Part shown: one piece after another, positions 1 through 40,515 of the stretch
How the letters are laid out: each line of letters begins with the position of its first letter
Position numbering within the stretch: position 1 is the stretch's first letter
NCBI GenBank assembly: GCA_947258695.1
Contig: CAMYJG010000026.1
Coordinates: 1 to 40,515 of the forward strand
Direction of reading: 5' to 3'
Source: an uncultured Ectothiorhodospiraceae bacterium
Lineage (GTDB): Bacteria; Pseudomonadota; Gammaproteobacteria; UBA6429; Thiohalophilaceae
DNA length: 40,515 bases
Notes under the pieces: generated by a model
What the model was told of the DNA's origin: nothing
The model's input: only the letters and a program-made list of their open reading frames with translations
Database searches by the model: none
Made by a program: the position numbers and the translations under genes

Positions 1-885
1 GAAACAAAAGCGGTTCAATTCAGCAAGCTTAACAGTGCGAACCAGGCAATTAAGCAGGCGATTGCAGATGACGCCGATGATCTTGCACCAAAAACATTAC
101 GTACCGCTTCGCTTGATTATAAGACAGCAATGAATATTATTGCGCAAAGCCCACGCAGTGAAAATATTTATAACACAAGCGTTCAGGGGGCACTTGCCAG
201 TGCTACACAATTGTATGATGTGATGAATGTTATCCTTGGTGCAAAGGGTACGCCTGAACATATCGCTATTCAGATCGTAAAACAAAAACGTGCCTTAGGT
301 GAATTGAGCTCAAACGTTGGTAAACTTGAAGCCAACTTAAAATCAACAAAAGAAAATTTACAGTCGACTAAGGAATCATTGCAGAAAAAAGAAGGTGCTT
401 TAAAGCGTACTGAAGGTGTGCTTAAAACGCAGGAGCAGCAGCTTGCCAGGGCATCTACCCAGGTTCGCTTTCAACAAGCAATGGACGAGGCGCGTAAAGT
501 TTTATCGCAAGATGATGCTTTAGTCTATCAGCAAGGTAACAAACTGGTTTTCAGACTTAAGCGTGTTAACTTTAAATCAGGTGCTGCAATAATTCCTGAA
601 GCTTCTAAACAGTTAATATCGAAAGTTGATGCCATTATAAAAAAACTGGATGCAGAAAAAGTGGGAGTTCAGGGACACACTGACTCTGTTGGTTCAGCTA
701 AGGTCAATCAAAAGCTTTCCAAGAAGCGGGCTTCGGCGGTTGCTAATTACCTATTCTCGCTTAAAGGCGGTTATAAAATTACCTATACAGGATACGGCGA
801 ATCTCATCCGATTGCCTCAAATGAAACCCCGAGTGGTCGGGCAACAAATCGACGGGTAGACCTGGTATTGTCAGTAAAACAGTAA
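1..885 (+). CDS. OmpA-domain envelope protein, 5' end outside window
   Basis: The reading frame is open from base 1, so the gene begins upstream; an internal ATG at 130 is not the true start because the preceding codons continue the same helical, Ala/Asp-rich sequence (ADDLAPKTL, typical of DUF4398-type N-terminal regions). A central coiled coil (about bases 280-480, rich in Lys/Glu/Ser/Gln) leads into an OmpA-like peptidoglycan-binding domain with the conserved GHTDSVG motif and the terminal SGRATNRRVDL signature. Proteins with this layout are usually envelope-anchored and tether the outer membrane to murein through meso-diaminopimelate; the anchor would lie in the missing N-terminus. A strong hairpin terminator follows the stop, so it ends its transcription unit. 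The OmpA domain is certain; the DUF4398 assignment is likely. Confidence 0.9.
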   Translation, partial: ETKAVQFSKLNSANQAIKQAIADDADDLAPKTLRTASLDYKTAMNIIAQSPRSENIYNTSVQGALASATQLYDVMNVILGAKGTPEHIAIQIVKQKRALGELSSNVGKLEANLKSTKENLQSTKESLQKKEGALKRTEGVLKTQEQQLARASTQVRFQQAMDEARKVLSQDDALVYQQGNKLVFRLKRVNFKSGAAIIPEASKQLISKVDAIIKKLDAEKVGVQGHTDSVGSAKVNQKLSKKRASAVANYLFSLKGGYKITYTGYGESHPIASNETPSGRATNRRVDLVLSVKQ

Positions 886-911
886 CCCATAACATTAATC
901 ACTCGTAATTA

Positions 912-947
912 GGGGCAGGGGTATTTATTTAGCTCTGCCCTTTTTTT
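912..947 (+). terminator. Rho-independent terminator after OmpA-domain gene
   Basis: GGGCAG at 913-918 pairs with CTGCCC at 935-940, extended by G-U and G-C pairs, and is followed by seven T. Confidence 0.85.
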
Positions 948-1115
948 CACAAATATTCTGTCCTACCAGAGCCATATTAGAAGAATCGACGATTTTTTCT
1001 TAAAAAAAAATCAAAAAAATCTCTAAATCGTGTCAACCCATTCACAATCCCTGCGTTATTGATAGTAACAGGCTTAAAAAGTCTGAAATTATTCTAACTA
1101 AGGGAGGCTTATCTC

Positions 1116-2612
1116 ATGATGAGTACATATGCAGGCCTATCGGCCAAACAACAAAAACAAAGTAAGTGGTTAGTTCTGTTAGTGAGCTTTATTCTGGTTT
1201 TAACCTTAAGTGCTTGTGGTGGGGGTGACGATTCCAGCCAGTCTGATAGTGGTGCTACCGGCCAGGTTCTGGTGGGATTAACGGATGCAGAGGGTGATTT
1301 TGTTACCTATACCGTCGATGTCATTTCAGTAAAATTAACTCATGCAAATGGTACCGAGGTAGAAACACTACCAATCTCTACGCGTGTTGATTTTGCTCAA
1401 TATACTGAAGTCACGGAGTTTTTGACCGCAGCGACCGTTCCGAATGGTTTTTATGTCAAAGGCAGCATGGTCCTGGATTACTCGAATGCCGATATTCAAG
1501 TAGAAGATGCAGCGGGTAATTCTAAGCCTGTCACTAATCTCGTTGATATTGATGGAAATCCTGTTACCACATTAGAGGTTAACGTGACCTTGGATGGTGC
1601 TCGCGCTTTGCTAGTTGCACCGGGCGTGCCAAAAAGCCTTATGCTGGATTTTGATTTAAAACAATCTAATACGGTGGTTTTTGAAGATGATCAGATTAAG
1701 GTAACCGTTAAACCAATTTTAATTGCGGATGTTGATCTGCAAAAACCAAGAATCCATCGTTTACGTGGACCATTAAAATCAGTGAACCTGGAAGAAAGCG
1801 CCTTTGATGTTTATATTCGTCCATTCTTCCATCGCATTGGTATTGGTCAACGGCTATTTGGTTCATTAAAGGTACTTACAAATGAGGATACCTTTTATGA
1901 GATTGACGGCATTGGTTATAAAGGGGATGAGGGACTACAGGTACTTAATACGGTTGCACAACTTACCGGTGTGATCGTTAAGGGTGATCTTAAGTTTTTT
2001 CCTCTTAGATATGAAGCTCGTGAAGTATATGCTGGGAGTAGTGTACCAGGTGGGCAGATGGATTTAGTCGCGGGTACTGTTACATCACGTACGGCTGATC
2101 AAATTGTTGTACGTGGAGCAACAATCTTTAGAGTTGATGGAAGTGCGGTCTTTAATGATTATGTAACCGTGAGCTTAGATCAAAGTACCACTGTCCTTAA
2201 GCAGCTTAATGTCGGTACCTTTGATATTCAGGATATTTCAGTTGGTCAACGTGTTGCTATATTTGGCACTGTGACAAATGATCAGGTATCCGATTTACAA
2301 ATGTCTGCAGCAAATGGTTATGTACGTATGGGCCTCTCATTCCTGCGCGGTAGTGTAGTCGCTGTTCCAGATGATGTTACCGATTTCACCTTGAATGTGA
2401 GTAGTATTAATGGCCGTACAATCAGTCTTTATGATTTCAGTGGAACGGGTACGCCAGGTAATGATGCAGATCCTGCGAATTATGAAGTTGATCACGGCAC
2501 ACTAACATTAGATGGTATTACTGTTGAGGATAATGTTGGGATGGCAGGTTTCCCTACTCCTTTCGGTACCGCACCTTCTGACTATACAGCGCATACGGTG
2601 GCTGAATTATAG
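1116..2612 (+). CDS. DUF4382-type lipoprotein with DUF5666-like repeats
   Basis: A 498-residue predicted lipoprotein. A hydrophobic segment (about 18-33) ends in the lipobox LSAC, with Cys34 as the lipidation site, followed by a Gly/Asp/Ser linker. Residues about 50-205 match the DUF4382 pattern (GLTDAEGDF, then VDVISVKLT), an all-beta domain of unknown function. Residues about 210-400 form repeated beta segments of DUF5666 type (RGPLKSV, AGTVTS, GQRVAIFGTV). AAGGGAGG just upstream supports the ATG ATG start. It stands alone between two terminators. The protein ends abruptly at HTVAEL, where I would expect some homologues to continue, so a shortened C-terminus is possible. Function unknown; probably an envelope or surface protein. 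Confidence 0.8.
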   Translation: MMSTYAGLSAKQQKQSKWLVLLVSFILVLTLSACGGGDDSSQSDSGATGQVLVGLTDAEGDFVTYTVDVISVKLTHANGTEVETLPISTRVDFAQYTEVTEFLTAATVPNGFYVKGSMVLDYSNADIQVEDAAGNSKPVTNLVDIDGNPVTTLEVNVTLDGARALLVAPGVPKSLMLDFDLKQSNTVVFEDDQIKVTVKPILIADVDLQKPRIHRLRGPLKSVNLEESAFDVYIRPFFHRIGIGQRLFGSLKVLTNEDTFYEIDGIGYKGDEGLQVLNTVAQLTGVIVKGDLKFFPLRYEAREVYAGSSVPGGQMDLVAGTVTSRTADQIVVRGATIFRVDGSAVFNDYVTVSLDQSTTVLKQLNVGTFDIQDISVGQRVAIFGTVTNDQVSDLQMSAANGYVRMGLSFLRGSVVAVPDDVTDFTLNVSSINGRTISLYDFSGTGTPGNDADPANYEVDHGTLTLDGITVEDNVGMAGFPTPFGTAPSDYTAHTVAEL

Positions 2613-2641
2613 AAAAGTGATAAATTGTTAAGGTAGTTTAT

Positions 2642-2682
2642 AAAAACCGGAGTGATAGTATTTTTATCACTCCGGTTTTTTT
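2642..2682. terminator. Bidirectional terminator between convergent genes
   Basis: A long perfect stem (2642-2657 with 2665-2680, core ACCGGAGTGATA) has an A-run on the left and a T-run on the right. It can therefore stop both the lipoprotein gene and the convergent CPBP protease gene. Confidence 0.9.
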
Positions 2683-2722
2683 ACTTTTAATTCAATCAGG
2701 TTTAAATCGTATTTATTTAACT

Positions 2723-3592
2723 TTATATAAGTGCAGGATAGGTAAACAAACTAATATGTACCAGGTTTACTATGAAGTGAGTGAAAATACTAACTTCTAT
2801 TCGCCCGGTTAATTGGTAAGCAAGCCCATAACCTAAGCCGGCAATGGTTGATAACAAGACATATTCCCAACCACCTGCCAAGTGAGCCAGGCCGAAGAGT
2901 AATGAAGTAATTATTAGTGCTAACCATTTCCCTGATTTAAAATGATCTAGTCGTTTCACCAGTTTTTTCTGTATTAAGCCCCGGAAAAAAGCTTCTTCTG
3001 CAGTACAGGTGAAAAATAAGTTTGCCCATATCCATAGCCATAACCCGTCAATTATTTTTGGTTCGAATTTAATATAATTAAGTAACACCGCGGCCAATAT
3101 GATTAATGAAACTATTGTGGGCAGTAACCACAATAAAATTTTTCCTGTGGAGCGCCAGGGCAATATGTTGGCAGGTCGTTGATAAAACAAGCCAAGTATG
3201 AATAACCCGACCAGGGTTTTATCAATATTGAGATAAAGACTGTAGGGTATTGCCGTAGGTGTGAGTGAAACATGGTCAATCACCAGTAATGAATGGAAAC
3301 CAGGTAGTACATGCATAGCCAAAGCGAGTGCTGAAACTATAAATAATGCGGTGGCAATCTGGCGCCATAGAAGAGCGGCTGTTTTACTATTTGCAAACCA
3401 GGCGAAAGCAAAAATACAACTTGTCACTAGTAGTGCACTTAACTCCATTTGCTGGAGAAAATACGCGGATAAACAACAGAGAATTAATAAAATCAGCCAG
3501 CTATGTCGCAGCTTGCCCAGATGCTGAGGAAATAGCACCATAATTAGTGAAGTAGATAAAAATACAAAAGGTATGTAGTCAAATATTGACAC
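2723..3592 (-). CDS. CPBP family intramembrane metalloprotease
   Basis: A 289-residue, multi-spanning, strongly hydrophobic protein with the three signature motifs of the CPBP (CAAX protease and bacteriocin-processing, ABI) family: E199-E200-x3-R204, F233-x3-H237 and H272-x3-N276. These Glu and His residues form the intramembrane active site in the Rce1 fold. Roughly eight membrane segments can be seen. Bacterial members have diverse and mostly unknown substrates, with roles such as bacteriocin self-immunity or processing of membrane proteins. No bacteriocin gene is adjacent, so the substrate is unknown. It is divergent from the Na/Pi transporter gene and convergent with the lipoprotein gene. 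Confidence 0.88.
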   Translation of the reverse strand: MSIFDYIPFVFLSTSLIMVLFPQHLGKLRHSWLILLILCCLSAYFLQQMELSALLVTSCIFAFAWFANSKTAALLWRQIATALFIVSALALAMHVLPGFHSLLVIDHVSLTPTAIPYSLYLNIDKTLVGLFILGLFYQRPANILPWRSTGKILLWLLPTIVSLIILAAVLLNYIKFEPKIIDGLWLWIWANLFFTCTAEEAFFRGLIQKKLVKRLDHFKSGKWLALIITSLLFGLAHLAGGWEYVLLSTIAGLGYGLAYQLTGRIEVSIFTHFIVNLVHISLFTYPALI

Positions 3593-3713
3593 AATATACT
3601 CGTGAGTTGTTTTAAAAAAATGTAATATAGAAATATAAGATACTAAGCGGCTTTGTGTTTAGATTAAATTAATTTTTTAGTGACAGCTAGCAGTATATAG
3701 GAGAACAAGCTAG

Positions 3714-5285
3714 ATGAGCGTAATTCAGGCTTTAGGTGGCCTTGGTTTATTTTTACTCGGTATGATTATCATGACCGACAGTTTGCGCAGCCTGGCTGGT
3801 GATGCTATGCGTAAATTATTATTGCGCTTTACTCATACACCATTTTCAGGTGCAGTTACCGGTACGATAGCCACTGCTATTATGCAATCGTCGAGTGCCA
3901 CCACTGTTGTAGCAGTCGGCTTGGTGGGTGCCGGGTTAATGAGTTTTGCCGAGGCACTGGGAATAATTTTTGGTGCCAATATCGGTACAACAATTACTGG
4001 CTGGTTCGTTGTATTACTGGGTTTCAAACTTAAAATTGGCGCCGTGTTAATGCCACTAATTTTAGTTGGCGCACTGCTGCGATTGTTTGCTAAAGGGCGG
4101 TGGGCAAGTGCTGGTATGGCTATTGCCGGTTTTGGGCTTATATTTGTTGGAATATACCTGATCCAACAAAATATGGTTGAAGTTCAAAAACTGGTGAGAC
4201 CGGAGAACTTCCCTGCTGATACTATGACCGGCCGGATTCAACTGCTGTTGATGGGGATTTTATTTTCTGCTGTTACCCAATCATCCAGCGCTGGTGTCGC
4301 AGTGACATTAACTGCCTTACATGCCGGGGCAATTAATTTTCCACAAGCAGCAGCGTTAGTCATAGGTATGGATGTGGGTACCACAGTAACGGCAGCGCTT
4401 GCCACTATTGGCGGTACAGTGGGTTCACGTCGAACCGGTTTATCTCATGTGATATACAATTGTTTTACCGGTTTGGGAGCCTTGTTGTTGATAACCCCGT
4501 ATACATTATTCTGGCAATGGATATCGCCTGATATGTTACATGAGAGTGCAGAAATTGTTTTAATTGCCTTCCATACTATTTTTAATACCATAGGCGTGAT
4601 TATTGTATTACCTTTTACCTACCAATTTGCACGTATGGTTGAACGATTAATTCCGGAAAAAGAACCAACGTACACAAATAATCTTGATGATAGCTTACTA
4701 GATGAACCGGTTTTAGCACTGACAGCGGCACAAGCAACACTTAAAAAAGAAAGTATCGCTTTATTAAAACATATTATTTATTTGCTGGGTGATAGTACTA
4801 AAGGGAGAGAAAGCAATCTGCTTGAATTAAAGTTTGAGCTTACAAAAACACACTCATACATTGATAGTATAGATGTTAGTGATAAAAAAACGAAGCATCA
4901 TGACTATTTCATCAATATTTTTCACGCAATAGATCATATTCAGCGTTTACATCATCGATGTGACACGGCTTATGAGAGAATTACCGATCTTAAATATATA
5001 GAAGACACGGATTCAGATCGTAAAAAAGTTGCTGCTGTTCTGGCCGAATTTATTACTGATATGGAAATGAATGAATGGTCTGCTGCCGCAAAGCGTGCTG
5101 AAGAACTATCTGATTATATTACTAAGCGGGTTAAGCAATTACGTCAGATTATAATGGAGCATGTTGCCAACAATCATTTTAGTGTCGCCAGGGGAAATGC
5201 TTCATTAGATGCTGTTCGTTGGCTTGAGCGTATTAATCATCATGTTGCTCGTTTAAGTCATTACCTGGCAACAGCTGGAGAGTAA
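3714..5285 (+). CDS. Na/Pi cotransporter family protein with PhoU-like tail
   Basis: A 523-residue inner-membrane protein. The N-terminal part (about 1-310) holds two inverted Na/Pi-cotransporter repeats, each with the diagnostic QSSS motif (Gln58-Ser61 and Gln189-Ser192) and glycine-rich GANIGTT and GMDVGTT segments. The C-terminal part (about 340-520) is soluble, helical and PhoU-like. The family includes Vibrio NptA and E. coli YjbB, which move inorganic phosphate with sodium; the PhoU domain is thought to regulate transport. AGGAG ten bases before the ATG supports the start. It is not linked to pst or pho genes, so phosphate as the substrate is inferred from the family only. Confidence 0.92.
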   Translation: MSVIQALGGLGLFLLGMIIMTDSLRSLAGDAMRKLLLRFTHTPFSGAVTGTIATAIMQSSSATTVVAVGLVGAGLMSFAEALGIIFGANIGTTITGWFVVLLGFKLKIGAVLMPLILVGALLRLFAKGRWASAGMAIAGFGLIFVGIYLIQQNMVEVQKLVRPENFPADTMTGRIQLLLMGILFSAVTQSSSAGVAVTLTALHAGAINFPQAAALVIGMDVGTTVTAALATIGGTVGSRRTGLSHVIYNCFTGLGALLLITPYTLFWQWISPDMLHESAEIVLIAFHTIFNTIGVIIVLPFTYQFARMVERLIPEKEPTYTNNLDDSLLDEPVLALTAAQATLKKESIALLKHIIYLLGDSTKGRESNLLELKFELTKTHSYIDSIDVSDKKTKHHDYFINIFHAIDHIQRLHHRCDTAYERITDLKYIEDTDSDRKKVAAVLAEFITDMEMNEWSAAAKRAEELSDYITKRVKQLRQIIMEHVANNHFSVARGNASLDAVRWLERINHHVARLSHYLATAGE

Positions 5286-5304
5286 TAAAAAGAGTAATTC
5301 TTAT

Positions 5305-5332
5305 TTGTTTTATCAGTCTTTTCTGCTATAAA
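5305..5332 (+). promoter_or_regulatory. Candidate sigma-70 promoter for bcp
   Basis: TTGTTT at 5305-5310 and TATAAA at 5327-5332 are separated by 16 bases, about 100 bases before the peroxiredoxin start. The match to consensus is good but not tested. Confidence 0.5.
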
Positions 5333-5372
5333 AGTACGAATGGATTATTTAAATTATTAAGGAAGTATAATC

Positions 5373-5441
5373 ATGCATAAGATAAGAATATCCGCTCATA
5401 TCATTATTTCACTTAAAAATTACAGGAATGACTATGCTTGA
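5373..5441 (+). CDS. Possible 22-residue upstream ORF overlapping bcp start
   Basis: ATG at 5373 is preceded by AAGGAAG with a seven-base spacer. The frame encodes 22 residues (starting MHKIRISAHI) and its TGA at 5439-5441 lies just inside the bcp reading frame, which starts at 5434. The arrangement is what translational coupling or an attenuating leader peptide would look like. No conserved sequence is recognisable and chance is a real alternative. Confidence 0.25.
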   Translation: MHKIRISAHIIISLKNYRNDYA

Positions 5442-5898
5442 GAAAAATCAAACTGCACCCGATTTCAGCACGCCGAATCAGAATAATGAAATGATTCAAT
5501 TGTCTGATTACAAAGGTAAAAAAAATGTGGTGTTATATTTTTATCCTAAAGATGACACGCCAGGCTGCACAATTGAAGCGAACCAGTTTACCGAGTTAGC
5601 CGGCGAATTTAATAAAATGGATACCGTTGTACTGGGTGTCAGTAAAGATTCCTGTGCGAGTCACCAGGCTTTTATCGACAAGTTTGACCTGAAAGTCGAC
5701 TTACTAGCTGACACCAGTGGCGAATTATGTGAAGCCTATGGCGTTTGGCAGGAAAAAGAAAAAAATGGCGTGAAAAAACTGGGTATTGCGCGTTCTACTT
5801 TTGTTATTAACAAGGACGGCATTTTAGAGGAAGTGATTTACGGTGTAACGGCTGAGGGCCATGCCCAACAAATGCTTGACTTAGTTAGCCATCTTTAA
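5434..5898 (+). CDS. bcp: Thioredoxin-dependent thiol peroxidase (Bcp/PrxQ)
   Basis: A peroxiredoxin of the Bcp/PrxQ group that reduces hydrogen peroxide and organic hydroperoxides in the cytoplasm. The active-site motif TPGCTIEA carries the peroxidatic Cys (Cys45 from this start). The position five residues later, which is the resolving Cys in E. coli Bcp, is Asn here. Other Cys occur in DSCASH and GELCEAYG and could resolve the disulfide, or the enzyme may work as a one-Cys type. Two in-frame ATGs exist: 5428 abuts the AGGA at 5424-5427, whereas 5434 is six bases away, so 5434 is preferred. The DUF808 gene follows after 44 bases. Confidence 0.93.
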   Translation: MLEKNQTAPDFSTPNQNNEMIQLSDYKGKKNVVLYFYPKDDTPGCTIEANQFTELAGEFNKMDTVVLGVSKDSCASHQAFIDKFDLKVDLLADTSGELCEAYGVWQEKEKNGVKKLGIARSTFVINKDGILEEVIYGVTAEGHAQQMLDLVSHL

Positions 5899-5942
5899 TT
5901 GCAAAGCTGAATACATAAAAACAACTACAGTGAAATTTAAAA

Positions 5943-6827
5943 ATGGCCAGTGGAATTTTAGCGGTTCTTGATGATGTCGCGATGCTGCTCGATGATGCGG
6001 CAGCCATGAGTAAAGTTGCGGTAAAGAAAACGGCGGGTTTATTAGGCGATGACTTAGCGGTTAATGCTGAAAAAGCAACGGGATTTCATGCTTCCAGGGA
6101 ATTGCCTGTAATTTGGTCTATAGCCAAAGGAGCATTAATTAATAAACTGATTATTTTACCTATTGCCTTCTTACTAAGTGCTTATACGCCCTGGTTAATT
6201 GTTCCTATATTGTTGATCGGTGGTGCTTACCTGAGTTATGAGGGGGCTGAAAAAGTTTATGAATGGTTTACTCATCCACACATCAAAAAGCCTGCCGCCA
6301 GTGAAACTTCAGATAAAAAAGAGATTTTATTTTCCGAAAAAGAAAAAATAAAAGCGGCAATACGCACAGACTTTATTCTGTCGGTTGAGATTATTGTCAT
6401 TTCTCTTGATACCGTAATTGAACAATCACTTGCTATTCAGGTTATGGTAGTTAGTTTTATTGCCTTAGTTGCGACAGCAGGTGTGTATGGCGTGGTTGCC
6501 TTAATCGTGCGTATGGACGATAGTGGTTTTTACCTGGTTGAACGCGCTAAAGCTTTAAAAGGTACGGTTGCTTCGGCAACATCAAAAACCGGGGAATTAC
6601 TCATTAATTCATTGCCCAAAATCATTCGCTTGCTCACTATTATTGGCACAATTGCCATGTTGCTGGTTGGCGGTGGGATGTATGTTCATAATATTGATGC
6701 GCTACATCACTTTGTCTCAGTTGTGCCGACATTGCTTGCCGATTTACTGGTGGGACTTTCCATAGGCTTGGTATTAGTGTTCTCGATGCAGTTACTGAAA
6801 TCTGCTAAAGCCAGGACAAATATGTGA
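5943..6827 (+). CDS. DUF808 family membrane protein (YedI-like)
   Basis: A 294-residue integral membrane protein. The N-terminus (MASGILAVLDDVAMLLDDAAAM) and the following VKKTAGLLGDDLAVNAEKATGF stretch are the signature of the DUF808 family, which includes E. coli YedI. Five or so hydrophobic segments follow (about 60-100, 145-185, 225-290), with a charged cytoplasmic loop around 115-140. No biochemical function is established for the family. It lies 44 bases downstream of bcp with no terminator between, so the two may be co-transcribed. Confidence 0.88.
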   Translation: MASGILAVLDDVAMLLDDAAAMSKVAVKKTAGLLGDDLAVNAEKATGFHASRELPVIWSIAKGALINKLIILPIAFLLSAYTPWLIVPILLIGGAYLSYEGAEKVYEWFTHPHIKKPAASETSDKKEILFSEKEKIKAAIRTDFILSVEIIVISLDTVIEQSLAIQVMVVSFIALVATAGVYGVVALIVRMDDSGFYLVERAKALKGTVASATSKTGELLINSLPKIIRLLTIIGTIAMLLVGGGMYVHNIDALHHFVSVVPTLLADLLVGLSIGLVLVFSMQLLKSAKARTNM

Positions 6828-6925
6828 CGCAATTCAAATTCAGGAAATAGTTTTAAAGTTTACTTTTTTTGCGACGATATAGTTTAAGCATCAGCATTAA
6901 TTCTAACGCTTAAGGAGTAATTATC

Positions 6926-7120
6926 GTGTCTAGATCTGTTTTTGGCCCTACTGTTGGCTCACATCTTGGTAAACCTATTTTCCAAACTATCGAAAGTGAA
7001 GGTATCAAATATAATTTTGAACGCATGGCCTCATGCGATGCTGAAGGCTGCCCACTGCAGCAATTAGCCGCCAATGAAGTGATGTTCGATCAAGGATTAA
7101 TTTATCGAAAAGTGCTTTAA
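6926..7120 (+). CDS. Small conserved-looking protein of unknown function
   Basis: A 64-residue protein starting at GTG 6926, chosen because AAGGAG (6912-6917) stands at the right distance. It has no signal peptide or membrane segment. Two Cys lie in CDAEGC (about 37-42). The composition is mixed and globular, and codon use is like its neighbours, so it looks like a real gene. I do not recognise a family. Confidence 0.65.
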   Translation: MSRSVFGPTVGSHLGKPIFQTIESEGIKYNFERMASCDAEGCPLQQLAANEVMFDQGLIYRKVL

Positions 7121-7161
7121 ACCGAGTACATTGTTTTATCACATTGATTTTATTGAATAAA

Positions 7162-7180
7162 TGCTGGTTTCGTAACCAGC
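7162..7180. terminator. Hairpin between convergent genes
   Basis: GCTGGTT and AACCAGC pair around a four-base loop, immediately beside the tas stop codon. Flanking T-runs are weak (ATTTATT on the minus strand), so termination efficiency is uncertain. Confidence 0.4.
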
Positions 7181-8221
7181 TTAGTAGGGCATGGGATACT
7201 CACGCCGTATTTTTTCAATTTCAGTAAGAACTTCTGCAGATAAGGTCAGCTCAATCGAATCGATATTCTCTTCGAGTTGCTGCAAGTTAGTGGCACCGAT
7301 CAAGGTTGAGCTAACAAAAGGGCGACTGTTGACGTAAGCCAGTGCCATTTGGCTGGGGTTAATTTCATACTGTTTTGCCAGCTTAACGTATTTCTCGATA
7401 GCCGCTTCGGTGTGTGGATGAGCACGGTGGTCTGGACGGGTTTCAATGGTTAAGCGGGAGCCGGCTGGTCGAGCACCATTAAGGTATTTTCCACTTAGTG
7501 TTCCTCTGGATAATGGCGACCAGGCCAGTAATCCACAGTCCTCATGTCGTGCAATTTCACTTAAATCAGGTTCAAAGTAACGACAAAGTAAAGAGTATTC
7601 GTTTTGAATTGAAGCCATACGCGGCAGGTTATGTGTTTCTGCCAAATGCAGCCACTTTGTCATTCCCCAGGCGGTTTCATTGGATAAACCAATATGTCGT
7701 ATCTTTCCTGCATCAATTAAGCTGCTCATTGTGTGCAGGACTTCTAAAAAATTATCTTCTTCTTTTTGCGCGTCAAAATGCGGATCATAATTCCATAGCT
7801 GGCCAAAGTGGTATGAGCCTCGGTTGGGCCAGTGCAACTGGTAAAGATCGATATAGTCCGTTTGCAGTCTTTTCAAACTGGCTTCAATGGCGAGATGAAT
7901 ATTCTTTTTATCGATAACATTTTGGCCATCTCTGATCCAGGATAAGCCCGGGCCAGTTATTTTTGATGCCAGAACCACTTTGTCACGATTGTTACGAGAG
8001 GCAAACCAGTTACCAATAATTGTCTCAGTTGTACCAAAAGTATCTTTAGTGGGGGGGATGGCATACATTTCAGCGGTATCAAAAAAATTCACCCCTCGTT
8101 CCAGTGCATAGTCCATTTGTGCAAAGCCATCATCTTGCGTGTTTTGAAAGCCCCAGGTCATAGTACCCAGACCAATCAGGCTGATATCTAAATTTGTTCG
8201 CCCTAGTTTTTTATATTTCAT
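7181..8221 (-). CDS. tas: NADP(H)-dependent aldo/keto reductase, Tas-like
   Basis: A 346-residue cytosolic TIM-barrel oxidoreductase. The sequence follows E. coli Tas throughout: GLGTMTWG near the N-terminus, FDTAEMY carrying the catalytic Asp and Tyr, SLKRLQTDYIDLYQLHWP with the catalytic His region, and the C-terminal nucleotide-binding stretch (STLIGATNLQQLEENI). Family members reduce aldehydes and ketones with NADPH; the physiological substrate of Tas is not settled. It is monocistronic on the minus strand. A short palindrome, ACTAATTAGT (8244-8253), lies just upstream in the presumed promoter region. Confidence 0.9.
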   Translation of the reverse strand: MKYKKLGRTNLDISLIGLGTMTWGFQNTQDDGFAQMDYALERGVNFFDTAEMYAIPPTKDTFGTTETIIGNWFASRNNRDKVVLASKITGPGLSWIRDGQNVIDKKNIHLAIEASLKRLQTDYIDLYQLHWPNRGSYHFGQLWNYDPHFDAQKEEDNFLEVLHTMSSLIDAGKIRHIGLSNETAWGMTKWLHLAETHNLPRMASIQNEYSLLCRYFEPDLSEIARHEDCGLLAWSPLSRGTLSGKYLNGARPAGSRLTIETRPDHRAHPHTEAAIEKYVKLAKQYEINPSQMALAYVNSRPFVSSTLIGATNLQQLEENIDSIELTLSAEVLTEIEKIRREYPMPY

Positions 8222-8326
8222 GTTAGTTTCTTTTTTAATAATGACTAATTAGTTGATACAGACAATAATTACTCTACAGTATAATGATAAAATTATTTAG
8301 CAACTTTCCAGGATAATTAATAACAG

Positions 8327-9112
8327 CTAATTATCTTTAGATAATTCCATTATCCGTTTGTTAGATGAAACGATAGTCCGGGCCATGTCATGAATTAATT
8401 TTTGTACTGTATCTGGACGGGCCTTGAGTAAGCTTCGAAAGTTATTACTTTTGACAACTAAGGTTTCACAATAAGTTGTTGCAATAACGCTGGCATTACG
8501 TTTGGTGTTGGTTAATGCTGCAATTGCGCCAAATATTTCATCTTTATTTATTTTGCCAACTTCAGTGCCTTTGAGCATGACTTTCGTTGAACCAGTTAGC
8601 AAGGTAAAAACTTCGTCACCTTCTGTATTCTCTTTGATAATAACATCGCCTTCTTTATAAGTTCGAAACTCCGGATTAAATTCAACTTCTTGCTGGCTAA
8701 AATGACACATAAGCAGCTGAAAGCTTTGGTTAAAGCAGCTTAAATATTGATTAAAAGCCAGTAGCTTATCTTTATTATTGGATATTAAGTCAATAAATTG
8801 TTGACTATCATATTCATCAACAATAACGGCAAAATCACTTTCAAAGCATGTAGTTTTAGTTTCAAATAATCCATCCAGACCAATGAGATCACCATTTTCA
8901 TAATTAACGATTAGCTGCCCATTATAGGTTTCACTTATCATTCCACTTTTTACCCGGTAGATAGATTTTGCCTGGGGATCAATCGGGCTGCTTTTTTTTA
9001 TTTTTAGATCAGCCGTTTTAACCTGGCAGTCTTTTAACAGGGCAGGTATGAGTGACTGGCATGTTTGCCATAGCGTTTTACATTTATCTGGGATTTCAAG
9101 TTTATGATACAT
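8327..9112 (-). CDS. Tandem cyclic-nucleotide-binding-domain protein, no HTH
   Basis: A 261-residue protein with a clear C-terminal cNMP-binding (Crp/Fnr sensory) domain at about 148-250: YKEGDVIIKENTEGDEVFTLLTGSTKVM, a glycine-containing IFGAIAALTNTKRNASVIA stretch, and a closing long helix. The N-terminal half (about 40-130) looks like a second, degenerate copy (VKSGMISETY, ENGDLIGLDGLFE). There is no helix-turn-helix after the sensory domain, so it is not a Crp-type transcription factor; it may act by protein-protein contact. Whether it binds a nucleotide is unknown, because the canonical phosphate-binding Glu/Arg arrangement is only partly present. Confidence 0.8.
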   Translation of the reverse strand: MYHKLEIPDKCKTLWQTCQSLIPALLKDCQVKTADLKIKKSSPIDPQAKSIYRVKSGMISETYNGQLIVNYENGDLIGLDGLFETKTTCFESDFAVIVDEYDSQQFIDLISNNKDKLLAFNQYLSCFNQSFQLLMCHFSQQEVEFNPEFRTYKEGDVIIKENTEGDEVFTLLTGSTKVMLKGTEVGKINKDEIFGAIAALTNTKRNASVIATTYCETLVVKSNNFRSLLKARPDTVQKLIHDMARTIVSSNKRIMELSKDN

Positions 9113-9133
9113 AACAATTATTTCGTTTTTATA

Positions 9134-9153
9134 TATAGTATAGTCATACTATA
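9134..9153. promoter_or_regulatory. 20-bp perfect inverted repeat before cNMP-domain gene
   Basis: TATAGTAT and ATACTATA are perfect arms around a four-base centre (AGTC), 22 bases upstream of the start codon at 9112. The arms also look like -10 elements on both strands, so this could be an operator over a promoter or simply A+T-rich promoter sequence. Confidence 0.35.
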
Positions 9154-9375
9154 AAACTATGATAAATGTAAGTGCTTTGTTGCAATATTTTGATCTGCAT
9201 ACCAATTTAAGTTCATATCGCATTATTTAGCATTAATAGTCATTGGCCCATAGATATAAGGACATGCAAGATAAGCAGGAATTTAGTATCACGCCCGCGA
9301 GCTAAATAGTGTTAAAATACTATGTTGAAAAGTAAGTGATAATGTCAGCTATTTAAAAAAAGGGTTCGGAGTAAT

Positions 9376-10140
9376 TTGCTTTTAAACAAGGCAAATATGT
9401 ATTTCGCAGTAAAGATTATGGATAACAAGCAAGATTCTCAATCATTGTATTGGGTCAAAGAGTCACTATTTGGAATTTGGTTTTTAAGCACCTATACCTG
9501 GATACAACGTGTTTTAAGGCGGGCAATAAAAGATCTTGTCAGGTTAATGCCTGATAAAAATAAAAAATATAATACCATTCTTGATATTGGTTATGGCCAT
9601 GGTCATTCTTTGTGGTTGTTAGAAGAATATTTTCATCCAGAAAAAATTATTGGTTTAGATGTTGATCCAGAGTCAAAAGTTCGCACCAAAGAAAATATTA
9701 AAAAATGCACATGCAAGGTCGAGCTTATTGAGTCAGATGCGGCGTATATTGATTTAGCCGATAACTCGGTTGATATGATATTTTGCCACCAGACTTTTCA
9801 TCACCTAATTCACCAGGATAAGGCCATCAAAGAGTTTTACCGGGTATTAAAGCCAGGTGGCGATCTACTGTTTGCCGAGTCATGTCGGCGCTACATCCAT
9901 TCTTTTATTATTAAATTATTATTCAGACATCCAATGTCAGTACAAAAAACCGATCTCGAATACATCGCCCTGATTGAAGATGCTGGCTTTATCGTTAAAC
10001 CCGAATCCGTATCCAGGCCATTTTTATGGTGGAGCTTACCTGATCTAGGTTTGTTGAGTTACTTTGGCTTAAAACAAAAAGAGATCGAAGGGCAACGTGA
10101 GGAAACTATGGTGAATTTAATTGCTCATAAACCTGCTTGA
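9376..10140 (+). CDS. Class I SAM-dependent methyltransferase
   Basis: A Rossmann-fold methyltransferase of the Methyltransf_11 type. Motif I is ILDIGYGHG, the acidic residue that contacts the SAM ribose is in IIGLDVDPE, and later strands read DMIFCHQTFHHL and FYRVLKPGGDLLFAES. The substrate is unknown: a UbiE/ArsM-like, lipid or small-molecule target are all compatible. Three starts are possible. TTG 9376 has GGAG only four bases upstream; ATG 9397 has a weak AAGG; ATG 9418 has none. The longest is given, but 9397 is about as likely. A terminator follows. Confidence 0.8.
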   Translation: MLLNKANMYFAVKIMDNKQDSQSLYWVKESLFGIWFLSTYTWIQRVLRRAIKDLVRLMPDKNKKYNTILDIGYGHGHSLWLLEEYFHPEKIIGLDVDPESKVRTKENIKKCTCKVELIESDAAYIDLADNSVDMIFCHQTFHHLIHQDKAIKEFYRVLKPGGDLLFAESCRRYIHSFIIKLLFRHPMSVQKTDLEYIALIEDAGFIVKPESVSRPFLWWSLPDLGLLSYFGLKQKEIEGQREETMVNLIAHKPA

Positions 10141-10206
10141 CAGAGATTAAGGATTACCCACTAACAAAATTAACAAGTAATACCTATGTTATTCATGGAG
10201 AACATT

Positions 10207-10230
10207 AGCCAGGCAACCTGGCTTTTAAAA
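10207..10230 (+). terminator. Terminator after methyltransferase gene
   Basis: AGCCAGG and CCTGGCT pair with a three-base loop and are followed by TTTT. Confidence 0.6.
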
Positions 10231-10252
10231 AAATCCCCGTTACGAGGATTTT

Positions 10253-10254
<2 letters not shown>
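10227..10254. terminator. Bidirectional terminator between convergent genes
   Basis: AAAAAATCC and GGATTTTTT form an A/T-flanked stem around a short G+C centre. It lies against the pgm stop codon and can serve that gene on the minus strand. Confidence 0.6.
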
Positions 10255-11908
<1,654 letters not shown>

Positions 11909-12003
11909 TTAAGATGATAAGCAGGTAAATAAAAATATCATTATAATGAATCATGTAATTCGATACTACTATAAACAGCACCTCAATCATGGAAGTTAAA
12001 AAA

Positions 12004-13563
12004 ATGAATAATAAAATGGATAAATATCTTGAGATTTCTGATGAGCCACTGGATGAAAATCGACCAAATCGGCTTTGTGTCAGTTTAAGTGATATCCACC
12101 TTACCGATGGCAGTGTTGGTTTACAAAACTTACGCCAGGCGACCTGGGATTCGTTTTACGCCTGTTTGGCTGAACGTTGTCGTCGTTACGATATTGAGGA
12201 GATGACCCTGGTGTTTGATGGTGACGTGGTCGATATGATTCGTACCGACAAGTGGGCCAGGAATAATATTTACCCATGGCAAAGAGACGAAAAAGATGAT
12301 TTCTCACGTATCGTAAATGAAATTATTGAAGCGATTGTTGATGACGAGCATAAAGAATTTTTTGAGTGGTTAAGGGCGCTACCCGGTAATTTAAAAAAAG
12401 ACACCAAGGTAAACGACGTCAAAGTACTCATTTTATTAGGCAATCATGATAAAGAATTATTTTGTGATCAAAAAGCATTAACTTATTTTTATGAAAAAGG
12501 ACTGGGGCAGAAGCTGGAAGATATCAATGAAGAAGACCGTCGTCGCATAGGGCGCATGTACGGCGATGAGAAAATGTTTGTTGATAAAACCACGGCACCT
12601 TATTTACCTTTTTACTATGGTGATCGCGGCTTTCGTTTTTTTACCACGCATGGCCAGTGGCGTGATGCAGACAATAGTCGAAATATCAAAGCAAGTTCTG
12701 GCTTACCCTCATGGTCAGTCAAAGATGGCTGGCAAAATGAAACCTGGCAGCAATTAAAGTTTTCTCCTTTTTTTGAGCCTTGTTTTGGTGATACGGTTGC
12801 CGCGGGTGTTTTATCGACTTTTATTTATAAAACAAAAGATGCTCTTGATCAGCATGGCTACCATGATGATCGCTTGATGAGTATCCTCGATGAACTGGAT
12901 TTATATCGTCCAACTTATAAAGCGCTGGTTCGTTTACTTGAAGAAACCAAATCAATGCGTGATAAAAAGTGTGATCATAAGGTCATTGATATTATTGAGG
13001 GAACTTTATACCAATGTGTAATTGAGTGGTTAAGTTGGGATTTCACTTATATCTCTTCACCCTGGTACAGGCGGATTGGTTTATGGCTGGTGAAGTTCGT
13101 ACTTAAGTTCTTAAAATTATTCAATATAGGCCTGGAGATCAAAGCCATTGCCTGGTTGATGAAGTTTATGGGGACGGTTATTCGCTTCAATCCATTTCGC
13201 AAACCAGGTGTTAGTTTCAAAACGATGAAAACATTTCCTGCCTTCTTGCCCTGTTATAAACACTATGGCTTCCAAATACATGGCGAAGGCCATACCCATC
13301 ACCCCTTACAAGAAGAAGTGAATTTTAATAGGAAAAAACCGAGTACTTATATTAATTTTGGCACCTGGCGTGACCAGATTGTTGGTAGAAAAAAATCCGG
13401 TTATCGCCGACGTAGTGTATTACGTGAATTTTATATTCTTGATTTAAAAGACACTACAAATGGTGCTGGGCGTTCATTTAATTATTTCAGCAATGACATT
13501 CTTGCCTGGAGTGATAAATCTGATGAATTCTCGCGTAAGGGCAGGCATCAGCCACATTTTTAA
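12004..13563 (+). CDS. Calcineurin-like metallophosphoesterase
   Basis: A roughly 519-residue protein with the binuclear metal-site motifs of the calcineurin-like phosphoesterase superfamily in order: SDIH (Asp30, His32), FDGDVVD (Asp74, Asp77), LLGNHD (Asn147, His148) and GEGHTHHP near residue 430. A long insertion with hydrophobic and aromatic residues (about 330-400, from the WYRRIGLWLV region) separates the core motifs from the last His motif and may touch the membrane. The substrate is unknown. ATG 12004 is preferred over ATG 11989 because GGAAG lies eight bases before it; the longer start would add five residues. The stop codon shares a TTAA palindrome with the convergent cytochrome gene. 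Confidence 0.85.
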   Translation: MNNKMDKYLEISDEPLDENRPNRLCVSLSDIHLTDGSVGLQNLRQATWDSFYACLAERCRRYDIEEMTLVFDGDVVDMIRTDKWARNNIYPWQRDEKDDFSRIVNEIIEAIVDDEHKEFFEWLRALPGNLKKDTKVNDVKVLILLGNHDKELFCDQKALTYFYEKGLGQKLEDINEEDRRRIGRMYGDEKMFVDKTTAPYLPFYYGDRGFRFFTTHGQWRDADNSRNIKASSGLPSWSVKDGWQNETWQQLKFSPFFEPCFGDTVAAGVLSTFIYKTKDALDQHGYHDDRLMSILDELDLYRPTYKALVRLLEETKSMRDKKCDHKVIDIIEGTLYQCVIEWLSWDFTYISSPWYRRIGLWLVKFVLKFLKLFNIGLEIKAIAWLMKFMGTVIRFNPFRKPGVSFKTMKTFPAFLPCYKHYGFQIHGEGHTHHPLQEEVNFNRKKPSTYINFGTWRDQIVGRKKSGYRRRSVLREFYILDLKDTTNGAGRSFNYFSNDILAWSDKSDEFSRKGRHQPHF

Positions 13564-16406
13564 TGATATGGATTGGCCTTATGCTTTTCTTTATGTGAAT
13601 TTATATCACCATCAAGTACACCATCATCATTTCTGTCTATACCCATTCGTATACCTGAGCCGGGGGGAGTACAAGTAAATGTAATTGTTTTGTTAGCAGA
13701 CTTTATAAGTTTTTTTAGGTTAACAGGTGGCTTTCTGGTGTTATCCGTTCTAAATTTACCATCATGGTAAAGAAAACCCCTTTCTCGTTTATTTTTTATT
13801 TTCTTAGCTATTAGATCACAATCACCTTTATCTGCTCGAGTCATTAACAATTGCAACTGTGTCCATTCTTTATTGCTGGAGCGTTTATTTATAGTTACCT
13901 GCTGTCCAACAACAGGTTTCATATTACTGGGAAAGGCCAGCATAAACTGTTCTGTTTGTTGGCGTTGTTTATCACCAGCTGGACCAATCTCAAAACCACC
14001 CAGGTTTGGGAATGGACCAGAGTCAGCATGTTGAAAAACAATAATCTTAAGAAAACGAAAGATGGTATCAATGCTGCCATCATGAAAAAAACCAAAACCA
14101 CGCACTTGATCACCGGTATGAGTATTATCAATACTAGGATCATCTGACTCAGGGATAATAAATCCCCCCGGTGTTTTACTCATACCAAACATGCCAACTT
14201 TCTGATACAAGTTACGTAAATGCGGGATTTTAAAAACCTGGGAACCAAGTTCAAAAGTTGCCCGTCCATCGGCACCATAGAAACCGGGTTTCTCCACACC
14301 AAACTCTGCATTACCATCTGGATCTGTGATGTGGCAGCCGACACAGGAATTAAACGGATCAGATAATCCAAATGCCGTAGATTTACCAAAAAAGAAATCA
14401 CTGCCAGCTTGTTGTTCTGTGTTTAAAGAGTTATCTAATGCACGAATTGGGTTGGGTGGATAGGTGAGCTCAAGCACAAAGTCGGTTAAGGCTTGCATAT
14501 CTTCAGCTGGTAGTGGAGCATGACGACCAATCAAATTAACGAATGAAGTGTTAAACTGGCGCAACGCTTCTTCTTCATTATAGACACCACTGTCAGGTTG
14601 TTCATTGGGTTCACCGATAAGTCCGGCAGTACGATCACCACGCCAATGTTGTGCACCATGGTTTGCCAGACCGCGCAGGCTTTGTGTTGTCATCGGGCCT
14701 TTCATTGGCCTGAAGTCTACGGGCACGTGGTCAAAACCAACCATAGCAGGGTGAACAACGAGAGGATTGGTATTTGTTGTTGTGCTTGCATCAGGATTAC
14801 CCAAATCCCAGCCGAGTGCATCATAGTCACCAAATACATGACAACTTGCACAAGCTGAATCACCGTGACTTGACGTATAACGCGCGTCATAAAGGAAGCG
14901 TCGCCCTTTAATGATATGTTCTGGTTCCGGGTTGTACATATTAATGTGAGCGACTTCTTTTCGTTTTGAAATATTAATTACCGATATCGAATTATCAAAA
15001 CGCGTTAAAACATATAAACGTTTATTTTTTTCATCTAACACGACGCCGCTAGGGCCACCACCTGAAAGTTCAATATGATTATTTTCATTCGGAGAGAAAG
15101 TATTATCTTCGAGTTTGCTGGTATCAAAGATGCCAATTTTACTTGAACCAAGAGCAGCAACATAAAGTGTTTTACCATTGCGGCTAATTGCCATATCAAC
15201 AGGGAAAGCAAGGCTGCGAGAATTTTCCGGGTTTGGTATAGCGTCACAACATGTACTGTAATCTATATGCTTATTGATATGTCGAGAAGTGACAGTACCA
15301 TTTTTTAATATAGTTATACGGCTTTGGTGTAAATTACCCCGTGTGCTACTGCCACTATAAATACCCGGGCCTTCAAAGCGTGTCTCATTTGCGGCATCGG
15401 TATTAGAGACATAAACGGTACCGGTGACAGGGTTTGTAATCATATTGAATATAGTACTGCCGACACCCTTGTATTCGGCACCTGAAATTTCTACAGGCGG
15501 ATTCGCAGTGGCATCAATCACAAAGACATCTTTATCGGGGAGTGAAAATTTCACATGTTCATCCCATATGCGCCCAAGCTCATCTCGCCAGTGTTGGCCA
15601 TCATGTTTAACGATTAACCCTGTTGTTGGCTGAGGTTCATTTTCTGCATTGGTAACGGGTGTCGGTAAGCCGCCATTGGCTATGACATTATGTTCGAAAA
15701 TAGTGGTTGTACGGTTGCCGCTATGAAAACCGGCAGCATAAACATGCTTACCATCGGCCGATACGGTTAATGCGCGTGGTGTATCTGCAAAGAGAGTAAT
15801 AATATTGAGCGGCGTGTCGTTGGAACGTGATTTAGTTGCGTCATATACCCATACATCGGCCCGTCCGACGCCGGGAGTCGTTAATTGTGGATCGGTGGAT
15901 AAATGTTGGCCGCGATGGGCGGTAGTAATGAATGCCCGTTTGTTATGATTATTTTGTTTGCCACCAGCAAACACGATATCTCTTGGTTCATCACCGACTT
16001 GTAATGTTTTTACCACATAACCCGGGGCATGGTTTTGCTTGCACGCTTTAGCAGAGATTTTAATAATACTGACGCTATCTGAAAGGTGATTCACAACCCA
16101 GACTTCTGAGGGTTTGTTTACTGCCACTGCAACGGGTTCGAGTCCGACGGAAATCGAGCCACAATGTTTTAGGCCGGATTTTTTTACTGCGAATACCTCC
16201 AGGCGGTTATCCGGTGTATTGGCCGCAAAAAGCAGTTGATTGTTTGCTGAGAGTGCTAATGGCCTGACCTGGCCAGATTCAAATAAGGTGTAAGAACGGT
16301 TGGATTCTGAGGCAAAACTATCAGGGATCATTGCAATACTGAGAATTGAGCTCAAGATTGCAAACACTGCAGTCAGCAGTGTGAAACTGGTACTTTGATT
16401 TCTCAT
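13560..16406 (-). CDS. Secreted beta-propeller / di-haem c-type cytochrome
   Basis: A 948-residue exported protein. The start is ATG 16406, preceded by AGGGAT; an upstream TTG is much weaker. A signal peptide covers about 1-33 (ending FASES). Residues about 35-480 are YVTN/lactonase-type beta-propeller repeats (for example RALTVSADGKHVYAAG, MAISRNGKTLYVAALG). The second half carries two haem-c sites, CASCH (Cys519-His523) and CVGCH (Cys688-His692), in a layout recalling di-haem cytochrome c peroxidases (MauG/CcpA superfamily). An acidic DRNDDGVLDGD loop close to the C-terminus looks like a calcium site. It probably performs periplasmic redox chemistry; the substrate is unknown. Cytochrome maturation genes are not in the window. 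Confidence 0.85.
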   Translation of the reverse strand: MRNQSTSFTLLTAVFAILSSILSIAMIPDSFASESNRSYTLFESGQVRPLALSANNQLLFAANTPDNRLEVFAVKKSGLKHCGSISVGLEPVAVAVNKPSEVWVVNHLSDSVSIIKISAKACKQNHAPGYVVKTLQVGDEPRDIVFAGGKQNNHNKRAFITTAHRGQHLSTDPQLTTPGVGRADVWVYDATKSRSNDTPLNIITLFADTPRALTVSADGKHVYAAGFHSGNRTTTIFEHNVIANGGLPTPVTNAENEPQPTTGLIVKHDGQHWRDELGRIWDEHVKFSLPDKDVFVIDATANPPVEISGAEYKGVGSTIFNMITNPVTGTVYVSNTDAANETRFEGPGIYSGSSTRGNLHQSRITILKNGTVTSRHINKHIDYSTCCDAIPNPENSRSLAFPVDMAISRNGKTLYVAALGSSKIGIFDTSKLEDNTFSPNENNHIELSGGGPSGVVLDEKNKRLYVLTRFDNSISVINISKRKEVAHINMYNPEPEHIIKGRRFLYDARYTSSHGDSACASCHVFGDYDALGWDLGNPDASTTTNTNPLVVHPAMVGFDHVPVDFRPMKGPMTTQSLRGLANHGAQHWRGDRTAGLIGEPNEQPDSGVYNEEEALRQFNTSFVNLIGRHAPLPAEDMQALTDFVLELTYPPNPIRALDNSLNTEQQAGSDFFFGKSTAFGLSDPFNSCVGCHITDPDGNAEFGVEKPGFYGADGRATFELGSQVFKIPHLRNLYQKVGMFGMSKTPGGFIIPESDDPSIDNTHTGDQVRGFGFFHDGSIDTIFRFLKIIVFQHADSGPFPNLGGFEIGPAGDKQRQQTEQFMLAFPSNMKPVVGQQVTINKRSSNKEWTQLQLLMTRADKGDCDLIAKKIKNKRERGFLYHDGKFRTDNTRKPPVNLKKLIKSANKTITFTCTPPGSGIRMGIDRNDDGVLDGDINSHKEKHKANPYH

Positions 16407-16561
16407 GAATATCCCTAAAAAACAAATAGTTAGATGACTATTTTTATTAAATATCAAATTAACGAAGCTAGTTCTGCTACCAGCAAAATACGTCTTATTT
16501 TTATATTTGATGGGTATTATCGGTCATACTTTTAAAAACTTTAATAAAAGTAAGTCATTTA

Positions 16562-16577
16562 TGTGAGAAAGATCATA
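16562..16577. promoter_or_regulatory. CRP-like binding site
   Basis: TGTGA-N6-TCATA matches the CRP consensus TGTGA-N6-TCACA at nine of ten informative bases. It lies about 156 bases before the cytochrome gene start on the minus strand. Promoter elements between are not clear, so its role is inferred. Confidence 0.4.
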
Positions 16578-16735
16578 AAAAGAGTGTGAGATTGAGAAGG
16601 ATTAAGCTCTTATATTAGTAAGTTCTAATATTTAGGTATGTTATTTACGGGGTGGCTAGGTCTGGCGACGACAGCTTGGTAATGTCAAATGCACAGAAAT
16701 GGTTAGTGAGAATTGTTTACGAGAGAAAAAGCGAA

Positions 16736-16783
16736 ACCCGGCAATGATGGCGAGTTATTTCAATTCCCATCACTGCCGGTAAA
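16736..16783 (-). terminator. Long hairpin terminator after Cys-rich gene
   Basis: On the minus strand CCGGCAGTGATGG pairs with CCATCATTGCCGG (one G-U pair) around a 16-base loop, followed by GTTTCGCTTTTT. The long stem ends the transcript of the Cys-rich mini-protein. Confidence 0.65.
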
Positions 16784-16790
16784 AAAACGA

Positions 16791-16982
16791 TTATTTTGCT
16801 TCCATATCCTGACCGCAACACATTGGGGATTTTACTTTACCATGTCCATCCGGGCATTCTGATACATGAACCGTTTCACCATCATCTGTTGTAATCGTAC
16901 TATGTACTAATTCTTTACCACATTTCCCACATGTCATTGTACCGATACTCATACCACATACATTACAGGTATATGCTGTCAT
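16791..16982 (-). CDS. Cys-rich zinc-ribbon-like mini-protein
   Basis: A 63-residue protein with seven Cys: CNVCG (Cys6, Cys9), CGKCG (Cys18, Cys21), Cys43 and a Cys55-Cys56 pair. Two CxxC knuckles spaced this way form a zinc ribbon or rubredoxin-like metal site in many small proteins. No signal peptide, so cytoplasmic. GAAGGAGA upstream supports the ATG. It has its own terminator and is divergent from the radical SAM gene. I do not recognise a named family. A role in metal or redox handling, or as an accessory to the neighbouring radical SAM enzyme, would be speculation. Confidence 0.75.
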   Translation of the reverse strand: MTAYTCNVCGMSIGTMTCGKCGKELVHSTITTDDGETVHVSECPDGHGKVKSPMCCGQDMEAK

Positions 16983-17156
16983 TGTTGTTCTCCTTCAATT
17001 TAGCAGGGATTTATTATTTTATAATTCCTATTATTGTAGTTCACTGTTAAAAATACTGCAGATAATATTTAGTTTCCAGACTTTATTAAGACTTTGTATC
17101 CATGTAACTACTGTGGTTTTAGCAATAAAGTGGCTCTATTTATCTTTGAATGAGCG

Positions 17157-17162
17157 TATAAT
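17157..17162 (+). promoter_or_regulatory. Candidate -10 element of radical SAM operon
   Basis: A perfect TATAAT lies 48 bases before the radical SAM start. No good -35 element is seen at 16-18 bases upstream, so an activator may be required if this promoter is used. Confidence 0.4.
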
Positions 17163-17210
17163 GACAGGCAGTTAATTATTCCCTTTAGCTTGAAAACTAA
17201 TTACTCGTAA

Positions 17211-19004
17211 ATGCAAATAAATACTCAAATTCCTGAACGTAATGGTGAGCATGGTGTTGCCGTGGTAAGTGGCGGCGGAAAAAATGCCAGTAAGGCCGAT
17301 CAAACAGCCTTGTTACCGGTTTACCTGGCAAGTATGCGTCAGCGATTTAAGAATGAAATTAATCGTCTAACAACCGGTCGTGCAATGTTTGAAATGCTGT
17401 CTGGCCGGGATGATGCAAGCGAACTTAGTTTCCCTATGAGTTATTTATATGCATGGCATTGGTTACGTCATAACGTGCATGCTAACTATATGGCCCAGGT
17501 TTTGGAAACATTCCGCGGTGCAAAATTTGGTTTTTTAATGGATTTGTTACTGAGTGAGTCAGCGGAACAATTCATTGAAGGCTATATACAGCATTGGCAA
17601 TCTACAACCAGCGGGCTTAAGCAAGAAACCGAGCTGCTTCAGTTATTAGCACTTCGCGATAATGATAATAAACAGCTGGCAGAAGATATTATTTCAATCT
17701 GGAAGTCACTTGGGTTATTTACCGAAAATTACATGCTGCAATTTAAGCAGGTGTCCCGTGATGAACGTGATCGTTACCAGGGTATGCTTGGTAAAGAAGA
17801 CTTACAACGACTGGCTTTAGTTGATGCCTTGCCTGACAGCACTGTTAATGCAGAACCGCCACGTTATAGTAAATTAGGTATTATTCCGGCAATGGGTTGT
17901 CCACAAACCTGCCGCCATTGTATGTTTACCTGGCGTCCACCACGTGGCAAAAATGAAAATCCTCAACAAGTTTTTGAATTGGTTAACCAGCATACTGATA
18001 GCGTGTTATTTACCGGTGGTGATTTAACCAAGCAGCTTGATTACTTTTATGATGCGATTAAATCAATGTCGCATATTAAAAATTTCGCGCTGTTATTAAA
18101 TGGTGATTTTGCGAATAGCGCCAAAGAAACCAACGAAGTGATGGGTAAGATGGCAGCTGCAATAAAACAACGGGATAAAAAATGGCCTAAAGCCAAAGTG
18201 TTGTTGCAAATTAGTTTTGATGAATTTCACCAGGAAGTTTATGTTGATAAGCGCGGTTTACTTGCTGAACGAATTCCGGTTGCTAAAATTGCAAACATAG
18301 TTGAAAGATATCCAAAATACGCTGGCCAGATACAGTTGGCATTACTGCATAAACAAACCAGTCTTAATTTCTCACATGATGTTTTGAATAAAGGTGTTGT
18401 TGCACGCCTGGCAGCTGAACTGGCTAAACGAGGCTATCAAATGCAGGTAATGGATATGCAAGCTTCTTCCCGTTTAAAAGTAAATCCTAAAACACCGGGA
18501 CAAAGAGATAAAATATTAAAAGATGTGACGTTTACTTTAGAAAAACATAAAAATGCACCGATATTATTAACCAGCTCAACCATTGATGGTTATGGCCGAG
18601 CTGCATTGCTGGACGAATGGGAAACGGTAAAAGAAAAAGATCTATTGCAACAGGTAATAACACAAGGCGCACCCGAGGGTGAGTCTTTTGATATCGATAT
18701 GATGCTGTGGTTTAACGGTTGGGTAACCTTGTTTAACGCGGTTCATATTTGTTTAGGTGATCATTATAAAGATGGCATGGATACCATTATGGCGAGACAA
18801 CGAAAAGATCCGTTATCTCATGCATTAAATAAAATGGATCGAGATATTCTAAAATTCTACGGCGAAATTCGCGATGATCTGGATGAACATATCGAAGCGG
18901 CAACAGGGCCTCATCATTTATTTCATGCACTGACAGAAGAATCCGAAGTGCGTTTGCATTTAACGCGTCGCTTAATAGAAGAAAACAAACTGGTTACACA
19001 CTAA
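17211..19004 (+). CDS. Radical SAM protein of unknown function
   Basis: A 597-residue protein. The 4Fe-4S cluster motif C230-x3-C234-x2-C237 (GCPQTCRHCMF) sits unusually far from the N-terminus, after about 220 residues of a helical domain. The core follows: FTGGD is the usual glycine-rich SAM contact, and LLLNGDF and LLQISFDEFHQEVY are barrel strands. The C-terminal part (about 490-597) contains WFNGWVTLFNAVHICLGDHY and a helical tail. No classic SPASM Cys cluster is visible. The ribosome binding site is poor. It precedes ytoQ by 23 bases with no terminator, so the two form an operon. The reaction and substrate are unknown. Confidence 0.88.
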   Translation: MQINTQIPERNGEHGVAVVSGGGKNASKADQTALLPVYLASMRQRFKNEINRLTTGRAMFEMLSGRDDASELSFPMSYLYAWHWLRHNVHANYMAQVLETFRGAKFGFLMDLLLSESAEQFIEGYIQHWQSTTSGLKQETELLQLLALRDNDNKQLAEDIISIWKSLGLFTENYMLQFKQVSRDERDRYQGMLGKEDLQRLALVDALPDSTVNAEPPRYSKLGIIPAMGCPQTCRHCMFTWRPPRGKNENPQQVFELVNQHTDSVLFTGGDLTKQLDYFYDAIKSMSHIKNFALLLNGDFANSAKETNEVMGKMAAAIKQRDKKWPKAKVLLQISFDEFHQEVYVDKRGLLAERIPVAKIANIVERYPKYAGQIQLALLHKQTSLNFSHDVLNKGVVARLAAELAKRGYQMQVMDMQASSRLKVNPKTPGQRDKILKDVTFTLEKHKNAPILLTSSTIDGYGRAALLDEWETVKEKDLLQQVITQGAPEGESFDIDMMLWFNGWVTLFNAVHICLGDHYKDGMDTIMARQRKDPLSHALNKMDRDILKFYGEIRDDLDEHIEAATGPHHLFHALTEESEVRLHLTRRLIEENKLVTH

Positions 19005-19027
19005 TTTTAATAACTAAGGTAATAATA

Positions 19028-19474
19028 ATGAAACAATGGGTTGTTTATCTTTCAGGTGAAATTCACAGTGACTGGCGTGAGAGAATAAAAACAGGTACTG
19101 AAAAAGAAAAACTAAATGTATCTTTTGTTAACCCGGTAACCGATCATGCAAAGAGTGATGATTGTGGTGTGGAAATTCTCGGTAAAGAAGAAAACAGTTT
19201 TTGGCATGACCAGAAAGGTTCGGGTATTAACGCGATTCGTACCCGTAACTTAATTGAAAGTGCAGATATTGTGGTGGTACGTTTTGGCGACAAGTATCGT
19301 CAATGGAATGCGGCCTTTGATGCCGGCTATGCATCAGCGCTAGGTAAATCAATTATCACCTTGCATGAGCCAGAGCTTAACCATGCTTTAAAAGAAGTCG
19401 ATGGCGCCGCTAATGCGGTATGTGCGACACCGGAGCAGGTTGTAGAAATACTTCGCTATGTTATGAATGAATAA
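19028..19474 (+). CDS. ytoQ: YtoQ family protein
   Basis: A 148-residue cytosolic protein with the YtoQ signature: VYLSGEIHSDWRERI at the N-terminus, FVNPVTDH, RTRNLIESADIVVVRFGDKYRQWNAAFDAGYA in the middle, and a C-terminal ATPEQVVEILRYV. The ADIVVVRFG and WNAAFDAGYASALGK segments recall the nucleoside 2-deoxyribosyltransferase-like fold, which suggests a nucleotide or nucleoside ligand, but no reaction is established for YtoQ that I know of. AAGG upstream of the ATG is a modest ribosome binding site. It is co-directional with, and 23 bases after, the radical SAM gene, then a strong terminator ends the operon. Confidence 0.9.
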   Translation: MKQWVVYLSGEIHSDWRERIKTGTEKEKLNVSFVNPVTDHAKSDDCGVEILGKEENSFWHDQKGSGINAIRTRNLIESADIVVVRFGDKYRQWNAAFDAGYASALGKSIITLHEPELNHALKEVDGAANAVCATPEQVVEILRYVMNE

Positions 19475-19490
19475 TTATTTATAAAGAATT

Positions 19491-19518
19491 AAAAAAGCCC
19501 GCATAAGCGGGCTTTTTT
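19491..19518. terminator. Bidirectional terminator after ytoQ and PEP-CTERM gene
   Basis: AAAAAAGCCCGC and GCGGGCTTTTTT form a perfect 12-bp stem with loop ATAA between the convergent genes. Confidence 0.95.
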
Positions 19519-19543
19519 AAAGAGTAGAGAACAAATTAAATAA

Positions 19544-20185
19544 TTAAACAGCTCGTCGACGTTTAAATCCAAAGAAGCTAAGTAATGCTGAACCGAATAA
19601 AATAGCGGCCCCGGGTAATGGAACAGGAGTAACATCAATACCGGCTACTGCATAATCACTAAATTTATCAAGATAGCCTGAGAATACTAACTCGGTGATC
19701 CCATTACCAGCAAACCCAGTCGCATAAAAACCACCAGCAAGAGGATTTGGGCCAGAGTAAAACAGTCCATCAATGACGGCTATTTCACCTGTTCTTTTTG
19801 TTTTTCCATCTAATTCATAACCGGTTTCGTTTGCAAACAAATCCAGTAACAGGATGTCTGTTATATTCACAGCTTGAGCAAAACTTATGGTGATTTCTTG
19901 AGAGCCACCCTGGCTGATTTCATCATTGTTGATTCCAATGCCATCGCCACCACAGGTTAAACCGTTACCCGGCTGGCCATAGACACAACCGCCACGGTCA
20001 CCGCTATTAAATGTTAAAACACCCGTATTGGCAGTTAAAGTGACATTACCAATTGTAGCAGTGGTGTAATCGTTATTGGCGGCAATGGCGTCTTTCCATT
20101 CAAGCTTGGTAAAGTCAATCAGTGTTGCCTGTGCCGATGCTGAAATGACAAAAGTCGCTAATAATATAGAAATTCGTTTAAACAT
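19544..20185 (-). CDS. PEP-CTERM-type exported protein (VPLPGA variant)
   Basis: A 213-residue exported protein. The start at ATG 20185 gives a clean signal peptide (MFKRISILLATFVISASAQA); longer in-frame starts lie upstream of the likely promoter -10 at 20220-20225. The mature part is beta-rich with two Cys in GGCVYGQPGNGLTCGG. The C-terminus is a sorting signal: VPLPGA, a hydrophobic helix, then FGFKRRRAV. This is the tripartite signal recognised by exosortase (EpsH/XrtA type), which links such proteins to exopolysaccharide or the cell surface. No exosortase gene is in the window, so it must be encoded elsewhere. The biological role is unknown. Confidence 0.85.
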   Translation of the reverse strand: MFKRISILLATFVISASAQATLIDFTKLEWKDAIAANNDYTTATIGNVTLTANTGVLTFNSGDRGGCVYGQPGNGLTCGGDGIGINNDEISQGGSQEITISFAQAVNITDILLLDLFANETGYELDGKTKRTGEIAVIDGLFYSGPNPLAGGFYATGFAGNGITELVFSGYLDKFSDYAVAGIDVTPVPLPGAAILFGSALLSFFGFKRRRAV

Positions 20186-20219
20186 GAGAAACCCCATAAT
20201 CTCAAAAACGTTTGGTGCT

Positions 20220-20225
20220 ATTATA
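20220..20225 (-). promoter_or_regulatory. Candidate -10 element for PEP-CTERM gene
   Basis: On the minus strand a perfect TATAAT lies 35 bases before the ATG at 20185. No good -35 is visible at 17 bases. A G+C-rich inverted repeat (ATGGCC/GGCCAT, 20249-20266) sits just upstream of it. Confidence 0.4.
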
Positions 20226-20327
20226 CTTCGCTTAGCTGTGTGGGTTATATGGCCTGATCGGGCCATTTTGCAGGCTTATCGACATATAATTCAATGACTT
20301 AGCTGTCTTCATCACCTCTATATAGGC

Positions 20328-20341
20328 TACCATATATGGTA
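20328..20341. promoter_or_regulatory. 14-bp palindrome before macro-domain gene
   Basis: TACCATATATGGTA is a perfect palindrome 22 bases before the macro-domain start, just downstream of a TATATA (20319-20324) that could be a -10. If so it would lie over the transcription start, which suits a repressor operator. Confidence 0.35.
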
Positions 20342-20363
20342 CTAGTGTTCTGGGTAAAAACGT

Positions 20364-21083
20364 ATGAGCGAAGATAAAAAGACCACCATGCAATTCCTAT
20401 TTGGTGATCGCGAACTGGTCATCAAGGTTGCTAATTTATTAGAAGCCCCGGTTGATGTCATTGTGAATCCAGCCAATGGTGGTTTGTCGCATGGCGGTGG
20501 CGTGGCAGGGCAAATTTCCCAGCAAGGTGGGCCGGTCATCCAGGACGAAAGTAACCGCTTTATCAAAGAACATGGTGAGCTTGAAAGCGGTATGGTGGCT
20601 TATACTTCGGCGGGTCAGCTACCGTTTAAGGCGGTGATTCATGCGGTTGGGCCAAGGATGGGAGAGGGGGAGGAGCAGCGAAAAATCCAACTAGCGGTCT
20701 CTCACAGTCTCAAGTTGTGTGATATGCATGAATGGCAGTCGATTGCTTTTCCAGCCATTAGTGCAGGTATTTTTGCTGTGCCGATTGATGTTTCAGCACG
20801 GGCATTTTTTTATGCGATTACCTCATTTTGGGATGCGAGGCTGGATACGGATCCTGAAAAGGTCATTATTTGTTTAACCGAGTCGAATTTTAAGTCGTTT
20901 CTGCATGCTTTTCGAGAAGAGTCATTGCGGCAGGACTTTGAGTTGAAAGAGGAAAATAAACCAGATTTAAAGAAACAATCACTGCCTGAACAGGACAGTG
21001 AACCGGAAGTGGGTATTGTTAACCTGGATGAAGAAGAACTTACCTCGTTACAAAATGATGAGGTAAATGATTGGTTTAAATAG
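20364..21083 (+). CDS. Macro domain protein with acidic C-terminal tail
   Basis: A 239-residue cytosolic protein. Residues about 10-180 are a macro (ADP-ribose-binding) domain: DVIVNPANGGLSHGGGVAGQI provides the conserved Asn and glycine loop, VIHAVGPRMGEG the phosphate-loop strand, and IAFPAISAGIFAVP the second glycine-rich loop. Macro domains bind or hydrolyse ADP-ribose derivatives (mono-ADP-ribosylated proteins, O-acetyl-ADP-ribose). Beyond about 185 comes a charged, probably disordered extension ending in an acidic LDEEELTSLQNDEVNDWFK tail, not part of the fold. No ADP-ribosyltransferase or sirtuin gene is adjacent. The ribosome binding site is weak. Confidence 0.9.
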   Translation: MSEDKKTTMQFLFGDRELVIKVANLLEAPVDVIVNPANGGLSHGGGVAGQISQQGGPVIQDESNRFIKEHGELESGMVAYTSAGQLPFKAVIHAVGPRMGEGEEQRKIQLAVSHSLKLCDMHEWQSIAFPAISAGIFAVPIDVSARAFFYAITSFWDARLDTDPEKVIICLTESNFKSFLHAFREESLRQDFELKEENKPDLKKQSLPEQDSEPEVGIVNLDEEELTSLQNDEVNDWFK

Positions 21084-21106
21084 ATTTTTAACCGTTCTCA
21101 GTATCG

Positions 21107-21517
21107 TTATTGTTTAATTAAAGGGAATATTATCTCGTTTTCATAGCTTACGCGGTCTCGAATTAAAGCAATAATTTCACGACTCTCATTACTTAGCATT
21201 TCATGTTCCGCGTTTGATTCAGGCATAGAACACCAATGCCGGACAAAACCGGAAAAACGGTGTTTAATTTCTTTTGCGCTGTCATGGAATGCTTTTGCTG
21301 CGCGACTAACCTCTTCATCGTCAGCGCCCAATAAGGCGGCATAAATCGTGTTATCTTCAAACACAAGATGTACCCATACCTTTTCTTTAAAGCGCTTCAT
21401 TAGTTCTCTAACAAAAGTATTATTGTGCAAGGGTTGCTGTTCCATCAGGACTGAAAGCACATCACACAGTTGAGAAATTTCCTGGTTTTGTTCTTTAAGC
21501 TCTTTTACAGAATACAT
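21107..21517 (-). CDS. Hemerythrin-like four-helix protein
   Basis: A 136-residue, all-helical cytosolic protein whose length and pattern fit the hemerythrin HHE family. The best-preserved ligand pair is H50-x3-E54 (VHLVFEDNTIYAALL), with further candidates in FHDSAKEIKHRFSGF and the closing YENEIIFPLI. The first His of helix 1 is Asn here, and the usual His of the last HxxxE is Tyr/Glu, so di-iron binding may be altered or lost. Such proteins sense or store oxygen, or repair and sense nitric-oxide damage. It follows the ydcH-like gene by 45 bases on the same strand; a candidate FNR box lies upstream of that pair. Confidence 0.6.
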   Translation of the reverse strand: MYSVKELKEQNQEISQLCDVLSVLMEQQPLHNNTFVRELMKRFKEKVWVHLVFEDNTIYAALLGADDEEVSRAAKAFHDSAKEIKHRFSGFVRHWCSMPESNAEHEMLSNESREIIALIRDRVSYENEIIFPLIKQ

Positions 21518-21562
21518 TATTCGTCAGACCTTTTAGCTTAACGTTATTGGTGAAAAAATTAA

Positions 21563-21802
21563 TTATGCATCTTGAATCATCTGAAATAATTCATCTTTTA
21601 AATGCAGACGGAGCTTTTTTTTCTCTTCTAAAAAATCATCAGATGTTGTTTCAACATTGGTTTCAATACGATGAATCTCATGGTCAACCTCATGGTATTG
21701 CTCAAATATCTTGGCGAAATGAGCATCAGTCATTTTTAAATTGTGAATAGTTTCTCGGTGCTCCGGTAACTCATGAATAAGATCGTGTTTTTCATTTAAC
21801 AT
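21563..21802 (-). CDS. YdcH family (DUF465) small helical protein
   Basis: A 79-residue helical-hairpin protein. The start at ATG 21802 is chosen because AGAGG lies upstream and it gives the normal family length; an upstream extension of 19 codons looks non-coding. The sequence HDLIHELPEHRETIHNLKMTDAHFAKIFEQYHEVDHEIHRIE followed by LKKKLRLHLKDEL-like residues is characteristic of DUF465/YdcH, a coiled-coil family without known function. It is rich in His. It is the first gene of a probable two-gene operon with the hemerythrin-like protein. Confidence 0.88.
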   Translation of the reverse strand: MLNEKHDLIHELPEHRETIHNLKMTDAHFAKIFEQYHEVDHEIHRIETNVETTSDDFLEEKKKLRLHLKDELFQMIQDA

Positions 21803-22141
21803 ATTGCAGCCTCTAAAATGTAAAGTTTTGACACTGGTTGCGCCAGCAGTTGTAAGCAATTAACGTATTAAATCCCTATAAATACATATTAGTATATTGA
21901 GTATTATTAGAAGCTGATCTGAATCAAGTATTGAGTGTGTTACCGAAAACACACGTTCACGAGCAGAGAGAATTCCATGCTGAGCAAGGGGGATTTAATA
22001 CCTTAGTAAATTACTGATAAATTAATTTATCACCATATCAGAACTCTTGAATACCGAGTACCCGAGTAAAGCAGTAAACTATGCTTAAAATTTGAGTGGC
22101 TTTACAGCTGCAATGTCATTAACTTAATTTTGAGGTGTAGT
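21803..22141. other. 339-base intergenic region
   Basis: The spacer lies between the minus-strand ydcH operon and a plus-strand 39-codon gene. It contains the FNR-like box (21914-21927) and a GTGTGTT/AACACAC inverted repeat (21935-21954) without a T-run. No other coding frame is convincing. Confidence 0.6.
21886..21927 (-). promoter_or_regulatory. FNR/Anr-like box with class II promoter geometry
   Basis: CTGAT-CTGA-ATCAA at 21914-21927 matches the FNR consensus TTGAT-N4-ATCAA at nine of ten bases. On the minus strand TAATAT at 21886-21891 would be a -10 placing the box centre at -41.5, the standard position for FNR activation. The leader to ydcH would then be about 77 bases. Confidence 0.5.
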
Positions 22142-22261
22142 ATGAGTTCAGAAGAAAATATACAAGATTCAAAAGTATTAAGTAATTTAATCGTATTAAC
22201 GAGTGTTTTATTTGGCTTTTTCGTTGCGATGATATTTTTAGCGCGCACTATCGTCTATTAA
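22142..22261 (+). CDS. 39-residue single-span membrane peptide
   Basis: ATG 22142 is preceded by GAGGTG (22132-22137). The peptide has a polar N-terminus (MSSEENIQDSK) and one clear transmembrane helix (about 14-35, LIVLTSVLFGFFVAMIFLA), ending RTIVY. A good terminator follows 40 bases later, which makes this look like a genuine small transcription unit. Small peptides of this kind are often subunits or regulators of membrane complexes such as terminal oxidases or transporters; no partner can be named here. Confidence 0.55.
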   Translation: MSSEENIQDSKVLSNLIVLTSVLFGFFVAMIFLARTIVY

Positions 22262-22301
22262 GCTCAATCTTGGGGCTTTTTGCACGGCCTCAATTATTAA
22301 G

Positions 22302-22327
22302 AAAACCGCCATATTGGCGGTTTTTTT
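22302..22327 (+). terminator. Terminator after 39-codon gene
   Basis: AAAACCGCC and GGCGGTTTT pair around ATATT, followed by a T-run. Confidence 0.85.
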
Positions 22328-22430
22328 ATGTTGTTTAATTAACTTTTATGCAGCCTAGCCGATATTTTATTTATGTGAATTTTATTGCTCATTAAGCTAC
22401 AGATAAGTCAGAAAAATAAGCGGGAATTAA

Positions 22431-23657
22431 ATGGTAGATCTTAAAGAATTACTGAAATTAAAGGATTTTAAAAACTTAGAAGATTCTGCGGTCGTGGACA
22501 TTGCCGAGCATGCTGAAACTAAAACGTATGCAGAAAATGACCGGTTGGTTGCCGAACAAATGGCCGGCTACGTTCTTTATTTGCTGGAGGGCGAGCTTGA
22601 TTTACAGGCAACCGGAGGTATTCAGACGCTGGTTTTTGCAGATTCAGAAAGAGGGCAAGAACCGCTGTTTTATTCTGACACCCCGGGTCATTATGGTCGG
22701 TGCCTGAGCGCATGCAAGATCTTATTGGTTGAAAAAGAAACGATTGAAAAATATGGATTAAACCACGACAGGTTTAAAACAGATATCAATTATGCTGACT
22801 TTGAAACTTTATTGGGTAATACCAGCCTGGCCTTGTTTGATGAAATTACAGAACTGTTTAAAAGTAAATCGATTACTTTACCGAGTCTGCCTGAAATAGC
22901 TTTGTACATAAATGCTGCGCTTGAAAAAGAAGATGTCAGTACCAAGAAACTCTCTAAAATAATTCAAATGGATCCGGTGATTGCAGCACGTGTGGTTCAG
23001 GTGGCTAATAGCCCGTTGTATGGCAATACAGAAAATAATTCAATACAGGATGCATTAGCAAGAATTGGTCTGGATGGTGTGCGTACCATCGTCATGGGGG
23101 TGGTGTTGCGTGATTTATTTATGCCTGATACACAACCTGTGATTGATGCCATGACGAAATTTTATGAGCACAGTATTCGTACCGGTGTGATTTGTTATGC
23201 ACTGGCAAAAAAATTAAAAGGCTTTAACCGTGACCAGGCTTTCATGGCGGGTATCCTGCATGACATTGGTGTTGTACCTATTTTAGTGGTGGCCGATCGG
23301 CATCCACAAATTGCAGAAAAAGAAAATAATCTCGCTGCCGTGCTGGCACATTTAAAGAGTTATATTGGTGGCATGGTGTTACAGCAGTGGGATTTTGCAG
23401 ATAAATTTATTGATGTTGCAAAGCACGCGTATGACTGGGATCGCAAAGCGGAACAAGCTGATTACTGTGATTTAGTGCAGGTAGCTTTACTGCATTCACA
23501 TTTGCTTGGAGGTGAAAAAATTAAGGGACCTGAATTATCGGCATTACCCGCTTTTAAACGACTTGGTTTTGATAAAGTAAATCCAGTCGATGATATTCAA
23601 ACGCTGAAAGAATTAAGCTTACGCATTAAAGATATGATTCGGATGATTTGTAAATAA
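22431..23657 (+). CDS. HDOD domain protein with degenerate cNMP-like N-terminus
   Basis: A 408-residue cytosolic signalling protein. Residues about 1-115 resemble a shortened cyclic-nucleotide-binding fold (YAENDRLVAEQMAGYVLYLLEGELDLQ) without convincing ligand residues. Residues about 145-345 form an HDOD domain: SITLPSLPEIALYINAAL, IIQMDPVIAARVVQVANSPLYG, and ALARIGLDGVRTIVMGVVLRDLF are diagnostic, with an HDIG at about 278. HDOD proteins are usually non-catalytic scaffolds in signalling linked to second messengers, motility or stress. GGGA lies before the ATG. A hairpin downstream terminates the convergent hsp20 gene. Confidence 0.88.
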   Translation: MVDLKELLKLKDFKNLEDSAVVDIAEHAETKTYAENDRLVAEQMAGYVLYLLEGELDLQATGGIQTLVFADSERGQEPLFYSDTPGHYGRCLSACKILLVEKETIEKYGLNHDRFKTDINYADFETLLGNTSLALFDEITELFKSKSITLPSLPEIALYINAALEKEDVSTKKLSKIIQMDPVIAARVVQVANSPLYGNTENNSIQDALARIGLDGVRTIVMGVVLRDLFMPDTQPVIDAMTKFYEHSIRTGVICYALAKKLKGFNRDQAFMAGILHDIGVVPILVVADRHPQIAEKENNLAAVLAHLKSYIGGMVLQQWDFADKFIDVAKHAYDWDRKAEQADYCDLVQVALLHSHLLGGEKIKGPELSALPAFKRLGFDKVNPVDDIQTLKELSLRIKDMIRMICK

Positions 23658-23663
23658 TTATTT

Positions 23664-23706
23664 TAAAAAAATTACCCGGACTTATTTCGGCATAATAAGC
23701 CCGGGC
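23664..23706 (-). terminator. Terminator of hsp20 gene
   Basis: CCCGGACTTATT (23675-23686) and AATAAGCCCGGG (23694-23705) form a 12-bp stem with one mismatch. On the minus strand it is followed by TAATTTTTTT. Confidence 0.8.
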
Positions 23707-23723
23707 AAATTTAAGGAAGGTTT

Positions 23724-24206
23724 TTACTTAACGTCTATCTTAACACTATGCCGTTTCTCTCCTTCCGCTTTGGGTAGGGTCATTTCCAGAAGGCCATCTT
23801 TAAATTTGGCTTTAATCGCCGACTCATCAATAGATGCAGGTAAAGTGACGGTTCTTAAGAAATTACCGCTACGGATTTCCTTGCGATAGTACTCTCCTTT
23901 TTCTTCCTTTTGCTCCTCCCGGGTTGAGCCACGAATAGTGACGCTATGATCTGTCGTAGAAACGTCGAGATCCTCTTTTTTCACGCCCGGTAAAGTTGCT
24001 TTAATTACGATTTTATTGTCCTGGTCAATCACATCAACCTGTGGCAGGTTTTCAGTGAGTGCTGTGTGCTCCATTCTGAAAGGATGCATCCAGCTTTGCG
24101 GCATAAAATGTTCAAACATTCTTTCCATTTCTTCAAACATGGTTAAAGGCCGGAAAGGCACAACATTTTCATGCTCGGTTTTCTTCATCGATGTTTGAGT
24201 GTTCAT
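23724..24206 (-). CDS. Hsp20/alpha-crystallin small heat shock protein
   Basis: A 160-residue holdase chaperone that keeps unfolding proteins soluble. The alpha-crystallin domain spans about 50-145 and includes LPQVDVIDQDNKIVIKATLPGVKKEDLDV, the GEYYRKEIRSGNFLRTVTLP stretch, and LKDGLLEMTLPK. The Met/Phe-rich N-terminal arm (FEEMERMFEHFMPQSW) is typical. The C-terminal IxI-type anchor is present only loosely (HSVKIDVK). The start has a perfect Shine-Dalgarno, AAAGGAGGTG, six bases upstream, so translation should be strong. I looked for a sigma-32 promoter (CTTGAA / CCCCAT) upstream and did not find a convincing one. Confidence 0.92.
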   Translation of the reverse strand: MNTQTSMKKTEHENVVPFRPLTMFEEMERMFEHFMPQSWMHPFRMEHTALTENLPQVDVIDQDNKIVIKATLPGVKKEDLDVSTTDHSVTIRGSTREEQKEEKGEYYRKEIRSGNFLRTVTLPASIDESAIKAKFKDGLLEMTLPKAEGEKRHSVKIDVK

Positions 24207-24487
24207 TGCACACCTCCTTTGTTAACGTCTTAACAAACCAAGGTGACGGGATACGGCATGATTTCCTGTCAGTTATTGTAAAAATGTCTTTTACACTACT
24301 ACTTTAAAATACTGTGATAATGAAATGTTGATCCAGGACAAAAAAGCGTTAAATTTTTAAATAAAGATCACGCCCTAAAAAATTAAGCCATTATTAACCA
24401 TGAAGACTGAGTGGTTATCTGCCGTGCTGAGAAAATTTAGAAATTTTGCAAAATAAGGCGAAAACAACAGCTAAAAACCTTAATGTT

Positions 24488-24518
24488 TTGCACATTTTTG
24501 CTCCCTTTAGAGTATAAT
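24488..24518 (+). promoter_or_regulatory. Candidate promoter of EF-G2 with G+C-rich discriminator
   Basis: TTGCAC (24488-24493) and a perfect TATAAT (24513-24518) are 19 bases apart, which is long. The -10 is followed directly by GCGCGGC, the kind of discriminator typical of promoters repressed by ppGpp/DksA for the translation machinery. Confidence 0.5.
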
Positions 24519-24534
24519 GCGCGGCTATTTTTTG

Positions 24535-24598
24535 GTGAATTTTTATTCACACCCCCGAATTTTGGTCGTGGCGCTTAATTTCGAAGAAAAATTAAGTG
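24535..24598 (+). promoter_or_regulatory. Structured leader of EF-G2 mRNA
   Basis: Two A+T-rich hairpins stand in tandem: GTGAAT/ATTCAC (24535-24550) and CTTAATTT/AAATTAAG extended by G-U and C-G pairs (24572-24598, seven-base loop). They lie between the putative transcription start near 24525 and the ATG at 24647. No known riboswitch is recognised. Confidence 0.35.
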
Positions 24599-24646
24599 AC
24601 ACATTAGACTTTTAACGATTTTTAATAAAATTAGAGTAGCGAAACG

Positions 24647-26737
24647 ATGGCTGATTTAAGTAAGTATAGAAATATAGGTATTTTCGCCCATGTAGATGCG
24701 GGTAAAACCACGACTACAGAACGTATCTTAAAACTCACCGGTAAAATTCATAAAACCGGTGAAGTACATGATGGTGAAGCAACGACTGACTTCATGGAAC
24801 AGGAAGCTGAGCGTGGTATTACTATCCAGTCAGCTGCGACCTCTTGTGAGTGGAATGACCACCGCATGAACATCATCGACACACCGGGTCACGTTGATTT
24901 CACAATCGAAGTATACCGTTCATTAAAAGTATTAGACGGTGGTGTGGGTGTATTCTGTGCTTCGGGTGGTGTTGAGCCTCAGTCAGAAACAAACTGGCGC
25001 TACGCAAATGAGTCAGAAGTTGCTCGTGTTATTTTTGTAAACAAACTGGATCGTATGGGCGGTGATTTCTACCGCGTCGTTGACCAGGTTGAAAACGTGT
25101 TGGGTGCAAACCCATTAGTGATGGTTCTGCCAATCGGTATTGAAGATGACTTCACTGGCTTAGTTGACCTGTTAACGCGCAAAGCGTGGGTATGGGACGA
25201 CTCTGGTAGACCAGAAAATTACGAAATCCAGGATGTACCTGCAGATATGGCAGACGCGGTTGAAGAATGGCGTGAAAAACTCATCGAAACTGCTGTAGAG
25301 CAAGACGATGACCTGATGGAAAAATACCTGGAAGGTGAAGAGCCATCAGTTGAAGATATCAAGCGTTGTATCCGTAAAGGTACTATCGCGTTGGACTTCT
25401 TCCCAACTTATTGTGGTTCAGCATTTAAAAATAAAGGTATTCAACTCGTACTGGATGCGGTTGTTGATTTCTTACCAAACCCAACTGAAGTTAAGCCACA
25501 ACCAATTACCGATGAAGAAGGTAACGAAACGGGTGAAGTTGCGACTGTTGATGAAAAAGAGCCTTTCCGCGCTTTAGCATTCAAAATTATGGATGACCGT
25601 TTCGGTGCATTAACCTTTATTCGTGTTTACTCAGGTGTGTTGAAAAAAGGTGATAACGTTCTTAATACTTTCACGGGTAAAACGGAACGTATTGGCCGTA
25701 TCGTAGAGATGCATGCTGATGAACGTATCGAGTTAGATGGCGCACAAGCCGGTGATATTGTTGCCGTTGTCGGTATGAAGAATGTTCAAACAGGTCATAC
25801 ATTATGTGATCCTAAGCACCCGGGCACACTTGAGCCTATGGTCTTCCCTGATCCTGTTATCTCGATCGCAGTTGCACCAAAAGATAAAGGTGCGGCTGAG
25901 AAAATGGGTATCGCTATCGGTAAAATGGTGGCAGAAGATCCTTCTTTCCGTGTTGAAACAGATGAAGATTCAGGTGAAACCATCCTTAAAGGTATGGGTG
26001 AGCTACACCTTGATATCAAGATCGATATTATGAAACGTACACATGGTGTTGAAGTAACAGTAGGTGCACCTCAGGTAGCTTACCGTGAAACGATTACACA
26101 AAAAATCGAAGACACTTACACGCATAAGAAACAAACCGGTGGTTCGGGTCAGTTCGCAAAAATTGATTACATCATTGAGCCAGGTGAACCAGGTTCAGGT
26201 TATGAATTTGAATCTAAAGTAACGGGTGGTAACGTTCCTCGTGAATTCTGGCCAGCTGTTCAAAAAGGTTTTGATGTCAGCGCTGAGAAAGGTGTGCTTG
26301 CGGGTTACCCATGTCTCGACTTTAAAGTAACGTTAATGGATGGTGGTTACCACCCGGTGGATTCATCAGCAGTTGCATATGAATTAGCAGCGAAAGCCGC
26401 TTACCGTCAGTCAATGCCTAAAGCCGGTGCCCAGTTAATGGAGCCGATTATGAAGGTTGACGTATTCACACCTGATGATCACGTTGGTGACGTTATCGGT
26501 GATTTAAACCGTCGTCGTGGCATGATTCAAGGTCAGGATGCCGGTGCCACTGGTGTTCGTATTAAAGCTGAATGTCCGCTTTCAGAAATGTTTGGCTACA
26601 TTGGTGACTTACGTACTATGACTTCGGGTCGTGGTCAGTTCTCAATGGAATTCTTACACTACATGCCTTGTCCGAAGAATGTAGCGGAAGAAGTTATCAA
26701 AGAAGCTAAGGAACGTGAAGAAGCTTCGAAGAAGTAA
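24647..26737 (+). CDS. fusA: Elongation factor G, second-copy (EF-G2) type
   Basis: A 696-residue translational GTPase that drives ribosomal translocation, and in some paralogues ribosome recycling. GTPase motifs are intact: AHVDAGKTT (14-22), DTPGH (77-81) and NKLD (131-134), followed by domains II-V with the usual domain IV and V motifs ([31 protein letters not shown]). The N-terminus [19 protein letters not shown] and the C-terminus match the second EF-G found in Vibrio, Shewanella and relatives rather than the str-operon copy. It stands alone, without rpsL, rpsG or tuf, supporting a paralogue. A strong terminator follows. The gene symbol is given in the general sense. Confidence 0.93.
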
Positions 26738-26780
26738 GCTATAACGCTTATTTTGGTTTATCCAATTAGCGCTTAAATAA

Positions 26781-26812
26781 AAAGGCCGGTGAGAAATCAC
26801 CGGCTTTTTTTA
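26781..26812 (+). terminator. Terminator after EF-G2
   Basis: GCCGGTGA and TCACCGGC pair with a GAAA tetraloop, followed by seven T. Confidence 0.95.
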
Positions 26813-26829
26813 TTATTTGTCAGAATATT

Positions 26830-27066
26830 CTAGTGCTGGAGATTGATCGTCGCAATTTCAGGATCGCGATTTACAAAATGGATTGCGAGAAAGCCTTCTA
26901 ACCATTCTTCGGTTAAATTCTTGGTAAGAAATGGTCCCATTAAGTGTTGATTCCCAATAACTTTGTGTTTTGGACCAAGTAAATTTGGTTCATCTGCTTG
27001 GCGCATCACAACGTACCACCCATCTTGGTCATTAAAAATCCGAGAAGAATCAAAAGTAGAGTGCAT
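26830..27066 (-). CDS. Small protein of unknown function
   Basis: A 78-residue cytosolic protein. AGAGGGA seven bases before the ATG supports the start. The GWYVVMRQ near residue 16 and the MGPFLTK segment recall small gammaproteobacterial proteins of the DUF6316 kind, but this is a weak impression. No membrane segment, signal or metal motif is seen. It is convergent with EF-G2 and divergent from the DHH phosphoesterase. Confidence 0.65.
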   Translation of the reverse strand: MHSTFDSSRIFNDQDGWYVVMRQADEPNLLGPKHKVIGNQHLMGPFLTKNLTEEWLEGFLAIHFVNRDPEIATINLQH

Positions 27067-27281
27067 GGACTGTCCCTCTTAAAACATACATATTTAGTGT
27101 TAATATAGTAAAAAAACCAACAAAAACAGGGTCTATAACATAATTTAACATTCTTGCTAAAAATATATATTGGTGAAACTGAGTATTTTTTTATGGGGAA
27201 AACTACGTATTTTTTAACAGAGATATAGCGACAAAGAGCTATTTATGAAGACAAGTTAATCGCATGATCGTGTGAAGTAGC

Positions 27282-27290
27282 TGTTATACT
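27282..27290 (+). promoter_or_regulatory. Extended -10 promoter for DHH gene
   Basis: TG-T-TATACT is an extended -10 element 38 bases before the start codon. The -35 region is poor, which extended -10 promoters tolerate. Confidence 0.45.
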
Positions 27291-27328
27291 TAGCTTTTTT
27301 ATAGCCACGCTAGAAGAGTCAGAAATAA

Positions 27329-28288
27329 ATGAATTTTATTGATGTTTTCAATGGTGACGCGGATGGGATCTGTGCACTACACCAATTACGCTTAGCGAAG
27401 CCATTAGACAGCACATTGGTCACCGGGGTAAAGCGCGATATTAACTTGTTGAAAAAGGTACAGGCCAGGCAGGATGACTGCATAACGGTCCTGGATATTT
27501 CTCTGGATAAAAACCGAGATGGACTTTTAACTTGCCTCGATGCCGGTGCGAATGTGCAATATTTTGATCACCATTTTGCTGGCGATATTCCGCAGAATAA
27601 AAATTTAGAATCCTTTATCGATACCGATGCCAATATGTGTACCAGTTTATTGGTAAACCAATACCTGGATAGTCAGTATCTGCCATGGGCAGTGGTTGCG
27701 GCTTTTGGTGATAACCTGTTTGCTTCAGCAGAAGAAGCGGCTAAACCACTTAATTTATCGGCAGAACAATTAGAGCAGTTAAAGCTGCTGGGTACCTGTA
27801 TAAATTATAATGGCTATGGCTCTACTTTAGATGATCTTATTTTTACACCGGAAGCGTTGTATCAGAAAATTAAACCTTATAGCGATCCTTTTGATTTTAT
27901 TAATAATGAACCTGCCTATCAGACACTATTAGATGGTTATCGTGAGGATGTCAGAAATGCTGAGACATTAAAAGCAGCCTACCAGAGTGACAGCCACGCA
28001 TTATTTATACTGGAAAATGAAAAGTGGGCGAGAAGGGTGAGTGGTGTTTTTGCTAACCAACTTGCGCAAGAAAACCAGGCTCGTGCACATGCTATGTTAA
28101 CGAAAGGGGATAAGGGGAGTTTCGTTGTCAGCGTCCGTGCTCCACTCAATAATAAAACGGGTGCAGATGAGCTATGCCGGCAATTTGAAACCGGAGGGGG
28201 ACGCAAGGCAGCTGCGGGGATAAATTGTTTACCTGAAAATGAATATGAAAACTTTAAAGCCGCTTTTTTATCTTCTTTTAACCATTAA
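27329..28288 (+). CDS. DHH superfamily phosphoesterase
   Basis: A 319-residue protein of the DHH/DHHA1 superfamily. The N-terminal FNGDADG (8-13) and the DHH triad (Asp80-His81-His82, YFDHHFAGD) are metal ligands, and AAFGDN near 125 gives another Asp. The C-terminal DHHA1 domain ends with the GGGRKAAAG substrate-binding loop around 297-305. Superfamily members include RecJ nuclease, NrnA oligoribonuclease and c-di-AMP or pyrophosphate phosphatases. The size is close to NrnA-like enzymes, but substrate cannot be assigned. It ends two bases before the convergent small lipoprotein gene. Confidence 0.88.
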   Translation: MNFIDVFNGDADGICALHQLRLAKPLDSTLVTGVKRDINLLKKVQARQDDCITVLDISLDKNRDGLLTCLDAGANVQYFDHHFAGDIPQNKNLESFIDTDANMCTSLLVNQYLDSQYLPWAVVAAFGDNLFASAEEAAKPLNLSAEQLEQLKLLGTCINYNGYGSTLDDLIFTPEALYQKIKPYSDPFDFINNEPAYQTLLDGYREDVRNAETLKAAYQSDSHALFILENEKWARRVSGVFANQLAQENQARAHAMLTKGDKGSFVVSVRAPLNNKTGADELCRQFETGGGRKAAAGINCLPENEYENFKAAFLSSFNH

Positions 28289-28290
28289 CT

Positions 28291-28560
28291 TTATGGCCGA
28301 ACACATTCAAAATCTGTAGTACGCATTTTTTTCTGTGAATCATCATAAGATGCTTGTATTACAGTCTTAGTAATGCGTGGCACCTTGTTATATTTAGCAC
28401 AATGGCTTTCAGCTATTTGATAAGCCCTGGACTGTTTTTCTTTTACGATATTAGAAATTGTAATGCCGCCGGGTGATTTATTAGTGTATTTCATTTCAAT
28501 CTGAACAGTTGAACACGCGAAGAGCGAAAAAGAAGCCGTCATTATCAGTAATTTACGCAT
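28291..28560 (-). CDS. Small putative lipoprotein
   Basis: An 89-residue protein with a signal peptide and a lipobox LFAC (Cys16), so probably lipid-anchored in the envelope. The mature part is charged, with two Cys (SHCAKYNKVP and DFECVRP) that could form a disulfide, and short beta strands. The motif AESHCAKYNK is seen in several small gammaproteobacterial lipoproteins, but no function is known to me. It is convergent with the DHH gene. Confidence 0.72.
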   Translation of the reverse strand: MRKLLIMTASFSLFACSTVQIEMKYTNKSPGGITISNIVKEKQSRAYQIAESHCAKYNKVPRITKTVIQASYDDSQKKMRTTDFECVRP

Positions 28561-28726
28561 TATTTAAACCACCTTATCAAATCTATACCACTACTATATC
28601 CAGATAATTAAATTAATTTATGACTCTGATTATATTCGACTGGCTGGCGATTTGTAACTGAGATTAGAACAACTATACTTATTTACTCTCACCCCTCATT
28701 TTTTTACAATTTAAAGGAGGTGTATC

Positions 28727-29188
28727 ATGGCAATCGCATTAACATTACAAAAGTACCTTGCTGATAATGGCATCGCTTACGATCTTCTGCCTCATCGTCA
28801 CTCTTCTTCAAGCATGAGCTCAGCACAAGCAGCGCATATTCCAGGAAAACATCTCGCTAAATCGGTCATTCTTGAAGATGAAGATGGTTATTTAATGGCA
28901 GTGATACCGGCTACAGAACATCTGAAATTTCGCAAAGTAAATCATGCACTTAAGCGTCATCTCGGGATGGCAATTGAATCGGAATTAGAACCGTTATTTT
29001 CTGATTGTGAGCTGGGCGCTATTCCTGCTGTTGGAGATGCCTACTCAATGGAATCTATCGTTGATAATAAGTTTGAAAACTGCTCAGATGTTTATATTGA
29101 AGCTGGCGATCATGAAGAACTTGTTCATATATCGGGTAATTCATTTCGTAAATTAGTGAAAGACTCACATCACGCCTCAATCTGCTAG
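28727..29188 (+). CDS. YbaK/ProX-type aminoacyl-tRNA deacylase domain protein
   Basis: A 153-residue YbaK/EbsC family protein (aminoacyl-tRNA synthetase-associated domain). The PHRHSSSSMSSAQAAHIPGKHLAKSVIL segment contains the conserved Lys of the deacylase site, followed by VIPATEHLKFRKVN and the GAIPAVGDAY loop that forms the pocket wall. Such proteins hydrolyse mischarged tRNA such as Ala-tRNA(Pro) or Cys-tRNA(Pro); this one is a divergent member, so the tRNA is not assigned. A perfect Shine-Dalgarno (AAAGGAGGTG) precedes the ATG, and a strong terminator follows. Confidence 0.88.
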   Translation: MAIALTLQKYLADNGIAYDLLPHRHSSSSMSSAQAAHIPGKHLAKSVILEDEDGYLMAVIPATEHLKFRKVNHALKRHLGMAIESELEPLFSDCELGAIPAVGDAYSMESIVDNKFENCSDVYIEAGDHEELVHISGNSFRKLVKDSHHASIC

Positions 29189-29205
29189 ATTTAATCTTCA
29201 TAATT

Positions 29206-29237
29206 TAATCAGGAGAATTATTTCTCCTGATTTTTTT
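29206..29237 (+). terminator. Terminator after YbaK-like gene
   Basis: AATCAGGAGAA and TTCTCCTGATT form an 11-bp stem with a four-base loop, followed by a T-run. Confidence 0.92.
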
Positions 29238-29307
29238 GTGGAAAAGTCAGAACTAACTCCTTAAACAAAGGTCTCATTTTGAAATGTGCATGCGGCGCAA
29301 AGCCGTG

Positions 29308-29325
29308 TTGTGATTAATTTGTGAT
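29308..29325 (+). promoter_or_regulatory. Direct-repeat operator before response regulator
   Basis: Two identical TTGTGAT heptamers (29308-29314 and 29319-29325) are exactly 11 bases apart, the geometry of OmpR/PhoB-family binding sites. The site ends only 31 bases before the preferred start codon, so it probably overlaps the core promoter and would suit autoregulation. A longer array with the same core precedes the spondin gene. Confidence 0.5.
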
Positions 29326-29356
29326 AATTCAATGTTATGTTGACGGGATGTCTGAT

Positions 29357-30073
29357 ATGTCCAGAAAAAAAATATTAATCATCGAAGACCATATTGATTT
29401 GGCAAAGATTTTAACGCTGCATTTGTCTGATCTGGACTATGAGGTAAAACATGCAGATGATGGCCTCAAAGGTTTAAATCTCCTGGAAAATGAATCCTTC
29501 GACCTGGTGATACTAGACCTTATGTTGCCCGGTATGGATGGGCTTGAGATTTGTCGCCGGATACGTAATCAAAATAATTACACCCCGGTACTGATGTTAA
29601 CTTCAAAGTCGTCGGAAATCGATCGGGTTATAGGGCTGGAAATAGGGGCTGATGATTACGTAGCAAAACCGTTTAGTGTCAGGGAAGTGATGGCGAGAAT
29701 CAAAGCACTATTTCGCCGCGTAGAAGCCTTTTCAATTACTAATAATGCAAGAAAAGAACAAGATAATGTTGTCTATGGAAAACTGGAAGTTGATATTGAA
29801 AGCCATAAGGTTTCTGTAGCAGGTCGTTCAGTTGACCTAACCGCAAGGGAGTTTGAATTATTACATCACTTTGTTAAACGTCCTGGACGAGTTTATTCAC
29901 GAGCACAACTGCTTGACATGGTATGGGGCTATGGTCATGAAGGCTATGAGCATACAGTGAACTCCCACATAAATCGTTTACGGGCAAAAATTGAAAATGA
30001 TCCCACCAACCCGGAGTATATCCTGACAATCTGGGGAGTAGGGTATAAGTTTAATGACACAATGAGTTTATAA
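29357..30073 (+). CDS. OmpR/PhoB-family response regulator
   Basis: A DNA-binding response regulator of about 238 residues. The receiver domain has the acidic pair Glu10-Asp11, the phospho-acceptor Asp54 (VILDLMLPGMDG) and Lys104 (YVAKPF). The C-terminal winged helix (about 140-235) has LTAREFELLHHFVKRPGRVYSR and the recognition segment VNSHINRLRAKIE. Start choice: GTG 29321 falls inside the direct-repeat operator and is unlikely; ATG 29348 abuts its SD; ATG 29357 has GGGA at a proper eight-base distance. The cognate histidine kinase begins three bases after its stop. The stimulus is unknown. Confidence 0.93.
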   Translation: MSRKKILIIEDHIDLAKILTLHLSDLDYEVKHADDGLKGLNLLENESFDLVILDLMLPGMDGLEICRRIRNQNNYTPVLMLTSKSSEIDRVIGLEIGADDYVAKPFSVREVMARIKALFRRVEAFSITNNARKEQDNVVYGKLEVDIESHKVSVAGRSVDLTAREFELLHHFVKRPGRVYSRAQLLDMVWGYGHEGYEHTVNSHINRLRAKIENDPTNPEYILTIWGVGYKFNDTMSL

Positions 30074-30076
30074 TCT

Positions 30077-31549
30077 ATGTTTAGTCGTATTTCTACTCGC
30101 TTATTTATCACCCAGCTCTGCATACTGTTAACACTTTCCGCTATATTTATTGGCTTGTTTGTATATACCGCCCCGCTTTTTTTGCAGGAACTCAATCAGC
30201 GTCTCAATTTAGATTTGGCTGATAATATCGTCAAAGAAAAAAAGATGATTCTGAATAACAAGGTTAACCAAAAAGCATTAAAAGCTGTTTTGAATGGCAT
30301 GATGCTGGTTAACCCAAGCATTGAAATATACATTACCGATCCAGCAGGAAAAATTATGGCGTTTTCTGCACCTGAAGGCGCAGTAAAAAGAAAACAAATA
30401 TCAATAGAACCAATAAACGAATTTATTAGCAGCAAAACTCATCTACCGGTGTTGGGTGATGATCCACGTTCAACTGATGGATATAAAGCCTTTTCTGTTG
30501 CACCGATAAAAAATGGGAATAACTTAGAGGGTTATTTATATATTGTTTTAGGTGGAGAAAACTATGATTCAATTTTTAATTTTTTAGAATCGAGTTACTT
30601 GTTAAGAAGTTGGCTGGCTGCAATCGCTATTAGCCTGGTTATTGCATCGATACTTGCTTATTTCCTGTTTCGATACATCACCCGTCGAGTTTACATTTTA
30701 TCCGATGCGATAGAACAGTTTAAAAAAACAGATTTTACTACACCGGTTTCATTACCAGAGAGGTTTGATGGAATAACAGGGGATGAAATTGATCAACTGG
30801 GTTCTACTTTATTGCAAATGTCTGATCGCATTATACAGCAGGTAAAATTATTAAAGCACAATGATTCTTCACGGCGTGAGTTAATCGCCAATGTTTCGCA
30901 TGACCTACGGACGCCGTTAGCATCTTTACAAGGTTACCTGGAAACACTGTTGTTAAAAAAAGAGATTGTCTCGGATGATGAAGCGCAAGAGTATATAAAA
31001 ACAGCATTTGAAAATAGTCAGCGATTACAAAAACTAATTTCTGAATTATTTGAACTTGCCAGCCTGGAAAATAATGACGCAACGCTTCACTTTGAAGCTT
31101 TTTCAATGAGTGAGTTAGCGCAAGATGTCAGCCAAAAATTTAAGTTACATGCAAAAAATAAAGACATTACCATAGAAACTAAAATTCCTGAGAAACCCGT
31201 TTTTGTTTCTGCTGATATTGGTTTGATTCAACGGGTTTTAGAAAACCTGATTGATAACGCGATCAAGTACACACCGACAGGTGGCACTGTTGAAGTTATT
31301 CTTGGTACTGGTGAGTCATCGGTTGCCACCTTGATCCGTGATAGTGGCCAGGGTATTTCCGACGATGAAGCACAATTTATTTTTGACAGGTTTTACCGTG
31401 TAGAAAAACATCGGGACGAAGATGGTTCCGGACTTGGGTTGGCTATAGTTAAAAGAATTATGCAGCTTCATAACCGTTCAATCTCAGTGTCACCCGCTCC
31501 TGATAAAGGCACTGTTTTTTCATTTGATTTACCTTATGCGACGTTTTAA
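30077..31549 (+). CDS. Sensor histidine kinase
   Basis: A 490-residue inner-membrane kinase. Two membrane segments (about 9-32 and 178-198) flank a periplasmic sensor of roughly 145 residues that looks PAS-like (PSIEIYITDPAGKIMAFS). HAMP covers about 200-252, the dimerisation helix holds the phospho-acceptor His275 (ANVSHDLRTPL), and the catalytic domain shows N (LIDNAIKY), G1 (DSGQGIS), F and G2 (GSGLGLAIVK) boxes. All boxes are intact. It is co-transcribed with the regulator upstream. The signal is unknown; the extracytoplasmic sensor suggests an envelope or external cue. Confidence 0.94.
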   Translation: MFSRISTRLFITQLCILLTLSAIFIGLFVYTAPLFLQELNQRLNLDLADNIVKEKKMILNNKVNQKALKAVLNGMMLVNPSIEIYITDPAGKIMAFSAPEGAVKRKQISIEPINEFISSKTHLPVLGDDPRSTDGYKAFSVAPIKNGNNLEGYLYIVLGGENYDSIFNFLESSYLLRSWLAAIAISLVIASILAYFLFRYITRRVYILSDAIEQFKKTDFTTPVSLPERFDGITGDEIDQLGSTLLQMSDRIIQQVKLLKHNDSSRRELIANVSHDLRTPLASLQGYLETLLLKKEIVSDDEAQEYIKTAFENSQRLQKLISELFELASLENNDATLHFEAFSMSELAQDVSQKFKLHAKNKDITIETKIPEKPVFVSADIGLIQRVLENLIDNAIKYTPTGGTVEVILGTGESSVATLIRDSGQGISDDEAQFIFDRFYRVEKHRDEDGSGLGLAIVKRIMQLHNRSISVSPAPDKGTVFSFDLPYATF

Positions 31550-31575
31550 TTTGTGCAGAGTTCACAAATAATGGA

Positions 31576-31615
31576 TTGTGATAAATATGTGATAAATTCG
31601 TGACTTCACAGCGAC
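31576..31615 (+). promoter_or_regulatory. Four-unit direct-repeat operator before spondin gene
   Basis: The units TTGTGAT (31576), ATGTGAT (31587), TCGTGAC (31598) and a weaker CAGCGAC (31609) are spaced by exactly 11 bases, so the GTGA core recurs on one DNA face. The first unit is identical to the repeats in front of the response-regulator gene. The layout resembles a Pho box with GTGA in place of GTCA. It lies 60-100 bases before the start codon, suitable for activation. Confidence 0.55.
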
Positions 31616-31675
31616 AGTTATTGTTCATGCTGTCATTTCATAACTAAAGGTCAAAAAATACCAAGGAGATATGAA

Positions 31676-32252
31676 ATGAAAAACATAACTGGAACAATTG
31701 TTTTGCTTGCAATGGGAACCATGGGATCGTGTTCTGTCATGGCGAGTGATACGAATAAATATAGCGTTACAATTACAAATGCAACAGCGCATCATGTGAT
31801 TACTCCACCATTAATTGTGGTACACCATAAACGTTATAAATTATTTGAAGTTACTAAAGCAGCTAGTGAAGGTTTAGCAACACTCTGCACCGATTGTATA
31901 TGGTAACTCAGCAACTTATACCTTTAAGGCACCAAAAAGAGCACGGATTAGTATTGCCGGAATGTTAGCGACAACAAATGATGCTTTTGCTGGCGTATCC
32001 AGTGTGGCGTTACCACGTAAAAGTGTGACTTATATGGCGGCTACCTATGATGCCGGTTCAGAAGATAATAATGAGTTATGTATTGATATTCCGGGCCCAC
32101 CTTGTGGCGGAACTAATGCTAACATTGTAGGCGACGGCGAAGGTTTTGTAACTATTCATAACGGTGTGAGTGGGGTCGGTGATTTACAACCGTCTCACCT
32201 TGATTGGCGTGGTGCTACAGCTATTGTTACGATCAATCGTATTAGTGATTAA
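31676..32252 (+). pseudogene. Spondin-domain secreted protein, frameshifted
   Basis: Two adjoining frames together make one spondin-domain (Spond_N) protein. The first (31676-31906) has an AAGGAG ribosome binding site, a signal peptide (cleavage near VMASD), then NKYSVTITNATAHHVITPPLIVVHH and ASEGLATL, before shifting into CTDCIW-stop. The second frame, one base over, resumes at about 31878 with SAPIVYGNSATYTF, ISIAGMLATTNDAF and YDAGSEDNNEL, and ends ITINRISD at 32252. Family proteins I recall have about 20 more residues between GLATL and the resumed strand, so an out-of-frame deletion near 31878-31903 is likely. No slippery heptamer is seen. A sequencing or assembly error remains possible. 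Confidence 0.75.
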
Positions 32253-32273
32253 TAGGCGATAGTTGTTATAGGT

Positions 32274-32314
32274 AACCAGGTCAGATCGCACTAACTTTCT
32301 GACCTGGTTTTATT
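32274..32314 (+). terminator. Terminator after spondin gene
   Basis: AACCAGGTCAG (32274-32284) and CTGACCTGGTT (32299-32309) form an 11-bp stem, then TTTATT. Confidence 0.75.
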
Positions 32315-32331
32315 ATAAAGAAGGAAAGTGA

Positions 32332-33087
32332 ATGATGATGAAATATAGTCTTGTCTTATACCTGCTACTCTCGAATTCACTTTTTGCAGCAGATGCGATG
32401 AATTTGCAGTTTGAGAGTAGTAAGCAAAGAAATACCCTGATTGAATTGTATACCTCGGAAGGGTGTAGCAGTTGCCCGCCAGCTGAAGAATTTTTAAATA
32501 GCTTGAAAAATAAAAATGATCTGTGGGCTAAGTATGTACCGGTTGCTTTTCATGTTAATTACTGGGATTACATTGGCTGGAAAGATCCTTATGCCATGAA
32601 AAAATTTGGTCAGCGTCAGTCGCGATATGCGAAATTAAAACGTGCGTCTACTGTTTATACTCCTGCTTTTATGGTGAATGGGAATAGTTGGCGCAGGGGA
32701 ATATTTTCACGCTCGCTTCCTGAATCGCAGGCGGAAGTAGGGAAGTTAAAGGTGGCTATTAATGATAAAACGATAACAGCGAGCTTTAACCCAATACAAA
32801 AAAACCAATCATCGTTAAAATTAAATATTGCTGTTTTAGGAATGGGGTTAACCAGTCAAATTGAAAGAGGGGAGAATGAAGGAAGAACGGCCAGGCATGA
32901 ATTTGTCGTTGTTGGTTTTAATTCTTTCATTAATAACAATAATAAAACACATAAATGGAAATCAAAGCTACCAGCTTTGCACTATCCTGCGGCAGAAAAA
33001 TACGCTGTAGCCGTCTGGGTAAGTGAAATGAATAATCCGACCCCGATACAGGTGGTAGGTGGTTATATGCCTGGTTACACTAAGTAA
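32332..33087 (+). CDS. DUF1223 thioredoxin-like periplasmic protein
   Basis: A 251-residue protein with an N-terminal signal sequence (cleavage near LFAADA) and the DUF1223 hallmark TSEGCSSCPPAE, where Cys45-x2-Cys48 form a thioredoxin-like redox site. The following VAFHVNYWDYIGWKDPYA and RQSRYAKLKRASTVYTPAFMVNG segments, with a cis-Pro-like PAF, complete the fold. The second half is beta-rich. Function of the family is unproven; a periplasmic thiol-disulfide role is reasonable. AAGGAAAG precedes a run of three ATGs. The upstream terminator may separate it from the spondin gene. Confidence 0.88.
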   Translation: MMMKYSLVLYLLLSNSLFAADAMNLQFESSKQRNTLIELYTSEGCSSCPPAEEFLNSLKNKNDLWAKYVPVAFHVNYWDYIGWKDPYAMKKFGQRQSRYAKLKRASTVYTPAFMVNGNSWRRGIFSRSLPESQAEVGKLKVAINDKTITASFNPIQKNQSSLKLNIAVLGMGLTSQIERGENEGRTARHEFVVVGFNSFINNNNKTHKWKSKLPALHYPAAEKYAVAVWVSEMNNPTPIQVVGGYMPGYTK

Positions 33088-33095
33088 TAGCTTAT

Positions 33096-33554
33096 TTATA
33101 ATTCGCTCGGAGAAACAGACCAGGCAATGTGCCATGTTGTTGCTTCTTTCTCTAAACAAACCACGGTGCCAGTTTCAAAAGTTATCGCTGTTAAATAAGC
33201 GTCTTGTCCGGTTAGTTGGGTAATCAAATTAGGCACAAAAGGAAGGTGGCTGGCAATTAGAGTGTCTTTGTCCCAGCCATTAATTTCGGAAAGAATTACA
33301 GCGGGATCATCATTGGGATTAATATCTTGGTGAAGTTGGGGAATGATATCCGGAGACAGTGTTTCAAGCATAATTTCAGCAGTTTCTCGCGCCCGTTTCT
33401 TTTTGCTATGAAAAACCTGTTCGAAGCTAACGTTCGATTTTTGTAAATGCGCTGCAACCTGTTTAATTTTTAACTTGCCATTATCGGTTAAGCCGCGCTC
33501 AGGATCGACCTGGGGGGATAGAGCTTCTCCATGACGCATTAAATAAAGTTTCAT
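33096..33554 (-). CDS. sixA: Phosphohistidine phosphatase SixA
   Basis: A 152-residue histidine phosphatase. The phosphorylated His of the LMRHGEA motif (His8) is near the N-terminus, followed by the family RGLTDNGKLKIKQVA stretch, VFHSKKKRARETAEI (Arg of the pocket) and the second catalytic His in IASHLPFVP. SixA removes phosphate from phosphohistidine domains (ArcB HPt, phosphotransferase NPr in E. coli). It is the last gene of the grx-ppnP-sixA run, 19 bases after ppnP. Convergent with the DUF1223 gene, with only eight bases between. Confidence 0.92.
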   Translation of the reverse strand: MKLYLMRHGEALSPQVDPERGLTDNGKLKIKQVAAHLQKSNVSFEQVFHSKKKRARETAEIMLETLSPDIIPQLHQDINPNDDPAVILSEINGWDKDTLIASHLPFVPNLITQLTGQDAYLTAITFETGTVVCLEKEATTWHIAWSVSPSEL

Positions 33555-33573
33555 AGTAGTATTCTATTCAGGT

Positions 33574-33855
33574 CTATTCGTAGGTGCAAAGGTAAGCTGT
33601 GGCTATATCCACTTTTAGTTGAAATGTTTTATTCGCTTCAACGATAAAGCTATCACCCGGGTTAAATGTCTGCCACTCAGAAGCATCGGGTAACATGACG
33701 GTTAGCGAACCTGACACGACAGTCATGGTTTCTTTTTGTACCGTACTAAACTCATATTTCCCAGCTTCCATAACGCCAACGGTTGCAGGCAGGGTTGCTG
33801 TTTTAAAACCAATTGATTTTACCTTGCCATCAAAATATTCATTTGTTTCTAACAT
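33574..33855 (-). CDS. ppnP: Pyrimidine/purine nucleoside phosphorylase PpnP
   Basis: A 93-residue single-domain cupin formerly called DUF1255 or YaiE. The pattern [13 protein letters not shown] at the start and [33 protein letters not shown] through the middle, ending [18 protein letters not shown], is diagnostic and full length. The E. coli enzyme phosphorolyses several nucleosides to base and ribose 1-phosphate. It sits 20 bases after the glutaredoxin gene and 19 before sixA on the same strand, so all three are likely one operon. Confidence 0.95.
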
Positions 33856-33875
33856 GAGCTATCCTGTTTCTAAAT

Positions 33876-34133
33876 TTAAACGTTCATTAATTCGTCGAGT
33901 TCATCTTCCATGTGCATCTCTGTTAACTCGGTAAAACCACCAATCCATTTGCCATCAATCGTAATCTGTGGAACCATGCGAGCATGTTCAGTGACCTCAA
34001 GCATTTCTTTTAACAATTCTCTGTCTAAATCAATGCGCGCTTCATCAAAACCGATATTCCATTTCTTTAATAGTGTTTTAGTTTTGTCGCATATGGGACA
34101 AATACCTGTGCTATAAATTTTTACTCTGTTCAT
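33876..34133 (-). CDS. Glutaredoxin (GrxC-like)
   Basis: An 85-residue glutaredoxin with a dithiol active site Cys12-Pro-Ile-Cys15 (variant of CPYC), the cis-proline MVPQITI (Pro55), and the glutathione-contact IGGFTELTEM. It reduces protein disulfides and glutathione mixed disulfides with electrons from glutathione, which glutathione reductase (also in this window) regenerates. It is the first gene of the grx-ppnP-sixA run. The Ile in the active site in place of Tyr is a mild variation. Confidence 0.9.
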   Translation of the reverse strand: MNRVKIYSTGICPICDKTKTLLKKWNIGFDEARIDLDRELLKEMLEVTEHARMVPQITIDGKWIGGFTELTEMHMEDELDELMNV

Positions 34134-34283
34134 AATGATTAATTTAAATGCCCTGTTATTTAATTTCGATATGGCTGGAAATAGTTATTTTAATCGTAGT
34201 AGAGCGAAAATAAAATACTATTTTAAAAGTTGAGGAACTATTTGTAGTTTTAACTGAGATTTTACTAACTGGCAATTTTAACT

Positions 34284-35642
34284 TTATAAAAATTCATCAA
34301 TCTCTTGAGAGATTCTGTTCAGATGCTGCATTATTTCTTCAGGACCTGCATTGGGTTCCTGTTCGAGAAAGTTGACAAAACTATTTCTTGCTTTTTTTAG
34401 CTGCCAATACAGTTCGTTTTGCATTAGTTCAAGTTCACATAATTCATCCAGAGGATTGTAATCATCAGAGTTTTTAACATGCTCTAGCCATTTCAGAATA
34501 TGCTCTTCAACTAAACCGGACTGCCGGACCATTTTATCAAAAGGCGTTATAATGTGGAGCATCGCCTTTCCATCTCTAAGCAAATTAAGATCATTTGACA
34601 GATGAAGTAATAACCGAATAATGACTGCTGCATTCCCGAGTGTTCCGCCACGCTCCATCAGGTGGTCAACCAGTTCATCGGTATTTTTAAAGGGATTAAC
34701 TGGTTTTGATGTATCCGGCATTTTTTTAATAGCAGAAACCGCAGCACGATAAACCTCTTCAGAATGTATAGCCGGATTCATTTGTACAAATGGAAGTGTA
34801 TCGCGTAAAGTTCGCCCAACCTTTTCTAATTGGTTTACGCGAACGGCTTGCAGGCTATCAGCCATGCCAATAAGTTGTCCAATAATACCAAGTTGATCGG
34901 CATTTTTTCCCATAGGGTAGCCGCTACCATCACACCGTTCATGGTGTTCAAGTACTGCTGTGGCGACATCACTATAATCTCGTCCAATATTTTTAATAAA
35001 TATATAACTGGTAATGACATGGCTATGAATTGCACGCCATTCTCCAGGTGTTAGTTTTTTATCTTCTTTAAAAATATCAGGTGAAATATGTAAGTAACCT
35101 AAATCATGGCTTAAACCAGAAATATAAGTAGCAATAATTTGTTTCTTATCCAGCCTGGCTTCAAATGCAAAAAGCGTTGCTAACAGGGTACAAAAAAGTG
35201 TTTTCTCAAATTCTGCAGGGAGTTGCTGTGAAAAGACAGTTAATTTTTGTATTAAAAGTGGTGACAAGATATAGGTTTTTACTAGCTGAAGAAAAGGTTT
35301 TTTATACTCACTGGCTTCGAAAAGTTGCTCCAGGTCAACATATTTTTTGAGTAAGTGCTCAAATTCTTTTAATAAAGCTTCCCTTCCAATACTTTTATCG
35401 AGTTGGACTTGAAGCTCTATTGGTTTAAGTAATTTGTGCTTTAGAATTCGCTGTGCGATCTCAGGAGTTATTCGGCTTCCTTTTTTTACCAGGGGCATGT
35501 TTTGTTCATTTACAATATCTTCCGTGGAATAAACATTATTGCTTTGGTCTACTTCTCCAAGATGAGATGCGTAAAAATTGGTTGAAGATGTTGCTTCATC
35601 TAATAGTTGGTCTAGTGATTTAGTAGTCAACGATATACTCAC
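34284..35642 (-). CDS. Divergent HD-GYP domain protein
   Basis: A 452-residue cytosolic protein. An HD-GYP-type core at about 150-290 shows HDLGYLHIS (His179-Asp180), His206, EHHERCDGSGYP (232-243) and GMADSLQAV. HD-GYP enzymes degrade cyclic di-GMP. Two departures are visible: the usual HDxGK Lys is Tyr183, and no His is found in the helix before the HD pair, where the first metal ligand belongs. Activity may therefore be lost or changed. The N-terminus (about 40-80) resembles the short PilZ-preceding or DUF3391-like leader, and the C-terminal 150 residues are helical. The GTG start has no clear ribosome binding site; a TTG 12 bases in is an alternative. Confidence 0.8.
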   Translation of the reverse strand: MSISLTTKSLDQLLDEATSSTNFYASHLGEVDQSNNVYSTEDIVNEQNMPLVKKGSRITPEIAQRILKHKLLKPIELQVQLDKSIGREALLKEFEHLLKKYVDLEQLFEASEYKKPFLQLVKTYILSPLLIQKLTVFSQQLPAEFEKTLFCTLLATLFAFEARLDKKQIIATYISGLSHDLGYLHISPDIFKEDKKLTPGEWRAIHSHVITSYIFIKNIGRDYSDVATAVLEHHERCDGSGYPMGKNADQLGIIGQLIGMADSLQAVRVNQLEKVGRTLRDTLPFVQMNPAIHSEEVYRAAVSAIKKMPDTSKPVNPFKNTDELVDHLMERGGTLGNAAVIIRLLLHLSNDLNLLRDGKAMLHIITPFDKMVRQSGLVEEHILKWLEHVKNSDDYNPLDELCELELMQNELYWQLKKARNSFVNFLEQEPNAGPEEIMQHLNRISQEIDEFL

Positions 35643-35830
35643 TATATAAGTAAAAAAGTTTTTATTATTTGCCTGGAATGGATCAATAAAAAATCTGGGA
35701 CACAGTTGTTTTATAAAATCCGTTACTATTCTTTATAACGGTAATAATGCCGATAACTTAAGTTATTTTGTTGAAATTACAACTTTTTAAGTATGCTTAT
35801 ACCTTCTGAATATTTATATATCTATTTGAA

Positions 35831-36271
35831 TTATATATAAAAATCCCCGATCCATTGTCCATTTTTGTGATCAATTTTCAGCAGGGATGGGCGCATTGCC
35901 TGGGCACCTTTAGAGCTGAGCTCTTTTTTAACCGGGTGTTTTTCTGCAAACTCAACCGGGTCACAGTTATTGGATTGAACAGTATGGTAAGCAATGCTGA
36001 GTTTTGGATTGGCTGTAATCGTCTCAAGCTCACTGTGTTCATGAAAATTGACTCTCTTTTGCACGACACAGGTGAAGTAAAGCTGTAATTCAGCAATAAG
36101 CGGGCTATCACGTTCATTTAAAGCGGTTAATGCACGGTTTGAATACATGATCTCCAGCTTTTTGCCTCTAATATCGACACTATCCTTAAGACGAAAAGGA
36201 TTTAGCCAGCGATCAATAAGCTGTAATGGATTTTTTATTGAGAAATAACCGGCATGAAGTTGTAAGTTCAT
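35831..36271 (-). CDS. Hypothetical protein
   Basis: A 146-residue protein whose start at ATG 36271 is favoured by AGGTG six bases upstream over a GTG three codons earlier. No signal peptide, membrane helix or recognised motif. The mid-region ELQLYFTCVVQKRVNFHEHSE and the Cys in QSNNCDP look like a compact mixed alpha/beta domain. It is divergent from the DsbA-like gene and is probably monocistronic. I do not recognise a family. Confidence 0.62.
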   Translation of the reverse strand: MNLQLHAGYFSIKNPLQLIDRWLNPFRLKDSVDIRGKKLEIMYSNRALTALNERDSPLIAELQLYFTCVVQKRVNFHEHSELETITANPKLSIAYHTVQSNNCDPVEFAEKHPVKKELSSKGAQAMRPSLLKIDHKNGQWIGDFYI

Positions 36272-36343
36272 AGTCAGCACCTAGTATTTAGTTTAAGCTA
36301 TTTTATATCCAGAACGAGCCAGATTAAACCTTAATAATTACTA

Positions 36344-36982
36344 ATGCAATCAACTCTTTATTACATTCATGACCCTATGTGCAGCTGGTGCTGGGGATTT
36401 ACCAATACACTTAAAGCTTTACTGAACCATTTGCCGGGTGAAATAGAGGTAAAACGACTACTTGGTGGTCTTGCAGCTGATAGCGATTTACCGATGCCCC
36501 AGGGCATGCAACAACAGATTAAAAATAACTGGCAACGTATAGAAGACAAGATTCCCGGGGTTAAGTTCAACTTCGATTTCTGGACTAAGAACATACCACG
36601 TCGTTCAACTTATCCTGCATGTCGTGCGGTGATTGCTGCCAGAAAGCAAGGGCAGCAATACGATGTGTTAATGACAAAAGAAATACAACAAGCGTATTAT
36701 CGTCAAGCACAAAACCCATCCGATAAAGAGACATTAATTAGCCTTGCTAAAAAACTCGGACTGGATCGTCAACGGTTTGTTGACGATTTTGAATCAAAAC
36801 AAACCAATGATGAATTGATGGCTGAAATTGATCATGCTCGAGAGATGTTTGTTGAGAGTTACCCATCGTTGGTACTCGAGTGCAATGATGAATTTCATAC
36901 AATACCGATTGATTACAACTCATATGAGACTATTCTGTGTGAAATTAATAAGTATTGTAAAAGGATTGGAACCGCAATCTAA
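36344..36982 (+). CDS. DsbA family (FrnE-like) oxidoreductase
   Basis: A 212-residue protein with no signal peptide, so cytosolic. The N-terminal HDPMCSWCWGF has the thioredoxin-fold redox pair Cys13-x2-Cys16. The inserted helical domain (about 45-160, including RRSTYPACRAVIAA) and the cis-Pro region SYPSLVLE (Pro174) fit the FrnE/HCCA-isomerase branch of the DsbA superfamily. Such proteins act as cytosolic disulfide oxidoreductases or GST-like isomerases; in some organisms FrnE relates to oxidative stress tolerance. The antiporter gene follows after 36 bases. Confidence 0.87.
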   Translation: MQSTLYYIHDPMCSWCWGFTNTLKALLNHLPGEIEVKRLLGGLAADSDLPMPQGMQQQIKNNWQRIEDKIPGVKFNFDFWTKNIPRRSTYPACRAVIAARKQGQQYDVLMTKEIQQAYYRQAQNPSDKETLISLAKKLGLDRQRFVDDFESKQTNDELMAEIDHAREMFVESYPSLVLECNDEFHTIPIDYNSYETILCEINKYCKRIGTAI

Positions 36983-37018
36983 AGCGAACATTGAATATCT
37001 TTGTTAAAATAATGTGAT

Positions 37019-38206
37019 ATGGAATTAGCATACCAATTTTTATTGTCACTTGGTGGCATTTTTATTGTTGGTCAAGCAGTAAGTACGCTTGGTCGTCGAA
37101 CATTTTTACCTCGTGTCACACTTCTTTTATTATTTGGCATAATAATTGGTAAAGAAGGTTTAAATATTGTCCCTTCATTTTTTTCTCAGCAATTCGAAAT
37201 CATTGCTGAGATGACACTTTTAATGGTTGGTTTTTTGATAGGAGGAAAACTTACCAGAGATTCTTTCAATCATGAATTAAACAACATACTTTGGATTTCA
37301 ATAAGTGCGGCTATATTTACCGCTATTATTGTTAGTGCAGGCCTGATATGGATTGGCTTACCAAGCGAGCTCGCTATTATATTAGGATGTATTGCGTCTG
37401 CAACAGCACCCGCTGCCACCTTAGATGTCGTGATGGAATATAAGGATAAAGGTCCCTTTAGTAATCTATTGATTTCAATTGTGGCACTGGATGATGCATG
37501 GGCATTAATGTTGTTTGGTATCGGTATTGCGATTGCAACATCACTAAGTGGTCATGTTTCAGAGAGCCCATCAATACTTTTAGCGTCTAAAGAAATTGTT
37601 GGTGCTATTATCCTGGGAGCAGTACTCGGTTTCCCTGCAGCGTATTTAACAGGACGGTTTAAACCAGGGGAACCCATATTAACTGAAGCACTCGGTCTTG
37701 TATTTATATGTGGGGGGCTAGCTCTTTGGCTTGATGTATCTTATCTGATAGCGTCGATTGTAATGGGGACAATTGTTGCAAATTTTGCCAAGCATCATGA
37801 ATATCCGTTTCATGAAATTGAAAATATTGAGTGGCCGTTCATGGTCATTTTCTTTGTCTTGGCAGGCGCCACCCTCGAACTAAGCATGATTGTAGATATA
37901 GGCTTAATAGGGATTGTATATATTATCAGTAGAATTTTAGGAAAGATTATTGGTGCCAGAATTGGAGGACAGTTCAGCAACGCTAATAAGACTGTGAAAA
38001 ATTGGATGGGTATTGCCTTGTTACCGCAAGCGGGGGTTGCAATAGGTATGGCACTCGTTGCTTCGAGTAAATTCCCAGAGCATCGACAAATGTTATTGTC
38101 GTTAATAATTAGCTCTACTATCTTTTTTGAAATATTTGGGCCAGTCTTTACAAGAGTTGCTATACGGCATGCTAATCATGATCATTCAGATGCGCCACAA
38201 AAGTGA
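37019..38206 (+). CDS. CPA2-type cation:proton antiporter
   Basis: A 395-residue integral membrane protein of the Na+/H+ exchanger (CPA2/KefB) superfamily with 11-13 hydrophobic helices. The conserved core is visible in SATAPAATLDVVMEYKDKGPFSNLLISIVALDDAWAL, carrying the paired acidic residues of the ion site (ALDDAW) on the discontinuous helix. No C-terminal TrkA-N or USP domain is present, so it is the short form. Ion selectivity (Na+, K+) is unknown. No strong ribosome binding site is seen before ATG 37019, so the start may be slightly different. Confidence 0.87.
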   Translation: MELAYQFLLSLGGIFIVGQAVSTLGRRTFLPRVTLLLLFGIIIGKEGLNIVPSFFSQQFEIIAEMTLLMVGFLIGGKLTRDSFNHELNNILWISISAAIFTAIIVSAGLIWIGLPSELAIILGCIASATAPAATLDVVMEYKDKGPFSNLLISIVALDDAWALMLFGIGIAIATSLSGHVSESPSILLASKEIVGAIILGAVLGFPAAYLTGRFKPGEPILTEALGLVFICGGLALWLDVSYLIASIVMGTIVANFAKHHEYPFHEIENIEWPFMVIFFVLAGATLELSMIVDIGLIGIVYIISRILGKIIGARIGGQFSNANKTVKNWMGIALLPQAGVAIGMALVASSKFPEHRQMLLSLIISSTIFFEIFGPVFTRVAIRHANHDHSDAPQK

Positions 38207-38270
38207 GTAATTTTAGCAGCTGGTGTGATCTTCGCTTTTGACTGATAGCAAAAATTAAGTGTTAAGATAA

Positions 38271-38546
38271 ATGATACGAAAAGAAATCGAGAGCCTGATA
38301 GATATACCAAATGTTGGGAAATCAATTAAGGATAGTTTAGATCGTATAGGAATCAATAAACCATTGGATCTTGTAGGTAAAGATCCCTATCAGATGTATA
38401 GTGAACTCTGTAAAGTCACTAGACAAAAATATGATCCATGTGTTCTCGATATATTTATTTCAGCCGTAAGATACATGGAAGGTGGGCCAATAAAGAAATG
38501 GTGGGAATATACTACTGAACGTAAGAAGACATTGGGAACTTTATAA
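38271..38546 (+). CDS. Helix-hairpin-helix protein, pathogenicity-locus (Cdd1) family
   Basis: A 91-residue protein. A helix-hairpin-helix (IPNVGKSIKDSLDRIGI) starts at about residue 12, and the second half (LCKVTRQKYDPCVLDIFISAVRYMEGGPIKKWWEYTTERKK) is the signature of the family named pathogenicity locus (Cdd1). The HhH suggests nucleic-acid binding without sequence specificity. The actual role is not known. It stands after the antiporter gene, with a 64-base gap. Confidence 0.88.
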   Translation: MIRKEIESLIDIPNVGKSIKDSLDRIGINKPLDLVGKDPYQMYSELCKVTRQKYDPCVLDIFISAVRYMEGGPIKKWWEYTTERKKTLGTL

Positions 38547-38645
38547 GTTTTTTTTACTAATGATGAATCATCGCTTTTGGCCAAGAGTAGACTCATAGCC
38601 TGGAAAATCAATTAGAATAGAAAAAAATAAGCTGTCGACCGGAGC

Positions 38646-38673
38646 CGTCATTCCCGCGAAGGCGGAAATCCAG
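38646..38673. repeat. REP-like palindromic element
   Basis: CGTCATTCCCGCGAAGGCGG followed by AAATCCAG is a near-match to the GTCATTCCCGCGnAnGCGGGAATCCAG palindrome scattered through many proteobacterial genomes. Arms TTCCCGC/GCGGAAA carry one mismatch relative to consensus. Confidence 0.7.
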
Positions 38674-38716
38674 AATTTAAAAGGCAGCTGGCGACCCTTA
38701 GCTGACATTGGTGAGA

Positions 38717-38884
38717 TTATTGGTAATGGTTTAGGTCTTGTTCGGTGTAATAGTAACTGGATAATGACAGGCGTTTAACACGTTCTGGTAGATCCCAGAT
38801 CATCACCGCCGCTTCGATTACGTGATTGATTGCATCAAGAACGATCTTTGTTTCTGCTCTGACTTTAACATCTACTGTAGGCAT
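38717..38884 (-). pseudogene. Remnant of a GNAT-type acetyltransferase
   Basis: A 55-codon minus-strand frame from ATG 38884 to TAA 38717. The stretch IEAAVMIWDLPERVKRLSL followed by SSYYYTEQDL resembles the N-terminal part of GNAT N-acetyltransferases, where the fold should continue for another 100 residues. Here a stop arrives and the REP-like element lies 44 bases beyond. No acetyl-CoA loop is encoded. I interpret it as a 3'-deleted gene fragment; a short functional peptide is a less likely alternative. Confidence 0.4.
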
Positions 38885-38915
38885 GTCGTTCACTTACATA
38901 CTTATTTAAATGAAT

Positions 38916-38950
38916 AGAAAAATAGAGTGAGAGTCTTTTAGTCTCACCCT
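38916..38950 (-). terminator. Terminator of glutathione reductase gene
   Basis: On the minus strand AGGGTGAGA pairs with TCTCACTCT (one G-U) and is followed by ATTTTTCT. Confidence 0.7.
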
Positions 38951-38961
38951 ATCGCTTGGTT

Positions 38962-40377
38962 TTAACTAGCTTCCTGAAACTCAAGACCATTATCAATATT
39001 ATGATGAGCCTCATGCGTAACATCAGGCACTTTCATCGTCACCAGTTCTTCAGAACTACTTGGATGAATTGCGATGGTGTTATCAAAATCAGTTTTGGTT
39101 GCACCCATTTTTACGGCAACAGCAAAGCCTTGTAACATCTCATCAACATTGTCACCAATGAGATGAATACCAACAACTTTTTGATCAGCGCCAGCACAAA
39201 CCAATTTCATAGCAGTCGTTACACCATGGTTTGATAAAGCATGACGCATGGGTGTGAAGTCACTTTTATATATAGTCACTTCGCTACCATACTGGATACG
39301 TGCCTCAGATTCACTTATACCGACTGTTGCAATCGGTGGATGAGAAAATACCACGCTAGGAATATTTTCATAATCCACCTTGCTGTCAGGCTGGTTATTA
39401 AATAAACGCTCAGCGAGTTTACGACCCGCGGTAATCGCAACTGGTGTTAATGCCATTTTACCAGTGATATCACCAATAGCATAAATACCTTTAATATTGG
39501 TATTTTCGTATTCATCAACTGGGATAATGCCGTTTCTTTCAACTATCACACCAGTACTTTCAAGGTTTAGGTCGCGTGTATTCGCTGCACGACCTACTGC
39601 CCATATAACCGTGTCATAACCTGCAAGTGATTCTCCATTTTCATCTGAGATCACAATACCTTCAGCACTTTTTGAAAGTGCGCTTACCTGAAAGCCAGTA
39701 TGAATGCGGATACCTTGCTGTATCATCTCATTGGATAAAATATCACTAATCATCGGTTCAAAGCGTTCCATGACACGATCTTCACGCGCAAAAATAGATA
39801 CATCCGAACCTAATGCACGTAACACACCGCTGAGTTCAACACCGATGTAGCCACCACCAATGACAGCAACGCGTCTTGGTTGTTCTGTTAACTGGAAGAA
39901 GCCATCAGAAGTGATACCTAACTCAGCACCAGGTACGGGAGGCACAATAGGTTTACCACCTGTTGCAATAACAATATGCTCAGCCTGGTATTGCTCACCA
40001 TTCACTTCAACTGTATTTTCATTAACGAAACGTGCATAGCCTTCGATATTTTCAATACCACACTCGTTAACGTAACCGTTCCAGTATTGATTTATATTTT
40101 TAATATACTTTTCACGTGCTGCGGTAAGTTTTATCCAGTCTGTTTTAACACGTTCAGCAGGAACACCAAAATCATTGGCATCATCAACTGCATGTGCAAG
40201 ATTGGCGGCATACCACATCACTTTCTTGGGTACACAACCACTGTTCACACAAGTGCCACCGATACGGTGGCCTTCAATGACAGCCACTTTTTTACCAAAC
40301 TGGGCAGCTTTCTCGGCAACAGCCAGGCCGCCACTACCACCGCCGATAACAATTACATCATAATGCTGCTTATTCAT
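38962..40377 (-). CDS. gor: Glutathione-disulfide reductase
   Basis: A 471-residue flavoenzyme that uses NADPH to reduce oxidised glutathione. The FAD-binding [14 protein letters not shown] (12-25), the redox-active disulfide [13 protein letters not shown] (Cys43, Cys48), the NADPH-binding [11 protein letters not shown] (about 175), the AIGDITG motif and the C-terminal catalytic HPSSSEE are all present, and length is normal. The overall match to E. coli Gor is strong (SNHPP-type and [23 protein letters not shown] blocks). AAGGAGA before the ATG supports the start. It lies 39 bases after a DUF2061-like gene on the same strand, so they are probably co-transcribed. Confidence 0.96.
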
Positions 40378-40416
40378 ATTGTTCTCCTTATAACTTTTAA
40401 AAAATGTTTATAAAAT

Positions 40417-40515
40417 TTATACAGCAGCTTTCTGGTTAATTTTAACCTGTTGCGCCTGTGTCCAAATTTGTTCATGGAAGTAATAGGCAACGGTATTAAT
40501 CGCAGGCTCTACTAA
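40417..40515 (-). CDS. C-terminal end of DUF2061-like membrane protein (partial)
   Basis: The last 32 codons of a minus-strand gene that begins beyond the right edge. The visible sequence VEPAINTVAYYFHEQIW matches the end of the membrane helix and the YYFHExxW signature of the DUF2061 family, which are short two-helix membrane proteins of unknown function. Its stop lies 39 bases before the glutathione reductase start, so the two genes probably form an operon. Confidence 0.7.
   Translation of the reverse strand, partial: LVEPAINTVAYYFHEQIWTQAQQVKINQKAAV

Follow-up and report, generated by a model that had tools for sequence, protein, structure and literature searches.

Phased GTGA repeats as the probable operator of an OmpR/PhoB-type two-component system associated with spondin-domain genes in Gammaproteobacteria

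Direct GTGA repeats with an 11-bp phase precede both a two-component system and the neighbouring spondin-domain gene in the window, the whole stretch of 40,515 nucleotides analysed here, and because many relatives carry such repeats at equivalent positions they are very probably docking sites of the response regulator whose gene lies between the two sites. Judged from the sequence comparisons below, it is highly likely that they form the operator of this regulator and that it would act there as an activator, and the regulator seems to control both itself and a set of exported proteins. The relevant features of the window are as follows:

28727-29188: aminoacyl-tRNA editing gene, upstream of the regulator promoter
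29207-29232, forward strand: terminator-like hairpin (11-pair stem and T run), from a pattern scan
29308-29325, forward strand: predicted two-unit operator before the response regulator gene, GTGA at 29310 and 29321
29336-29341, forward strand: predicted -10 element TATGTT, at an offset of 15 nt from the start of the second GTGA
29348-30073, forward strand: OmpR/PhoB-family response regulator, 241 amino acids (PF00072 and PF00486), alternative start at 29357
30077-31549, forward strand: membrane sensor histidine kinase, 490 amino acids (HisKA and HATPase_c)
31576-31615, forward strand: array before the spondin gene, GTGA at 31578, 31589 and 31600 and degenerate GCGA at 31611
31626-31631, forward strand: candidate -10 element CATGCT before the spondin gene, a weak match placed by the 15-nt offset rule
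31676-32252, forward strand: exported spondin-domain gene, interrupted, with NF038123 matches in two pieces
32274-32309, forward strand: terminator-like hairpin between the spondin and DUF1223 genes (12-bp stem)
32332-33087, forward strand: DUF1223 protein with the motif CSSCPP (PF06764)

At the first site the heptamer TTGTGAT occupies positions 29308-29314 and 29319-29325, while at the second TTGTGAT (31576) is followed by ATGTGAT (31587) and TCGTGAC (31598), the last of its four units being degenerate, with GCGA at 31611-31614; the units of both sites are phased at 11 bp. The initial annotation of this DNA placed the repeats and their spacing correctly, and the first and second units of its four-unit spondin array are strong, but the third (CGTGAC) and fourth (GCGA) are weaker than it implied. 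A genome scan of the kind that it recommended, here for TTGTGAT-N4-WTGTGAT, returned two exact matches in the 3,215,845 bases of the genome to which the window belongs, namely the predicted regulator and spondin sites. Furthermore, the only exact TGTGA-N7-GTGA-N7-GTGA match in this genome is the spondin array. The shorter pattern GTGAT-N6-GTGAT has 14 matches there, as opposed to four for the reversed-pattern control; 11 fall within open reading frames (ORFs), and the three intergenic matches precede the regulator gene, the spondin gene and a MipA/OmpV gene located on a different contig from the regulator. When two mismatches are allowed in TTGTGAT-N4-WTGTGAT there is little excess in the genome (82 matches; control: 63), the three-unit pattern with one mismatch has three matches in both genome and control, and with three mismatches the pattern is found 11 times in the window against 8.4 expected. 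Apart from the spondin array, the only one-mismatch three-unit match of this genome (L020/L272, C12:58983) was rejected as it lies inside an ORF. With mismatches the pattern is not special by count, and the weight rests on exact matches, their positions and their conservation. Frequencies equal or close to those of the controls are what a chance origin of the repeats in AT-rich intergenic DNA would predict; the conservation of the repeats and their specificity of spacer and direction, described below, leave such an origin with a negligible probability.

Conservation was assessed in 89 loci, comprising 21 from the family (window included), 60 others from the class and eight from named relatives. 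Kinase matches at E ≤ 1e-60 were obtained in 22 of the 40 family genomes, which also constitute the order-level sample, and 21 of these loci were used, G030 being omitted because the regulator ORF was not found there. Regulator matches at E ≤ 1e-70 were obtained in 67 of the 369 class genomes sampled; of the 63 outside the family, all but the three lowest-scoring (G311, G040 and G390) were taken. The named relatives with regulator loci include Marinobacter, Nitrincola and Thiohalobacter, and the first eight of their 80 loci were used (L081-L088), the other 72 carrying more distant regulators. The upstream stretch of one locus (L230) consists largely of N and was scored as a miss among the 89, and the loci are related rather than independent, several coming from one genus.

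A forward GTGA-N7-GTGA pair occurs within 160 bp before the regulator gene in all 21 family loci and in 26 of the 68 loci outside the family. In the same 160 bp, pairs with other spacers (2-6 and 8-20) occur in none of the family loci and in at most two of the 68 others, and the reverse-direction pair at spacer 7 in one and two, respectively, while dinucleotide shuffles of the regulator-upstream regions yield the pair in a mean of 0.045 family and 0.255 outside loci. Across the 89 loci (1.06 Mb), 144 intergenic GTGA pairs have a spacer of 7, whereas the remaining spacers in the range 3-15 have 1 to 15 pairs each, and 45 intergenic triples are found at spacer 7 compared to at most four otherwise. 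There is no such excess in coding sequence (48 pairs at spacer 7; 25-54 at other spacers), and the control words AGTG and GAGT have no spacer-7 peak in these loci. The initial annotation had named two results that would speak against an operator, namely loss of the repeats in orthologous loci and equal frequency in unrelated intergenic regions; the repeats are instead kept in orthologues and concentrated at this one spacing. The pair directly before the regulator is missing in 42 of the 68 outside loci, and in some loci (L082, L086 and L088) the exact pair is found nowhere in the stretch. In some outside loci lacking the regulator pair, a spondin or methionine-rich gene was seen by eye to end just upstream of the regulator, and as such the array before this preceding gene may drive the whole operon.

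The unit itself recalls a well-known half-site. The cyclic AMP receptor protein (CRP) recognizes TGTGA within an inverted site, TGTGA-N6-TCACA, and the units could thus be CRP/FNR-type half-sites of a global regulator and not of the local one. The repeats are, however, direct and not inverted, TGTGA-N6-TCACA occurs in none of the 89 regulator-upstream regions (in one when a single mismatch is allowed), and four-unit arrays follow the presence of the regulator across genomes, which makes control by such a global regulator very improbable.

The number of units differs between the promoters. With one-mismatch units counted, 39 of the 42 arrays before the regulator consist of two units and the other three of three, whereas the 32 spondin arrays contain four (20 arrays), three (seven) or two (five) units. 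ORF position decided which arrays belong to these 42, while the 47 promoters considered next represent all pairs in the 160-bp stretch. Counted from the G that opens the second GTGA, a TAnnnT element begins at 15 nt in 35 of the 47 regulator promoters and at 16 nt in six, 41 of the 47 together. This -10 rule is weaker in the spondin promoters, where TAnnnT is at offset 15 in just nine of 32. Column frequencies show no -35 consensus in the expected columns of the regulator promoters, and a sigma-70 scan gave 11 promoters against 11.1 expected, none of them across either operator. Furthermore, in 13 of the 47 regulator promoters an in-frame start codon lies 37-40 nt past the first G of the box, and the start and -10 positions together suggest that some members have a very short leader or none; in the window, the -10 rule would place the transcript start near 29348.

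A GTGA pair followed by a fixed -10 element and lacking a -35 element is the layout expected of an OmpR/PhoB-family activator. The kinase would phosphorylate the response regulator, which would bind head-to-tail on a single helix face with one DNA-binding domain per GTGA unit and, positioned just upstream of a -10 element without a good -35 element, could recruit RNA polymerase. Two units would serve the regulator-kinase operon in positive autoregulation; the spondin gene, as the exported effector, would have three or four, which might make its response stronger or steeper. The sites end only a few bases before the -10 element, and the local regulator might bind there yet repress, its nearness to the -10 element serving to block rather than to recruit. 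Because the -35 consensus is missing the promoters look activator-dependent, the sigma-70 scan places no promoter across the operators, and the placement resembles that of Pho boxes, so that we consider repression unlikely and favour activation.

The proteins belong to the OmpR/PhoB class, in that a regulator with receiver and winged-helix Trans_reg_C domains is encoded beside a HisKA/HATPase_c kinase, and the predicted operator has the tandem direct repeats at about 11-bp phase associated with this class. Pho boxes share the 11-bp phase and are placed just before the -10 element, with TGTCA as the half-site of PhoB. The sites described here are similar in phase, in placement and in the protein family of the regulator, and differ in reading TGTGA; the regulator also falls below the PhoB equivalog cut-off (218.9; cut-off: 296.2). 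GTCA at spacer 7 gives 15 intergenic pairs and no triple in the 89 loci. Among NCBIfam models the regulator scores best with YycF and the kinase with WalK, although both proteins fall short of the cut-offs (240.6 against 340 and 239.3 against 725, respectively), and the predicted targets here are exported proteins whereas those of WalR are autolysins. By sequence, the closest solved structures are those of the mycobacterial RegX3 and MtrA (2oqr and 2gwr), which are however actinobacterial, the MtrA model scoring 236.3 against a cut-off of 300. In an alignment of the sensor domains of 81 kinases, methionine 76 is conserved in 99%, no column reaches 40% cysteine and one histidine column reaches 52%; with cysteine and histidine conservation this low, no metal site is evident in the domain.

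The box of the Firmicutes regulator WalR/VicR (YycF) is given in the available part of one report as TGTWAH-N5-TGTWAH (PMC4168254). To the extent of that description it resembles the sites here in its direct repeats, 11-bp phase and TGTnA core, but the fourth base is G here rather than A/T, so that the units do not fit TGTWAH despite the common phase. The cre/blr-tag of CreB/BlrA appears in the accessible portions of two reports as TTCACN6TTCAC (PMC3660660; PMC4689548). As there described, it has the same 11-bp phase and is the reverse complement of GTGAA-N6-GTGAA, and thus nearly that of the half-site found here. In E. coli K-12, TTCACCGTCACTTCAC lies on the coding strand before creD, and E. 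coli CreB is 39% identical to the window regulator. The two operators nevertheless face in opposite directions, the coding strand before the regulator carrying the forward GTGA pair throughout the family loci and the reverse pair in a single one, and the regulator scores 219.3 with the CreB equivalog, for which the cut-off is 273.

Given the phase common to Pho and WalR boxes (the latter as far as described in the part of the source available) and the partial mirror symmetry with the CreB tag, the sites could be bound by another OmpR/PhoB-family regulator (PhoB, or one like WalR or CreB), with the adjacent pair a mere bystander. This is improbable since the sites precede the regulator's own gene in every family locus and track the regulator across the class, while GTCA pairs are few in the same loci and the CreB tag has the opposite orientation relative to its promoter. 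Furthermore, by our own reading the Pho-type arrays of the family (L058, L059, L065, L068 and L077) run the other way, toward pstS-like and acyltransferase-like genes. We therefore favour the regulator encoded between the repeats, which appears to be an OmpR/PhoB-type member with an operator word of its own, not previously described in the literature searched; no earlier description of the operator or regulon was found among the matches listed from the open-access literature, outside which most subscription papers lie. The initial annotation spoke of a private operator, with autoregulation and one adjacent target. Operator, autoregulation and adjacent target appear well supported, because the repeats are conserved in orthologues and concentrated at one spacing. 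The half-site, with a near reverse complement in the CreB/BlrA tag, is private only in part.

The restriction to one adjacent target was too narrow, as predicted sites also precede the MipA/OmpV gene in the same genome and genes for DUF1223, MsrAB, methionine-rich and bufferin-like proteins elsewhere. The 89 loci contain 137 arrays of at least two units: the gene faced is the regulator for 42, spondin for 32 and some other gene for 23, while 11 have no called gene behind them and 29 lie only inside ORFs; gene names at the sites derive from profile matches or from reading. Because gene calling simply took the longest ORF, at least one spondin gene was missed (that of L234, recovered as L304), and the spondin counts (57 ORFs in 44 of the 89 loci) are lower bounds. 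Spondin genes occur in 18 of the 40 family genomes, all of them among the 22 kinase-positive and none among the 18 kinase-negative genomes (Fisher: 6.8e-8, kinship ignored). Six family spondin genes are located away from the system, two of which have a site (L294 and L295), while the exact pair was not found at the other four, tandem spondin pairs in G030 and G032.

When up to one mismatch is allowed, four-unit arrays have 24 matches in 17 of the 40 family genomes, compared to none for the control, and 14 of the 17 encode the kinase. The matches in the three genomes lacking it (G005, G022 and G037) are Pho-box-like or tandem repeats. Some family matches before pstS-like or acyltransferase-like genes were not counted, as we read them as Pho boxes from the other strand, and the G037 matches, together with four in G392, were set aside as pure 11-bp tandem repeats. 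Exact four-unit arrays have 19 matches in 15 of the 369 class genomes, 13 of which are among the 67 regulator-positive genomes (Fisher: 6.4e-9), while the reversed control gave one match (G217). Without the four matches of the G392 tandem repeat 15 arrays remain. Reading of the ORF that follows assigns nine of them to spondin genes (L299, L301, L304, L306, L307 and L310-L313) and one each to a methionine-rich exported protein (L305), a bufferin-like operon (L309) and a redoxin (L314), with no clear target in L302, L303 and L308. The arrays of L299, L306 and L307 are located on contigs other than that of the two-component system in their genomes.

The pair before MipA/OmpV is present in six of seven close family orthologues, the one of the window's genome included, and missing in the seventh and in all four distant orthologues. 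DUF1223 genes are preceded by an array of their own in four loci (L206, L207, L210 and L211), and further arrays occur before MsrAB (one locus), DUF7482 (two loci) and DUF2282 and DoxX (one locus). In the 89 loci, MsrAB is present in 12 and behind an array in one, redoxin in 13 and one, and DUF1223 in nine and four, respectively, so that most copies near the system are without an exact array of their own.

The window's own spondin gene, which the initial annotation named as the neighbour, is broken. Its first frame spans 31676-31906 and its second part runs from about 31878 to 32252; searched separately with NF038123 (cut-off: 40 bits) the pieces score 31.6 and 75.6 bits, so that the domain assignment holds for the second piece, as it does for intact relatives, while the reading frame is interrupted in the window. 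Alignment to the G013 gene leaves gaps of 27, 50 and 6 columns in the window row and of 9 and 8 in the G013 row. The literature searched for spondin genes gave one relevant report (PMC6316408), in the available portion of which the L-amino acid oxidase of Pseudoalteromonas luteoviolacea adjoins a cluster of two Spondin_N genes with a kinase and an OmpR-family regulator. This cluster resembles the present one in gene content, and it is described there in a gene-neighbourhood remark without operator, regulon or function. The main text of a survey of the bufferin landscape (PMC12452194) does not mention spondin, DUF1223, two-component systems or response regulators.

We tentatively propose, while considering it somewhat less than an even chance, that these sites represent a regulon widespread in the class, in which one OmpR/PhoB-type pair would read TGTGA repeats and switch on exported protectors against periplasmic methionine, thiol or copper damage, with unit number setting the output (two for the regulator, three or four for effectors). 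The protectors in the proposed regulon comprise spondin proteins, MipA/OmpV, DUF1223, MsrAB, methionine-rich proteins and bufferin-like operons. The signal might be periplasmic redox or metal stress, a guess drawn from the association with genes for MsrAB, methionine-rich proteins, redoxins and bufferin-like proteins; should the proposed regulon be real, bacterial spondin-domain proteins would have a function in stress. For a hitherto anonymous sensor-regulator pair, with close homologues of the regulator in 67 of the 369 class genomes sampled, an operator, its targets and a promoter rule can now be predicted, and bacterial spondin-domain and DUF1223 proteins gain a regulatory context. TGTGA, mirrored by the CreB half-site, would join TGTCA (PhoB) and TGTWA (WalR) in a series of operators with direct repeats at 11-bp phase, which could be useful for understanding how such regulators read DNA and choose direction.

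Two hairpins can additionally be observed in the region. The one between the spondin and DUF1223 genes (32274-32309) has a predicted fold of -22.1 kcal/mol (z: -5.66) and is absent from the terminator scan list, the scan admitting only loops of 3-8. The pattern scan found four terminator-like sites in the stretch against 2.2 expected, and the hairpin at 29207-29232 parts the aminoacyl-tRNA editing gene from the regulator promoter.

The start codon of the regulator gene falls 38-39 nt past the first G of the GTGA box, both in the window (region 29336-29357) and in the orthologous loci L251-L255 and L260. The predicted transcription start lies at or beside this codon in the same set, and the regulator mRNA may therefore be leaderless. 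An additional site is found elsewhere in the genome:

C39:27952-27967 (locus L010), intergenic GTGA pair, the third in this genome, ahead of a gene encoding a MipA/OmpV-family outer membrane protein

This pair is followed by TAATAT at the same offset as the -10 elements of the regulator promoters, and a GTGA pair precedes the MipA/OmpV gene in 6/7 close orthologues, own genome counted.

The window spondin gene (31676-32252) has a broken, frame-shifted reading frame by comparison with the intact 216-aa gene of the related genome G013, and the alignment of the two contains gaps of 27, 50 and 6 columns in the window row. The broken gene represents either a pseudogene or an assembly error in a fragmented genome. 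It is separated from the downstream DUF1223 gene by a further feature:

Window 32274-32309, strong hairpin between the spondin and DUF1223 genes

The latter gene may therefore not be co-transcribed with the spondin gene; inspection of the window sequence by eye revealed no GTGA pair ahead of DUF1223.

GTGA arrays of the same kind also occur near the regulator-kinase system at L081:3965, L081:11919 and L233/L309, where they precede a DUF2282 (bufferin-like) gene, a DoxX gene and an operon, one product of which we read as DUF692-like. At L230_7 and L076, in genomes from two different families, a four-unit array with one degenerate unit is followed by a gene for a small exported protein containing RGTGPVI[FY]VTSQGL, the L230 copy of which has no match in Pfam or NCBIfam. 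Reverse-oriented Pho-box-like arrays precede an acyltransferase gene, OlsB-like by our own reading, in two family genomes (L059, L068).

In the kinase sensor domain, the methionine at residue 76 (window 30302-30304) is retained in 99% of 81 aligned kinases, and a GDDPR motif is located C-terminal of it, at residues 127-131.
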